In this document: piece after piece, positions 1 to 64,000 of the stretch
How positions within the stretch are numbered: position 1 is the first letter of the stretch
Layout: every line of letters starts with the position of its first letter
DNA from: Aureococcus anophagefferens
Lineage: Eukaryota; Sar; Pelagophyceae; Pelagomonadales; Pelagomonadaceae
DNA length: 64,000 nucleotides
NCBI RefSeq assembly: GCF_000186865.1
Contig: NW_008705569.1
Location: forward strand, 1,188,054-1,252,053
Direction: 5' to 3'
Notes under the pieces: model-generated
What the model was told of the DNA's origin: nothing
The model's input: only the letters and a program-made list of their open reading frames with translations
Database searches by the model: none
Position numbers and translations under genes: made by a program

Positions 1-1216
1 TTGCCCTCCTTGGGCGGCGACCACTCGGAGCCGAGCGTCGAGCCCGCGCCGCCGGAGTCGCGCGTCTCGACGGACGCCGCGCCCTGGGACCGGCCCGCCT
101 GGCGGTCCGCGATGGGCGGCAGGTCGCTCGGCGACCGCAGGCGCACCTCCGTCTCCCCGAAGTTCGGGTCCGGCACGAGGAAGTCGTGCTTGAGGAGCTC
201 CGCGGCGCCCAAACGCTCCGCCGGGTCCTTCTGGATGCAGCCCTTCACAAAGTCCAGGGCCTTGTCGTCGGGGATGAGGCGCAGCGCGTCCGGCGGCACG
301 TTGCCGCAGACCTTGCGGTAGATCTGCGTCGCGTTCGTGCACTCCGAGTAGGGCAGCTGCTTCGTGATCATCTCGAGGACGCACATGCCGAACGCGAAGA
401 CGTCGACCTTCTCGTCGTACTCCTCGTCGTAGAGCTCCGGCGCCATGAACTCGGGCGTGCCGAGCACGGACTGGCCCTTGCCCTCGTTGACCTTCTTCGC
501 CGTCGACAACCCCAAATCGCCGATGCGGAGGTCGCCCGTCGACCCGTTGATGAAGATGTTCTCGCACTTGATGTCGCGGTGGATGATGGGCGGCGTCTGG
601 CTGTGGAGGTAGGCCAGGGCCTTCAGGATCTGGCGCACCCAGCGCTTGATGATCTTCCAGCGCACGACCTGCACCTTGTTGATGAACTTCTTCAGCGACC
701 CGGAGCTCAGGATCTCCGTGATGAAGCAGACCTCGCCGCGCTCGCGGTTCACCCAGCTCCCGTGGAAGTCGATGATGTTCTCGTGCTCGAGGCGGTCCAG
801 CAGCCGCACCTCGTTGATGACGCGCGCCTTCTCGTTGGGGGGCATGGTCTTCAAATTCACGACGTTCCACGCGACCTCGATGCCCTCGACGGAGTCGTAC
901 CTGCGCGGCGCGCGCGGTCGGGTTTCTCGGCGGCCCGGGCGGGGGCGGGGCGCGCGGCGTCGCGGCCGCGGGCGGCGCCGCGCCGGGGGCGGGCCCCGGC
1001 CCGCGCGCGGCGCGCGGCGCGGCCGCGCGGCGATTCGAATCGGCGGGCGCCGGAATCGCGCGCGCGCCAGACCTCCTTGTAGCTGCCCTTGCCGATGAGG
1101 TCCTTGAAGCGCAGGTAGCGCTCCCGGGGGCTCTTCTCCACGACCTCCTCGTGGGGGGCGATGTCGCCCTCGGCCTTGGCCTCGTTCTCCACCTTCTCCT
1201 CCTTCGGCGGTTCCAT
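1..1216 (-). CDS. WNK-type serine/threonine protein kinase (3' part outside window)
   Basis: The start ATG is at 1216 (MEPPKEEK). Exon 1 runs 1216-1062 and exon 2 runs 900-1 and beyond. The kinase domain has GKGSYKEVWRA, in which the lysine of the glycine-rich loop is the WNK hallmark. VAWNVVNL has Asn where ordinary kinases have the beta-3 Lys, as in plant WNKs. HRDIKCENIF, IGDLGLST (DLG instead of DFG) and GTPEFMAPELYDEEYDEK follow. WNKs regulate ion transport and osmotic responses; the substrate here is unknown. The intron (about 901-1061) was placed by frame and has a GC donor. It could be a decayed introner, because RDS before and YDS after the junction look duplicated when a donor further in is used. 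The tail is Ser/Gly-rich and the stop codon lies outside the window. Confidence 0.85.
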
Positions 1217-2284
1217 CTCGCCGCCGGCGCCCCCGGAGGGAGGCCGCGCGGACTGAGCCGCGGCGGCGCGGCGGCGCGCGAGACGGCGAGGGGGCGGCGG
1301 GGGGCCAAAGGCGGCGAACGCGAGCCCGAACGGCGGCGGATGTCCACGGCGGCCGCTCCTCTGGTCGCCCGATGCGAGTTGGCTAGCCGTGGCGGCGCAT
1401 TTGATATTGAAGGAAACTTGAAGCTGCCGTGAAACCGGGTCGTGGCGCCGCGCGCTAGCTGCGGCGCCAAGCGATTCGAGCCCCAAGGTCTGATAGCCGC
1501 GGCGTCGCCGATGGCTGCGGTTCACACGGCGAGCCCGGCGCGACCGCGCGTGGCGCGGACACCGCGGCATAGGTCGCACACCGTATCCTTCGAAGCTGGG
1601 GAGGAGGATGTGGCGGCACGGCCCTCGCAGCGCGCTCGATCAAGTCGTACCGAGGTTCGCGCGCGACGCGCACCCGCGGGGCGCGGCGCAGCGGCAACCT
1701 AGACTTGCCACAGCGCTTGAATCGAGAGAGGCCTTCATCCACTTTATCAAAAAAGTTCCCCCAACGAGCGCGCGAAACATATCTATCGACGGCTGCCGAT
1801 TGATCTTTCGTCCGCCCAACTGCGGACACTAGATCTCACACTGCGGGCTGCCTCCGCGTCGCGCGTCCGCAGCACATGGGCAACCCTATAGCAAGTCCTC
1901 CTGGCAGCTGCGGCGGACCCTCACGACGCGGCTCCATCTCGAAGGAGTTGCCATAGCGCATTGTGGTTCTCGAGCGCGGCGGGCTCCACGTCCTGCGCGC
2001 TGCGCGGGCCCTAATGATCTCAGCTTCTGCGCGTCCCCGCGAGGATCAGACTGGGGTTTTGGAATCTCCGCCCCCGAGTTCCTACGGCGATGTAAGCTCG
2101 TTTTCTCCCCCTGTGGGCTGGAACATGCCGAATGCCGTGTCGAAAGTTGTCCGTCCATCGACATCGACAAGCGAAATGCTGCACGAAATCAGGGCTAGTA
2201 TCCATCGATTAACAAGAACCAATGTTGTTTGAAGAAGTTAATATATCTTCACTTTTGATGAAGTGGATGAAGGCCTGAGAGAGC
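1217..2284. other. intergenic region between divergent genes
   Basis: About 1.07 kb lies between the starts of the WNK-type kinase and the MBD4-like gene. It is less GC-rich than the flanking exons, with A/T-rich stretches near 1740-1800 and 2200-2270. I see no convincing coding frame, RNA gene or introner. It probably holds both promoters. Confidence 0.5.
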
Positions 2285-4540
2285 ATGGAGAGCGTGACCA
2301 ACAGCGCGCCAACGCGCTCGCCCTACTTCGCAACGCAACCGCCATCACCAAAAAAGAAGCACAAACCGGCGGCGGCGCCGCGCGTCGTGTACCGGTCGCC
2401 CTTCTTCTCGCCGTCCCAGGAGAGCGACGAGTCGGCGGCCTCGGAGGACGACGCCGCGGACTCGTCGGACAGCGACTGGGAGGCACCGTCGCCGCCGCCA
2501 CTCGAGGCGCCCGCGCGACCGCCAGCGGCGCCGCCGCAACCGCTCGAGGCGCCCGCGCGCCCGCCAGTGGCGGCGCGACCGCCAGTGGCGGCGCCGCCGC
2601 CGGCCGCGCGGCCCTCGGAGGAGGCGCGGCTCCTCGCGAACCTGCGCGGCTACCTCGCGGACCGCGGCGTCGCCGCCTGCGACGATGTCCTGGGCTGGAC
2701 CGTGCGCGTCGAGACGCGCCGCGGCGGCAAGACCGCGGGGACGAGGGACGTCTACTACGCGGGCCCCGCCGGGCGCTACCGGTCGCGGCGCGAGGTCGCC
2801 GCCAAGGCCTTCGGCCACGCCTCGCCGGGCGCGAAGCGGCCCCGGAGCCCCGCGCGGCGCCGGCCCGCGCCGGCCGCGCCGGCGCCGCTCGTCGCGGCGG
2901 CCGCGCCGCCGGCCCCGGGCCCGCTCGCGGCGGCCGCGGGCGCCGCGGCGGCCGCCGCGCGCGCCGGGGGCGCCGCGGCCGCGGCGCTGCCCTACTTCCT
3001 CGCGGCGGCGCAGCAGCAGGGCAACGACGCCTTCGGCGACCAGGAGGCGACGGCGTCCGTCGTCCTCGCGGGCCTCGAGGCCGCGGCCGCGCCGGCCGCG
3101 GACGCCGCCGGCCTGGGCGACGTCGCGCGCGCCTTGGCCCGCGACCTCCGCCGGCTCCACATCAACTTCTCCTGCCGCGTGCGCCAGCGGAGCGCGGGCG
3201 TCAAGGCCTGCCGCGATAGCCTGACGGCGCTCCGGCGGCGCTGCGCCCGCGAGGAGAAGCGCCTCGACCCGGCCGGCGCGGCGGCCGCCGCGCGCGCGGG
3301 CGAGGAGAAGAAGCGGCGCCGCGAGCGGCGGCGCCTGCGCGAGCTCCGCACGGGCGTGCCCCGCCTCGACGACGACGACGGCGACGACGGCGGCGGCGAC
3401 GGCGACGACGGCGACGAGGCGGCGCCGCCGCCCGCGAAGACCGCCGACGAGCTCCGGAGCCGCTGCTGCACCTACCGCCGCACGGGCAACTGCGAGCACC
3501 TCTGCCCCCACCTGTGCTACTACCGGGAGCACGAGCCCGCGCGCGAGCTCTTCGAGCTGCGGCGCCGCGTCCAGGCCGCGCGCGGCGACGCGTCGGCGCT
3601 CGACGGCTGGCGGGGCGGCGTCGTCGCGGATCCGACGGGCCGCCTCGGCTGGGCCGTCGTCTTCTTCGCGCCCGGCTCGTCCGAGCCGCTGAGCGCCGCG
3701 GACGTGCTCGACGCGCTCGAGGTCCACGAGGACGCGCCGTGCTGGCCCCGCGCGTCGCACGGCGGCAGCGGCGTGCGGCTGACGAAGCCCCAGATGGACC
3801 GCCTCGACCTCGGGGCGCTCACGGGCGAGCTCCGCGCGGCCATGTGGGACGAGGCCGCCGACGACCGGTGCGACCGCGTCGCGAGCCGCCACTTCGCCGA
3901 GGCCCCGGCGGCGTCCGCCGGCGACGACTTCGACGGCGGCGTCGACCGGACGGCGCGCCTCGCGCTCGCGGCGGCGCCCGGCCGGCGGCCGCCGCCGCGG
4001 CGGTCGCCCTTCGGCCTCCTGGAGGAGATCCTGTGGCACGACGAGTTCAAGCTGCTGGCGGCCTGCATGATGCTCAACGTGACGACGCGGCAGCAGGTCG
4101 ACGCCGTGCTCTGGCGCCTCTTCGACCGCTTCCCGGACGCGGAGGCGTGCGCGGCGGCCGCGGGCGACGCGGCGCGCACGGCGGCGCTCGAGGCCATCCT
4201 CCGGCCCCTGGGGCTCCACCGGAAGCGCGCGCAGCGGCTCCAGCGCCTCGCGGCGGACTGGCTCGCCGCGCGGCGCCGCCGGCCCGGCGGCGACCGCGAC
4301 GCCGCGCCGCTCGAGACGCACACCGTCGCGGGCCTCTACGGCGTCGGCGACTACACGGCGGACGCGCACGCGCTCTTCGTGCTCCGCCGCGTGCGGCCCA
4401 ACGCGCCGCCGCGCGACCACGCGCTCCGCTGGTGGCACGCGTGGGCCCTCGAGCGCGGCCTCGCGGACCCGGACGCCAAGTCGCCCGACGCGTCCCCGAG
4501 CGCGTCGCCCGCCAAGGCCCGGCGGCCGGCGCCCGCCTAA
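2285..4540 (+). CDS. MBD4-like DNA glycosylase with methyl-CpG-binding domain
   Basis: Single-exon protein of 751 residues. Residues about 137-178 match an MBD domain (GWTVRVETRRGGKTAGTRD, then VYYAGPAGRYRSRREV). Residues about 572-725 match the HhH-GPD glycosylase fold of MBD4: RSPFGLLEEILWHDEFKLL, LNVTTRQQ, PLGLHRKRAQRL, LYGVGDYTADA. Asp711 in PPRDHALRWWHAWA aligns with the MBD4 catalytic Asp. MBD4 removes T or U from G mismatches left by deamination of 5-methylcytosine. The middle holds Ala-rich and acidic low-complexity sequence and a Cys-rich stretch (CCTYRRTGNCEHLCPHLCYY) I do not recognise. Plant MBD4-like enzymes lack the MBD, so this layout resembles the animal enzyme. The next gene ends 13 bp away, tail to tail. 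Confidence 0.88.
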   Translation: MESVTNSAPTRSPYFATQPPSPKKKHKPAAAPRVVYRSPFFSPSQESDESAASEDDAADSSDSDWEAPSPPPLEAPARPPAAPPQPLEAPARPPVAARPPVAAPPPAARPSEEARLLANLRGYLADRGVAACDDVLGWTVRVETRRGGKTAGTRDVYYAGPAGRYRSRREVAAKAFGHASPGAKRPRSPARRRPAPAAPAPLVAAAAPPAPGPLAAAAGAAAAAARAGGAAAAALPYFLAAAQQQGNDAFGDQEATASVVLAGLEAAAAPAADAAGLGDVARALARDLRRLHINFSCRVRQRSAGVKACRDSLTALRRRCAREEKRLDPAGAAAAARAGEEKKRRRERRRLRELRTGVPRLDDDDGDDGGGDGDDGDEAAPPPAKTADELRSRCCTYRRTGNCEHLCPHLCYYREHEPARELFELRRRVQAARGDASALDGWRGGVVADPTGRLGWAVVFFAPGSSEPLSAADVLDALEVHEDAPCWPRASHGGSGVRLTKPQMDRLDLGALTGELRAAMWDEAADDRCDRVASRHFAEAPAASAGDDFDGGVDRTARLALAAAPGRRPPPRRSPFGLLEEILWHDEFKLLAACMMLNVTTRQQVDAVLWRLFDRFPDAEACAAAAGDAARTAALEAILRPLGLHRKRAQRLQRLAADWLAARRRRPGGDRDAAPLETHTVAGLYGVGDYTADAHALFVLRRVRPNAPPRDHALRWWHAWALERGLADPDAKSPDASPSASPAKARRPAPA

Positions 4541-4553
4541 CGACGCAAAACGA

Positions 4554-5069
4554 TTACGGGGACGCGTCGCGCCGCCGCTTCTTCTTCGTGCGCTTCGTCT
4601 TCTTCTTTTTCTTCCGGTCCTCGTCCGAGCCGTCGTCGGAGCCGCCGCCCGCGCGCGGCCGGAGCTTCTTCGCGCAGGCCCGGCAGACGCGGACCTTGAC
4701 GAGCGCGCGCTTCGCCTCGCCGCGCTCCTCGTAGTCGAAGGGCAGCTCGTAGGACCGGAGGCCGTCCGCCGCGTCGCAGCCGCGGGCCGCGCAGGTCCGC
4801 TCGCCCTTGCCGCGGAGCACCTCGGCCTCGGTCCGCCACCGCAGGCCGACGGCGCCGTCGCGCCACCGCGACAGGTCGCAGATCGCGTACTCCTTGTGGA
4901 GCTCGTCGTAGTAGCGCCGCGCCATGCGCGTCTCCCAGCGCTTCGACGCGCCGTCGCGCGCGTCGTCGCGCACGAACTCGTGGTGCGCCGCGAAGATGGC
5001 CGCCGTCTTCGCCTCGCCGCCCTCGTCGATGCTGGGTTGCGGCGGCGCGTAGAGGCGCGACCGCTTCAT
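4554..5069 (-). CDS. FRA10AC1 family protein
   Basis: About 171 residues from MKRSRLYAPP at 5069. The frame is open further upstream, but this Met starts the conserved part. Motifs WETRMARRYYDELHKEYAI, DLSRWRDGAVGLRWRTEAEV, GKGERTCAARGC and the CRACAKKL zinc-binding-like cysteines match FRA10AC1, a conserved nuclear protein linked to the spliceosome. The C-terminus is a Lys/Arg-rich tail typical of nuclear proteins. The gene is tail to tail with the MBD4-like gene. Confidence 0.85.
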   Translation of the reverse strand: MKRSRLYAPPQPSIDEGGEAKTAAIFAAHHEFVRDDARDGASKRWETRMARRYYDELHKEYAICDLSRWRDGAVGLRWRTEAEVLRGKGERTCAARGCDAADGLRSYELPFDYEERGEAKRALVKVRVCRACAKKLRPRAGGGSDDGSDEDRKKKKKTKRTKKKRRRDASP

Positions 5070-5224
5070 CGGGCGGAGAGACGCGTCGCGCTCGATGCGC
5101 GCGCAGGGCGGCTGCGGCACGACGTGCTCGGCGCGACGCGCTCGGCGGCCGAGATGGCGTCCAGCCTGCCAGTTGGCTCCAGAGCTCAAGGTTGAAGTCA
5201 AGTTGTCGAAAAGAAATTAAGAAA

Positions 5225-5545
5225 TTACGCTACGGGCCCCTGCACGACGGTCCGGCCCCGGGACGGGGGCCGGGGACGGCGGGCACGGGGGTTCCGGCAC
5301 GGTAAATGCGCTCCGGGCACGCGGCCCGGCACGGGCCCGGCACGCGGCACGGCACTCGGCACGGGCCCCCGGGCACGGGCCGGGCACGGGCCACGCGGCC
5401 CGGCACGGGCCCGGCACTCGGCACGGGCCCCGGGCACGGGCCGGGCACGGGCCGGGGAGGCCCGGCACGGGCCCGGCACGGGGCCCCGGGCACGGCCCGG
5501 GCACGGGCCGGGGACGTGGCCGGGGACCGCGGCACGCACCGTTGT
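5225..5545. repeat. GGGCACGGGCC-type simple repeat
   Basis: About 320 bp of imperfect repetition of GGCACGGGCCC-like units, almost free of T. Frames stay open on both strands only because of the composition (GPGTGRA-like peptides), so I do not call a gene. It separates the 5' end of the FRA10AC1 gene from the 3' end of the channel gene. Confidence 0.85.
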
Positions 5546-5639
5546 GCAGGGCCCCCTTACGCTTACTGACCGCCAGGAGGCTGCCAGTGACCGCTGAGTC
5601 GCCGCAGGAATATGTCGTCGTGCTTCGATCTTGACCGCC

Positions 5640-7982
5640 TCAGTCGCCGCAGCAGCAGGAGGATTCCGTCGTGCCGTTGAACGCGTGGGTGATGCGCGTG
5701 CCGTCGAAGTCGCCGACGGCGGTCGTGTCGAGCACGTTGCCGTAGGACGCGAGCACCGCGATGATGAGCGCCGTGTAGAGGACCGGGAGCAGGATGGAGC
5801 CGAACATGTCGAGGTATCCCGCGATCTTGCGCGCGATGACGGACGACGGGTCGCTCAGTTCGTACTGCGTGATGATGGCCTCGAGCGCGCCCTTGTCGTC
5901 GCCCGCGGCGCCGGTCCGCGCGGGCGACGCCGCGGACCCGTCGCTCGGCAGCTCCGGGAGCTCCTCGACGATGGCGGCGCGGCTCAGCGACGGCCCGGCG
6001 CGCGAGAACGAGCCCCGGAGGCCGGACAGCTTCGTCGAGTCGCGCCGCGCGAGCTGGTGCTGCCGCGTGCTCTCGAGCACGCGCTTCGAGATGCGGCCGT
6101 CGCGCGCCGCCGCGGCCATGCGGCGCAGGACGATCTGCTTGCGCGCGCGCCGCTCCCAGCGCAGGAAGGGCCGGAGGAAGCAGCCGATGATCGGGCTGTG
6201 GAACGCGGCGACGCCGTCGGTCTTGTAGAGCTCGCCGACCATGTCGTACCAGATGGGCAGCGTGATCGCCGCGTCGACCTCGTCGAGCGCGGCGCGGAGC
6301 CGCTCGTTGACGACGGGCGGGAGCCCGAGCTTCGCGACGGCCTGCTCGATCTCGTCCTTGTCGAGCGACCCCGAGTGGTCGCCGTCCGCGCGGACGAAGG
6401 CCATGAGCAGCTCCTGCTCGCTCATGACGCCCGTGCTCGTCTTCACGGAGTAGAGGCTGACGGACACGACGGACACGGCGAGCGTCGCGAGCGAGAAGAT
6501 GAACGAGATGATGTGGATCATCGTGATCGCCGTGTCCTCCGACGACTTGGGGAGCACCTCGAAGGCGACGATGTAGATGGCCGCCTGGGCAGGACAAGGG
6601 TGATTCAACGTCGCTTCCACGTGAGTGTTCCGCGCGCGCGCGTTACGGGGAAAACATCCACGCTTCGAGACCGTTCCGAGAGATGATCGCTCGTCCAAAA
6701 ATCAGCCGAAACGAGTGGAAAACGGCCGAGATATGAGCCTTTGAAGTTGGGAATTTCGCTCTCTTGTGCTGCCCTGATGGCCGCGTTCGTGAGCATGACC
6801 GTGATGCCCAGGCCGATGCGCTCGCCCGAGTCCGGGTTCGCCGCGAAGGCGAGGAAGCCCGCGTAGGTCGCGAGGACCATCGGCAGGAGGATGCCGGACA
6901 CGTAGGTCCGCGCGTGGCGGCGCACCTTGAACGAGTAGGAGATCGTCGGGTAGGGCTCGACGCAGCAGCCAACTGTCGCCGTGCTCGCTGCGCACCTCGA
7001 CGAGGTCGTACTCCGTGTTCGCCTCGAACAATTCGCCGAAGACGAACGCGGCCCAGCCGTCGTCCTCCGAGCCGTAGGGCTGCGTGTCCACGAGCCAGCC
7101 GTGGTTCATCCACGACCCGTAGGTGAACTCGCACTCCTGCTCGTCGAAGGGGAAGTGCTGGAGGTCCATGGGGCACGGCACGATTTGATGCACGGGGTGG
7201 CTCACGAAGACGGAACCTGCGTGGAAATCAACCACTGGTTTGGGGGGTCCCCGCCAAACTTCAGAACTCTCTATCTCATTCAAATCGAAGTCGATTCGGC
7301 TGATTTTTGGACGGATCGATTGCTCTCGTCGAGTTCTCGACGCACGGCCGAAGAGCTTGCGTCGAACTTGTCGCATATGCGCACATTGAAGTCGGGTTGA
7401 AGATTTGAATTCCACACAGGACGGAACCCGACGCGTACGCGTTGACGAGGATCTCCGGCAGCTGGTAGACGCTCGACGTCGCCTCGTAGACGAGGTCGTC
7501 GGGCATCCACGCCTCCTGGTGCTCCCCCCGACCGACGAAGCTCAGCTCCGCGACGCCGCCCCAGTCGTCGGGGTCCCACTGAAGTCGCGGGTCGCGCCAC
7601 GAGTGGCGCCACCAGGAGTAGAACTCGACCTCCTGCCGCGCGACGTTCACATCGCTGAGCTGGCTTAGGGACAGCTGGACGGCGACGCGGACGCCGCGCT
7701 CCGTGCCGAAGCGCGGCGGCGCGATCTCCTTGACCTGCGCGGGCGCGGAGGTCAGCGGCGCGTCGGCACCAAAGGTAGCCCGTCAAAAGCGGCGCCTACG
7801 TAAGCATCTAGGCGCCGACACTGGTCCCTGACGTAGTGCTCGAGGAGCTTGGCCTTTAATGCGGCGGCATAATCGTAACTTTCGACCTCCGCCTCATAGC
7901 CTTCCTCGCGCGCGAGGCCGACGACGGGGTCGGCGGCCCGGGCGGCGCCCAGGGCGAGGGCACAGATCAAAGCGGTGGTCAT
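5640..7982 (-). CDS. Cys-loop pentameric ligand-gated ion channel with cytoplasmic EF-hand
   Basis: Exons 7982-7770, 7734-7416, 7216-6773 and 6584-5640; about 639 residues. MTTALICALALGAARA is a signal peptide. The extracellular domain has WWRHSWRDPRLQWDPDDW, a canonical Cys-loop CPMDLQHFPFDEQEC (13 residues between the cysteines) followed by TYGSW, and an adjacent Cys pair in CCVEPYPTI as in nicotinic alpha subunits. M1 (TYVSGILLPMVLATY), M2 (RIGLGITVMLTNAAI...VLP), M3 and M4 follow. The M3-M4 loop contains one EF-hand (loop DGDHSGSLDKDE). Introns are a 35-nt GT-AG intron, a family B introner and a family A introner. A one-base frameshift near 6970, just before CCVEPYP, breaks the frame; it looks like an assembly error (one extra base) but could be real. 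The ligand is unknown. Confidence 0.88.
6585..6776 (-). mobile_element. introner, family A, in ligand-gated channel gene
   Basis: A 192-bp element flanked by the direct repeat ATGGCCGC (6577-6584 and 6777-6784). Ends are CTGGGCAG/CTGCCCTG-like inverted repeats. Spliced as a GC-AG intron 6772-6585 (AGG|GCAGCA ... TGCCCAG|GCG). It interrupts the M2 pore-helix codons. Confidence 0.95.
7217..7419 (+). mobile_element. introner, family B, in ligand-gated channel gene
   Basis: A 203-bp element flanked by a perfect GACGGAAC duplication (7209-7216 and 7420-7427). Ends CTGCGTGGAAATCAA and TTCCACACAG form terminal inverted repeats. It lies antisense to the gene and is spliced as GT-AG intron 7415-7217. 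Confidence 0.95.
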
Positions 7983-8117
7983 TTTGTCGCGCACAAGCGT
8001 AGCCATTTTGTCTCTCGACTTCTTCAAGGCCCGCCACAGACGCCAGGACCTTGGCGACCTCGCGCTTGCGACCTCGAATCACAAGGCCTATCACAACAGA
8101 CCCGTCTGGACGGCCAC

Positions 8118-11100
8118 TTACAGGTCCTCGAGGTCGGCCCAGGTCGGCCCGACCTTGAGCTTGACCCTGGTCGGCACGTCGTCGAGCCCGGCCTCGAGCG
8201 CGGTCGCGACGAGCGCCGCGTTCGACGCCGCGGCGGCCTCGGGCGTCTCGAAGATGAGCTCGTCGTGGAGCTGGATGACGAGGTGGGGCTTCGTCGCCGG
8301 CGGGCGGTCGGCGAAGGCCGCGACGGTCTCGGCCATGGCCCGCTTGACGAGGTCCGCGGCGGAGCCCTGGACGGCCGTGGAGAGCGCCTGGCGCTCCGCG
8401 CGCGACCGCCTCTTCCGGTCCGCGTCGGTGATCCGCGGCAGCGCGCGCCGCTTGCCGAGGAGCGTCTCGACGAAGCCGTCGCGCGCCGCGTCCGCCGCGA
8501 CCGTCGCCCGGTAGCGCTCGAGGCGCGGGAAGAGGCGCCGCACGGCCCCGACGGCGCCCGCGGCCGCGTCCATGTCCGCGCCGAGCGCGCGCGCGACGGA
8601 GCGAGTGGACTGGCCGTAGAGCACGCCGTAGACGACCTGCTTCGCCGCGGCGCGGTCCGACGTCGCCGTCGCGCCGGCGACGCGGAGCGCGCGCGCGACG
8701 TCGACGAAGGGGTCGTCGGCGTCGTCCGCGAAGCACCGGCGGAGCGCGCCGTCGCCCGAGAGCCTGCGCGGAAATCAAATCTTCGACCCGACTTCAATGT
8801 GCGACAGGTTCGACGCAAGCTCTTCGGCCGTGCTTCGAGAACTCGACGAGAGCCATCGATTCGTGCAAAAATCAGCCGAATCGACTTCGATGTGATCGAG
8901 CGAGAGAATGCTCAAGTTTGGTCGGGACCGCCGAAACCGGCGGTCGAATGCCACGCGGCCGAGAGCTGCGCGGCGACGCGGAGCTCGTTCTGCGCGAGGT
9001 CCGCGGAGAGGAGCACGTGGCCCCGGCGCGCGACGACCAAAGCCCGGGGCTCGATCGTGACGGCGCCGTCCCAGGGCGACGCGCGGTCGTCGCGCGTCTC
9101 GCGCGCGAGCGGCGCGGCCCGCCGGGGGACGCCGGGCCACGCGGGCGGCGCGTCGAGGCAGTAGACGCGGTCCGCGGGGTAGGTGAGGTTGCGCCCCCGC
9201 ACGCGGACGCGCACCTGGCAGATGGACCGCTGCGCGTCGCCGTCGTAGGACCAGGCGAAGCCCCGCGCGGGCTCGTCGAGCCAGTAGTCCGCGAGCGGCC
9301 GCCCGCCGCCGCCGTCGAGGCCGTCGGCGAGGCACCGGTCGGGCAGCACGGCCTCAAGCGCGCCGTAGCAGAGCGTCCCCAGGGGCGCCGCGGCCGACAC
9401 CGTGGCCAGGAGGCACGCGACGGCCGCGCCCGGCGCGAGGCACGCGGCGGCGCCGCCGCCGCCTGGGCAGCAAAAGGGTGATTCAACGTCGCTTCAACGT
9501 GAGTGTTCCGCGCGCGCGCGTTCCGGAAGAAGCATCCACGCGTCGAGACCGTTCCGAAAGATGATCGCTCGTCCAAAAATCAGCCGAAACGAGTGGAAAA
9601 TGGCCGAGATCGGAGCCTTTGAAGTTGGGAATTTCGCTCTTTTGTCCTGCCCTGGCCGCCGCCGTCGAGCACGTCCCGCGCGGACGGCCGCGCCATGCGC
9701 AGGATCGTCACGCCGCCGCGCTCGAAGGACTGCAGGTTCGGCGCCTCGTAGCAGCAGCGGCCCGTCTTGGAGCCGAAGCAGTGGACGCGCGGCCGCGCGC
9801 ACAGGTCGGAGGCCGCGCCGAGCGTCGGGTGCGGCCCGAGCGCGGCCTCGAGCGCCTTGAGCCGCGCGCGGCACGGCGCCGCGAGGCGGTAGTCGAGCAC
9901 GAGCCGCGCGCGCGCGGCGACGAAGCCGTCGCCGCCGCGCGCGAGCTCGAGGAGCTCGTCGCGCGACGACCGGCCCGCCGTCGCCCGCGCGACGCCCAGC
10001 GCGCGGTTCACGGCGCCGTGCGCGTCGAGGTTGTCGATGCCCAGGAGCTCGCCCGCGACGGCGTCGCAGTCCCGCAGGAACCACTTGAGGTCGCCGGCCC
10101 AGCGCCGCAGCCGCGCGTCGTCGACCTTGACGCCCGCGTACGCCATCTCCGCGAGCGCGGGCGCGACCTGGGCCGACATCAAATCTTCGACCCGACTGCA
10201 ATGTGAGCGTATGCGACGATTTCGACGCGAGGCTTTCCGTCGTGCTTCGACAAGTCGACGAGAGCGATCGATTCGTCCAAAAATCAGCCGAATCGACTTC
10301 GATGTGACCGAGCTCGAGAGGTCTGAAGTTTGGCCGGAATAGCCCGACCGGCGGTTGATTTCGGCGCGGGGCGCGACGGCCATCTCGACGCCCTCGAAGA
10401 ACGTCTGGGCGCGGCCCCGCCGCGCGAGGCGCCGCCGCAGCGCCGCGGCGTCGCGCGCGGCCTTGGACGCCGCGCGCTCCAGCGCCTCGCGGCGCCCGAC
10501 GTCGACGTCGACGGCGTCGCCGTCGAGGTCCGAGAGCGAGCCGTCGCTGCCGGCGCCGTCGGCGGCGACGTCGTCCGCGAGGCGCCGCGCGAGGCCCGGG
10601 TCGAAGACGGCGCGCCGCAGCGGCGCGCCGGCGGCGCGCAGCGCCGCCGCGGCGTCCGCGGCGCGGTCGACGGCGACGGCCGCGGCGCCGGCCGACACCG
10701 CGGCCTCGAGCGCCGCGCGCCCTCCGGCCGCGCGCTCCGCGGCGACGAGCCCGCGGCGCCCCAGGGCGAACCAGCGCCGGCACGCGAGGCGCGCGGCGTC
10801 GCCCGCGGCGCCCGACGCGGGCGCCGCGCCGAGGCGCCCGGCGTAGCGGCCGAAGCCGGCGAAGTGGACGACGCGCGCCAGGACGCCCGGCGGCTCCCAC
10901 CAGCGCCGGCCGCGCTCGGCCCAGGACCGCCGCGCGCGCGCCGTCGGCGCGTCGCGCCGGAGCACCTCCTCCCAGGGCCACTCGGGGGGCACGGGCGCCG
11001 CGGCGACGTAGACGGCGCTTTCGCCGCCGTCGGCGCTCACGGCGGCGCCGACGAGCACGGCGCCCGTCCGCGGCGCGCCGACGCGCGCCCAGGCCCGGCG

Positions 11101-14100
11101 GCGCTCCAAATTCGCGCACGCCGGCGGCGGCCGCAGGTCCAGGGCGAGGCCCAGGAAGGCGCCGCCGTCGAGCGCCGCCGCGGCGGCCGCGAGGCCCTCG
11201 AGCGCGGCGGCCGCGGCGGCCGCCGGCCGCTCCGCGCGGGCCCGCGGCGACGCCGCGAGCGTCGCCCGGCTCGGCGACGACGCGTAGGTGTCGACGCCGC
11301 GCGACGCCGCGGACCCGCGGCTCGCGTCCGTCGGCCGGCGCCGCGGCCGCGGCGGCGGCGCCGCGTCCTCGAAGCCCGGGCCGGCCGCGGCCGACTCGTC
11401 GCCCGACGAGTCGCCGTCGTCGCTGAAGCCGCCGACGCGCACGTCGCCGTCGAGGTCGCTGTCGCTGTCCGGCGGCGGCCGCGCCCCCCGCGGGCCCCGC
11501 GCGCGCTCCGGGCCCGAGGCCGCGAGCGCGGCCGCGTTCTCGGCCAGGCGCCGCGCGAGCGCCGCGACGCGCGCCGCGCGGTCGCCCGGCGCGGGTTTTC
11601 GCCGCCGGAGGGCCTCGGCGAGGAGGCAGCGCGCGCCGAGCGCCGCGTCGAAGCGCGGCGGCGCACCGCCGGCCGGCGCCCAGGGCGCCGCGTCCGCGAG
11701 CAGGGCCGCGAGCGCGCCGGGGCCGGCGTCGCGGACGTCGCGCGCCGTCGCGAGCCCCGCGCGCGCGAGCGTCCTCGCGAGGGCGACGTCGCCGTCCGCG
11801 ACGCGCCGCAGGCTCCGCAGGCCCTTCCTCCAGCGCGTCGGCGCGCCCGCGGCGCGCGCGGCCGCCGCGCGGAGCCGCGCGGCGCGGCCTTCACAGGCGT
11901 CCGCGGCGCCCGCCCACCGGAGGCGCCGCGCGAAGCGGCCCGCGGCGCTCGCGCTCGCCGGCGCGCGGTCCACGAGGGCCCGCAGCGCCGCCGGGGGCAC
12001 GCCCGCGGCGACCGCGACGTCCGCGACGGAACCGGTCGCGCGGCCCGCGACCGCGCCCGGCGCGTCCGGCGCGAGCACCGCGTCCGCGAGGAGCGCGAGC
12101 CAGACCTGCGCGGCGCGCGGGCGATGCAAGGTCGCTTCAACGCGAGTGTTCTCCGCGCGCGCGTTCCGGAAGAAGCATCCACGCTTCGAGACCGTTCCGA
12201 GCGACGATCGCTCGTCCAGAACTCGGCCGACACGAGCGGAACGCGGCCGAGATCGGAGCCGTTGAAGTCGGGCGCGTCGCTCTCTCGTGCCGCCCCGAGC
12301 CGGACGCGCCGCGCGACGAAGAGGCGCTCGCGGCGGCCCGCCCAGCGGCCGCCCTCGAGCGCGGCCGCGACGTCGCCCGCGCCGTCGACGCGGAGCCGGT
12401 CCTGCGACCGCAGGTCCGCGCCTGTGTGGAAATCAAACAGTGAGCTGGGTTATCCCCACCAAACTTCAGAACTCTCTATCTCGGTCAAATCAAAGTCGAT
12501 TCGGCTGATCTTTGGACGAATCGATTGCTCTCATCGAGTTCTCGAAGCATAGAAGAAGGTCTCGCGTCGAAACGGTCGCACACGCGCACATTGAAGTCGG
12601 GTTGAAGATTTGATCCACACAGGTCCGCGCGCAGGTTACCGACGCCGAGCGCGGCGAACGCGGGCGCGGCGCCGAAGTCGTCGAGCAGCGCCTCGAGCAC
12701 GGCCCAGATCTTCGACTCGCCGAGGAAGAGGGCGTCGTGGACGTGGTAGTCGAGGCCCGGCAGCGGCGCGGCGACCGTCGCGACGACGAGGTCCGCGTGG
12801 GCGCCGACGTGCGCGCGGCGCGCCCGCTGGAGCGCGTCGCCGAGGAGCCGCGCCTCGAGGGGCGCGATCATGCCGCCCGCGGCGACGACGGCGCGGCCGA
12901 GCGCCGTCGTCTTGAGGGCGCCGCCGTCGTCGCGCGCGCACGCGTGGGCGACGAGGTCGCGCGCCGCGCGCGCCGCGGCTTCCTCCGCGGCCGCGCGGTC
13001 CGCGGCCGTCGCCGCCGCGGCGTGGAGGAGCGTGCGCGCCGTGGCCCGCGCCAGGCTCGCGGCGTCGAAGCGCGCGCGCGCGGCCTCGGCGCCGACGACG
13101 GCCTCGAGGACGAAGCGCTCGACGGCCGCGCCGCGGAGCCTGCGCGGAAATCGACCGGTGGAACGCGCCGTCCGGCAAAAACGTCACACCTCTCGAGCTC
13201 GGCCACATCGAAGTCGATTCGGCTGGGTTTGGGACGCATCGATCGCCCTCGTCGAGTTCTCGAAGCGCGGCCGAAGCGTCTGGTCCGCGCCGTTCGAGTA
13301 CGCGCGCGTCGAAGTCGGGTCGAAGATTCGACGTCCGCGCGGCGCGGAGCCGCGACGCGACCGCGGGCAGCGCCGCGGTCGACCGCGCGTCGCCCAGGAG
13401 CCGGGCGGCGTCGCGGAGCGTGGCGGCGTCGTGGACGACGACGACGCCGTCGCCCGTCGCCGCGCCGCGCCGGCCGCCGCGGCCCGCGCGCCCGAGGATC
13501 TGCGCGAGGACGGCCGCGTTCTCGGGGAACCGCCACGGCGTCCCGAGCCCGTCCGCGAGGACGACGACGCGGCTCGCGGGCAGGTTCACGCCCGCGCTCA
13601 GCGTCGTCGTGCACGCCACGGCCGAGACGGCGCCCGCGCGGTACCTGTGTGGAAATCAACCACTGGTTTGGGTGGTCCTGACCAAACTTGAGAATTCTCT
13701 AGCTCGGTCAAATCGAAGTCGATTCGGCTGATTTTTGGACGGATCGATCGCTCTCGTCGAGTTCTCGAAGCCCGGCCGAAGAACTTGTGTCAAAACATTC
13801 GAATACGCTCACATTGAAGTCGGGTTGAAGATTTGGTTTCCACACAGCGCGGTACGCGGCCTCGACGGCCTCGCGGCTCTCCGGCGCGAGCCGCCCGTGG
13901 TGGAACGCCGCGCGCCCGCCCGCGCGGCCCAGCGCGGCCCGGACGTCGCCGTCGGTGGCCCTCCGCGCCGCGGCGGCCCGCGCGGCGTCGCGGTCCGGGC
14001 GCCGGGGCAGGTCCGCGAGCGCGCGCTCGAGGACCTCGGCCGTCGCGACGGCGTCGGCGACCTGCGCGCGAATCGACCGCCGGTTCGGGACGTCCCGACC

Positions 14101-15365
14101 AAACTTTGAAATGCTCGAGCTCGGTCAAATCGAAGTCGATTCGGCCGACTTTTGGACGGATCGAACGCTCTCGGCGAGCTCTCGAAGCACGGCGGAAGAG
14201 CTCGCGGTGAAACGGTCTCATACGCGCACGTTGAAGTCGGGTTGAAGATTTGAGTCGCACACGGTCGCCGACGGAGCGGCAGAACACGAGGACCTGGCCG
14301 CCGGCGGCCGCGGCCTCGCGCGCGAGGGCCGCGGCGGCGTCGCGCGCGGCGGCCCGGGAGGCCGCGCGCCTCAGCGACGTCCTCAGGGGCACGGGCCGGT
14401 GGCTCGCCTGTGCCGGACACGACCAGTGGAACGCCCCGTCCAGCGAAAACTTCGAACCTCTCGAGCTCGGTCACGTCGAAGTCGATTCGGCTGATGTTTG
14501 GACGGGTCTGGACGGATCGGTTCTCTCGGCNNNNNNNNNNNNNNNNNNNNNNNNNNNNNNNNNNNNNNNNNNNNNNNNNNTGTCGAATAGCTTTGGTTCC
14601 CGCCCGGCGGCTCGCGGGCGCGTGCGCGGCGCCGAGCCACGCGGCGACGGCGGCGCCGTTGGACAGCGTCGCGCTGAGGCCGACGACCTGGACGGGCGCG
14701 CCCGCCTCGCCGGCGACGAAGCGGAGGCGGGCGAGGAGCTTCTCGTAGACGGCGCCGCGGCCCGCGTCGCCGACCATGTGCAGCTCGTCGACGGCGACGC
14801 ACCGCAGGTTGCCGAGCGCCGCCGTCGCCGCGGCCCGCCGCCGCTTCGCGGGCCGCGTCTCCGCGGCGTCGAGCGCGGCCAGGGCCTGGCGGTCCGCGAG
14901 GCCCAGCGCGGCCTCGGGCGTGCAGAGCACCAGCGCGCGCGGCGCGCCGAGCGACGCGGCGCCGGCCGCGGAGCCGGCGTCGCCGCAGTCGACGACGGGG
15001 CACCGCAGCTCGCGCGGCGCCGTCGCGTTGTGGTGCCCGAGCGCCGCCGCGAGCGCCGCGGCCTTCTCGGAGACCATCGCGAGGAACGGGAGCACGTAGA
15101 CGGCGACGCCGCCGTCGCCGCGGAACGCGGCGCGGAGCAGCGCGACCTCGGCGACGAGCGACTTGCCGCCGGCCGTGTTCACGCTCACGACGACGTTGCC
15201 GCCGGCGAGGAGCGCCGTGTCTTCCAGGCAGCGCGACTGCCAGGCGTGGAGCCGCGCGATGCCCGTCTCCTCGACGTAGCCGTCGACGACGGCGGCGGGG
15301 ACATCCGTGAGGTAATGATGGACCGTGTGCGGGCCGCGCGGCGCGGTCGGCGGCGGGCTGGTCAT
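8118..15365 (-). CDS. POLQ: DNA polymerase theta (helicase-polymerase)
   Basis: Ten exons: 15365-14604, 14407-14261, 14061-13844, 13644-13339, 13139-12619, 12421-12294, 12105-10366, 10167-9651, 9462-8955 and 8763-8118. They sum to 1,830 codons plus stop with every phase agreeing. The N-terminal SF2 helicase has NTAGGKSLVAE, VDELHMVGD, LSATLSN, TTLSAGVNLPASRVVV and QILGRAGRGG. The C-terminal family A polymerase has motif A LLSADLAQNELR, motif B RAAAKQVVYGVLYG and motif C QLHDELIFE. An insert of about 150 residues precedes motif A, where animal Pol theta also carries an insert. The central region is Ala/Arg-rich. The enzyme performs microhomology-mediated end joining. Every intron is an introner, seven of family B and two of family A. 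One intron holds an assembly gap, so its length is uncertain. Confidence 0.93.
8764..8958 (-). mobile_element. introner, family B, in POLQ (intron 9)
   Basis: Flanked by CCGAGAGC (8756-8763 and 8959-8966). GT-AG intron 8954-8764; the exon keeps CCGC before the donor. Same strand as the gene. Confidence 0.92.
9463..9654 (-). mobile_element. introner, family A, in POLQ (intron 8)
   Basis: Flanked by GCCGCCGC (9455-9462 and 9655-9662). GC-AG intron 9650-9463, CAGG retained in the exon. One of the least diverged copies. Confidence 0.93.
10168..10369 (-). mobile_element. introner, family B, in POLQ (intron 7)
   Basis: Flanked by GGCGCGAC (10160-10167 and 10370-10377). GC-AG intron 10365-10168, CCGC retained. 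Confidence 0.92.
12106..12297 (-). mobile_element. introner, family A, GC-shifted copy in POLQ (intron 6)
   Basis: Flanks AGCCAGAC (12098-12105) and AGCCGGAC (12298-12305) differ by one base. The ends have become CTGCGCGG and CGCCCCG. GC-AG intron 12293-12106. The body aligns with younger copies but many A/T positions are now G/C. Confidence 0.88.
12422..12622 (+). mobile_element. introner, family B, in POLQ (intron 5)
   Basis: Flanked by GTCCGCGC (12414-12421 and 12623-12630). GT-AG intron 12618-12422, antisense to the gene. A/T-rich, little diverged. Confidence 0.93.
13140..13342 (+). mobile_element. introner, family B, GC-shifted copy in POLQ (intron 4)
   Basis: Flanks CGCGGAGC on both sides (ending 13139; 13343-13350). 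GC-AG intron 13338-13140, CCGC retained. Body strongly GC-enriched against other copies. Confidence 0.9.
13645..13847 (+). mobile_element. introner, family B, in POLQ (intron 3)
   Basis: Flanked by CGCGGTAC on both sides. GT-AG intron 13843-13645 (CTGT|GTGG ... CACACAG). Young, A/T-rich copy. Confidence 0.93.
14062..14264 (+). mobile_element. introner, family B, in POLQ (intron 2)
   Basis: Flanks TCGGCGAC and TCGCCGAC differ by one base. GT-AG intron 14260-14062. The ends are diverged (GTCGCACACG in place of TTCCACACAG). Confidence 0.88.
14408..14607 (+). mobile_element. introner, family B, in POLQ (intron 1), interrupted by gap
   Basis: Flanks TGGCTCGC and CGGCTCGC. The left end CTGTGCCGGACACGACCAGTGG and the right end TTTGGTTCCCGCCC fit family B. 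GC-AG intron 14603-14408. A 50-N gap (14531-14580) hides part of the element. Confidence 0.85.
14531..14580. other. assembly gap (50 N)
   Basis: Run of 50 N inside an introner. The repeat probably defeated assembly, and the true length is unknown. Confidence 0.95.
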
Positions 15366-15607
15366 TTCGTGTGTTTCTCTGCGCGGCGCGCGCGGCCACG
15401 CGGGCACAGCGGCGGCTCACGCGCTTATTGTTCGTGGTGCTCTCACAATGCACTTATTGTTCGTAGTGCTCTCACAGGAGCGCGGGTGAAGAGAGCACTG
15501 CGAATCGTCTCGTATACGCCGAGCGCTCGCGCTTGAAAAGTCAGTGCAATGGCAATGCACCATCACCATTGCCACAAGGCCGTGGTCTTTCCTCGTCCGT
15601 CGCAACA

Positions 15608-16435
15608 ATGGGTGTCGATCCGGAGCAGGCCCTGTTGAAGATGTCGCCGCTGGAGAACGCGGCCATCGGCGTGGGCGCCGGCACCTTCGAGGTCTGCGTC
15701 CTGCAGCCCATGCTCTACATGAAGAACGCGACGCAGCAGGGCCTGCCGATCATGGTGAGCCCGAAGGTCTACTACCGGGGCCTGTCGACGTCGGTCATCA
15801 ACATGGCGACGCTCACGGGCCTCCAGTTCCCGCTCACGGGCGCCGTCAGCCAGGCGATCACCGGCGGCGCGGACCGGCCGCTCGGCGACGGCGAGAAGGT
15901 CGCCGCGGCCTTCGCCGGCGGCTTCCTGAGCGGCCTGGCCTGCGGCCCCTTCGAGCTGACGATGATCCAGCAGCAGCGCTTCGGCGGGTCCATCTTCGGC
16001 ACGCCGGCGCGCCTCGTCGCGGACCACGGCGGCGTCTCGGCGATGTCGCGCGGGCTCCTCACGTCCTGCGGCCGCGAGGGCATCTACACGGCGGGCGTCC
16101 TCGGCACGTGCCCCGTCTTCGCGGGCCAGCTCGAGGCCCGCGGCTTCGAGAAGACGTCCGCGAAGCTGCTCGCGGCGATCGGCGCCGGCGTCATCTCCGC
16201 GTCGCTGAGCCACCCCATGGACACGATCAAGACCTGCCAGCAGGGCGACATCGCCGGCGCGACCTACGGCGGCATCGGCGACACCTTCGCCGCGCTCATG
16301 AAGGAGGGCGGGCCCGCGCGCTTCTTCTCCGGCTTCGGCTTCCGCACGGGCCGCATGATCTGCGCCATCGGCATCATGAACGAGTGCAAGCTCCGGCTCT
16401 CGCCGCTCTTGTTCCCCCACCACTTCGCGGAGTAG
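15608..16435 (+). CDS. mitochondrial carrier family (SLC25) protein
   Basis: 275 residues from MGVDPEQALLK at 15608. It has three carrier repeats: QPMLYMKN, GPFELTMI and the canonical HPMDTIKT, each at the end of an odd-numbered helix, plus Gly-rich helices between them. SLC25 proteins exchange small metabolites across the inner mitochondrial membrane; I cannot name the substrate. The first two signature motifs are degenerate, as in atypical carriers. Divergent from POLQ with about 240 bp between starts. Confidence 0.82.
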   Translation: MGVDPEQALLKMSPLENAAIGVGAGTFEVCVLQPMLYMKNATQQGLPIMVSPKVYYRGLSTSVINMATLTGLQFPLTGAVSQAITGGADRPLGDGEKVAAAFAGGFLSGLACGPFELTMIQQQRFGGSIFGTPARLVADHGGVSAMSRGLLTSCGREGIYTAGVLGTCPVFAGQLEARGFEKTSAKLLAAIGAGVISASLSHPMDTIKTCQQGDIAGATYGGIGDTFAALMKEGGPARFFSGFGFRTGRMICAIGIMNECKLRLSPLLFPHHFAE

Positions 16436-17641
16436 GCGCGCGCGACGACGCGCCGGAGCGCGCGGCGCGCCGCCTCGCCGTCCCACGAGGGAGGCCGAGG
16501 GTTCGTATCGTAGTGTTCGTCGTCGGGCGAGTCTCGCTCGGCCCGCGGCGGGCGCCGCGGCCTTTGTGGCGAGGCCGTCGGCGCGGGGCGGCGACGTCGC
16601 GCTGAACGCGGCGTCGGGGCCCCGGGGGATAAATCTCTCAGAGGCGGGGTAGGGAGCGGCGCGTCTGCGGCTCGCCGCGGGGCATGGGCCCGCGGCGCCG
16701 TCCGACGCGCCCCCTCCGAGCCCCCTCCGGCCCGCGGTGGGCCCGCGGGCCCGCGGCGGCGGGCGCCTCCGTCGGCGCGCCGCGGGGCATGGGCCCGCGG
16801 CGGCACCGTGCGGCCGGGCCGCGGATGACTCGAGGTCGCCGGTTAGGCGAAAGTGGCGCAGTTCGCGGGCGCGGCGATGCTCGCGCACGTGACGTCCTCG
16901 AGGCCTTCGACGGAGACGGCCGCGGGATCGATCGGCCGAGGTGATCGTGCCGTTGATCTCCTTCGCTTCGTCGTCGTCCTCGACCTTGATGTCGTAGAGA
17001 GCTTTCACGCCGGTGTCGACGAGACCAGCAAGCTCGAGACCAGCAACCTCGCGCTCGCAATAAGCGACCGCGCCCTCCCCGAGAGTGATCAGGACCACCG
17101 TTTAGATAGCCATAGACGTCCTCATCGTCGACGCACGCGCGGCCGTGGGCGCGACCTCGGAGGGGTAGCTGTAGGACCCGGCGTAGGAGTAGAGCTCTGT
17201 AGGACCCGGCGTAGGACATCTCGAGCTCTCAAGCAGCTTAGCATACAGGGGGGAGGGGGGCGGGGGGAGGGAGGGAGGGGGGGGGAGCGTACGCGCCCGA
17301 ACTCTCGCAAGCCGGCAGACTCGCGGAGGCATGCACGCGCACGATGTACAGTGTGGAGTCGACGCCGACGCGCGGTGCGTCGGCGGCGGCGGCGGCGTCC
17401 GAGGGCGGGCGTCGCCGGGCGGCGTCCGCGCGGTGCGGGAGCAGCCGCGAGGTCGTCGTCGTCGTGTTCTCGTCGTTCTCATCTCGTTCTCATCTCGTTC
17501 TCATCTCGTCATGGTCTCTCGTCGTCGTGTTCTCGTCGTTCTCTTCTCGTTTTTCTCATCTCGTCGTCCTCTTCTCGTCGTCGTGTTCTCGTCGTCGTGT
17601 TCTCGTCGTCATCTTCTCGTGTTTCTCATTGCATCGTCCTC
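16436..17641. other. intergenic region with low-complexity and gene-remnant sequence
   Basis: No convincing gene. Near 17165-17215 the minus strand reads SYAGSYSYP, the same linker type that occurs inside and at the very end of the secreted protein next door. It may be a broken or rearranged 3' piece of that gene. A G-run lies near 17250-17285. On the minus strand, 17098 down to about 16920 stays open (MVLITLGEGAVAY...) but matches nothing I know. Confidence 0.45.
17455..17640 (+). repeat. TCGTCGTGTTCTCGT pyrimidine-rich simple repeat
   Basis: About 185 bp of TCGTCGT, GTTCTCGTC and TCATCTCGT words, ending one base before the stop codon of the secreted protein gene. Confidence 0.85.
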
Positions 17642-20600
17642 TTAGGACCCGGCGTAGGAGTTGCACGTCTCGGGGCACAACGCGCGGATCGCGACGCCGG
17701 ATCCGTCGTCCCACAGGCAGGCGTCGCTGGCCTCCGCGCAGGATTGGGGGCTTTCTTGCCCCCAATCCTCGAAGAATTGAACCAGTAAGGTAAAGTCTCC
17801 AAGGTCCTCGCCGCAGACGCCGCCGGCCTCCGCGTACTCTGCCACGCAGTACGAGGGGCAGAAGAAGGGGGCGTCGGCGCAAACGTCGAACGATGTAGTT
17901 GTGTCGCAATGCGATCCGAACCACTCGAAAAGCACGTCGTCCAGGTCCGTGCAGATGATGGCGCCGTTGCACGTCTCGGGGCACAACGCGCGGATCGCGA
18001 CGCCGACGGGGTTGTCGATTTGGCAGAGAGTGCTGGCATCCGCGCAGGATTGGGGGGGATTGAAATCATCATCATAGGCGTATTCATCATCAAAAGAGAC
18101 TACGCTAAGGAAGAAGATGAGATTCAAGAAGTTCAGGTCTCCAAGGTCCTCGCCGCAGACGACGCCGGCCTCCGCGTACTCTGCCGCGCACGACGTGGGG
18201 CAGACTAAGAAGTTGGGGAAATCGGCGCATTCGTCGGATGGCAACTCAGCGCAATCTAAGCCGGCAAACGCGAGAAGCACGTCGTCCAGGTCCGTGCAGA
18301 TGATGGCGCCGTTGCACGTCTCGGGGCACAACGCGCGGATCGCGACGCCGACGGGGTTGTCGATTTGGCAGAGAGTGCTGGCATCCGCGCAGGATTGGGG
18401 GGGATTGAAATCATCATCATAGGCGTATTCATCATCAAAAGAGATTACGCTAAGGAAGAAGATGAGATTCAAGAAGTTCAGGTCTCCAAGGTCCTCGCCG
18501 CAGACGCCGCCGGCCTCCGCGTACTCTGCCACGCAGTACGAGGGGCAGAAGAAGGGGGCGTCGGCGCAAACGTCGAACGATGTAGTTGTGTCGCAATGTG
18601 ATCCGAACCACTCGAAAAGCACGTCGTCCAGGTCCGTGCAGATGATGGCGCCGTTGCACGTCTCGGGGCACAACGCGCGGATCGCGGCGCCGACGGGGTT
18701 GTCGATTTGGCAGTCAGTGCTGGCATCCGCGCAGGATTGGGGGGGATTGAAATCATCATCATAGGCGTATTCATCATCAAAAGAGGTTACGCTAAGGAAG
18801 AAGATGAGATTCAAGAAGTTCAGGTCTCCAAGGTCCTCGCCGCAGACGACGCCGGCCTCCGCGTACTCTGCCGCGCACGACGTGGGGCAGACTAAGAAGT
18901 TGGGGAAATTGCCGCATTCGTCGGATGGCAACTCAGCGCAATCTAAGCCGGCAAACGCGAGAAGCACGTCGTCCAGGTCAGCGCAGATGAGGGTGGGCGC
19001 GGCCGTGGGCGCGGACCCGTAGTACGAGTAGCTGTAGGATTCGGCGTAGGAGTAGCTGTAGGACCCGGCGTAGGTAAGATATACGCAGTTTCTCGCCTCC
19101 TCGAGGGACGCAATCCCGCGCAGCTCCACGAACCGGACTTCCGCGATGCCCAAATAGACATCGGCCTCCTCGAAGAAGAGGCGGATGTGGTGCGTCACGA
19201 CGGGGCTTATGGCGAAGCACGCGTCCATGACGTCCGGGAGCAAGCTCGGGTCGCCGTTGCCGGCGAGCATGCCGTCGTTCTCGTCGTAGGTCGCGCCCTC
19301 CGTCCAGCTCGAGCCGTCGTCCGATGTGTCGACGCGCACGCTCGTGGCGGCGAACATGTCGTTCGGGTTCCAGTCCCAGACCAGGCACACGCCCGTCACG
19401 GTGTGCGTCGCCTTGAGGTCGTAGGCGATCCACTGGTTGGTCGCGTACAGCTCCCCGGCGTTCCAGCCCGAGCCCGAATCGTACTGACCGTCGAGCGTGT
19501 TCCCGCACGGCGGGAAGCAGCACGCGACGCAGTCGTCTTCGCCGTCCGACGGGAGGCCGTCCTGGCCGCACGCCTCCCGGGAGGAGAAGGACGCGCAGGG
19601 CTCGCAGGTGCCGTAGGAGCCGAAGTCGAAGTTGCAGAACTCGTTCGACGAGCAGTAGCACGCCGACGGCCCGCGGCACGAGTCCTCCTCCTCACCCGTG
19701 GAGTCGCCCGAGGCCGAGCACCCGTCCGCGTCCGGGAGCAGCTCCATGAAGCACTGATCGACGGCGGTGGGCGCGCACCCGTCCGCGACGGTGCCGTCGG
19801 CGCCCGCGGTGAAGTCGCCGTCGTAGGACGCGCCGCCGGTCAGCCCGCCCAGGGTCCAGCCGACCTCGCTCGGGTAAAGGCCGCCGCCGTCGATGACAAG
19901 CGTGTAGCAGCCGGGCGCCAGGCACACGACGTCCGTCTCGATGACCCCCACGGTCTCCATGGTGCCGGTGACGACCGCGGCGCCGTCCTCGTCGGTGATG
20001 GTGTAGGTCGCGCCGTTCCACCCGTCCCCCCATAAATCCGTCAGCACCATGTCGAAGCACGGCGCGCACCCGTCCGCGACGGTGCCGTCGGCGCCCGCGG
20101 TGAAGTCGCCGTCGTAGGGCGCGCCGCCGGTCAGCCCGCCCAGGGTCCAGGCCTTCTCGTGCAGCCATTCGCCGCCGTCGACGACAAGCGTGTAGCAGCC
20201 GGGCGCCAGGCACACGACGTCCGTCTCGATGACAAACCCGAAGGTCTCCATAGTGCCGGTGACGACCGCGGCGCCGTCCTCGTCGGTGATGGTGTAGGTC
20301 GTGCCGTCCCACGTGTCCGCGTGGGAATCCCCCAGCACCATGTCGAAGCACTGATCGGTGCCCGTGGGCGGGGCCGTCGGTTGGGTCGTGGGCGCGGTCG
20401 GGTGCCCGGCGCCACCGTCACCGCAGGGGCCGCCGGCGTCGCCGACGCCGCGCAGTTCGTCCGACTTCTCGTCGAGCCAGGCCGGGCACCCCAACCAGCC
20501 GGTGGGCGACGTGCCGACGAGCATGCCCTCGACGAGCACGTCGATCGGGACGCACAAAGGGTTGATGTGGCACTGGCCCCAGTAGTCGAGCCCCACGTGC

Positions 20601-22021
20601 CGGTCGACGCACTCCTGGCCTCGGAACATGTCCCGCATATCGGTCACGGACGACACGTCCCAGAAGCCGATGAACTGGTCGAACCCGTCACACTCGTCCG
20701 TGCGTCCGTCGTTCTTGGCCGCATTGGACGCGAACATGCCCGCCATCGTCGTCACGGACGACACGTCCCAGTCGCCGATGTCCTCGTTGAAGCCGTCCAC
20801 GTCTCGGAAGAGGCCGCTCATGTCCGTGATGCCGGACACGTTCCACGTGCCGGCGGGGCCGTAGAGCTCGATGGCGAGGTCGTAATCGGTCTTCAAGAGA
20901 AAGACCGCCGCCTCCAGCGCCGCCGCGTCGCCCTCGAACGCGTGGCCCGGGGCGGGCAGGCCCGTGGGCAGGTCCGTGGGCAGGTCCGTGGGCAGGTCCG
21001 TGGGCAGGTCCGTGGGGACGGGCAAGACGAGGGCCGTGGGCTTGGCCGTGGGCAGGTCCGTGGGCAGGTCCGTGGGCTTGGCCGTGGGCTCGGCCGTGAG
21101 CTCCTCCTCGAAGGAGCCGTCGCCGTCGGTGACGGCTCCGGCGTCGGCGACGGAGCGCTTCTTCCGGCACTGCTTGTCCTTCCACTCGCAGCCCTTCTTG
21201 CTGGTCCTGCGCGACGGCTTGCAGTCCCGCTTCGCGTCGATCTCCTTGCACTTGACCTTGCGGCACTTGGTCTTCTTGTGGCTCCACTTGCAGAAGTTGT
21301 GGTACTTGGACTTGTGGCACTTCTTCTTGGAGGCGAGCGACGCGCACGCCTTGCGCTTGCCCTTGCACTTCTTCTTGTGGTGGCTCCAGGAGCACGTGTC
21401 CTTGTTCGCGGCGTTCTTGCACTCCTTGCGCTTCTTGATGGCGGCGCAGAACTTCCGCGCCGCGAGGTTGCGGTGGTACTTGGACGACTTGCGGCCGAGC
21501 TTGGAGTGCTCGCCCGCGACGATGCCGTCGGGCTTGGAGTGCCCGCCCACGACGATGCCGTCGGGCTTGGAGTGCTCGCCCGCGAAGATGACGTCGGGCT
21601 TGGACCGCTCGGCGACGACGTTGCCGTCGAGCGTGGAGTGCTCGGCGACAACGTTGCCGTCGAGCTTGGACCGCTCGGCGACGACGATGCCGTCGGGCTT
21701 GGAGTGCTCGCCCGCGACGATGCCGTCGAGCTTGGAGTGCTCGCCCGCGACGATGCCGTCGAGCGTGGAGTGCTCGCCCGCGACGATGCCGTCGAGCTTG
21801 GAGGACTCGCTCTCGAGCTTGGACAGCTCGGTCGCGAAGAAAGCGTGAACAACCGACGAGACCATCGGCGGCAGCTCCTTGACCAATGCCGATTCCTCGA
21901 CCAGGCCGGCCTTGCTTGCCGCGGGCTCCGCGGTCGGCTTCTTGTCCAGCTTGACGCCCCCCGCCGCCGTGGCGAAGGTGAAGGCGCAGGAAAGTACGGT
22001 CGCGCGGATGATGACGTGCAT
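17642..22021 (-). CDS. large modular secreted protein (BspA, GDGW, discoidin and ShK-like modules)
   Basis: Single exon, 1,459 residues. MHVIIRATVLSCAFTFATA is a signal peptide. In order: eleven-residue repeats of the SKLDGIVAGEH type (about 70-180), a basic Cys-rich segment (187-290), a Pro-Thr linker PTDLPTDLPT (307-355), BspA/DUF285-like repeats (about 384-474: DMSGLF, DWDVSSVTTM), two CFDMVL-DxWxG modules (about 557 and 653), a discoidin (F5/8 C) fold (about 840-979), a Tyr-Ser linker, and four Cys-rich ShK-like modules of about 114 residues in the order A-B-A-B. It ends abruptly in CNSYAGS, the start of another linker, so the 3' end may be truncated. Probably an extracellular or cell-surface adhesive protein; function unknown. 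Confidence 0.75.
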   Translation of the reverse strand: MHVIIRATVLSCAFTFATAAGGVKLDKKPTAEPAASKAGLVEESALVKELPPMVSSVVHAFFATELSKLESESSKLDGIVAGEHSTLDGIVAGEHSKLDGIVAGEHSKPDGIVVAERSKLDGNVVAEHSTLDGNVVAERSKPDVIFAGEHSKPDGIVVGGHSKPDGIVAGEHSKLGRKSSKYHRNLAARKFCAAIKKRKECKNAANKDTCSWSHHKKKCKGKRKACASLASKKKCHKSKYHNFCKWSHKKTKCRKVKCKEIDAKRDCKPSRRTSKKGCEWKDKQCRKKRSVADAGAVTDGDGSFEEELTAEPTAKPTDLPTDLPTAKPTALVLPVPTDLPTDLPTDLPTDLPTGLPAPGHAFEGDAAALEAAVFLLKTDYDLAIELYGPAGTWNVSGITDMSGLFRDVDGFNEDIGDWDVSSVTTMAGMFASNAAKNDGRTDECDGFDQFIGFWDVSSVTDMRDMFRGQECVDRHVGLDYWGQCHINPLCVPIDVLVEGMLVGTSPTGWLGCPAWLDEKSDELRGVGDAGGPCGDGGAGHPTAPTTQPTAPPTGTDQCFDMVLGDSHADTWDGTTYTITDEDGAAVVTGTMETFGFVIETDVVCLAPGCYTLVVDGGEWLHEKAWTLGGLTGGAPYDGDFTAGADGTVADGCAPCFDMVLTDLWGDGWNGATYTITDEDGAAVVTGTMETVGVIETDVVCLAPGCYTLVIDGGGLYPSEVGWTLGGLTGGASYDGDFTAGADGTVADGCAPTAVDQCFMELLPDADGCSASGDSTGEEEDSCRGPSACYCSSNEFCNFDFGSYGTCEPCASFSSREACGQDGLPSDGEDDCVACCFPPCGNTLDGQYDSGSGWNAGELYATNQWIAYDLKATHTVTGVCLVWDWNPNDMFAATSVRVDTSDDGSSWTEGATYDENDGMLAGNGDPSLLPDVMDACFAISPVVTHHIRLFFEEADVYLGIAEVRFVELRGIASLEEARNCVYLTYAGSYSYSYAESYSYSYYGSAPTAAPTLICADLDDVLLAFAGLDCAELPSDECGNFPNFLVCPTSCAAEYAEAGVVCGEDLGDLNFLNLIFFLSVTSFDDEYAYDDDFNPPQSCADASTDCQIDNPVGAAIRALCPETCNGAIICTDLDDVLFEWFGSHCDTTTSFDVCADAPFFCPSYCVAEYAEAGGVCGEDLGDLNFLNLIFFLSVISFDDEYAYDDDFNPPQSCADASTLCQIDNPVGVAIRALCPETCNGAIICTDLDDVLLAFAGLDCAELPSDECADFPNFLVCPTSCAAEYAEAGVVCGEDLGDLNFLNLIFFLSVVSFDDEYAYDDDFNPPQSCADASTLCQIDNPVGVAIRALCPETCNGAIICTDLDDVLFEWFGSHCDTTTSFDVCADAPFFCPSYCVAEYAEAGGVCGEDLGDFTLLVQFFEDWGQESPQSCAEASDACLWDDGSGVAIRALCPETCNSYAGS
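17660..18995 (-). repeat. four tandem ~342-bp coding modules (A-B-A-B)
   Basis: The landmark TCTCCAAGGTCCTCGCCGCAG recurs at about 17797, 18138, 18483 and 18825, spacing 341-345 bp. Modules 1 and 3 share one sequence type and 2 and 4 another, with near-identity inside each type, so the last duplication copied a two-module block. Confidence 0.85.
21484..21815 (-). repeat. 33-bp coding minisatellite
   Basis: About ten in-frame 33-bp units encode S(K/T)(L/P)DG(I/N)V(A/V)(G/A)E(H/R), directly after the N-terminal segment of the secreted protein. Confidence 0.88.
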
Positions 22022-22141
22022 GGTCGAGATTGCGGGTGCCTGCGGGGGAATCGACGCGGTTCCGCGGCGACGATCGACAGACGAGGCGCGCGAATCAGGG
22101 GTTGAAGACCTTTCAGGCACGTCCGCCGACGGCCGGGAGGC

Positions 22142-22868
22142 CGGCCGCCGGCCGCGCCGCGCAAGAGCGAGTCGCTCTTCGCCGTCGTCGAGGTGCCCGA
22201 CGCGGACCACGCCGCCGGCGGGCCGCGAGGTCGGAGGCCGGGCTTCCATGCGCTTGACGTGCACCGAGGACTCGAAGACGTAGCGGAGCGGGTCCCGGCG
22301 CGCCGGCCGCCGGCCGCGCCGCGCAAGAGCGAGTCGCTCTTCGCCGTCGTCGAGGTGCCCGACGCGGACCACGCCGCCGGCGGGCCGCGAGGTCGGAGGC
22401 CGGGCTTCCATGCGCTTGGCGTGCACCGAGGACTCGAAGACGTAGCGGAGCGGGTCCCGGCGCGCCGGCCGCCGGCCGCGCCGCGCAAGAGCGAGTCGCT
22501 CTTCGCCGTCGTCGAGGTGCCCGACGCGGACCACGCCGCCGGCGGGCCGCGAGGTCGGAGGCCGGGCTTCCATGCGCTTGACGTGCACCGAGGACTCGAA
22601 GACGTAGCGGAGCGGGTCCCGGCGCGCCGGCCGCCGGCCGCGCCGCGCAAGAGCGAGTCGCTCTTCGCCGTCGTCGAGGTGCCCGACGCGGACCACGCCG
22701 CCGGCGGGCCGCGAGGTCGGAGGCCGGGCTTGCATGCGCTTGACGTGCACCGAGGACTCGAAGACGTAGCGGAGCGGGTCCCGGCGCGCCGGCCGCCGGC
22801 CGCGCCGCGCAAGAGCGAGTCGCTCTTCGCCGTCGTCGAGGTGCCCGACGCGGACCACGCCGCCGGCG
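22142..22868. repeat. 162-bp tandem repeat array, about 4.5 copies
   Basis: The landmark GCAAGAGCGAGTCGCTCTTC recurs at 22161, 22323, 22485, 22647 and 22809, exactly 162 bp apart, and copies are nearly identical. Since 162 is divisible by three, frames stay open on both strands. The plus-strand peptide (KSESLFAVVEVPDADHAAGG) has coding-like codons, but I see no plausible start. The array begins about 120 bp upstream of the secreted protein start. Confidence 0.9.
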
Positions 22869-23290
22869 GGCCACCGCCGCCCCCCGGGGCGACGACGACC
22901 GCGCCCCGGGGGGTGACGCCCCCCCCCGGGGGCGGACCGGCGCGATCGCGGTCGTGGGGAACGTTTTTTTTTGGGATGGCGTGGGCGGAGCGAAAAGGGG
23001 TCGTAAAAAGCGGGGCTTTTGGGGGGGGGACTTGTTGGGACGCCGGGAAGCTACGAGAGAGGTACGAGGTGTGAGTATGACGCGTGGCGAGTGTGCGGTG
23101 AGCGTGGAAGGTCGAGAAGACGATAGAAGACTTTGAAGATCGAAACTCGCGGGCCACGCTGCGGACCCCCGGCCACGTCGAGGCAAACCACGAGATACCC
23201 GGCCGTTAAAGAGGCTTGAAAGCAAAATGCCCTGCACCGATGAGGCCCCCAAGAGGCCCCGCTCGGCGCGGCGCCCGCCCGGATCGCGCG
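22869..23290. other. intergenic region with C/G homopolymer runs
   Basis: Runs of C (near 22920) and of G (near 23025), then mixed sequence up to the 3' end of the RanBP2-finger gene. No gene seen. Confidence 0.5.
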
Positions 23291-26200
23291 TTAGACCAGC
23301 ATCGTCGCGCGCCGGTGCGCGGCCCGCTGCTTCGCGGCGTCCTCCGCCTCCGCGGCGGCGGCGGCGCGCCGGTCGTCGCCCGCGGCGCGCGCGAAGGCGA
23401 GGCGCGCCTCGGCGCCCCGGAACTCGGTCCAGGACTCCGCGCAGAGCTGGCGGTGTCTGCCGAGGCGCTCGGAGAGCGCGGTCGTGATCGTCGCGAGGAT
23501 CGCGGCGCGCCGGCCGTCGGCGTCGCCGTCGAGCCGGTCCCGGAGCGCGGTCTCGTCGCGGAGCCGCGCCTCGAGGCGGGCGTTGGCCTCGCGCGCCTCG
23601 CGGAGCTTGGCGTTGCCCCGGTCGTCGTCGCCCGTCGCGAAGCGGCCGGCGACGGCGGCCCGCGTGATCTCGTAGAACTCGCCGAGCGCGGCGACGGCCT
23701 CGGCCTTGAGCTCGGCGAGGTCCTGCGCCGTCGTCGTCGCGCGGGCCGCGCCCGGCCGCCGCGCGTCGCGGCCCCGGGCCCGCCGGGCCCGCTCGCGCCA
23801 CCGCGCCGCGGCCTTGCGCGCGGCGGCGACCTGGGCGGGACAAGGGTGCGAAATTCCCAACTTCAAAGGCTCCTAGCTCGGCCGGTTTCCTCTCGTTTCG
23901 GCTGATTTTTGGACGAGCGATCATCTCTCGGAACGGTCTCGAAGCGTGGATGCTTTTTCCGGAACGCGCGCGCGCGGAACACTCACGTTGAAGCGACGTT
24001 GAATCACCCTTGTCCTGCGCGCGGCGGCGACGCGGAAGTACGACGCGCGGCTCGCGCGCGCCGCGCGCCGCTCCGCGCCCTCGGCCGCCGCGGGCGCGCC
24101 GTCGCCGTCGTCGGCGACGTGCGCGGCGATGCTCCGGAGCGCGGCCTCGGCCCGGTGGTCGTCGTCGTGCGCGTGCGCGGCGTGCTCGTCGGCGAGCGCG
24201 CGCAGGTCCGCGGCGTGCTTCGCGTAGACGACCTCGAGGCGCTTCGCCGCGTCCTCGAGCGCCTCGGCGGCGTGCGCCTCGCGCTGCCTCGCCTCGACGT
24301 CGACGGGCTGGGACGACGGGAGGCGCGCGACGAACTCCGCGCGGTCCGCGGCGGCCTCCGCGGAGACCGGCGGCAGGTCCTCGGCGCCCAGCGCGTCGAG
24401 GCGGCCCAGCTCCGCCCGCCGCGCGGCGGCGGCGGCGTCGATGGCCCCGCGCAGCGCCTCGTTGGCCCGCTCCGCGTCGTCGGCCTCGCGCCGCGCGGCG
24501 TCGATGCCGGACCTGCGCGGCGCGGGAGAGATGCGACGTCGCTTCCACGCGAGTGTGCCGCGCGCGCGCGTCGAGGAACAAGCATCCACGCGTCGAGGCC
24601 GTTCCGAGAGATGCTCGCTCGTCCAAAAATCAGCCGACGCGAGTGGAACGCGGCCGAGATCGGAGCCTTTGAAGTCGGGCGCGTCGCTCTCTCGTGCCGC
24701 CCCGCGCCGGACTCGCGGGCCGCGCGCGCGGCCTCGAGCGCGCGGCGCTCGGCCTCGGCGGCGTCGGCCCGCGCCGCCGCGCCCGCGGCGCCGAGGCGCG
24801 CGGCCCGGCGCCGCGCGAGGTCGCCGGGCGCGAGGCGCGCCGTCGCCGCGAGGGCCCGCTCGTCGCGGTCCGCGTCCGTGGTCGCCGCGAGGTCCAGCGC
24901 CGCCCGGCGCAGGTCCTCGAGGTCGCCGTCGTAGCGGCCGTCCCGCAGGTCGCGGAAGCGCTCCATGGCCTCCACGCGCCGGCCGCCCCAGTGCGCGGCC
25001 GCCGCGAGGAGCGCGTAGCGCGAGAGCGCGGCCTCCGCGGGCGCCGCGCCGAAGGGGTTCTCGCCCGGCGGCGCGAAGGCCGCGCCCGCCTCGCGCCGCG
25101 CCTCGCGGCCCTCGCGGAGGTAGACCGCCGTCGACGCGGCCGCGCGCGCCTCCCGGGCCGCGGCCTCGGCCGCGGCCCGCTTCGCGGCGTCGCGCGCGCC
25201 GCACTCCGCGAGCTCGACGGCGTCCGCGAAGCGGCGGCAGGCCCGGCGCGCGGCCGTCGTGTCCTCGAGCCAGGCGAAGGCCGCCTCGAGCGCGAGGCTC
25301 GGGAGCGGCCGCGGCTTCAGGGGCGCCGCGAGCGCCGCCTCGCCCCGCCTCCGCGAGTCGTCCGCGGATCTTTGGAAGTCGTAGGAGCCGTCCTCGTTGT
25401 AGAGGTTCGGCGCCTCGTCCGGCGGCGCGAGCCTCTTCTTGTAGGGCTCGAGCAGCGGCGCCAGGGCCTCGGCCTTGGCGAACCGCCGCCGCCACGGCTC
25501 CGGCAGGTCGCCGGGGACGTCGACGTCGCCGCGGGCGCCGAAGGAGAACCCGGGCGGCGGGCCCGGGTCGTCCGGCTCCTCCGGCGCGTCGGGGCGGCGC
25601 AGCGGCTCGGGGCCGTCGGCGTGCCGCTTGAGGACCTCGAGGGCCTCCGCGCCGGACGCGGCGAGGGCTTCGAGGACATCGCCGCCGGGCGCGTCCCGCG
25701 CCTCGGGCGGCCGCGTCGCCGACGCGGCGGCCGCGGCCGCGTCTGTCGCCGCGCGCGCGTCGGCGAGGGCCGCGGCGGCGGCGGCGTCGCGGCCCGGCGC
25801 GTCGCGCGCCCCCGCGAGCCTCCGCTCGACGTCCGCGGCGACGCGCGCGGACGCGCGGCGGAGCCTGGGCGGGACGCGGGCGATTCGGCGTCGCGTCGAG
25901 GTGTGGAGTTCCAGAAGAACGCATCCGCGCGTCGCGAACGCTCCGAGAGATGAGTGCTCGTCCAGAAATCGGCCGAAGCGAGCGGGAAACGACCGAGCTC
26001 GGAGCCTCCGAAGTCGGGAACGTCGCGCCCGCGTCCCGCCCCGGGCGGAGCGAGGCCCGCAGGCTCGACGCCGTCGCCTTCGCCGCGCCCCGGAGCGCCG
26101 CGCCCGTCTCGAGCTCGCGCGCCCGCCGCTGGGCGCCCGCGGCGGCGAAGCGCGCCGCGCCCACGACGCCGAACTTGGCCTTCCTCCACCGCCTCCGCGC

Positions 26201-26485
26201 CGCGGCGCCCGCGTCGAGCGCCGCGGCCGTGTCCTCGCGCCGCGCCTCGGCGTCGTCCAGGGGCGCGCCGGCCCGCAGCGCCGCCGCGGCGAGGAGCGCC
26301 CGCTCCTCGCCGACGGCCGCGTCCCAGTCCGCCGCCTCCCGCTCGTTCCCGGGGATCGTCAGCCGCGAGGCGATGGGCGCGCGGAGGAGCGCGGCGTGGA
26401 GCTCGCGCGCGGAGTCGTAGGCCTCGGGCGGCCGCGGCGCCTCGTCCTCGGGCGCCGCCGGCGGCGGCGGCGCGCCGCCGTCGGC

Positions 26486-26519
<34 letters not shown>

Positions 26520-28786
26520 CGGAGCGACCGGCGCGGGCTCGGCCCGGGCGGCGGCGGCGGCTGGCCCTTGACGAGGGGCCGCGCCGCCGCCGACGGCTTC
26601 GCGGCGCCGCCCTCGCTCGCGTCGACGCCCGCGTCCTCGCGCGCGGCCGCGGCCGCGACGGAGAAGGGCGACGGCGACGTTCGCGGCCGGTCGGCGGCCT
26701 CCGCGGGCGCGGGCGCCGCCGCGGCGCGGCCCGGAGCGTCGCGCCGTGGCCCGGGGACCGGGCGCGGGGCTCGTCGTCGGCCGGCGGCGCGGCGGCGCGC
26801 GGCGCCGCGGCGGCCGGCGGCGCGGCGGCGCGCGGCGGCGCGGCGGCGCGCGCCGACGGCCGCCGCGCGGGCTCGGCGTAGGCGAGGACGACGTCCTCGG
26901 GCCCGGCGCGCGACGCGAGGGAGGCCGCGGCCGCGTCGCCCTCGAGGCGCAGCGCGGGCCGGCCGCCCGGCGCCGCGACGACGACGGCGACGACGGCGAC
27001 GTCCGCGGCGGCCGTCCGCGGCGACGGCGCGCAGGCGCGGGCCGCGGCGCCGGCGAGGCGCACGGACGGCCGCCGGCCGCCGCGCTCGACGAGCACGTCC
27101 GCGTCGCCGCGCGCCGCGTAGGCCGCCGCGGCGGCGCCGGCGAGCGCCACCGACGGCGAGCCGCGGTCGTCCGAGGCGGCGACGTCGCCCGGCGCGGCGC
27201 CGCCGCGGCCGGCGAGGTACCGGTCCGCGGCGTCGCCCGTGAGCGTCACCGTCGCCGCCGGCGCCGCGCCGACGGCGTCGGCGGCGTCGGCGGCGCCCGC
27301 GGCGCCCGCGGCGCCCGCGCCGTCCGCGAGCGCGGCGAGCGCGTCGACGCGGCGCTCGACGAGGTCGAGGCGCTCGGCCTGCGAGAGGCGCCGCCGGGGG
27401 CCCGACGCGGCGCCCAGCGACTTCTCGATGGCCTCGAGGTGGTCCTCGACGCCGACGGCGTGGTCCGCGGGCACGGGCGCGCCCGCGCGCGGCCGCGCGC
27501 CGCCGCCCGCGGCGGCGCCGCCCGCGGCGAAGAGGTCCATGGGGTGCTGGCCGGCGTCGGCGCCGCCGGGCAACAGCGACGACCGCCGGCCCCGGGGCAG
27601 GCGGCTCACGGACGCGGGCTCGGGCGACGACGGCGGCGGCGCCGCGCGCGCGGCCGCGGCCGCGCGCGCCGGCGGCGCCGGCCGCGGCGCGGGCGGCGCG
27701 CCGATGCGCGCGGCGATGGACTCGCGCCGGCCGCCGGCGGGCGCGGCGACCGGCGGCGTCCGCGGCGTCGGCAGGAACGACTCCGCGGCGGCCGGCGCGC
27801 GCGCGGCGCTCTCGGCCGCGGCGGCCGGCGCCGGCGTCGTCGGCGCCGGCGTCGTCGGCGCCGGCGTCGGCGGCGCCGGCGTCGGCGGCGCCCCGGCCCC
27901 GGGCCGGGCCCGCGCACAGACGACGCACTTGGCCCGGGACGCGGGGTTCGTCTTCTTGCAGCGGCCGCAGGTCCAGGAGGCGCCCGCGGCGGGCGCGGCG
28001 GGCGCGGCTTCGGCGCGCGCGGGCGCCGCGGCGCCGCGCGGCCGGCGGCAGACGACGCACGCGTCCTTCCTCGCGGAGTTCGACTTGCCGCACTTCTTGC
28101 ACCGCCAGGGCCCCGCCGCGGCCGCCGCGGCGGGCGCGGCGACGGGCGCCGGGGCCGCGTCGTCCTCGGGCTCGTCGTCGGCCGGCCGCGGCGCTACGAC
28201 GGTGATCGCGCGCGGCGGCCGCCGGGCCGCGCCGCCGTCGCGCGGCGCGTCGGAGGCCGGCGGCGCGTCGGAGGCCGGCGGCGCTGGCGCGTCGGGCGGC
28301 GCCTCGGCGGTCGGCGGCGCGTCCGGCGGCGCCTCGGCGGTCGGCGGCGCGTCGGAGGCCGCGACGGCGGGCGCGTCCGCCGGCGCGTCGGGGGCCGGCG
28401 CGTCGGATGCCGCCGGAGCGTCCGGCGCCTCGACCGGCGCCGCGTCCGGCGTCTCCGGCGGCGGCGGCGCCGCGAGCGCGACGGCGCGCGGGACCTCCGG
28501 CNNNNNNNNNNNNNNNNNNNNNNNNNNNNNNNNNNNNNNNNNNNNNNNNNNCGGCGTCGTGCGCCGCTCGCGCCTCGTCCGCCGCCTCGGCCTTGGCCCG
28601 CGCCTCGGGGTCGAGCGCCGCGAGCGCCTCGGCCTGCGCCGCCTTGGCCTCGGCGGCGCGCTCCGCGAAGAAGGCCGCGTCGCGGTCGCCGCCGCCGGCG
28701 GCGTCCGGGCGCGGCTTGCGACACACGACGCACCGGGCCTTTTGCGCGCCGTTGGTCTTGCCGCAGCTACACTTCCACACGCCCAT
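23291..28786 (-). CDS. RanBP2-type zinc finger, coiled-coil giant protein
   Basis: Starts MGVWKCSCGKTN at 28786. Three RanBP2-type zinc fingers (WKCSCGKTNGAQKARCVVC, WRCKKCGKSNSARKDACVVC, WTCGRCKKTNPASRAKCVVC) sit in Ala/Pro-rich low complexity. After a poly-Pro stretch come long Ala/Arg/Glu-rich helical regions. Exon boundaries downstream are 26040/25864, 24701/24512 and about 24020/23830, each at a family A introner, and the stop is at 23291. RanBP2 fingers bind RNA, ubiquitin or Ran; the partner here is unknown. Problems: a 50-N gap (28502-28551) lies in the coding sequence, and between about 26640 and 26760 the good frame changes without a clear intron, suggesting an indel error. Read as one gene by continuity, not proof. 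Confidence 0.65.
23831..24019 (+). mobile_element. introner, family A, inverted relative to its gene
   Basis: The AAATTCCCAACTTC side faces the plus strand while the gene is on the minus strand. The right junction repeats GTCGCCGC-like sequence. The acceptor CCCGCCCAG ends at 23831. The donor is ambiguous because the left end has mutated to GCGCGCAGGACAAGG. Confidence 0.85.
24513..24704 (-). mobile_element. introner, family A, GC-shifted copy
   Basis: Flanks TGCCGGAC and CGCCGGAC. GC-AG intron 24700-24513. Ends CTGCGCGG and CCGCCCCG; still carries the shared core TCGTCCAAAAATCAGCCGA. Confidence 0.88.
25865..26043 (-). mobile_element. introner, family A, GC-shifted and shortened copy
   Basis: Flanked by GGCGGAGC (25857-25864 and 26044-26051). 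GC-AG intron of about 175 bp. The core now reads TCGTCCAGAAATCGGCCGAA. Confidence 0.88.
28502..28551. other. assembly gap (50 N)
   Basis: Run of 50 N inside the coding region of the RanBP2-finger gene, in Ala-rich sequence. Confidence 0.95.
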
Positions 28787-28915
28787 GGGCCGCGGCCGGG
28801 CTGCCCGCGCGCGGCGGCCACAACCTTGATTGGGCTCGCACAGAGGCGAGGCTGCCCGCGCGCCGCGGCGATGGTGCCGGCAACGTGAGGCACATCTTCC
28901 GAGGGGCAGCCCGTC

Positions 28916-29683
28916 ATGGCCGTCAAGACGCCGTCGCCGATGCATCCGGCGACGCCCAAGGACCTGGAGCTGCAGGTGCGCGAGCGGTCCGGGAGCGACG
29001 GGTCCGTGGCGAGCGTGTCGAGCGCGGCGCCGGCCGTGGGCAGGGACGAGGCGCTGCTGCGGGCGCGCAAGGCGGCCCTCGAGGGCGAGCTCGCGGCCAT
29101 CGACGAGACGCTCCAGGTCGCGCGCGAGGGGTCTCTGGACGACTACTTCGCGACGCCCGCGTCGACGCTGCTCAGGGAGCGGCTGCCCTGGCTCGTCGGG
29201 CTGCTGCTGCTGCAGTCGTGCGCGGCGCTGGTCATGGACACGTTCGAGAGCCTGCTGGACCGCCACCTCGTCATCGCTTTCTTCGTGCCCATGATCGTCG
29301 GCACGGGCGGCAACGCGGGCAACCAGCCGGGCGTCATGACGACGCGCGCGCTGAGCCAGGGCGGCGTCACGCGGGACAAGGTCCGGCGGCTGCTGCGCCG
29401 CGAGGCCGCGCTCGCGGTGGTCACGGGCGCCGTCCTCGCGGGCCTCGCCTTCGCGCGCGTCCTGGCCCAGTACCCGGACGAGCGCGCCGAGGCCCTCGCC
29501 ATCGCGCTCGCGGTCTTCGGCATGGTCCAGCTCGCGATCGTGATCGGCGTGGGCTTCTCCGTGGGCATCGACGCCATGGGCAGCGACGCGGCGAACGGCG
29601 CCGCGCCCCTGCTCACGACCGTCGCGGACCTCCTGGGCATCTCGCTCCTCTGCGGCATCTCCGCGCTCCTCCTCCACAGCTAA
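28916..29683 (+). CDS. MgtE/SLC41-type divalent cation (Mg2+) transporter
   Basis: 255 residues, single exon. A hydrophilic N-terminus of about 85 residues is followed by five membrane helices: LPWLVGLLLLQSCAALVMDTF, a helix ending in the signature FVPMIVGTGGNAGNQ, and three more ending in GISALLLHS. The GTGGNAGNQ loop and the five-helix layout are those of the MgtE/SLC41 membrane domain. The bacterial CBS and N domains are missing, as in SLC41. Divergent from the RanBP2-finger gene with only 129 bp between the two start codons. Confidence 0.85.
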   Translation: MAVKTPSPMHPATPKDLELQVRERSGSDGSVASVSSAAPAVGRDEALLRARKAALEGELAAIDETLQVAREGSLDDYFATPASTLLRERLPWLVGLLLLQSCAALVMDTFESLLDRHLVIAFFVPMIVGTGGNAGNQPGVMTTRALSQGGVTRDKVRRLLRREAALAVVTGAVLAGLAFARVLAQYPDERAEALAIALAVFGMVQLAIVIGVGFSVGIDAMGSDAANGAAPLLTTVADLLGISLLCGISALLLHS

Positions 29684-29755
29684 CGTTGTCGCGTCATTGC
29701 CATTCACATTGTGGGCAACATGGGCTTGCCTTGCGCGCGATCTTGTGGCCTCACG

Positions 29756-30661
29756 ATGGCTCTTCGTCTCGCGATCGTCGCCTCGCTCTTCTCGTTCGCC
29801 AATGGTTTGGCCCGCGCGCCGACGAAGAACCTCGCGCAGATCTTCAAGGAGACCATCGCGAACCACGAGGACGGCGCCTTTGCGGCGACGCCCATTATGA
29901 AGCGGCGCGTCGCCGTCGTCGGCGCCGGCGGCAAGGCCGGGTCCATGGTCTTCGGCGCCGTGCAGCGCGCGGCCCAGACCTTCGACGCGGGCCTCGCCGC
30001 GCCGCGCGCGCTCTGCGGCGCGGCCCGCGGCAGCCGCGCGCTCAACTCCGTCTTGGGCAGCTCGTTCGTGCTCGCGTTCGCCGGCGAGGATCTGGTGAAG
30101 CTGACGGATTTCCGCGACGACGCGAAGCTCGAGAAGAACCTCGAGGGCTGCGCGACGGTCGTGGCGCCCGCGCGGCTGCGGCCCGCGGGGGCCGTGACGG
30201 GCACGGAGTGGACGTGGGACCTCGACTGCGACGTCGACGAGTCCGTCGCCGACGGCGACGACGCGGTCTTCGGGCGCGTGGCGCGCGTCGCCGCGAAGCT
30301 CGGCGCCCACGTCATCGCCGTCGCGTCGCCGGCGTCCGCGGGGGGCGTCGAGGCGGCGCTCGCGGCCGCGGGCGCGGCGCACACGGTCCTCGTCGTCGGC
30401 GAGGTCGCGCTGACCAAGGGCTGGTACCTCGACAAGGGCGTCCAGCAGGTCATCTCCTGCGCGCCGGGCGTGGCGCGGGACCCCGGCTGCGTCCAGGCCG
30501 AGGACCTCGGCGCCGTCGTCGCGTACGCGGCGACGTGCCTCGACCCGGCGAGTTCGCGCGTCCTGACGCTGTCCGCCTCGAGCGAGGGCTACGACGACCA
30601 GGAGGCCCTCGCCCGGGCCATCAACGCGGGCCTCCGGGGCGTCGCGCCGACGCGGCCCTAA
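29756..30661 (+). CDS. NAD(P)-binding Rossmann-fold protein, probably organelle-targeted
   Basis: About 301 residues from MALRLAIVASLFSFANG, a signal-peptide-like start; an in-frame Met 15 codons upstream is less likely. RRVAVVGAGGKAGSMVFGAV is the dinucleotide-binding loop. Later strands (VVAPARL, HVIAVASPAS) and a C-terminal helix fit an atypical short-chain dehydrogenase/NmrA-like fold. No catalytic YxxxK is obvious, so it may bind NAD(P) without classical SDR activity. The N-terminus suggests the plastid or secretory route. Ends 5 bp from the next stop codon, tail to tail. Confidence 0.65.
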   Translation: MALRLAIVASLFSFANGLARAPTKNLAQIFKETIANHEDGAFAATPIMKRRVAVVGAGGKAGSMVFGAVQRAAQTFDAGLAAPRALCGAARGSRALNSVLGSSFVLAFAGEDLVKLTDFRDDAKLEKNLEGCATVVAPARLRPAGAVTGTEWTWDLDCDVDESVADGDDAVFGRVARVAAKLGAHVIAVASPASAGGVEAALAAAGAAHTVLVVGEVALTKGWYLDKGVQQVISCAPGVARDPGCVQAEDLGAVVAYAATCLDPASSRVLTLSASSEGYDDQEALARAINAGLRGVAPTRP

Positions 30662-30666
30662 GGAGC

Positions 30667-31638
30667 TTACCCGCCGGCGAGCGCGTCCCAGACGTAGTTC
30701 GGGTTGCCGACGACGACGACGCAGGCGAGCATGGACCACACCGTCGCCGCGGCGAGCATGATGCCGAGGATGCCGAGGGCGTGGCTCGAGATGCAGTAGG
30801 CCGCGGGCTTGGGGAACGCGGACGTCGCGTCCGGGTCCACGCGGCCGTGCGCGTTCCAGAGCCGCGCGTAGATGGCCGTCGCCGCGATGAAGAAGGCGAC
30901 GACGCCGAAGCGGATGGCGAAGGTCGCGCGCTGCTGCCAGCGCCACTCCGTCGTCCAGCCCACGCGGTCGACGGACTCGAGGAGGAGCACGACAAGGCCG
31001 ACGGCGAACGTCGCGTTCGCGGCGATGGCGCAGCGGATCTGGGCCACGTTCTTGTGCTTCATGGCCTCGACGAAGAGCATGTTGCCGCCGATGTAGGCCG
31101 CGTCGATGGCGAAATCGAGGACGAGGCCCAGCGTCGTCGGGTTGGCGCCGAGCGTGCCGCCCTCCGCGGCGTACGCGATTAGCTCCGCGACCGTGAAGAG
31201 CGCGGCGCAGGCGAAGGGCCCGTCCGTCGTGTAGATCCACTGGACCCGCGCCTCGTGCTCGACCTCGAGCTCGTCGTGGCGCACGGGGCCGCCCTGGCCG
31301 ACGGCCGCGTGGACCCAGCGGCCGCTGAGCACGCACGGGATCGCCGCGAGGAGCAGGAGCCAGTAGACGGGGTTGTAGCCGACGCAGGCGAAGGTCACCT
31401 GCTCGGCCATGGGCGCCTCGGCGAAGGACGACGGGTAGCAGTAGAGGATGACCATGACGTGCGACTCCATGGCCGCCCACTGGAGGTCCGCGTACAGCGG
31501 GCCGCAGAGGGGCGACCCGCGGTACTCGCCCCGCAGGTGGGGCAGGTCCACGAGGGGCTCGCCGTCCTCGGGCTTCGGCCCGCCGCCGAGCAGGTCGTAG
31601 CGGTCGCCGTCGTCGTCGTCGTCGTCGGAGCTGTCCAT
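30667..31638 (-). CDS. multi-pass membrane protein of unknown function
   Basis: 323 residues. An acidic N-terminus (MDSSDDDDDDGDRYD) is followed by about six to seven hydrophobic helices, including YWLLLLAAIPCVLSGRW, TTLGLVLDFAIDAAYIGGNML, AIRFGVVAFFIAATAIYARLW and LGILGIMLAAATVWSMLACVVVV. Helices 2-3 are followed by a short charged loop. I recognise no family. Single exon. Confidence 0.65.
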   Translation of the reverse strand: MDSSDDDDDDGDRYDLLGGGPKPEDGEPLVDLPHLRGEYRGSPLCGPLYADLQWAAMESHVMVILYCYPSSFAEAPMAEQVTFACVGYNPVYWLLLLAAIPCVLSGRWVHAAVGQGGPVRHDELEVEHEARVQWIYTTDGPFACAALFTVAELIAYAAEGGTLGANPTTLGLVLDFAIDAAYIGGNMLFVEAMKHKNVAQIRCAIAANATFAVGLVVLLLESVDRVGWTTEWRWQQRATFAIRFGVVAFFIAATAIYARLWNAHGRVDPDATSAFPKPAAYCISSHALGILGIMLAAATVWSMLACVVVVGNPNYVWDALAGG

Positions 31639-31749
31639 CGCGCCGGGGGGGGCTGCTCGTCGGGCCTGGCCTGGAGTTGCTTGGGCCTCAAGTAAAAATC
31701 AGGTATCCCCCCTCGAGGCCTCAGCGCTCGACGAGTCTGGGCTGCTCGC

Positions 31750-32730
31750 GTGCCCGGCCCCCCCGCGCCGGGGACCGCGTCCTCGTCGGCCATGGGGGAG
31801 CACCACGGGTCGACGTCCGGGTGGAGCAGCCCGGGCCTCGACAACTTGGATCCCGAGATGTTGGACAGCTCCGCCGCCTTCGGCACGCCGAGCCACCTGG
31901 CCTACAGCAGCTTCAGCCACATCGGGGACGTGCAGAACCTGAGCTTCGCCGTGGGTCTGCGGGAGGACGAGGAGCACGCCGAGCTCTACGTGCAGAAGAT
32001 CCTGCCCATGTGCAAGATCGTGCCCGGGAAGCCCCTGGAGAAGCGGAAGCGGACGACGGCGACCGTCGACGTCGACGTCGACGCGATCGAGGTGCCCGAG
32101 ATCATCGAGATGCGCAACCGCCTCAAGGAGATCCTGCGGGGCTGCGACAAGATGGAGCTCGAGGAGCACCAGGTCGGCGAGGACCTGAACGCGGCCGCGG
32201 AGAAGCTCGAGATGGTCGAGAAGCGGTCGTCGCAGATCGACGAGCAGCTCGACGGCCTCAACGAGCAGCTCACGGAGGAGCGGAACCGGTCCATGGTCGC
32301 GTCCATGGACGCGGAGCAGACCAAGGCCACGCACAAGGAGCTCTGCGAGCAGGTGTCGATCTCCGAGGTCGCGATCACGAAGCTCGAGTCGGAGCTCGCG
32401 GACAAGCGGCGCCAGCTCCAGGCCCTCGAGGAGTGCAGCGACCTCGAGATGGTCTTCGGGCGGCGCCACGCGCCCCAGAAGGAGGACCTGGACCTGTCGC
32501 GCGAGGTCGCGAAGCTCGAGGACTGGAAGCTCGCGCCCGCCAAGGCGGAGAAGCGGCGCCTCAAGTCGGCCCAGGCCGCGAAGCGGGGCGGCGCGCAGCA
32601 CGTCGACGACGTCGCCGCGTCCAAGCTCGCCGACTTCTCCTACGCCGAGCGCATGGGCCAGTTCAAGCGCAAGCTCCGCGTCAACGACGGCCAGTGGAAG
32701 ACGGGCGCGGAGCTCGCCAAGGCCAAGTAG
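31750..32730 (+). CDS. coiled-coil protein of unknown function
   Basis: 326 residues from MPGPPAPG, or 312 if translation starts at MGEHHGS (31792). A long Glu/Lys/Leu-rich coiled coil spans about residues 115-265 (EIIEMRNRLKEIL ... EVAKLEDWKLAPAKAEKRR). The conserved-looking C-terminus is DFSYAERMGQFKRKLRVNDGQWKTGAELAKAK. Possibly cytoskeletal or flagellar; no family recognised. Confidence 0.65.
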   Translation: MPGPPAPGTASSSAMGEHHGSTSGWSSPGLDNLDPEMLDSSAAFGTPSHLAYSSFSHIGDVQNLSFAVGLREDEEHAELYVQKILPMCKIVPGKPLEKRKRTTATVDVDVDAIEVPEIIEMRNRLKEILRGCDKMELEEHQVGEDLNAAAEKLEMVEKRSSQIDEQLDGLNEQLTEERNRSMVASMDAEQTKATHKELCEQVSISEVAITKLESELADKRRQLQALEECSDLEMVFGRRHAPQKEDLDLSREVAKLEDWKLAPAKAEKRRLKSAQAAKRGGAQHVDDVAASKLADFSYAERMGQFKRKLRVNDGQWKTGAELAKAK

Positions 32731-32986
32731 GCGGCGCGCCCCCGTAGCTGCCTAGTGGGGGTCCGTCGGGCTTCGGGGGCCCGTCGCTCGTTCGCGCGTC
32801 GCGATCGCCGCAACATTTTTATTGAAGGCAACTTTACCACCGCGTCCGCGGGCTGCCTTCCCGCCGACCATCGAATCGGTCGGCCTCGACGGGGCTGCTG
32901 CCGTCGAGTCGTGCGACCGTCGGCTCGAGCCTGCTCACCCCCATCAAGAAGCCGTCGCGGGGATTTCCCATCGCACGGCGGCAGCG

Positions 32987-34099
32987 ATGCCTTCTCGGAG
33001 CCAGTTCTCGAAGGGCGACCGCGTCGAGGCGCGGTTCCGCGGCCGCGAGAAGTACGCCCCGGGCAGGATCGAGGCGACCCGGTTTACCGGGCTGCACCAC
33101 CTCTACGACGTGACGTACGACGACGGCGTGCGGGAGAACCGCGTCGGCGAGGACCTCATCCGCGCGCCGACCGTCGCCGCGCCGGCCGCCGCGCCGCGCC
33201 AGGAACGCGCCTACCTCGGCGACGCCGCGGTCTACACGCTCGACGACGGCATCGCGCGCTGGAGCGTCGGGCGCCTGAAGCACTTCCTCGACGAGGCCAA
33301 GGTCCCGCACGGCGACGTCGTCGACAAGGCGGAGCTCGTCGCGCGCGCGCGGCGCGTCGTCGAGGACCGGCCGGATCTCGCGCTCGAGCCCATGCTGGCG
33401 GCGCTCGAGAGCGACACGAAGGAGCGGGAGGCGAAGATCCGGGCGCGCGTCGCGGAGGAGAAGTGGCAGCACCTGGAGGACGAGTACAACGCGCTGAAGG
33501 CGCGCGTCGAGGAGGCATTCGAGGCCAAGCTCGAGGCCGAGGTCCGCGCGCTCCGCGAGGAGGCGGAGGGCAAGGCGCGGAAGACGCGCGAGCGCGTCGC
33601 GCGCGAGGTCGCGGCGCGGCAGGTGCGGGAGAAGTTCGAGAAGATCGCGCGGGAGAAGGCCGAGCGGGAGAGGGCCGAGCGGGAGAAGGCCGCCGCGCCG
33701 CCGCGAGCGGCGGGGGGGCTCCCGCCCGACTGGGAGGAGCAGCGCGACGCGAGCGGCCGGCCCTACTACGTCAACCACCGCACGCGGACGACGTCCTGGA
33801 CGCGGCCCGGCGCCGCGCCGCCGGCGCCGCCGCGACCCGCGGCGGCGCCGCTGCCGCCCGGCTGGGAGGAGCAGCGCGACGCGACCGGCCGGCCCTACTA
33901 CGTCAACCACCGCACGAAGACGACGTCGTGGACGCGGCCCGCGCCGGCCCCCGCGAGCCCGGCGGCGGCGCCGCTGCCCCCGGGCTGGGAGGAGCAGCGC
34001 GACGCGAGCGGCCGGCCCTACTACGTCAACCACCGAACGCAGACGACGTCCTGGACGCACCCGGCCGCGGCGATGCGGTGGAAGGGGGGCGGCCCGTAG
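32987..34099 (+). CDS. Tudor-like, SAP-like and triple WW-domain protein
   Basis: 370 residues from [18 protein letters not shown] Tudor-like barrel (KGDRVEARF ... [14 protein letters not shown]) is followed by a SAP-like helix pair ([19 protein letters not shown]) and a coiled coil rich in Glu, Lys and Arg. Three near-identical WW domains end the protein ([20 protein letters not shown] then TSWTRP). WW domains bind Pro-rich partners. The WW repeats are very similar at DNA level, so they arose by recent duplication. Probably nuclear. Confidence 0.82.
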
Positions 34100-34322
34100 C
34101 GTCTTTTCGACGGTGCTTGATGCTCGCTTTTAGTGGAGTGGGTGGTAAGCGAGAGGGGGCCGTGGTCGCGTCGTCGAATTGCGTTCTGCGCGCTTCAGCA
34201 TGGAGGCATGTTGAAATTAAAAAAAATCTCAGGGCACGGCATGAGCTAGGTTTAGCATCATGATCGCCATAGCATGAGCTAGGTAAGGCACTGCTACCCG
34301 CACCCGATCGCGACTCAAGACC

Positions 34323-35529
34323 ATGCCAGGGGCCGTCGACAAGTTCACCGGTGACACGTTCAATCACATGCTCGGCTTTGTCCAGCTGCTGGAGGTCCTT
34401 CCTTTGCAGAGCGTGTCGACGCAGTGGAATGGCGAGATCGCTGCGGCAAGCGCGCGCATTTGCGCCGACCCGGCTTCCTCGGTCGTCGCGGTCGCGACGT
34501 CGGTCCCAGGGCGGAGCCTCAGCCGATTGGTAGCGCGGCAAGACGCTTTCGACGCTGCGTTTCCGCACGCGCGGTGGACGCCGGACGCCTTCAAATCGAA
34601 GCGGCGGGTCGCGCTCGTCGGGAGCGGCCAGTGGTATTGGCGGTCGAACGCGCGCGACGTGTTCGTGTCGTGCCCGCCGACAGCCCTGGTGTGCACCAAA
34701 GGGTTGAGTTCGAAGGGCACGCCCGAGCTCCGGGGCGACTGCGTGCTGCGGGGCGTCGTCTTGTCCGGGAGCTTGAAGGTCGCGTCCGGCGCGCGGGTCG
34801 TGCTGCTCAAGTGCGTGATCAAATACAGCGACGGGATCAGCGTCGCGGCGCGCGGATCGCTCATCATGTCCGAGTGCACCATGTTCATGTCGGAGCACGC
34901 GCCCCGGCAGTGCAAGGTGCTCAAGATCGGCAAGGACGCGAAGCTCGAAGTCGACGGATGCCGATTCGACTGCGGACTCCACACCTGCGTCTATGCCCAG
35001 CAGGCCGAGAGCATCAAGGTCGCGCGGACGACCATCTCCGACGCGCGCGAGGCCTTTTCCATTCTCGAAAAGATCAGGAACCTCGAGCTCTCGGACCTCG
35101 TCGTCGAAAAGTCCAACATCGCGCTGTGGATTGTTCGCTGTGGGCCGTCGACGCACAGGATCGACGGCCTCGACGTCCGCGGATGCTGCAAAGGCTTCTT
35201 CATGAACGGTTCCGGCGACCCCCTCGACCTCGAGATCACGCGCTTCAACTACTCGCGCATGACCAAGGCCGAAGCGAGCCGGGACTTTGTCCTACAACTC
35301 GATATGAAGGAGGTGCAGAAAGAATTCCACGCCATTCATGGCGCCAACGTGCCGATCAGGGTCCGAACGAACGCGTCGCGGGGAGCGGCTGACCGGTCGA
35401 TCATCGTAGGTCAAGGTCGTGCTCGACCCATCGGCGGACGTCGCGCCCGTGGGCATGACGTGCGAACTCGGCAGCTGCATCCGCATCCACGACTCCGACG
35501 GCGATATGATCGCCGAATGCGTCTCCTAG
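34323..35529 (+). CDS. right-handed beta-helix repeat protein
   Basis: Exons 34323-35360 and 35410-35529; about 385 residues. The N-terminus (LGFVQLLEVLPLQSVSTQW) resembles an F-box-like helical segment. The middle is a parallel beta-helix with repeated short strands (VLRGVVLSGSLKVASGARVV, SLIMSECTMFMSE). The 49-bp intron (GTCCGAACG ... CATCGTAG, with CTGAC upstream of the acceptor) restores an open frame ending GMTCELGSCIRIHDSDG...CVS. Without it the frame would run into low-quality peptide. Function unknown. Ends 6 bp from the next stop codon, tail to tail. Confidence 0.7.
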
Positions 35530-35535
35530 GGCGAG

Positions 35536-36736
35536 TTAGAGCTCCCGCCGCTTCCGCCGGCGGTGCTTCTTGGGGATCGCGCTGTGGCGCATGTGGGGCG
35601 GGCGGCCGTCGGGCTGGACGTCCGTGCCGTAGGGCATGAGGTCCGGCGCGAGCGTCACGTTCAGCGGGCAGTTGGCGTTGGACCGCGGCTTCGCCGGGTC
35701 GAACGCGGCGCGGTCCTCGACGGCGTACTGGAGGAACCGCGCCGTGAAGTCGACGTAGAGGTCGAAGCCGTCGGCGCAGTCGCCGCGGCGCGGCTTGACG
35801 CGGTACGTCGTCTCCTCGAGGTCCGGCGCGTCGCCCCGCCGCGGCGCGGGCCGCGCGAGCGCGAAGACCTTCTCCTCGCCCGGCGCCTGGGCGGGATTCA
35901 ACGTCGCTTCGACGCGAGCGTTCCGCGCGCGCGCGTTCAAAAAACAAAGCGTCCACGCTTCGAGACCGTTCCAAGGGATGGTCGCTCGTCCAAAAGTCAG
36001 CCGAACCGAGTGGAAAACGACCGAGCTCGGAGCCTTTGAAGTCGGGAACGTCGCGCCCTTTTCCCGCCCCGCCCGGCGCGAGGAACTTGCGCGCGAGCGA
36101 GTCCGCGCCGTCGAAGGCCGCGTCCTCCTCCTCCGGCGCGCAGGCGCGGCCCACGGCGCCGTCGATGACGAGGATCTCCACGGGCCCCCGGGCGCCGTTG
36201 CGGAACGCGTGCTGCACGGCGGCCGCCTCGTACGTGTCCGTCGGCGCGTGATGCACGCGAAAGTTCCGCGGGCAGGCCTCCGTCACGGAGTCGAAGGCGC
36301 AGAGCGCGTCGGCGACGGCCGCCGCCGACGCGATCGTCGAGTCGTCGCCGTCGCCGTCGGCGCCGTCGACGAGGTCCCAGAGCGCGTCCGCGACGAGCGC
36401 GCCGTGGCGGCCCGCGAGGACCCCGTCGCAGAGCATGGCCTGGGACGCGTCCTCGGCGTGGGTCGCCAGCCGGCGGTTCGCGCAGTGGTCGTCGAGCGTC
36501 CGCGCCCAGTCCCGGCGCGACGGCGCCGCGCCCTGCGCGACGGCCTCGCGCACGAGCTTGTGGGCGTGGTGGCCGAAGACGTGGCACTCGCTGCAGAGCG
36601 CCGCGTACTCGCCGGAGACGTGGTCGCCGACGCGCTGGCGGGCGACCGCGAGGGCCGCGCCGTGGAGGAGCAGGCGCCGAAGCGCCCGACTCATCCCGCT
36701 CGACCCCATCGCGATGCCCATCAAGGAGAGGTGCAA
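35536..36736 (-). CDS. secretory-pathway Cys-rich protein, possibly canopy-like
   Basis: Exons 36736-36068 and 35886-35536, about 339 residues, joined across a family A introner. The N-terminus is hydrophobic (MSRALRRLLLHGAALAVA from 36694, or an earlier Met at 36736). Then come CSECHVFGHHAHKL and further spaced cysteines, and a second part with YRVKPRRGDCADGFDLYVDF. The C-terminus is RKRREL, which could act as an ER-retention-like signal. Cys spacing and the ending are reminiscent of canopy/saposin-like ER proteins, but this is a weak match. Confidence 0.55.
35887..36071 (-). mobile_element. introner, family A
   Basis: Perfect duplication CCCGGCGC (35879-35886 and 36072-36079). GC-AG intron 36067-35887 (CGGG|GCGGGA ... 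CGCCCAG). Same strand as the gene. Confidence 0.93.
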
Positions 36737-36760
36737 CGATGGCGCGCTTTAGGACCACTT

Positions 36761-38377
36761 TTAGGACCCCGTCGGCCCCGCGGCGCGGAGGAAGGCGACG
36801 ACCTGCTGGGCCGTGCCGACGAAGCTCGCCGCCGAGGCGCCGACGAGGATGCACGCGGACACGGCGAGCTCCCAGGGCTCGCGCTTGTAGTCGTCCGGGC
36901 TCCGGTGCGCGGCGACGAGGTCGCAGAGCGCCGGGAAGATGAAGGCCAGCATGGGCGCGAAGATGATGCCCACGAGGTTGATGAGCCGCGTCAGGTCCGA
37001 CACGAGGACGGCGACGAGGGCCGTGCCCGCGACGAAGAAGAGGCGGAACGCGACCGCGGGGAACCCGCCGTCGGCGCGCGTGATGAACACGGACGCGTCC
37101 GGGTCGCCGAGGCGGCTCGAGCCGTAGTCCGCGGCCGCCGAAACCGGCCGCCCGCCCTCGAGCAGCGCCGCCGCCTCCGCGTCCGCGTCGTCGTCGTCGG
37201 ACTCGTCGGACTCGTCGGGCCCGCCGCCCGACGGCCGCCGCCGCTTCGCGCGCTTCCCATGCGGCGCGCGCGCGCCCGGCCCCACGCCGGCGATGCGCTC
37301 GAGGGCGACGATGGCCGGGTAGAACTGGAGCGGGTAGGTGAGGACGACCGCGACGCAGACCAGGACGTTGACGGCGACGGCCGGCGGGCCCGGCTCGTGG
37401 TCCAGCACGCTCAGCGTCAGCGGATTCCGCGGCTTGTCGAACGCGTAGCCGCCCAGGAAGGCCGTCACGACGTACACGGCCAGCACCGCGGTCACGGCGG
37501 ACCGCACGAGCTCGTCCGCGCGCTTCGGCTCCGACAGCGCGTTCGCCATCTGGACGAGCGTACCTGGGCCGGACTCGAATCCGCGACCCGACTTCGACGC
37601 GCGCGCACGCGACGGCGTCGACGCGGATCGTCCCGCTCTCCGTGGAGCACTTGATCGAGTCGTCCAAACATCGGCCGAAGCGACTTCGATGTGACCGAGC
37701 TCGAGAGGCGCGACGTCGATTCGATGTCCGCGCCGCGTCGTGCTCGGAATGCCCTCGAAGGAGTAGCACAGCGTCGCGAAGGCCGCGACGATGGAGAACT
37801 CGGACCGCGGGCCCGGGTCGACGTCGCGCGGGCCGCCGCCGGAGATGCGCGCGACGCAGACGCCCAGCGTCGCGGCCCACGCCGCGAAGAAGAACGCCGT
37901 CGCGACCTTGGCGACGTCGCCCAGATCTCGCAAGTGCCGCAGGCAGCACGGCGCGGACACCAGCGGCACGAGGAAGACGACCCACTGGGCGCGGCCCCGC
38001 GCGTCGCTCCGGCCCCGGTTCGGCAGCACGTCGCTCAGCAGCTCCGCGGCGAACTCGAGGTAGACGCAGCAGACGCCGAGCTGGAACCCGACGATGGACA
38101 CCTCGATGCCCCGCCGGCCGACCTCGCCGCCGATGAGCTCGCTGCCGAGGTCCGGGTAGGCGTCGACGCGCACGCCGCGCGACGCGCAGTAGTCCTTGGC
38201 CCGGAGCATGGCGTGCATGCACCAGCGCACGGCGCCGCCCATGCAGAGGAAGAGCACGATGGCCTCGACGACGCCGCAGGCGTGCAGCGTCGCCGGCAGG
38301 GCGAGGGCCCCGGCGCCGATGGACAGCTTCACGGCCATGAGGAACATCTGCGTGAACGACGCCTTGGGCTCCGCCAT
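36761..38377 (-). CDS. amino acid transporter, AAAP/SLC38-like
   Basis: Exons 38377-37732 and 37563-36761; about 482 residues. The first helices KLSIGAGALALPATLHACGVV match the AAAP start. CYSFEGI corresponds to the conserved FSFEG segment, and about 11 helices follow in total. A long acidic loop (GGGPDESDESDDDDADAEAA) precedes the last helices. It likely moves amino acids with protons across the vacuolar or plasma membrane. The introner in this gene is decayed, 168 bp long and free of in-frame stops, so unspliced mRNA would still be translated. Confidence 0.82.
   Translation of the reverse strand: MAEPKASFTQMFLMAVKLSIGAGALALPATLHACGVVEAIVLFLCMGGAVRWCMHAMLRAKDYCASRGVRVDAYPDLGSELIGGEVGRRGIEVSIVGFQLGVCCVYLEFAAELLSDVLPNRGRSDARGRAQWVVFLVPLVSAPCCLRHLRDLGDVAKVATAFFFAAWAATLGVCVARISGGGPRDVDPGPRSEFSIVAAFATLCYSFEGIPSTTRRGHRIDVAPLELGHIEVASADVWTTRSSAPRRAGRSASTPSRARASKSGRGFESGPGTLVQMANALSEPKRADELVRSAVTAVLAVYVVTAFLGGYAFDKPRNPLTLSVLDHEPGPPAVAVNVLVCVAVVLTYPLQFYPAIVALERIAGVGPGARAPHGKRAKRRRPSGGGPDESDESDDDDADAEAAALLEGGRPVSAAADYGSSRLGDPDASVFITRADGGFPAVAFRLFFVAGTALVAVLVSDLTRLINLVGIIFAPMLAFIFPALCDLVAAHRSPDDYKREPWELAVSACILVGASAASFVGTAQQVVAFLRAAGPTGS
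37564..37735 (-). mobile_element. introner, family B, old decayed copy
   Basis: Recognisable by GACCCGACTTCGACGCG, CGTCCAAACATCGGCCGAAG and GACTTCGATGTGACCGAGC. Flanking duplication only weakly preserved (GTACGCTC against GCACGACG). GC-AG intron 37731-37564, 168 bp. Confidence 0.75.
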
Positions 38378-38530
38378 CGTCGCGGCGCGGGGCTGCTTGG
38401 CGTGTTTTTACGGCGACGGCAATCATCCCACCTTGCACACCCCCCTGGGGGAGGCCCTCTAGCTGTTAACCTCTCCTAGCCTAGCACAGCGTGCCGTCGA
38501 GCTCCGCGCCGCCGATCTGTTCGTCATACA

Positions 38531-39454
38531 ATGCTCGCCGCCGTCGCGTGCGCGCTCCTCGCGGCCGGCGCCGAGTCCTTCGCGCTGTCGCCGGTGCGGC
38601 GCCTCGCCCTCCCGGCGCTGCGCGCCGCGCCTTCGCCGTCGGAGCCCGACGCGCGCGTCAAATTCCTCGAGGAGGCCGTGGGCGTCCTCCTGCGGGAGAA
38701 CGACGTGCTGCGGCGGCGCGTGGCGAATTTCGAGGCGGGTGCGTTCATCGAGCCCGTGCCGCTCTGGGCCCTCGAGGACTGGGCGGCCGTGGAGGGCGCG
38801 GACGACTGCCGCGACCTCGGCAAAGAGCGGCTGACGAACGCGCTGAGCCGCTACAACGAGGCGCACCCGAAGCAGCGGCGGCGCGTCGACGGCGGCCTCG
38901 ACCAGCTCGCGGCCGAGCTCGCCGCCGTGCTGCCGGCCCTGAAGCAGTCCGCGGCGGCGAAGGCGGCGGACGGCGCGAAGCGGCGGGTTTTGGTCGAGGC
39001 CGTCGACACGGGCCTCATCGCCGAGGGGCGCGTCGTCTCGGGCACCGTGGCGCGGACGACGGCGGCGGGCGTCCAGGTCGAGCTGGCGACGCCCTTCGGG
39101 ACCTACACGGCGCTCCTCCGGCCCGCGGCCGCTACCGGCGTCGAGCCGAACCCGTCGGTCGCGTTCCTCGGCGAGACCTTCCCCGTGGGCGGCGAGATCT
39201 GGGCCGAGGTCGACGACGTCGTCATCAACAAGGACTCGAGCGCCGTGCTCCTGAGCACGGCCGCGCTCGAGACGTCGCTCGGCGAGATGACGAGCGACAA
39301 GCCCGCCGTCTACGCGCGCGGCGCCGCCCGCATGGAGGCGCAGCCGGCGCCCATGAACAGCAAGGAGCGGAAACGGCGCCAGCTCGAGGAGGTCGACGCC
39401 TACCTGAGCGTCATCGACGAGTTCGGCGCGCCCGAGGAGGCGCGATTCTACTAA
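38531..39454 (+). CDS. plastid-targeted protein with S1-like domain
   Basis: 307 residues. MLAAVACALLAAGAES followed by FALSPVRRLALP is a bipartite plastid presequence with Phe at the cleavage site, as in secondary red plastids. A leucine-zipper-like helix (FLEEAVGVLLRENDVLRRRV) comes next. The S1/OB-like part (GRVVSGTVARTTAAGVQVEL...) carries a Gly-rich RNA-binding barrel. The C-terminus is charged (NSKERKRRQLEEVDAY). Likely plastid RNA binding or translation. Confidence 0.68.
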   Translation: MLAAVACALLAAGAESFALSPVRRLALPALRAAPSPSEPDARVKFLEEAVGVLLRENDVLRRRVANFEAGAFIEPVPLWALEDWAAVEGADDCRDLGKERLTNALSRYNEAHPKQRRRVDGGLDQLAAELAAVLPALKQSAAAKAADGAKRRVLVEAVDTGLIAEGRVVSGTVARTTAAGVQVELATPFGTYTALLRPAAATGVEPNPSVAFLGETFPVGGEIWAEVDDVVINKDSSAVLLSTAALETSLGEMTSDKPAVYARGAARMEAQPAPMNSKERKRRQLEEVDAYLSVIDEFGAPEEARFY

Positions 39455-39724
39455 AAGCGGCGGTCTCGCGGGTCCGCGTCGCGGGCGGTGTCGCGCGGAG
39501 GCGTCCCGATGTTTGCGCGGGTCTCGGCGCGCGGCCTATGCGGCGTCGGCGAGTCGGAAGCCGGGCGCGCGCGCGTTCGGCGAGGCGCGCATCAAGGCGC
39601 GCGACAGTCGCGGTGCGGCGACGTTGAAGGCTCGTCGACTCGTGTTTAGAGGTTGGCATTTGATTCGATCGCAGCAATCCGGAGAGCACCAGCCGCCGCG
39701 TCCGGTCGCCTCCGGTTCTGCGCC

Positions 39725-41659
39725 ATGAAGTTCGGCGCGGACCTGAAGAACAGCATCGTGCCCGAGTGGCAGCACGGCTACATCGCCTACGACGAGCTGA
39801 AGCGGCTCATCAAGGAGCTGAGCTCGCTGGAGGGCGGCGCCAAGGAGAGCGCCGAGGAGGACTTCTTCATGATGCTCGAGGACGAGCTCGAGAAGGTGAA
39901 CCGCTTCTACCTCGAGAAGATCCAGGAGTTCGACGGCGAGCTCAAGGTCCTCGAGGGCCGGCCGCGGTCCGACTCGAACAGCGCGCTCGCGGCCGGCGGC
40001 GTGCCGTCCGACCGCATGGTCGCGCTCCACGCGCAGATCGGCCAGCTCCAGGCCTTCGTCTGGCTCAACACGCAGGGCTTCGAGAAGATCATGAAGAAGT
40101 ACGACAAGTTCATGGGCCTGCGCCACACGCCCGGGGCCAAGAGCCCCGACTTTGAGGCGCGGCTCCGGGGCGAGGTCTTCAAGTCCGAGCCGGGGCAGGA
40201 AAAGAGTGATTCAAGTTCGCGTCAACATGAGCGTTCCGCGCGCGCGCGTTCCGGAAAAAGCATCCACGCGTCGAGAGCGCTCCGAGGGATGATCGCTCGT
40301 CCCAAAATCAGCCGAAACGAGCGGAAAACGGCCGAGAGAGGAGCCTCTGAAGTTGGGAATGTCGCACCCTTTTGCTGCCCAGGTCCGAGCGCCTCGACGC
40401 GTGCCTCGAGAAGTTCAAGGCCACGCGGAGCCAGCTCAGCAGCGACGTCGGCGCCCTGGAGATGAAGCTCATCTCGGGCTCGGCGAACAAGCCCCTGGCC
40501 GAGGAGATCTCCGCGCGGCTCGGCGTGCCGCTGTCGCCCGCCAAGGTCCGCCGCTTCAACGACGGCGAGGTCAACATCCAGCTCTGCGACTCCGTGCGCG
40601 GCTGCGACGTCTACATCGTCCAGCCGACGTGCCCGCCCGTCAACGACCACCTCGTGGAGCTGCTCCTGCTCATCTCGGCCGCGCGGCGCGCGTCGGCCGC
40701 GTCCGTGACCGCCGTCGTGCCCTACTACGGCTACGCGCGCCAGGACCGCAAGGACCGGAGCCGCGTGCCCATCTCCGCGGCGGACGTGGCGCGCATGATG
40801 GAGGCCATGGGCGTGGACCGCGTCGTCTGCGTGGACCTGCACTGCGCGCAGATCCAGGGCTTCTTCGGGCCCCGGACGCCCGTGGACAATCTGTTCGCGG
40901 CGCCCATCGCGGTGACGTACTTCAACATGAAGGATTTGGTGAAGCCCGTCATCGTGTCGCCGGACGCCGGCGGCGTCGCGCGGGCCAAGCTCTTCATGGA
41001 GGGGTTCTCGCGGTTGCCGGACCCGCCGGAGGTGTCGCTCGCGGTGATCCTCAAGCAGCGCGTCGAGGCCCGCGTGGAACCCAAATCTTCAACCCGACTT
41101 CAATGTGCGCGCATGCGAATGTTTTGACACGAGCACTTCCGCCGTGCTTCGAGAACTCGCTGAGAGCAATCGATTCGTCCAAAAATCAGCCGAATCGACT
41201 TCGATTTGACCGAGCTAGAGAATTCTCAAGTTTGGCCCCGACGTCCCAGCTCACTGGTTGATTTGCACACAGGTCGAGGCCGGCGTCGTGGGCACGATGC
41301 ACCTCGTGGGCTCCGTCGAGGGCTGCGACTGCATCATCGTCGACGACATGATCGACACGGCGGGCACGCTGACGGCCGCCGCGAACGAGCTGCGGAACTT
41401 CGGGGCGAAGCGCGTCTTCGCCTTCGCGACGCACGGCCTCTTCTCGGGGCCCGCCGCGGACCGCATCGAGGCCTGCGTCCTCGAGGAGTGCGTCGTCGCC
41501 AACACCGTGCCCCTGAACCCGGCGGTCAAGGAGAAGACGCGCAAGATCCGCCAGGTCAGCGTCGGCAAGCTCGTCGAGTCGGCGATCCGCGGCATCCACT
41601 GCGGCACGTCCGTGTCCGCGCTGTTCAACGCGGACCTCGGCGCGGACCTCCTCGCCTGA
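39725..41659 (+). CDS. SPX domain fused to ribose-phosphate pyrophosphokinase (PRPP synthetase)
   Basis: Exons 39725-40194, 40383-41073 and 41273-41659; phases agree and give 515 residues. Residues 1-155 form an SPX domain: MKFGADLKNSIVPEWQHGYI, AYDELKRLIKEL, then LNTQGFEKIMKKYDKFMG, carrying the Tyr/Lys residues that bind inositol pyrophosphates. From about residue 180 the PRPP synthetase begins: ISGSANKPLAEEISARLG, RRFNDGEVNIQ, YYGYARQDRKDRSRVPIS (catalytic loop), DLHCAQIQGFF, VSPDAGG and the PRPP-binding VDDMIDTAGTL. PRPP synthetase makes PRPP from ribose 5-phosphate and ATP for nucleotide, His and Trp synthesis. SPX senses phosphate status, so the fusion suggests phosphate control of PRPP supply. 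Confidence 0.93.
40191..40382 (-). mobile_element. introner, family A, inverted relative to its gene
   Basis: Perfect duplication GTCCGAGC (40183-40190 and 40383-40390). GC-AG intron 40195-40382 (CCGGG|GCAGGA ... CTGCCCAG|GTCC). Lies in the linker between the SPX and PRPP synthetase parts, on the strand opposite to the gene, yet both ends give usable splice sites. Confidence 0.95.
41070..41272 (-). mobile_element. introner, family B, antisense in SPX-PRPP synthetase gene
   Basis: Perfect duplication GTCGAGGC (41062-41069 and 41273-41280). GT-AG intron 41074-41272. The protein reads VEAR|VEAG, showing the duplicated codons. Confidence 0.95.
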
Positions 41660-41739
41660 GATGCCGGCGGCGCGCGGGGCAAGCCCGCGCGGGGGGGGGG
41701 GGCGCGCCACCAAGGGGGCGCCCTAAGGCCGCGGTCGCC

Positions 41740-42920
41740 TTACGGGTCGAGGCGGTGGAGCCGCGCGTAGTCGAACGTGACGGCCCGGGGGTCCGCGCGG
41801 CCGTCGCCCGCGCGCCGCCGCGTCCCGTCGAGGCACGGGCCCGAGAAGGAGCTGATGACGTCGGCGAAGGTCGCGCCCTCGACGATGCGGTCCACGGGGA
41901 TGAACTCGGCCACGGCGACGTCCTCGCAGAGCAGCTCGTCGTAGCCCTGGACGTTGATCCAGACGCCGGCGACGTCCGCGCGCCAGCCCGGCTCGCGGAA
42001 CGGCGACGCGGCGTCGATCGTGTGGCGCAGGGTCGTGCCTATCGATGGTCCTTCGCGTTCCCGGTCGGGGGCTCTCGAAGCCCGTCGCGGCCGCGGGACG
42101 GGCAGGAAAAGAGAGCGAAATTCCCAACTTCAAAGGCTCCTATCTCGGTCGTTTTCCACTCGTTTCGGCTGATTTTTGGACGAGCGATCATCTCTCGGAA
42201 AGTTCTCGAAGCGTGGATGCTTTTTTCGGAACGCGCGCGCGCGGACACTCACGTTGAAGCGACGTTGAATCACCCTTTTCCTGCCCAGGCCGCGGGACGC
42301 GGGGTCGCGCGGACGTCGCCGATGGCGCTGAGCGCGCCCCCGTCCGTGAGCGCGAGCGGCTCGTAGCGCCACGGCTTCACGACGGCCTGGGCGTTGATCG
42401 TGAGGCCCAGCACCATCGACGGGCAATTGCTGGCGAACCGCATCTGCAGCTCGCCGTCCGCGAGAACCGCGCGGCGGTCCAAGGTCCAGCGGTGGCGCGC
42501 GACGCCCCGGAAGACCCGCACGATGACGAGCGCGGACACGACCCACTCGTAGACGCGCTGGCCGTAGGCGAGGCCCGCCGCGGCGATGCGGCAGAGCGCC
42601 GGGCGCCCGCCGCGCCGCCGCTCGCGGATGCTCAGGCCCACGGACTGGAGCGCGAGGTCGAGAGCCTTCGTGCGGCGCTGGCCGATCATCGCGAAGACGA
42701 AGAAGCCCAGCACCAGGATCGCGGCGTCGCCGAGAATCACGTAGCACCAGAACGTGCGCGTGTCGACCTTGAGGGCGTGGAACGTGACGCCATACCAGGG
42801 GCGGTTCTTCCAGACGTGCGTGAAGACGTGGGACGTCGCGGTGCGGTAGACCGTCGTGGGCGTGCGCAGCTGGGCCAGGGACAGCGGCGCCCGTTTCTTC
42901 GCCGTCGATTCCGTCGTCAT
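41740..42920 (-). CDS. membrane protein of unknown function
   Basis: Exons 42920-42299 and 42038-41740; 306 residues from MTTESTAKKRAPLS. One clear helix (FWCYVILGDAAILVLGFFVFAMIG) and a second (VYEWVVSALVIVRVF) precede a soluble, Trp/Asp-rich C-terminal half (WRADVAGVWINVQGYDELL, EFIPVDRIVEGATFADVISS). I recognise no family. The intron (42298-42039, phase 1) is a 61-bp GT-AG intron that itself contains an introner. This is the only combination that joins the two good frames. Divergent from the TauE/SafE gene. Confidence 0.65.
42039..42298 (-). mobile_element. short introner-like intron (family C candidate) hosting a nested introner
   Basis: Without the nested family A copy and its 8-bp duplication the intron is 61 bp (GTCCCGCGGCCG ... 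CATCGATAG). It is flanked by GCGCGACC and GCACGACC (7 of 8), with CCGC left in the exon. It contains GACGGGCTTCGAGAG, nearly matching the cyclophilin intron (GACGAGTTTCGAGAG). Confidence 0.6.
42098..42288 (+). mobile_element. introner, family A, nested inside another intron
   Basis: Flanked by GCCGCGGG (42090-42097 and 42289-42296). In gene direction the acceptor AG has become GT (CCTGCCCGT), so it cannot splice alone. It is removed as part of the surrounding intron. Confidence 0.88.
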
Positions 42921-43060
42921 GTGGGATCGGCTAGAGGCGCAAAGCGGGCAGCCATCGAGTCTTCGGGCACGGCACCATCGATAAAGCGAAAACCTGAGCT
43001 TTGGCGCCCAAGCCCGAGCTGAGGCGAGATCGACGCGTCCGCGACGCACGACACGCAGGC

Positions 43061-44745
43061 ATGGTGGACGCCGCGCGCCTGCGGCTGCTCTTCGCCGCCG
43101 CGGCGGCGCTGACGGTGCTCGCCGTCGTCGGCGCCGCGCCGGACGGCGCCGCCTGGCTCCCGCACGCCTACCGGCGCCTGCAGGACGCCGCCGCGCCGCT
43201 CTTCACGATCGACCCCGTCACGGGCCACAAGGCCTTCGCGCCCAACGACCGGAGCGACTACCTCGGCGTCGGGGCGGCGATCGTGGGCCTCATGATCGCC
43301 GCCGGCGGCGGCATCGGCGGGGGCGGCATGCTCGTGCCCATCTACGTGCTCGTGCTCGGCTTCAAACCCAAATTCGCGATCCCGCTCTCGAACATGACGG
43401 TGCTCGGCGGGGCCATCACGAACGTCGGCATGAACGCGCGGAAGCGCCACCCGCTGGCGAACCGGAGCCTCGTGGACTGGGATCTGCTCATCCTCATGGA
43501 GCCTTTGACGCTCGCGGGCGCGCTCGTGGGAGGCTTCGTCAACAAGCTCGCGCCGGAGATCGTCATCACGGTGCTCCTCGTCGTCTTGTTGTACGCGACG
43601 TCGGAGCGCACGCTGAAAAAGGGCATGAAGCTCTACGACAAGGAGACGGCGGCCATGGAGGCGTCCGCGGGCGCGAAGGAGATGGCCGAGATCACGGAGG
43701 CGGAGCGCGCCGAGGCCGCCAAGGCCGAGGCCGCGGGCCTCCTCGACGACGCCGAGGCCGGAAACGACGGCGGCGTCGGCGACGCGCCGCCCAAGGCCGA
43801 CGCGACGAAGACGCCGGAGCTGCTGGCCATCGAGGCCGAGGAGACGGAGTCGTTCCCCGCGTGGAAGGTCGGCGTGCTCCTGGGCATGTTCGCGCTGACC
43901 GTGTCCATGAACCTGGCCAAGGGCGGCGGCGCCTTCCCGTCGCCCTTCGGCATCGAGTGCGGCACGTCGTCCTACTGGGCCGTGACCTTCTTCATGTTCG
44001 CGGCGCTCATCGTCGTCGCCAGGGCAGCACAAGAGAGCGAAATTCCCAACTTCAAAGGCTCATATCTCGGCCGTTTTCCACTCGTTTTGGCTGATTTTTG
44101 GACGAGCGATCAACTCTCGGAACGGTCTCGAAGCGTGGATGCTTTTTCCGGAACGCGCGCGCGCGGAACACTCACGTTGAAGCGACGTTGAATCACCCTT
44201 TTGCTGCCCAGGTCATCGCTTTATGGGTCCGGTCGTACCTCGTCGAGCGCACGAAGCAGAAGGACGCCTGCGGCTACGCCTACGTCGACGGCGACTTCCA
44301 CTGGGACGAGACGACGACGCTCAAGTACCCGTCGATCTGCTTCTTCGCGGGCGTGTGCGCGGGGCTCTTCGGCATCGGCGGCGGCATCGTCAACGGGCCC
44401 CTGATGCTCGAGCTCGGCGTGCTGCCGCCCGTCGCCGGCGCGACGACGGCCTGCATGATCCTCCTCACGTCGACGACGGCGGCGACGACGTTCCTGACCT
44501 TTGGCCTCGTGCAGTTCGACTACGCGAAGCGGCTCTTCGTCGTCGGCGCCCTCGCGACGGCCGTCGGCCAGCTCGGCATGGGCCACCTCATCAAGAAGAC
44601 GGGCCGCTCGTCCTACGTCGCCTTCTCCATCGGCGCCGTCGTCTCCCTCTCCACGGTCCTCATGGGCTTCCACGGCGTCGTGTCCCTCGCGTACCCGGAC
44701 CCGACGGAGGCCGGCAACACCGGCGGCATCTGCGGCTCCGGCTAG
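43061..44745 (+). CDS. TauE/SafE family transporter (sulfite/organosulfonate exporter type)
   Basis: Exons 43061-44023 and 44212-44745; 498 residues. A signal-like first helix (LRLLFAAAAALTVLAVVGAA) precedes two membrane halves. Half 1 contains AAGGGIGGGGMLVPIYVLV and PLSNMTVLGGAITN. Half 2 contains AGLFGIGGGIVNGPLMLELG. The paired Gly-rich GIGGG motifs are typical of TauE/SafE. An acidic cytoplasmic loop lies between the halves. One family A introner interrupts the helix before half 2 (VVAR|VIAL). Confidence 0.87.
44020..44211 (+). mobile_element. introner, family A, in TauE/SafE gene
   Basis: Flanks GTCGTCGC (44012-44019) and GTCATCGC (44212-44219), one mismatch. GC-AG intron 44024-44211. 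A young copy close to the family consensus. Confidence 0.95.
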
Positions 44746-44823
44746 GGGGGGCGGCCGGCCCCCGATTTTTCTTTCTTCTTCCCGCCCCGCCGTTCGGGCG
44801 GTACCGCTTAAGCTTCCCGGCAC

Positions 44824-45411
44824 CTAGAGGTAGGGCCCGATGACGGCCCTGATGACGTCCCGGACGTCGGCGCGGCTCCGCGTGTCGACCGGGACGCGGC
44901 CGCGGAGCAGCGCGGCGACGACCAGCGCGGCCTTGCGCTTGGCGGGCAGGGTCGCATTGGACACAATCCAATGGTTGTTGACGATCACGCGGCCGCGCCG
45001 CGCGAGCGCGACGAGCGTCTCGAGGCCGGCGGCCACCGCGATCGCGACCGCGTTTGCGTGGTTGTCGTGCACGAGATTGCCCAGCGCCGCCGCGGCCCAC
45101 AGTTTAGCATCCGCGCTGCCGTCGCGAAGGAGCTCGACGAGCAGCGGGATGCCGCCGGCCTCGGCGATCAGGACACGGTTGTCGGCGTTTTTGTACGCGA
45201 TGTCGCTCAGCGCCGCCGCGGCCCACGGCTTCGCGCCTGCGCTTCCGTCGCGCAGGAGCTCGAGGAGCGGCGGGATGCCACCGGCCTCGGCGAACAGGAC
45301 CCTGTTGGCGGCGTTGCGCTGCACGAGGGGGTGTAACGATCGCGCCGCCGCAAACTTCGCTGCGTCGTCGCCCTCGCGCAAGGCGCGGACCAGCCCCTCG
45401 ATCTCCGCCAT
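44824..45411 (-). CDS. armadillo-repeat protein
   Basis: About 195 residues from MAEIEGLVRALREG (an upstream in-frame Met at 45459 is possible). Two near-identical ARM repeats (NRVLFAEAGGIPPLLELLRD, NRVLIAEAGGIPLLVELLRD) and a third, weaker one, then a basic C-terminal end. ARM repeats form a superhelical protein-binding surface. The partner is unknown. Single exon. Confidence 0.78.
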   Translation of the reverse strand: MAEIEGLVRALREGDDAAKFAAARSLHPLVQRNAANRVLFAEAGGIPPLLELLRDGSAGAKPWAAAALSDIAYKNADNRVLIAEAGGIPLLVELLRDGSADAKLWAAAALGNLVHDNHANAVAIAVAAGLETLVALARRGRVIVNNHWIVSNATLPAKRKAALVVAALLRGRVPVDTRSRADVRDVIRAVIGPYL

Positions 45412-45483
45412 GCTTGACCCCTTGATAATAACGCCGACGTTGACGCATTCAACAACCATGTTGACACTGGGTGGCGCAGAGCA

Positions 45484-46641
45484 ATGGTGCCACGCTGGCA
45501 GAGCTCGATAGCATCGATGCTCTGGTTATTGGCAGCGCTCTGCGCTCGCGGTGACGCGTTCTTGCAGCGCAATGCGTTCGCAGCTAAGCGCGTCTTCCAG
45601 CGCGCTAGTCCGCAGTCGGCCGTCTCATCCCCGGTGCTTTCTCCCTCGGCCGGCGCCGCGCGCTGGGACTCGGCCTGCGTGGCCAATCCCGTCGTCCTGC
45701 CGCCGATCAACGGCGAACCGTGGAAGATGTTCTACTACGGCAACGACGGCAACTGGTCCGACGGCTCCGTGGGCTTCCTGCCGACGGGCACGTCGGGCCT
45801 CGCGGAGTCGGCCGACGGCGTCGCCTGGACCAAGGTCGACGGGCCCAACGCCGACGCGTCCGTCTTCGCGCCGAGCGACGACGTCGAGGCCTGGGACGGC
45901 CTGCACACGGGCGTCGGCGACGTCGTGCGCCACGGCGACGACCTGCTCATGTTCTACCTCGGCGCGGGGGGCGCCGCGGACGCGCTCGGCGGCAAGAGCT
46001 ACCGCGGCGTCAAAATGCAAATCGGCCGCGCGGTGTCCGTCGACGGCGGCGTGACCTGGGAGCGGCGCGGCTCCGGCGCCGACGGCGCCGGGCCCGTGCT
46101 CGAGGCTGATATCGACGAAGGTCTGTTCGCGTCGTGGCCGCGTATCCTCCAGTACGAATCCCACTGGCGCATGATGTACCACGCGTTCAACGGCACGAAC
46201 TGGCGCGCGTTTACGGCCGTCTCCACGGACGCCGGGTTGACGTGGACGGACCGAACGCTCGCGCTCGACACGGGCGCCGAGGGCGCGTTCGACGAGGTCG
46301 GCGTCGGCACGCGCGCGGTCGTGAAGCGCGGCGGCGACGACGTGCTCATGGTCTACGAGGGCGTCGAGGCCGGCACAGGCACGCACCGCCTCGGCGCCGC
46401 CACGTCTTCCGACGGCGGCGCTTCGTGGACGCGGGCCGCGGGGCCCATCGTCGAGCCCGGCGTCGCGCCGCTCGGCGACTGGACGGCGCAGGTCGTCGGC
46501 ACGCCCTACCTCGTCGGCATGGACGACGGATCGCTGCGCCTCTATCACTGCGCGAAGACCAAGGAAACGAACATGTCCATCGGAGTCCTCGTGAGCCCGT
46601 CGGGCGCCTTCGACGCCGACGCGTGGCGCGGGGTCGACTAG
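45484..46641 (+). CDS. five-bladed beta-propeller protein, glycosidase-like (GH43/32 type)
   Basis: 385 residues. MLWLLAALCARGDA followed by FLQRNAFAAKR is a signal plus transit peptide with Phe at the cleavage site, so plastid import is likely. The body repeats propeller blades: PWKMFYYGND, DLLMFYLGAGG, HWRMMYHAFNGTNWRAFTA, DVLMVYEGVEAG, SLRLYHCAK, with sialidase-like S-x-D-x-G-x-T-W boxes (STDAGLTWTD, SSDGGASWTR). Possible glycosidase or sugar binder in the plastid; catalytic residues not assigned. Single exon. Confidence 0.68.
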   Translation: MVPRWQSSIASMLWLLAALCARGDAFLQRNAFAAKRVFQRASPQSAVSSPVLSPSAGAARWDSACVANPVVLPPINGEPWKMFYYGNDGNWSDGSVGFLPTGTSGLAESADGVAWTKVDGPNADASVFAPSDDVEAWDGLHTGVGDVVRHGDDLLMFYLGAGGAADALGGKSYRGVKMQIGRAVSVDGGVTWERRGSGADGAGPVLEADIDEGLFASWPRILQYESHWRMMYHAFNGTNWRAFTAVSTDAGLTWTDRTLALDTGAEGAFDEVGVGTRAVVKRGGDDVLMVYEGVEAGTGTHRLGAATSSDGGASWTRAAGPIVEPGVAPLGDWTAQVVGTPYLVGMDDGSLRLYHCAKTKETNMSIGVLVSPSGAFDADAWRGVD

Positions 46642-46741
46642 CGGTTCATAAAGAGCACGGAGTCGACTCGCGGTTTTAGAAAGACCACGGAGTCGACTAG
46701 CGGATTAGACGGAACGCGACGAAACAGGGGGGGGATGAGGC

Positions 46742-49700
46742 TCACTGGGCCGTCTTGGCCTCGGCCGGGGACCGGTCGACGACGAGGTCGAAGATGCCGC
46801 CGTCGAGGAACCCGTTGCGGTCCGCGGAGCAGAAGAAGGCCTCCTCGGGCGTGTCGGGCTTCTTCGCGCCGTCGAGGTACTGCTGGAAGCCGCCGGCGCA
46901 GGAGTAGTTGTCGTCCGCGCCCGCGAGCGCCGCGCGGACGGCCTTCGTGTTGTCCACGGGCTCCGCGTCGAGGCCCGCGAGCCCGGACACGGAGCCCATG
47001 GCGATGTCGCCCAGGCCGTCGATGGCGCCCACGAGCCCCTCCGCGGCGGCGTCCCCGAGGTCGCCGACGACGTCGTCGCCCGCGCGCGCGTCCGAGTGCG
47101 TCTTCGACGCGCCGACGTACTTGTCCTTGATGCGCCCGATGAGGCTGCGCTGGACCTTGGGGGCCAGCTTCTTCTTCCTGTGCTTGCCCGGCTTCTTCTT
47201 CTGGCCCTTGCGCTTGCCCAGGTCCAGGTCCTCGTCGCTCTCCTCGTCGTCGGGCGCGGGCGCGTGCTCGTACTCGGCGGAGCACCGGATGAAGTTCAGC
47301 AGGAAGAGGAACACGGGCCAGGCGCAGAGGGCGCTCCGGTAGCGGTCGCCGCAGGTCGACGCGATGATGGCGTTGGCCTCGCGGTCCTTCATGGGGCGGT
47401 TCGGCGGGCAGAGGCCGTGCTTGTACTTTGTGGAGACGAACTTGAGGAGCGGCCGGAGCGTGAGGTCCCGGAGGCCCGTGTTGCACTCCTGCTGGCGCGT
47501 GCTGTCGAGGTGGAACTCGATCTGCTTGCCCTTGGCCTGGCACTCGGCGAGGCGGCGGTAGAGGTCGTGGATCTGGGGCAGGAAGCTCTTGTCCATCGCG
47601 GGCGTCTCGAACATGCGCGCGGCCTTGCGCGACGCCTCGTCGCCGAGCTTCAGCTGCGCGTACTCCTCCTTGATCTCCTCCGTGGACTCGGCGAAGGCGA
47701 TGGTCGTGATGCCGATGATCACCGTCGGCAGCATCCAGGCGCCGAAGAAGATGAGCGACACGAAGTAGAGCGCCGCGACCCAGCCGAACGCGCGCGAGTT
47801 CTCGCACGGGACCTCGTTGAAGGGGTAGCCGAAGCGGCTGCAGCCGAACATGTTCACGTACATGATGACGTCCCAGCCGTCCATGGTGCACACGGCCCAG
47901 ACCGCCGCGACGGCCTGCGCGAGGTTCCCGAAGTGGCCCGGGTCGTTCACGCGGAAGAGGAGGATGCCGACGACCGCGTAGACGTAGACCGTCAGCACGA
48001 GGACGATGGACGCGTAGAAGACGTTCGACGACGCCTTGAGCAGCGACGACACGGCGACGCTCAGCGCCGGGTAGAAGTTGACGAGCTTCAACAGCCGGCA
48101 GAGCCGGAGCATCGCGACGCCGGGCCTGCGCCGCATTCGAATCTTCGACGCGACTTCAATGTGCGCATATGCGACAGTTTTGACGCAAGCTCTTCGGCCG
48201 TGCTTCGAGAACTCGACGAGAGCCATCGATTCGTCCAAACATCAGCCGAATCGACGTCGATGTGACCGAGCTCGAGCATTCTGAAGTTTGGTCGGGACCA
48301 CCCGAACCAGCGGTCGAATTCGGCACGGCGCCGGGCATGCGGTCCTCCGCGTGGGGCACCATGCCCAGCACGGACACGCAGACGATGAGGAAGTCGAAGA
48401 CGTTCCAGGAGTCGGCGAAGTAGCGGTAGGGCGCCTCGCCGCAGGCCGTGATCTTGATCGCGCACTCGAGGACGAAGACGGACAGCACGGCCGTGTCGAT
48501 GACGTGCAGGTTGTGCTTCGACACGGGCTCCGACGGCGTCACGGCGAGCGCCTCGATGAGGCCCGCGGCGACGATGGACGTCACGACGAGGACCGGGAAG
48601 TAGCGCGACCGGAGCACGCGGCGGCAGAGCGCGACGACGTCGTTGACCTTCTCCTCCATCTGCGTGAGGTCGATGTGCTTGCGCACGCGCGGGATGAGGA
48701 TCAGGTCCAGCGTGTCCTCGAAGTTCTTCATCTCCGGCCCGTTGAGCACCTGCTCGCAGAGCTCCTCCGTGGACGCGGCGACCTCGACGTCCGCGTAGAT
48801 GTTCCGGATGTTCTCGTACGTGAGCACCTGGGTCATCGCGAAGGGCCGCCCCGTCGCCGAGGACCGCGAGCTCTCCTCGCCGTCGTTCTTCACCGTGGGC
48901 TTCATGTTCACGGGGTTGCTCAGGCCCGCGTCCGCGGCGATGGACGCGCGCTTCCTCCGCTTCTTGAGCGCCGCGTCCGGGTCCTCGGCCGCGGCCGCGG
49001 CCGTCGCCGTCGGGTCGAGCACGCTCATGCGCTTCGCCGCCGCGCTCTGGATCGCCTCGAGGCCCGCCGCGGCCGCGGCGCAGTCCGGGTCCTTGGCGGC
49101 GGTCTCCTCGAAGTCCTCCTCGTTCTCCGCGTACAGAATGTCGAACATGGCCATGTCGATGGCGGAGATGAAGAGGTTGAGGACCACGAAGGCCGTGAGC
49201 ATGGTGTAGGAGTAGAAGAAGACGATCGCGTCGAGCTTCCGCGGCGTCGGGTCGTAGCAGTCGTAGTTGTAGAACTCGCCGACGTACGTGCGGAACTCCG
49301 TGAGCTCGTCCGCGTCGTAGTAGGGCCAGTCCTCGCCGCCCTTGTCGCAGCCCTTGTAGTTGATCTGGAGCATGTGGCTCCAGTCGCTGCACGTCGACGC
49401 GACGAAGAGCGTGAGCATGGCGATGGGGACGGTCCCAAAGTGGGCCGGGTCGTTCTCGCCGAACGACTTGACGCCGATGATCGCGTAGAGGAACATGATG
49501 AGGCCCAGGAGCACGATGATGGACACCATGGCCCGGCAGCCGGCGATGATGCCGTAGAGCACGCGCCGCGTCTCCGCGGTCCGGTTTAATAATTTCGCGA
49601 GCCGCGCGAGGCGTAAAACCGGCAAAATGGCCTCGCCGCCGCCGCCGCCCATGAGCGCGAAGGACAGGATGACGATGGTCGAATCGAAGGTGTTGATCGT

Positions 49701-50300
49701 CGACTCGGGCCCCGTCCAGTACCGCAGGGGCCGCGACCCCTCGGCGACGACCTTGACGACCATCTCCGCCGCGAAGACGACCATGGAGCAGTACTTGACG
49801 AAGACGACGAAGAACCAGAGCCGGGCGTCGCTCGGCTTGCTCAGGTCCGGCCGCGCGACGAGGTGCATGGTGAAGGCGACGGCGACGAGGCCGATCGTGC
49901 CGTTGACGACGACCTCGAAGACCTGGTGCCGCACGAGGTCGACGTGCGACCGGCAGATGGCCCGCCCGCAGGTCGAGAGCCGGAAGGAGTAGCAGCCCTC
50001 GGCCCAGGAGACGCCGTAGCCCCGCTCCGTCGGCTCGTCGTACCAGTAGTAGTCCATGTCCGGCACGGCCGCGGCGTCGTCGTCGCCGAAGACGACGCCC
50101 GTGTGCGTCTCGATGACCTTGCAGACGTTGGTCCGGATCTCCGCGTTCTGGTAGCTCAGGTTGCTGATGCGCTTCTCCGCCTGGTCGTGGTCGAAGTCCT
50201 CGTAGTCCTCGTCGTCGTGGTGCTCGCCCTCCTCCTCCTTCTCGTCCTCCTCTTTCTTCTTCTCCTTCTTCATCTTGAGGAACAGCGTCGTCGACGCCAT
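46742..50300 (-). CDS. two-repeat voltage-gated cation channel
   Basis: Exons 50300-48325 and 48125-46742; 1,119 residues. The acidic/Lys-rich N-terminus is followed by two six-helix channel repeats. Repeat 1 has S4 VLRLARLAKLLNR and the pore STCSDWSHML. Repeat 2 has S4 MLRLCRLLKLVN and the pore CTMDGWDVIMY. Both filters have the T-x-(S/D)-(D/G)-W form of four-domain Ca2+/Na+ channels rather than the two-pore-channel form. The long C-terminus (LDLGKRKGQKKKPGKHRKKK, then Cys-containing acidic sequence) is of unknown role. One family B introner separates the last part of repeat 2 S3 from S4. Confidence 0.85.
48126..48328 (-). mobile_element. introner, family B, in voltage-gated channel gene
   Basis: Perfect duplication CGCCGGGC flanks the element (48329-48336 on the right). 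GC-AG intron 48324-48126. Protein reads RMPGAV|PGVAML, with duplicated Pro-Gly codons, directly before S4. Confidence 0.93.
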
Positions 50301-50508
50301 CGCGCCCGCGTCTCACCGCGCGCGTCGGGGGGGTCGAGGAGCCCGGCGGAGGGGCCGGCGCCTCACGGCATGCGCCGCCGCCGCCGCGCCTGTTCGGTCT
50401 GTGCGGGCTGGCTGCCCGCACACCAAAGATGAAACCTTTCATGCAGCGCGGGTACCTTGAGGTCGGCAAGGCAACCATCGAGGGGCAGCCTCGTCCGACG
50501 TTCGAACG

Positions 50509-51663
50509 ATGGTGAGCTCGTCGAGATCGACGTCGACGCAGGACCTGCGGCGGAACGTGCTCGACGTGGAGCTCATGCCGGCGACCGCCGCGACCGACGA
50601 AAAGGAGCGATTCCTCTACGGCGGCGGCTACCAGAGCGAGGAGCGCGTCGTCGACGACGCGCCGGCGGCTCGCCGGCGCCTGCGGCCCTGGCATCTGGCC
50701 GTCTCGGTGCCCTGCTTCTTCGTCCTGGCGGGGGTCTACTTCTCGCGCGGCAGCATCATCGAGGTCGCGAGCAGCGACGACGACGACCGCCGGGCTCGCG
50801 CGGCGGCGGCGGCGGCCGAGCAGCGCGCGTCGACGGACGCGACGCCGCTCTCGAGCCTGTCCTTCCCGGGCGCCGCGTCGACCGTCGCGGACGACGACGA
50901 CGACGACGGCCCGACGCCGCTCTCGAGCCTGTCCTTCCCGGGCGCCGCGGACGACGACGACGACGACGGCCCGACGCCGCTCTCGAGCCTGTCGTTCCCG
51001 GGCGCCGCGGACGACGACGACGACGACGGCCCGACGCCGCTCTCGAGCCAGTTGCCGGGCGCGGACGAGGACGACGGTGACGTCGCGACGTGCGGCGGCG
51101 ACGCGTGGGAGTTCACGCCCGGCGGCTACCGCGAGGCCTGCGGCGGCGCCGCGGGCAACCGCGCGAGCTTTTCCAACGAAACCCTCGACGCGGCGCTCGC
51201 GAGCTGCTGCGCCGACTCCCTCTGCGCGGGCTTCTCCTACGACAACGTCACGGGCGACGGCGTCTTCAAGCGGAACCTCGAGTGCGGCGTCGCCGCGTCG
51301 GCCGCGCACGACGGCTACGCGAAGGCGTCGCGCGTCCCGAGCGCCCGCGAGGCCGACTGCGGGCCCTTCGAGCACGTCTCGGGCGGCTACCGGGAGGCCT
51401 GCGGCGGCTACGACGGCAACCTCGGCGACTTCCAGGGCCTGAGCCTCGCGGAGGCGGAGCGGGCCTGCTGCGACGCGGCGACGTGCGCGGGCATCTCCTT
51501 CGACAACGCGACGGGCAACGGCGTCCTGAAGTCGAACGTCGCGTGCGGCGTCGCGACGTCCGACGTCTACGACGGCTACTCCCTGCGGCGGTCCGTGCCG
51601 ACGCGCACCGTGGCGCGGCCCGCGCGGGGCTTCGGCGGCCCCGCCGGCCGGGGCGGGCCCTAG
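50509..51663 (+). CDS. type II membrane protein with two PAN/apple-like Cys domains
   Basis: 384 residues, single exon. A cytoplasmic N-terminus (about 65 residues) precedes one membrane helix (LAVSVPCFFVLAGVYF). An acidic repeat stalk follows, then two homologous Cys-rich domains of about 85 residues sharing GGYREACGG, CCADSLCAGFSYDN/CCDAATCAGISFDN and a closing CGVA. This pattern resembles PAN/apple-type domains that bind carbohydrate or protein. The C-terminus is Gly/Arg-rich. Tail to tail with the TLC gene, 19 bp apart. Confidence 0.7.
   Translation: MVSSSRSTSTQDLRRNVLDVELMPATAATDEKERFLYGGGYQSEERVVDDAPAARRRLRPWHLAVSVPCFFVLAGVYFSRGSIIEVASSDDDDRRARAAAAAAEQRASTDATPLSSLSFPGAASTVADDDDDDGPTPLSSLSFPGAADDDDDDGPTPLSSLSFPGAADDDDDDGPTPLSSQLPGADEDDGDVATCGGDAWEFTPGGYREACGGAAGNRASFSNETLDAALASCCADSLCAGFSYDNVTGDGVFKRNLECGVAASAAHDGYAKASRVPSAREADCGPFEHVSGGYREACGGYDGNLGDFQGLSLAEAERACCDAATCAGISFDNATGNGVLKSNVACGVATSDVYDGYSLRRSVPTRTVARPARGFGGPAGRGGP
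50890..51050 (+). repeat. 60-bp coding tandem repeat
   Basis: Nearly identical 60-bp units encode DDDDDDGPTPLSSLSFPGAA in the extracellular stalk; the first and last units are partial. Confidence 0.9.
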
Positions 51664-51682
51664 CACAAAATCGCGCCGGGTC

Positions 51683-52513
51683 CTAGTTCGTCTTCGCGCC
51701 GGACGGGTGGCCCCGCGGCGACGTCACGGGCAGCGCGGGCGCGTCGGGCGGCGCGCGCGGGTCCGGCCGCAGGGCCGTGACGGCCCAGGACACGGAGAGG
51801 CCGAAGACGAAGAGGACGGCCGCCGGGAAGACGGCGAGCTCGAAGGGCCCGAGGCGCGCGTAGTCGGCCGGCGCCATGCCGCGGACGTCGCGCGCCATCG
51901 TCGCGAGGATGCACGGGAACAGCACCAACCGGAAGACGACGTAGGCCGCCTTGAAGCCGCGCTGCAGCCAGCGCTGGGGCGCCGCGAGCCACGGCCGCGC
52001 GCGGACGCCCGGCGCGGAGAGGAGCAGCTCGTCGACGGTCAAAAACACGTTCGTCGCCTCGCAGAGCGCGGCGGCCGCGCCCCAGAAGTGGGACAGCGAC
52101 CGCGCGACGCCCGCGCCGTAGGCCACGATGACGATGCAGTGGTGCACGACGTACATCGGCCGCAGCTCGACCTCCTCGCGCGACCGCTTCAAAAAGATGT
52201 ACGGCATGTGCACGACCATGCGCGACACCAGGAGCTTGCCGAGCACGACGGACGTTGAAGTGGTGCCCGTCCAGCGCAGCGTCGCGTCGGCGTAGAGGTC
52301 GAACGACGCGTCGAGGGCGAGGACGAAGAGCAAGGGGTAGTACACCAGCCCGAAGATGGCGTCGCCGGCGACGGCGACGCAGGGCGCCTGGCGCAGGCAC
52401 GTCTTCGCCAGCGCGTAGCAGCATCCGTAGGCGACGGCCATGGCCGCGGCGTAGGTTGGGAGTGGAACAGCAGCGATGGCCGCATCATCAGGGAGCGCTG
52501 CGGGCGCCTCCAT
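51683..52513 (-). CDS. TLC (TRAM/LAG1/CLN8) domain membrane protein
   Basis: 276 residues, single exon. About seven hydrophobic helices (YAAAMAVAYGCCYALAK, GLVYYPLLFVLALDAS, VVHHCIVIVAYGAGVARSL, ELAVFPAAVLFVFGLSVSWAV). RPMYVVHHCIVIV and LCEATNVFL match the TLC pattern of CLN8/TMEM56-like proteins, which act in lipid handling or ceramide synthesis. The ceramide-synthase HH motif is present in part. Likely in the ER. Confidence 0.72.
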   Translation of the reverse strand: MEAPAALPDDAAIAAVPLPTYAAAMAVAYGCCYALAKTCLRQAPCVAVAGDAIFGLVYYPLLFVLALDASFDLYADATLRWTGTTSTSVVLGKLLVSRMVVHMPYIFLKRSREEVELRPMYVVHHCIVIVAYGAGVARSLSHFWGAAAALCEATNVFLTVDELLLSAPGVRARPWLAAPQRWLQRGFKAAYVVFRLVLFPCILATMARDVRGMAPADYARLGPFELAVFPAAVLFVFGLSVSWAVTALRPDPRAPPDAPALPVTSPRGHPSGAKTN

Positions 52514-52567
52514 CGCGTCGCCACTTCGGGGAGTTGCCCTTCAACATGCACTCAGAAAAAAGGAAAC

Positions 52568-54297
52568 CTAGGTCACGACGCAGCCTCGCGGGTCCTCCGG
52601 CGCGGCGGCGCCGTCGCGGCGCGCGTCGCCGTCGGCGCGGTCGAAGGCGGCCTGGAGCTGGGTCCGCGCGAGGGCCGCGTTCCGCGCGGCGGGCGACTTC
52701 GGGAACCGCGCGGCGACCTGGGCAGGAAAGGAGTGATTCAAGTTCGCTTCAACATGAGTGTTCCGCGCGCACGCGTTCCGGATAAAGCATCCATGCTTCG
52801 AGACCGTTCCGAGAGATGATCGCTCGTCCAAAAATCAGCCGAAACGAGCGGAAAACGGCCGAGAGAGGAGCCTTTGAAGTTGGGAATTTCGCTCTCTTGT
52901 CCTGCCCTGGCGGCGACCTCGTCCAACAGAGCCGCCGCGTCCGCGTGCTTCACCGCCGCCGCCAGGCGCACGGTGGCGCCGTCCTCGCGCAGGCCGTCGA
53001 GGGGCGCGAGGGCGCCCAGCGCCCAGGCGCCGGCCGCGTGCGCCGCGCGGACGTCGCCGTCGTCGCCGGCGAGCCCGAACAGCGCCGACACCAGCAGGTG
53101 GCAGCCGCCGCCGTCCGCGATGGCGCCCGCGGCCGCCTTGTCGCGGTGGGCGATGTTCACGAGGGAGAGGGCCGCGAGGCCCACGAGCCGCGGGCAGCGC
53201 GCGTGGCGCGACAGCGCCGACAGCACCGCGTGGCACGCGCGCGGCGCCGAGAGCCGCGTGACGTCGCGCTCCAACAATTTCGCCTAGAGATGCAAACAAC
53301 TGGCCGTTTGTCCCGCTAAAAACAGGAGACGCCGCGCCGCGACGTGGCCGAGGACGCCGAGGCCCGCGACCTGGGAGGCCTCGTCCGGCGCCGCGTGCTG
53401 GAGCGTGTCGAGGAGCGCGGCGAGCCCGCCGAGCGCGGCGAAGCGCTCGACGAAGACGGCCCCCTCGGGCCCGCCCGTCGCCGCCGCGACGGCCTCGAGC
53501 GTCGACCGCCGGTGCGCCGCCGCGCCGCCCTGGGTCGGGGCCAGGTTGACCTGGCGCAGGGCGCCGAGGACGACCGCGGACACGGCCGCGGCCTCCGCCG
53601 TCGCCTCGCCGTCGGGCCGCGGCCGCGCGCGCCGCCTCGCCTGCCCGCGGTAGTGGGCCGCGAGCCGCGCGCAGCCGAGCTCGAGGGCCGCGGCGTCGTC
53701 GGCGTAGGTCGCCATGGCCGCCGCGAGCGCCGCCGGCGGGCTGACCGGGTCGCGCGACGCGCGGTCGAGCGCGAGGCGCACGGCGGCCGCCGCGGGCCGC
53801 GCGGCGCCGGCGGTCTCGTCGTCGCTGTCGTCGCTGGAGATGGACGCGTCGAGGGCGTCGCCGGCGTCGAGGGGCGCGTCGGGCTCGTCCTCCGACGCCG
53901 ACGACTCCGACTCGGAAGACGACTCGCCGCCGGAAGCCCTAACGAGCGCCGCGCCGCTCTCGCCGGAGTCCCGCAGCTCCCCGAGGACCTCGGCGACGGC
54001 CTCGGCGAGGCGCGCCGCCGCCGGCTCGTCGCTGGGCTCGCAGAGCCGCCCGAGGAAGATGCGGAAGAGCTTGAGCTGGAAGAGGCAGCCCTCGACGCTG
54101 CCCCGGGCCGTCGCCGGGTCGAGCCCCGCCAGGACGTCGGCGGGCGCGCGCGCGTCGAGCTGCGACGCGACGCGCCAGGAGTCGCGCAGCACGGCGTCGG
54201 GCACGACCTGGACGGGCGGACTGAGGAGCAGCGTCTCCGCCGTGCGGAGGGTGGTGGCAAGGTGGGCGTCCATCTTCCTGGCCTCGGAGGTCAACAT
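52568..54297 (-). CDS. HEAT/ARM-repeat protein of unknown function
   Basis: Exons 54297-53344, 53283-52906 and 52717-52568; 493 residues (start at MLTSEARK, or at M of MDAHL, 54273). Helical repeats at both ends (ALVRASGG ..., VGLAALSLVNIAHRDKAAAGAIADGGG) flank an acidic Ser/Glu/Asp stretch (SESESSASEDEPD). The 60-bp intron (53343-53284, phase 0) is low in GC and ends CATCTCTAG. The second intron is a family A introner. No named family. Confidence 0.68.
52718..52909 (-). mobile_element. introner, family A, in HEAT/ARM gene
   Basis: Perfect duplication GCGGCGAC (52710-52717 and 52910-52917). GC-AG intron 52905-52718. Protein reads EVAAR|VAARF, showing the duplicated codons. Confidence 0.94.
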
Positions 54298-54419
54298 GCC
54301 GATGATGCCTCATGACAGAGGCCCAGTTTCCTGAGTTTCGATAGCATAGACGCGGCCTTTGCGCTGCCGCCGCACGCCGACCTACCCGCGCGGCGCCGCG
54401 CGGGCACCGCCCATTAACC

Positions 54420-55865
54420 ATGGGCGCCTCGGCGGAAGCGGAGCCGCTCCTCGCGACGCCGTTCCTGGGCGTCGACGACGTCGCGCGGTTGCGCCACGTG
54501 CTGCTCGCCTTCTCCATGATCCTGTCCTTTTGCCTCGCCCTCTTCTTCAGCATCCGCACGGAGTACACGGAGCACTGCCTCCACAGCAGCGAGGCGGCGA
54601 CGACGGGCACGCTCGCCGTCATCGCCTACTACCTGTGCCACGCGGTGTCGAACCCGATCCTGGGCAAGCTCAGCGACTCCGTCGGCCGCAAGCCGCTGCT
54701 CCTCGCGGGCATCGCGGCCATCGTGGCGGTCTTCGGCTTGTTCGCCGTGATCAGCGACCCCCTGACGTTCATCCTGTTATTCGCCGCGCTGGGGGTCGTC
54801 GACAGCTCGAACGTCATGTACCATTTGATGATCGTCGACACGGCGTCCGTGGACCTCCGGGCGGGCGGCGGCTTGTTCGCCTTCTTCGCGTCGCGGGCCC
54901 AGGTCGACGGGGTGCTGGCGGCGCCGCCCAAGGGGGGTGCGGAGGTCGACGAGCCCATCCAGCAGCGGCGGGTCGCCGTGCTCTTCAGCGCGATCTACGT
55001 CGCTTCTTTGCTCGCGGCGGGCCTGGGCTTCGGCGCCGCGGTCCTGCTGGAGGGCGGCATCGGCGTGCGCGGCACGGTGGCCGTCGCCGCGGCGTCGATC
55101 CTGCCCCTCTTCTTCTTCGTCGCCTACGCGCTGCCGGAGACGGCGCGGTTGGCGGAACCGAGCGGCGCGGACTCGTGCTCCGGCGCCGTCTCGGCGGTGC
55201 TCGCGGAGCAGGCCGCGGGGCTCGCGCTGCTGACGGAGACGCCGCGGCGGCGCCTCTTGCTCTTCGCGACCTTCTGCCAGCACGGCGCGGCCGCGGGCGC
55301 GTCCGCGCTGATGATCTACTGGGCGGTCTACAAGTTCGGGTTCGGAATGCCCGCGCAGACGGCCGTGCTCCTCGTGGGCCTGTGGGCCATCGGTCTCGGC
55401 GTGGCGCTCCTCCAGGGCGTGTTTATTCCCGTGTTCGGGCTCGACGGGCCCCGCGCGTGCGTCGCGGTCATCGGCGTTTCCGCGTGCTGCGCGGCGTTTC
55501 TGGCGCTCGCCTTCGAGCCCTGGATGGTCTTCGTCGGCGTCATGTCCGTGCTCGGCGCGGCCATCAACCCGGAGGTGCGGTCCCAGATCACGGCGGACGT
55601 GGCGCTCGCGGACCAGGGCTTCGTCCAGGGGGCCATCCAGACCGTGAACTCCGTCGGCGACTCGTTCGGCGCGTTCGTGCTCCTCGTGACCTTCGAGGAC
55701 ACGACGGACGACGACGCCGCCCACGACACGCACCGGGGGCGCCACTCCATCCGCGCGAACCTCATCTGGCACGTCATCCTCGGCCTGAACTTCTGCGCCG
55801 TCTGCGCGCTGCTCCTCGTCAAGGAGACCCCGCCGCGGCCCCAGACCGCGCGACCCATGTTGTAA
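54420..55865 (+). CDS. major facilitator superfamily transporter
   Basis: 481 residues, single exon. About 12 membrane helices with a central loop. The MFS motif GKLSDSVGRKPLLL lies between helices 2 and 3. The family resembles the TetA/HIAT1-like drug and sugar transporter group (GQSVSD-like AINPEVRSQITADVALADQG near helix 10). Substrate not predicted. Divergent from the HEAT/ARM gene with about 120 bp between starts. Confidence 0.82.
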   Translation: MGASAEAEPLLATPFLGVDDVARLRHVLLAFSMILSFCLALFFSIRTEYTEHCLHSSEAATTGTLAVIAYYLCHAVSNPILGKLSDSVGRKPLLLAGIAAIVAVFGLFAVISDPLTFILLFAALGVVDSSNVMYHLMIVDTASVDLRAGGGLFAFFASRAQVDGVLAAPPKGGAEVDEPIQQRRVAVLFSAIYVASLLAAGLGFGAAVLLEGGIGVRGTVAVAAASILPLFFFVAYALPETARLAEPSGADSCSGAVSAVLAEQAAGLALLTETPRRRLLLFATFCQHGAAAGASALMIYWAVYKFGFGMPAQTAVLLVGLWAIGLGVALLQGVFIPVFGLDGPRACVAVIGVSACCAAFLALAFEPWMVFVGVMSVLGAAINPEVRSQITADVALADQGFVQGAIQTVNSVGDSFGAFVLLVTFEDTTDDDAAHDTHRGRHSIRANLIWHVILGLNFCAVCALLLVKETPPRPQTARPML

Positions 55866-55936
55866 CTGTCTCGTCATCGGACTCATCGCGCGGCGCCATG
55901 TGCCCGCCGATACTCTTTCGTGAAAACGGCCGAGTG

Positions 55937-57776
55937 TTATCGGACCTCGGTGGACACGTCGTCGGCGTTCGTCGCGGCCTCGCGGTCGATGGCCAGGGGT
56001 CCGACGTCCAACACCGTGCCCGCGTCCCCCGTCCGCCGGTTCCCGAAGCTCAGGCTCTTGAACTGGTCCGTGGCCCCGGGCAGCATGAAGAGCAGCTCGA
56101 GGTCCACGGAACTGTCGCACTGCGCCTGCACGGAGAAGTCGCCGTCGTCGTTAGCCTTGGCCGAGACGATGCCCGCGTAGTCGACGCCCACGGAGCGGAC
56201 GACCATCTTCTGGTTCGCGAGGAGGTCCTTGACGTCGTCCATGAAATACAAGTTGCCCGTGATGAGCACGGCCTTGTACGGACTATCGCAGTTGAAGAAG
56301 CCGCTACTCCGCACCTTCAGGCCGATCGACGCGGTCCGCGGGTCCTTGGCGAAGGCCTTGAGGAACGCCGACACGGACAGCGAGCCGCGCGCGTTGTCGT
56401 AGTCCATTTTGGGCGTGCACTTGCCCTTCTTCTTGAGCCCCCCCGCCTTCGCCTTCGCCGGCTTCGCCTCCTTCTTCGCGCGCTTCTTCACCTCGCCGTC
56501 GACGTCCAGGTCCACGTCGTCCTCCAGCTCCGTCCACGTGCCCGTGTCCTCGTCCAGCTGATACGCCTTAGGCATTTCTTCCAGCTTTGCCGCCGCGGCC
56601 TCCGAGACGGTCTTCCGGAGCGTGACGTCGGCGCCCGCCGGGCATTTCAGTTTCTTCGACGGGTCGTCGGCGTCGCTCAGGTCCACGAAGCAGGCGCCCC
56701 AGCTCTGGATGGGAGCGCCGGAGCCTACCGAGGGTGACAGGGTCGGATTTCTTCCCGGCGAGATTCGCGCGAAAAAACACTCGCGTCGCTCGACGCCGGC
56801 CGGAGCCGTCGACGAAGCTCCCCGGCATCGCGCCGAGCGCGGCGGCATCGCCGGCGTCGATGACCGCAAAGGCCACGGCGGCGACGCCGTCGAAGGCCCC
56901 CCCTTCAACGTCGACGAGGGACGCCGCGGGGATCGCGAGCGTCGAGCCCGAGGCCGCGTGCTCGACGGAGCCGCCGGCCTTGGCGTCGACCCTGGCCTCG
57001 AGGACGGGCAATAATTTCGCGACCTTGGCCTCGACGCCGTCCGCGTCGTCGACGGCGAGGACGCACGTCGCGTAGCCCGGCGCCGTCACGCGCGCGGGGC
57101 CCGACCCGTCGACGAAGAAGCGGCCGTCGGCGCCCGTGAGCGCGGCCGCGGCCCCGGCCCGTTCCGCGAGCGCGCCCGCGACGGGCGCGCCCGTCAAGGC
57201 ATCCACCGCGACGCCGTAGACCCCGGCCACGAGCGGCTTCAGGGCGAAGCCGAGAGTTGTCTTCTCGGGCAGCGCGAGCTTCGCCGTCGCGGGAAAAAAA
57301 CCGTCGGCGGCGCAGTCGACGGCGCACCAGCCGTGCACCTTCACCGCGGCGTCGAAGCGGCCGTCGGCGTCCGTCGTCGTCTGCGCCTGGAGGCCCTCTT
57401 TGGAAACGACGGCGACGCGCGCGCCGGCGACGGCCGCGCCGTCGGCCGCGGACGCCGCCGTGCCGGTCACGACGCTCTCCTCGACGTCGCCCGCGAAGCC
57501 GCCGCCGCCGCCGATGTTCAGGTCGCAGGCCACGGCGAGCAGACCGCTGCGCACGCCGCTGAGGAGCGTGGCGTCGACTTCTTCGGGCAGCGGCAGCCGC
57601 GCCATGTAGGCTTCGTCGACGCCGCGGCTCGCGGCGTAGCTCAGGACGCGCTCCTTTGCAACGGCCTCGCCGGAGATCTGCTGCTCGCCCCAGAGATCGT
57701 CGGCGAGCTCCTGGAGGGCGTCCACATCGTCCGCGGCGGGGACCTCGTACTTGGAGACGGACGACGAGGCGCCCAT
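55937..57776 (-). CDS. CILP/FAM171-like beta-sandwich protein with N-myristoylation signal
   Basis: Exons 57776-56795 and 56724-55937; 589 residues. MGASSSVSKYE is a good N-myristoylation signal, suggesting membrane attachment. Carboxypeptidase-regulatory-like repeats follow (GRFDAAVKVHGWCAVDCAAD, GADGRFFVDGSGPARVTAPG), then a CILP/FAM171-like region (MPGSFVDGSG, GAPIQSWGACFVDLSDADD, CPAGADVTLRK, YQLDEDTGTWTELEDD) and a Lys-rich linker. The 70-bp GT-AG intron is flanked by 8-bp direct repeats (see short introner). Function unknown. Confidence 0.7.
56725..56798 (-). mobile_element. short introner-like intron (family C candidate), 70 bp
   Basis: Intron 56794-56725 has GCTCCGGC on both sides (56799-56806 and 56717-56724), with CGGC left in the exon. 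That is the 8 + 4 layout of the long introners. Ends CCCTCGGTAG. Confidence 0.6.
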
Positions 57777-57927
57777 CGGCGCTGCCCCACGTCAATGAAT
57801 AACTTGAACATTCAACAATCCAGCTCGCGCGCTCGAGCGGGCGCCCTCGGTTCGAACGAGCCGCGCCGTCAAGACGTCGCCTTCACCGCTCCTCCGCGCG
57901 CTCCTGTGCCTCGCTCTCGCCGCAGCC

Positions 57928-58500
57928 ATGCCCGCCAAGCTCTTCGTCAAGAAGCTCAGCGACGCCGCGTCGCTGCCGAAGCGCGGCTCGGAGCTCGCCG
58001 CGGGCTGGGATCTGGCCGCGAGCCAGCCCGTCGTCGTGCCCGCGCGCGGCAAGGCCATCGTGCCGACGGACCTGGCCATGGCGACGCCCGGCGACTGCTA
58101 CGCGCGCATCGCGCCGCGGTCCGGCCTCGCGGTCAAGAAGTTCGTCGACGTCGGCGCGGGCGTCGTCGACGCCGACTACCGCGGCGCCGTCGGCGTCGTG
58201 CTCTTCAACCACGGCGACGCGGACTTCGAGGTGAGCCCCGGCGACCGCGTCGCCCAGCTCATCCTCGAGAAGGTCCACCTCGACGCCGAGGTCGAGGAGG
58301 TCGCGGAGCTGCCGGCGACGACCCGCGGCGCCGGCGGCTTCGGGTCCACGGGCGTCGCGGGCGACGCGCCCGCGGCCAAGGTCCGCGCCATCTCGCCGCC
58401 CGTGCCGCCGCCGGCGGACCTCCTCGCCAAGTTCGAGGCGCTCCAGGCCTCCCACGAGGCGCTCCTCGCGCGCGTCGCCGCGCTCGAGGCCGCCAAGTGA
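57928..58500 (+). CDS. DUT: dUTP diphosphatase with C-terminal coiled coil
   Basis: 190 residues, single exon. All five dUTPase motifs are visible: [10 protein letters not shown] (I), PRSGLA (II), [17 protein letters not shown] (III), GDRVAQLIL (IV) and [10 protein letters not shown] (V). The enzyme hydrolyses dUTP to dUMP, keeping uracil out of DNA. Motif I has Trp where Tyr is usual. After motif V there are about 50 extra residues: a Pro-rich linker and a heptad coiled coil ([20 protein letters not shown]). Divergent from the CILP/FAM171-like gene with 151 bp between starts. Confidence 0.93.
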
Positions 58501-58586
58501 GGCGCCGCTCGCGCGCGGGTAAAGATGTGCAAGATGATGTGCGCCGCGTGGAAAGATTCGACACCACGCGAGTTGGAGACATGGGA

Positions 58587-59702
58587 CTAGCTCTTAACGG
58601 CCCAGGACGCGAGGTGCGTGTCCGGCAGGCGCGTCTCCAATCGGCGGTCGACGACGCCGGCCCCGGTCGCCGCCTTCTCGGCGACGAGCGCGAAGTGGCG
58701 GCCCGTCGCCGCGCGGAGCTTCACCTCGGAGAAGCCGACGTTCGCGGCGGCGGCGGCCATGCGGCCGACGCCGTAGTCCGCGTACTCGTCGAGGTACGGC
58801 TCCGTGGACCGGATGAGCGAAAAGAGCAGCGGGTTCGCGCGGAGGTCGGCGAAGCCCGGCGTGTCGAAGTCCATGTCGTAGATCCACAGCTGCCCGTCGG
58901 GCTTTAAAGCGTCGTGGCAGAGTTGGACGATCCGTTCGTACGCGAACGGCGGCAGCTCGTGGACGACGAGCGAGAGCACGACGACGTCCGCGGATTTGTT
59001 CGGTAGAAAGGCCTCCGCGGACGCCCGCTCGAAGGACACCCGCTCGTCCGCCGCGACCTCGTTGACCCACCGCGCGTCCAGCGCCCCGCGCGCGCTCAGG
59101 GAGACGAGCTCGCGCGCGACTTGGATCATCTGCGGCGACGCGTCGACGCCGACGATGTCCGCCGCCTCGGGGTAGCGGGCCGCGAGCCGCCGCGTGGACG
59201 TGCCCGTGCCGCACCCGATATCATAAACGACGCCGCCGGCCGGCACAGCCGCGCCGAGCTCGTCGAGCGCGGCGTCGAAGGCGCCGCGGAACGCGTCGTC
59301 GCCCTCGGCGCCGAACTCGGGGTAGTTGCGCGCGCCGACGGCCTTCGACGCGATCTCCTGCTCCCAGGCGGCCTCGAGGCAGCAGTTGCCGTCGTCGTAG
59401 GCGTGGAACGGCCTGAAATAGTAGTCGCCGATGTCGTCGGCTCTCGCGTCGTCGTCCCACGTCGCGGCGTTTTTGATGTAGTCCAGCGCGTCGCTCCAGT
59501 CGACGCCGTTGGCCTTTGCCGTGTCGCGCATCGTCTTCTTGGCCTGCGGGACCATGATGCGCCGCCAGAGCTCGCTGCCGACGACGGCGTCCATGACCTG
59601 CGCCGCGATGGGCTTCGCCGGTGGCGAGAGAGCGTTAGTGTGAACGGAGAGCGCAAGGAGGACGGTTATTTTGGCCCTCGATGGGCTGGCAAACGCGGCC
59701 AT
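58587..59702 (-). CDS. class I SAM-dependent methyltransferase
   Basis: About 371 residues from MAAFASPSRAKI (an upstream Met at 59756 is possible). The presequence-like start runs to SVHTNALSPP. The core has SAM motif I VVYDIGCGTGTSTRRLA, IVGVDASPQM, and VVVLSLVVHELPP (post-II). The pattern fits a small-molecule or protein methyltransferase. Substrate unknown. The N-terminus suggests an organelle, possibly the plastid. Confidence 0.8.
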   Translation of the reverse strand: MAAFASPSRAKITVLLALSVHTNALSPPAKPIAAQVMDAVVGSELWRRIMVPQAKKTMRDTAKANGVDWSDALDYIKNAATWDDDARADDIGDYYFRPFHAYDDGNCCLEAAWEQEIASKAVGARNYPEFGAEGDDAFRGAFDAALDELGAAVPAGGVVYDIGCGTGTSTRRLAARYPEAADIVGVDASPQMIQVARELVSLSARGALDARWVNEVAADERVSFERASAEAFLPNKSADVVVLSLVVHELPPFAYERIVQLCHDALKPDGQLWIYDMDFDTPGFADLRANPLLFSLIRSTEPYLDEYADYGVGRMAAAAANVGFSEVKLRAATGRHFALVAEKAATGAGVVDRRLETRLPDTHLASWAVKS

Positions 59703-59843
59703 CGTCGCACGATCCGCGGTCCTGGACCTTGCACCTGTGATGCCGTGTGAGAGCATGGAGGCTCTCCGTGCGCGTTGCCACGCCTCCCGAGCACCTGCAG
59801 CAGCGCCGCCGCCGCGCCGTGGCTACAAGAGCTCTGGGCCGCA

Positions 59844-60572
59844 ATGAGCGCGAACGCCTGGCTCGCGGAGCTCAACGCCGCGCGCCAAGCGCGGCAGCCA
59901 GCCGTGCGCCACACGCACATATTACACAACGGCCGCGAGCTCGTCATCATCCAGAAGCACGGCGCGCACCTCGGTAGCAGCCTCTGGCACGCCGCGCTGC
60001 CGCTGGCGCACTACCTGCACGCGTCGGGCCTCTGGCGGCGGCGAAGCGGAAGGCGCGTGCTCGAGCTCGGCGCCGGCTGCGGCGCGGCGGGGCTCGCGGC
60101 CGCGCTCGGCGCCGACCCCGCGGACGCGGCCGCGCTCGTGGTGCTCACGGAGAAGCCCGAGCTCGTGCCGCACCTGCGCGCCAACGCGGACGCCAACGCG
60201 GCGGCGCTCGACGACCGAGCCGTGCGTGTGCTGCCCCTCGACTGGGTCGCCGCGTCGGCCGAGGACTGGGACCGCCTGCTCGCGGCCGGCCAATTCGACC
60301 TCGTCGTCGCTGCGGACTGCGTCTACGAGCTGCCATTGCTCAAAGCCCTCGCCGATGCCGCCGCCAGGGCTCTGGCGCCGGACGGCGTCTTCGTATGCGG
60401 CTTCTGTCGCCGCGGCGGCGCGCTCTGCCCGCCGTCTGCCGTCGAGCCCGTCCTCCTCGAGCGCTTCGACATCGCCGAGCGGGCGACCCTCGCGCTCGGC
60501 GGTCCGGCGACGCCGGCCGCGGGCTCGGACACGTCGGCCATGACCGTGCTGCAGCTCACACTAAGACGCTAG
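59844..60572 (+). CDS. METTL21/methyltransferase_16-type protein methyltransferase
   Basis: 242 residues from MSANAWLAELN. SLWHAALPLAHYL resembles the conserved W-helix of the family. RRVLELGAGCGAAGLAAALG is SAM motif I, followed by VVLTEKPELVPHLRANADAN and the catalytic-region motif DLVVAADCVYELPLL (D-x-x-Y/V type). These enzymes methylate lysines of cytosolic proteins such as chaperones or elongation factors. Exact target unknown. Divergent from the other methyltransferase, starts 141 bp apart. Confidence 0.83.
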   Translation: MSANAWLAELNAARQARQPAVRHTHILHNGRELVIIQKHGAHLGSSLWHAALPLAHYLHASGLWRRRSGRRVLELGAGCGAAGLAAALGADPADAAALVVLTEKPELVPHLRANADANAAALDDRAVRVLPLDWVAASAEDWDRLLAAGQFDLVVAADCVYELPLLKALADAAARALAPDGVFVCGFCRRGGALCPPSAVEPVLLERFDIAERATLALGGPATPAAGSDTSAMTVLQLTLRR

Positions 60573-60640
60573 TTTCCCGTGCTTCAGCTGAGACTTAGAC
60601 GCAAGTCTCCGGATCGCTCCAGCCGCCGGTAAGACGCGCG

Positions 60641-62311
60641 TTAGCTCAGCCGCGCGATGCGCCGCCGCACGAAGGGCGCGACGACGCGCGCGGCCCGTCG
60701 CTTCACCGCCGCCCGGAGCCGCTGCGCCCGGCCCGGCCGCGGCGCGTCGTCGCCGAGGCCCAGCGCGTCCGACGCGATGGGCGCCCACCGCGACGCCAGG
60801 CTCCAGGTCACGCCGAGCTTCGCCGCGAGGCCCTTGATGAGCACCGAGGACCGCGCGACGAGCACGAGGTCCTGGGGGAAGGACGTGAGCGCCGTCGCCG
60901 GCGAGTTCGGCGAGAGCTCGTTCTGCTCGTAGCCGCCCGGGAGCGTCTCGCCCGCGTCGTCGAAGAGCCACATGGACACGGCCGCGGGGCCCTCGGGCGG
61001 CGCGTCCGGGTTCAGCACGACGCCGAGCTCGCGGCCGAGGTCCGCGCACTGGAGGAGCTCCTCCGGCGTGCCGCTCGGGAAGTCGTCGCTTTTGGTGCGC
61101 GTCGCCAGCGCGACCATGACCTTGCCGAGCGTCGCGCGGTTCTTGCCCGAGATCTGCTTGACCTGGCCGAAGTCGATGAGCCCGACGCGGCCGTCCTCGA
61201 GGAGGAGCAGGTTGCCCGGGTGGGGGTCCGCGTGGAAGAAGCCCGTGCCGAAGATGCACTTTCCGAAGGCCTCCGTCAAAGCCTCCAACAACGCGACGCC
61301 GGACGCCCGGAGCACGGGGTCCTTCGAGAAGTCCTCGACGCGCGCGGCGACGCGGCTCAGCGGCTCGCCGTCGAGGAAGTCCATGACGAGCACGTTCTTC
61401 GTGCACAGCGCGGCGACGGGCCGCGGCACGACGAGCGGCGGCGGCCGGCCGTCCGCGTTCAGCGTCGCGTAGACGCGATCCATCGCCGCGGCCTCGGCGA
61501 CGAAGTCGAACTCGTCCTTGAGTTGGGACTCGAGTTCGGTGAAGACGACGTAGTAGTCCACGGGCGTGACGTCTCGGAGCGGCTTCGAGAGCTTCTTCAG
61601 CTCGTTGACGTCCCCCAGGAGCGTCTCCTCGACGCGCGGCCGCTGCACCTTCACGGCGACGTCCCTGCCGCCGTACTTGGCCGTCAGCGTCGCCCGGTGC
61701 GCCTGCGCGACGGACGCCGCCCCCAGCGGCGCGTCGTCCCAGCTCTCGAAGACGTCGTCCCAGGCTTCGCCGGGCCGCAGGACCTCCGCCGCGACGATGC
61801 CGCGCACGTACGCGCCGTCCATCGGGTCCACGAGATCCGTCAGGCCCGCGAGCGCGTCCGAGTACTGGCGCGGGAAGAGGTCCGACCGGGAAGCGATGAT
61901 CTGGCCCGTCTTGACGTAGAAGCCGCCGAGCTCGTCGACGACCTTCCGAGCTTGCTCCGCGCCGCTCGCGTGCGCGTCGGCCCAGACGACCTCGCACTCG
62001 TCGTCGCTGAGGCACTCGCCGAGCACGCGCTCGCGGAGCTGCATGGCCACGGGGCCCGCCACGTACTTGCCGACGATGGGCACGGCGCGCTGCCAGAACT
62101 TGGCCGCGCGCGCGAGCTTGTTGGTGGGCTTCTCCGTGGGCGCGGTGCTTGTGGACGCAGCGGCGCGCGTCGTGAGCGGCGTTCTGTAATTGCTCGCGCG
62201 CGTCGTCCGAGCGAGTCGCAACGAAGTTGTTGGAGTTCTGTAATTGCTCGTCGTCGACAGCGCCGCGGCGGCGGCCACCGCCCCGAGGATGCGCCACGGA
62301 AGCGGCGCCAT
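60641..62311 (-). CDS. ABC1/ADCK atypical kinase, probably plastidial
   Basis: 556 residues from MAPLPWRIL. The targeting region is Ala/Thr-rich and carries the repeated motif SNYRTP. ABC1 landmarks: GGFYVKTGQIIASRSDLFP (KxGQ), APLGAASVAQAHRA (Ala-rich loop in place of the Gly loop), VAVKVQRP (Lys), VLVMDFLDGEPLS, FHADPHPGNLL (catalytic) and GLIDFGQVK (metal Asp). ABC1 kinases of this group regulate prenylquinone and tocopherol metabolism in plastids or coenzyme Q in mitochondria. Single exon. Confidence 0.85.
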   Translation of the reverse strand: MAPLPWRILGAVAAAAALSTTSNYRTPTTSLRLARTTRASNYRTPLTTRAAASTSTAPTEKPTNKLARAAKFWQRAVPIVGKYVAGPVAMQLRERVLGECLSDDECEVVWADAHASGAEQARKVVDELGGFYVKTGQIIASRSDLFPRQYSDALAGLTDLVDPMDGAYVRGIVAAEVLRPGEAWDDVFESWDDAPLGAASVAQAHRATLTAKYGGRDVAVKVQRPRVEETLLGDVNELKKLSKPLRDVTPVDYYVVFTELESQLKDEFDFVAEAAAMDRVYATLNADGRPPPLVVPRPVAALCTKNVLVMDFLDGEPLSRVAARVEDFSKDPVLRASGVALLEALTEAFGKCIFGTGFFHADPHPGNLLLLEDGRVGLIDFGQVKQISGKNRATLGKVMVALATRTKSDDFPSGTPEELLQCADLGRELGVVLNPDAPPEGPAAVSMWLFDDAGETLPGGYEQNELSPNSPATALTSFPQDLVLVARSSVLIKGLAAKLGVTWSLASRWAPIASDALGLGDDAPRPGRAQRLRAAVKRRAARVVAPFVRRRIARLS

Positions 62312-62411
62312 TGCCAGCGCGTGAGTGGCGCGGCACCAGCTCGTCACGATGTTGCACTCTGTTGCACGCGATGTTTGTGGCAATTTGCTCTTGGTAGGAA
62401 CCGAGCGCGCC

Positions 62412-63278
62412 ATGGACGCGCGCTGGGACGCGCTCGTCGCCCTGGAAAACCAGGCGACGGCCATCCGCACACAGCTGGACCTGCGCGAGCAGGATGCCGA
62501 CGCCTCCGCCGCCGAGATCGACGCCCTGAGGGACGCCGAGGAGCGCACGAACGCGCAGATCGCCGCCGCCGCGGAGGCCATCGAGGCCGCGCGCCGCGCC
62601 GCGCCGCCGATGGCCGGCTTCGTGCGCGCGGCGCCCGCGCCGGACGACGACGCGAGCGACGGCGAGGGCGACGACGACGGCGGCGGCGCGCCGCGCGCGG
62701 CCGGCGGCGGCGACGTCGCGGCCATGTACCGCGACCTCGTGGGCGCGCCCCCGGAGAAGCCGCCGATACCGACCGTGTCGCGCGACGTCGTCTGCGACGT
62801 CTGCGGCGTGACCTACGACCGCGCGCAACAGGCGCGGCACGAGTCGTCCGTCGCGCATACCTTGTCGCTGAAGTTCCGCCCCCGGACGCGGCGCGTCGCG
62901 CTGCCCGACGGCAACGTGGGCGCGCAATTATTGGACCGCATGGGCTGGCGCGACGACGGCGAGCGGCCGGGCCTCGGCGCCGCGGGCCGCGAGGGCCGCG
63001 TGCAGCCGCTGCCCGTGGCCCTGAAGAGGGACACCACGGGCCTCGGCGCGAAGGCCTACGAGAAGCGCGTGTCCCACTTCCGCGCGCGCGACAAGGCGGC
63101 GACGGCGCATCCGAGAGCGGCGCGACCGCGACCGCCGCCGGCGCCGGCGAAGACGCAGGGCGTCAAGCGCAAGGAGGCGCGCCGCGCGGAGGCCGCGACG
63201 AAGCGGCGCGACGCGAACCTGCGCCGGGACCTGGGCGACCGCGACATCCCCGAGGGGTACGAGGCCCTGTTTCGATAA
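62412..63278 (+). CDS. C2H2 zinc finger and G-patch protein, GPANK1-like
   Basis: 288 residues from MDARWDALVAL. N-terminal coiled coil and acidic Gly-rich stretch, then the C2H2 finger VCDVCGVTYDRAQQARHESS...H, followed by a G-patch (GAQLLDRMGWRDDGERPGLG ... TTGLG). G-patch proteins activate DEAH helicases in splicing or ribosome work. The C-terminus is Lys/Arg-rich (RKEARRAEAATKRRD). Order and motif spacing resemble GPANK1. The stop codon lies 2 bp from the stop of the cyclophilin gene, tail to tail. Confidence 0.82.
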   Translation: MDARWDALVALENQATAIRTQLDLREQDADASAAEIDALRDAEERTNAQIAAAAEAIEAARRAAPPMAGFVRAAPAPDDDASDGEGDDDGGGAPRAAGGGDVAAMYRDLVGAPPEKPPIPTVSRDVVCDVCGVTYDRAQQARHESSVAHTLSLKFRPRTRRVALPDGNVGAQLLDRMGWRDDGERPGLGAAGREGRVQPLPVALKRDTTGLGAKAYEKRVSHFRARDKAATAHPRAARPRPPPAPAKTQGVKRKEARRAEAATKRRDANLRRDLGDRDIPEGYEALFR

Positions 63279-63280
63279 CC

Positions 63281-64000
63281 TCAGTTCGCTCGTTTAATGG
63301 AGCTGATGCGCGTGAGCTTCGGGTAGACCTCGTCGAGGTACGCGTTCCCGTAGTAGATCGCCTTGCCCTGGTTGACGCTGCCGCCGAGGCCGCCGGTCAA
63401 GCTCTCCACGAGACCGTAGCCCGCGTAGGCCTACCAAGCATGACGGTGGCGATTTCTCATTGTTTTCCCACCCCGAATCTCTCGAAACTCGTCACGGCCA
63501 CACAGGACGCTGGCGTAGGCCTTGTCGACGAGGTCCATGCCCCGCGTGACGCGCGCGAAGGGCACGAAGCCCTGCGCGTCGAGCATGTTTGGCAGGCCGC
63601 CGTTGTCGCCGAGGTTGACGTAGATCTGCGTCGTCCTCGTGTTCTTGCCGCCGCTCGCGAAGGAGAGCGTGCCCCGGGCGTTCGTCGTCGTGCGCGGCTC
63701 GTCGAGGAGCCGCTTCTCCTTGGGCAGAAGCCACTCCTTGTTGACCGCGGGCTCGCCGGCGATGCCGAACTGCGCGACGTAGCCCGGGAGCACGCGGAAG
63801 AGCCGGCTGTCGTCGAAGAATCGGGCGTCGACGAGCTCGCGGAAGCGTTCGCTCGCGAGCGGCGCCCAGTCGGGCCGCACCTCGACCTCGACGTCGCCGA
63901 GCCCCTCGAGCGCTATGGAGGCTGTGAAGGGCTCCGGCGCCGCCGCGACGGCGAGGGTCGGCGCGACCGGCAGCAGCGCGGCGCCGAGCACGCGCCGTCG
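63281..64000 (-). CDS. cyclophilin-type peptidyl-prolyl isomerase, thylakoid lumen type (5' part outside window)
   Basis: Exons 64000-63509 and 63430-63281. The visible N-terminus reads RRRVLGAALLPVAPTLAVAAA, a twin-arginine plus hydrophobic segment with an A-x-A site, as in thylakoid-lumen proteins. Cyclophilin core: FRELVDARFFDDSRLFRV, QFGIAGEP, GTLSFASGGKNTRTTQIYVN, FVPFARVTRGMDLVDKAY, ending GNAYLDEVYPKLTRISSI. The 78-bp intron sits inside VDKAYAS|AYAGYGL. Common cyclophilins have VDKIYSGYG there, so four residues are extra. The 5' end lies outside the window. Confidence 0.88.
63431..63512 (-). mobile_element. short introner-like intron (family C candidate), 78 bp
   Basis: Intron 63508-63431 is flanked by GCCTACGC on both sides (63513-63520 and 63423-63430), with CAGC left in the exon: the 8 + 4 layout. 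Contains GACGAGTTTCGAGAG and ends CTTGGTAG. Confidence 0.65.

Follow-up and report, generated by a model that had tools for sequence, protein, structure and literature searches.

Introduction

PRPP synthetase (PRPS) opens the way to nucleotides and to RNA, a main phosphorus sink of growing cells. A locus in the pelagophyte Aureococcus anophagefferens, lying within a 64,000-nucleotide stretch of DNA that was analyzed as a whole (the window), raises the question of whether one gene joins an SPX domain to this enzyme and, if it does, what such a domain would do there. The SPX outputs described in the literature covered are transport, storage, ubiquitination, and transcription. The original prediction regarded an SPX–PRPP synthetase as undescribed, and no description of the fusion was found among the papers listed from an open-access library. 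An Aureococcus transcriptome study tabulates PHO81-like SPX and VTC4 contigs (PMC4109616), and the terms ribose-phosphate, phosphoribosyl, and pyrophosphokinase were not found in the main texts of that study or of a phosphorus-deficiency proteome study (PMC3237563). This article describes the gene, its two functional halves, and its relatives in algae, and weighs what the SPX domain may contribute to the enzyme.

A single gene with three exons

The fusion gene occupies positions 39725-41659 of the plus strand and comprises three exons that encode 507 amino acids. Exon 1 (39725..40182) encodes the SPX domain (approximately residues 1-150) and the start of a linker. Exon 2 (40383..41061) encodes the linker helix and the N-terminal half of PRPS, including the RF loop, as far as K377-x-R379, assigned by a Pribosyltran_N match (3.8e-50) and the residue map. 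Exon 3 (41273..41659) encodes the C-terminal half of PRPS, including S492, S494, and F497, and the stop codon. In the product, a helix links the SPX domain (about 1-150) to the class I PRPP synthetase, which is complete and spans residues 179-507.

The SPX and PRPS open reading frames lie in different genomic frames, and removal of 40183-40382 and 41062-41272 yields 507 codons plus a stop. Both introns, of 200 and 211 nt respectively, have GT-AG borders and are flanked by a copied target (GTCCGAG for intron 1 and GTCGAGGCC for intron 2, the latter intron starting right behind the R379 codon), such that the first copy supplies the donor GT and the second copy opens the next exon. The start of intron 1 had earlier been placed at 40195 and is corrected here to 40183, 12 nt upstream. 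The corrected protein agrees with database protein P0001 at 506 of 507 positions, with no gap at either junction; this match fixes the junctions, and GC-AG and other splice choices are ruled out. Comparison with P0003, an NCBI protein of A. anophagefferens, gives 35 gap positions and 0 mismatches, which confirms the species to which the window belongs.

The SPX–PRPS fusion is a real single gene, and domain matches, splicing, and the P0001 match bear out the view that a complete SPX domain and a complete PRPP synthetase are encoded together. That two adjacent genes were wrongly joined, an annotation merge at 40195-40382 for which the differing frames and the 200-nt repeat at the junction might speak, is so improbable that it was rejected, given the canonical borders with their target copies, the agreement with P0001, the same fusion in transcript-set sequences, and the finding that, of the 36 full-length fusions aligned below, every one carries the four Pfam families; at the level of the family, a merge already stands refuted.

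Intron 1 is a member of an introner family: a search of the 49-Mb genome with a 31-base core taken from it gave 1982 matches (at most two mismatches), and the reversed control gave 0. The literature mentions introners in A. anophagefferens (PMC9481584). The window contains nine more copies of this introner, which are 79-91% identical, lie in both orientations, and start at 6583, 9461, 12123, 23831, 24526, 35895, 42100, 44022, and 52717. The introns differ in type, since the stretch that they have in common is just 24 bases long. P0001 (99.8% identical; ENA contigs of up to 5.9 kb) was also observed to read through both junctions without gaps, and if these contigs represent genomic DNA translated as a single open reading frame, both introners would be absent from some natural alleles.

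The PRPP synthetase is of class I

The PRPS half was mapped against active-site residues of the E. coli enzyme (PMC9232217) and allosteric-site residues of the human enzyme (PMC10227994). Eleven E. coli sites were mapped, and F35, D37, R99, R102, H131, D170, D220, D221, T225, and T228 have identical counterparts in the fusion; E133, in allosteric site 2, is replaced by Ala. Human S47, R49, K100, R104, Q135, D143, S308, S310, and F313 correspond to S223, R225, K276, R280, Q311, D321, S492, S494, and F497, and human K99 is Arg in the fusion, as it is in E. coli. The catalytic loop K377-Q-R379 (41053..41061, plus strand), aligned to the K-R-R loop of E. coli, and the PRPP motif VDDMIDTAGTL in exon 3 (41339-41371, plus strand) are both present, in keeping with the original description of an intact loop and binding motif. 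The Lys and Arg of this loop have a catalytic role in PRPS.

Class I enzymes require inorganic phosphate (Pi) and are inhibited by ADP; class II enzymes work without Pi (PMC9232217). The activation by phosphate and inhibition by ADP originally noted for classical PRPP synthetases are class I traits, and the residues of the Pi/ADP allosteric site are kept. Retention of the class I allosteric residues also separates the window gene from class II, if these residues are taken as the distinguishing mark. Judged by its residues, the PRPS part is a complete class I type, for which Pi activation and ADP inhibition are predicted. What sets it apart from class I enzymes such as E. coli Prs and human PRPS1/2 is about 178 extra N-terminal residues that form the SPX domain and helix; the PRPS chains among the matches listed have 284-379 residues.

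The SPX domain and its putative ligand pocket

The SPX fold is present in the window protein, with a Pfam match above the cut-off. The codons for Y19, Y22, and K26 (39779..39802, plus strand) align without gaps to positions 19, 22, and 26 of Vtc4, and those for N115, K121, K124, K125, and K128 (40067..40108, plus strand) align to Vtc4 N123, K129, K132, K133, and K136, the correspondence having been counted by hand on the alignment; all eight pocket residues of yeast VTC are present. The pocket region is complete in 67 of the 74 fusions listed from the databases (see below); 64 of these 67 show no change at any of the eight positions, and the other three (P0055, P0060, and P0064) have K26N. An alignment of 36 full-length fusions was hand-picked from the 74, with the chimeric-looking (by eye) P0084 included and the three K26N sequences not among its members; within residues 1-150, the pocket makes up 8 of its 14 invariant columns (hypergeometric P 6e-10).

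In VTC, mutants of Y19/Y22, N123, and K129, each combined with the Vtc3 partner, show partial to high activity in the absence of ligand; in the Y19/Y22 and N123 mutants ligand stimulation is gone or nearly so (PMC10167327). The pocket of the fusion is predicted to take an inositol pyrophosphate (PP-InsP), and its near-invariance across the family strengthens the case that the domain acts as a sensor. A predicted structure of the fusion (pTM 0.60) leaves the placement of SPX relative to PRPS unfixed.

In its architecture the fusion resembles the yeast polyphosphate polymerase VTC4, in which an N-terminal SPX domain with the same pocket residues precedes an enzyme domain. GDE1 is a further arrangement of this kind, an SPX–phosphodiesterase. 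The domain behind SPX is the VTC tunnel enzyme in VTC4 and a phosphodiesterase in GDE1, whereas in the fusion it is a PRPP synthetase. Four other known kinds of SPX protein besides VTC share the sensor domain, and none has a PRPP synthetase.

Distribution and origin of the fusion

Two database searches, with the best 120 of about 8000 scored matches taken from each, gave 147 distinct proteins. A search for this architecture across stramenopiles had been proposed; among the matches listed, 74 of the 147 carry both SPX and a PRPS domain (Pfam), with dictyochophytes and haptophytes among their sources. The named sources are Aureococcus, the dictyochophytes Octactis speculum and Rhizochromulina marina, the pavlovophytes Pavlovales sp. 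CCMP2436 and Diacronema lutheri, and the prymnesiophytes Chrysochromulina and Prymnesium parvum, so that the fusion groups are pelagophytes, dictyochophytes, pavlovophyte and prymnesiophyte haptophytes, and unnamed plankton. Several fusions come from MMETSP or EukProt, and the sequences from transcript sets include those of O. speculum and R. marina. One protein, P0124, bears the name COSAG04, which we take to be a Picozoa name. Where the databases name a function, it is ribose-phosphate diphosphokinase (or pyrophosphokinase), phosphoribosyltransferase-like, or hypothetical protein. The fusion had at first been connected with the blooming of A. anophagefferens at low phosphate; it is not peculiar to this alga, being common to ochrophytes and haptophytes, and low-phosphate blooming is therefore unneeded as an explanation.

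For a tree of 97 sequences, PRPS was aligned without its catalytic loop, and the root was not inferred. From an input of 149, 18 were dropped (9 for PRPS coverage below 80% and 9 that were near-copies or looked chimeric or truncated) and further sequences were removed at more than 95% identity (with SPX) or more than 88% identity (no SPX); P0012, P0084, and P0127, chimeric-looking by eye, were kept out. All 48 retained SPX sequences fall in one 65-member clade (100/99) alongside 17 that lack SPX, and because they share this clade a single old fusion, followed by descent or transfer, is the likely origin. Nine changes of the SPX label are needed on the tree, not one. Six of the 17 sequences without SPX represent a pelagophyte paralogue, and at least four (P0063, P0066, P0069, and P0071) retain an upstream piece of SPX; Pfam lists SPX for P0063 and P0066, though they are labeled as lacking it in the tree. 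A 25-member group (99/86) contains four named haptophytes, its other members being haptophyte by position only.

Two SPX-free class I PRPS sequences, P0081 and P0145, lie basally in the fusion clade; these are possibly truncated, or possibly of the unfused ancestor type. Carriage of the fusion by viruses was rejected, as the 80 matches examined, of 211 viral-contig relatives, cover PRPS without SPX, every one of them starting at query residue 163 or later.

Divergence within the family

Six SPX-free sequences, including a paralogue in the A. anophagefferens genome and P0080 of Chrysophaeum taylorii (Pelagophyceae), form a clade (100/99). This clade joins six SPX sequences, the window gene included, at 100/99, while those six are held together at only 89/18; the simplest reading of the tree is that the pelagophyte paralogue lost its SPX domain. 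All 11 paralogue members listed from the databases have a shortened loop with no K-x-R, and in the 10 in which the stretch was captured, the RF loop sequence ARQDR has become ARQSH, SRQTH, or GRSSH. The A. anophagefferens paralogue (C18:411582-412685; L010 1366-2469) has a shortened catalytic loop without its Lys and Arg and an altered RF loop, with His at the R99 position. It is likely a pseudoenzyme partner, a reading against which it counts that the paralogue still exceeds the cut-offs of two NCBIfam PRPS subfamilies (313.5 vs 297 and 296.3 vs 113). A parallel in the way it might work is offered by human PAP39/PAP41, which are PRPS-associated proteins with a PRPS fold without catalytic residues, found beside active PRPS; the algal paralogue differs in lying inside the SPX–PRPS clade, in a tree without animal PAP sequences.

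A second kind of change affects the catalytic loop of sequences that keep SPX. K377 or R379 is missing in 24 of 74 sequences with the SPX region (a set chosen by alignment and slightly unlike the 74 Pfam fusions, with the chimera P0127 and the window protein among its members), 7 by gaps, truncation, or chimerism and 17 by real changes, such as P-R-T or Q-Q-R for K-x-R. These 17 include P0036 (Chrysochromulina), P0048 (Prymnesium), P0038, P0043, P0044, and P0047, and the 12 that are in the tree all lie within the clade of P0036 and P0048, a haptophyte subclade. The pocket region is complete in 15 of the 17, and all eight pocket residues are retained in every one of these 15. These intact pockets suggest that the sensor is important even in members whose catalysis is possibly changed.

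Other PRPS and inositol-phosphate genes

A genome search with Pribosyltran_N found two loci, the window gene and the paralogue (C18:411717), and searches with Pribosyl_synth and, in translation, with a Chromera PRPS found two weaker ones, on C3 (L019 1099-2184) and C6 (L018, minus strand). These score 112.5 and 100.8 bits, respectively, against TIGR01251 (cut-off 113) and lack most of the mapped class I allosteric residues. Both look similar to plant class II enzymes, and the N-terminus of the C3 product looks similar to a stramenopile plastid presequence (ASAFQAP motif). Of the two class I loci found, the window fusion alone has its catalytic residues intact, in an assembly that is perhaps incomplete and in which short-exon genes could be missed. 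The idea that the fusion is the sole PRPS of the genome was narrowed to class I in view of the C3 and C6 genes, which mean that PRPP supply need not rest on the fusion. The genome also has SPX matches at five places, a VTC gene (C8:273894), an IPK-family gene (C1:3496408; IP6K and IPMK are not distinguished), and a PPIP5K gene (C14:1020975). The IPK- and PPIP5K-family genes are putative makers of the ligand and count in favor of an SPX sensor.

A probable phosphate sensor on PRPP synthesis

The fusion is probably a class I PRPS with an SPX sensor, in which PP-InsP would report phosphate sufficiency and license PRPP synthesis; that the pocket binds this ligand, the sign of the effect, and the site of contact are inferred. 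Six SPX domains would decorate a PRPS hexamer. With phosphate and ATP plentiful, InsP8 or InsP7 would fill the SPX pocket and break inhibitory SPX-SPX or SPX-catalytic contacts, freeing the enzyme as in yeast VTC. A fall in phosphate would lower PP-InsP, and PRPP synthesis, with it the entry to RNA, would be throttled. Such a throttle would add to the direct effect of Pi at the allosteric site, in the same direction as the Pi need of class I enzymes. The nearest precedent is the VTC model, in which ligand breaks SPX-SPX contacts (PMC10167327).

The effect could have the opposite sign, with PP-InsP binding inhibiting PRPS, for example if SPX contacts lock the hexamer; phosphate-starved cells would then salvage nucleotides with PRPP. 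Conservation of the pocket fits this equally well, and the modes of SPX vary, the ligand relieving inhibition in VTC and being synergistic with the SPX-PHR interaction in plants (PMC10167327). We nevertheless consider an inhibitory sensor unlikely, because class I PRPS is activated by Pi (PMC9232217) and the allosteric residues are kept in the fusion, so that an opposing sensor would fight the enzyme that carries it. Somewhat more doubtful again is that SPX is a docking or assembly module, for PRPS filaments, the VTC/acidocalcisome surface, or other SPX proteins, that alters location or polymer state and does not act directly on catalysis. The unchanged pockets of the loop-changed haptophyte sequences are compatible with such a role, as is the presence of VTC and other SPX genes in the genome, and filaments of E. 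coli PRPS alter its regulation (PMC9232217); pure docking, however, would presumably not require the pocket Lys residues, which are kept as they are in ligand sensors.

For the licensing sensor that we favor, a warning comes from human PRPS1, which provides a physical link between PP-InsP and PRPS. This enzyme, although free of SPX, binds PP-InsP probes, and its activity is unaltered by InsP6 or PP-InsPs (PMC13237142), which cautions against presuming an effect in the fusion. The haptophyte subclade that keeps the pocket while its loop Lys or Arg is changed, with SPX retained despite no obvious catalytic need, also makes one on-off model too narrow for the whole family. Further points that weigh against the licensing reading are the three K26N fusions, the nine label changes on the tree, the loose domain placement, and the two other PRPS-like genes on C3 and C6. 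A wider history may accommodate both kinds of divergence, and we offer it tentatively, with its chances put at a little under even. In haptophytes and in pelagophyte/dictyochophyte algae, one ancient fusion would have made PRPP synthesis, and with it nucleotide and RNA growth, directly subject to inositol pyrophosphates, and labor would then have been split, with an SPX-free, loop-shortened partner subunit in pelagophytes and Lys/Arg-changed, dedicated sensor subunits of PRPS hetero-oligomers in a subclade of prymnesiophytes.

Implications

If the sensor reading is true, an SPX domain on PRPP synthetase would connect phosphate status with nucleotide supply through a single protein, and would do so in widespread algae. 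How growth and RNA content are set by the supply of phosphate could then be tested directly, with InsP8 and a single purified enzyme, and the fusion gives reason to ask what follows when human PRPS1 binds PP-InsP. For the algae that carry it, the fusion suggests a possible direct coupling of nucleotide production to phosphate status.
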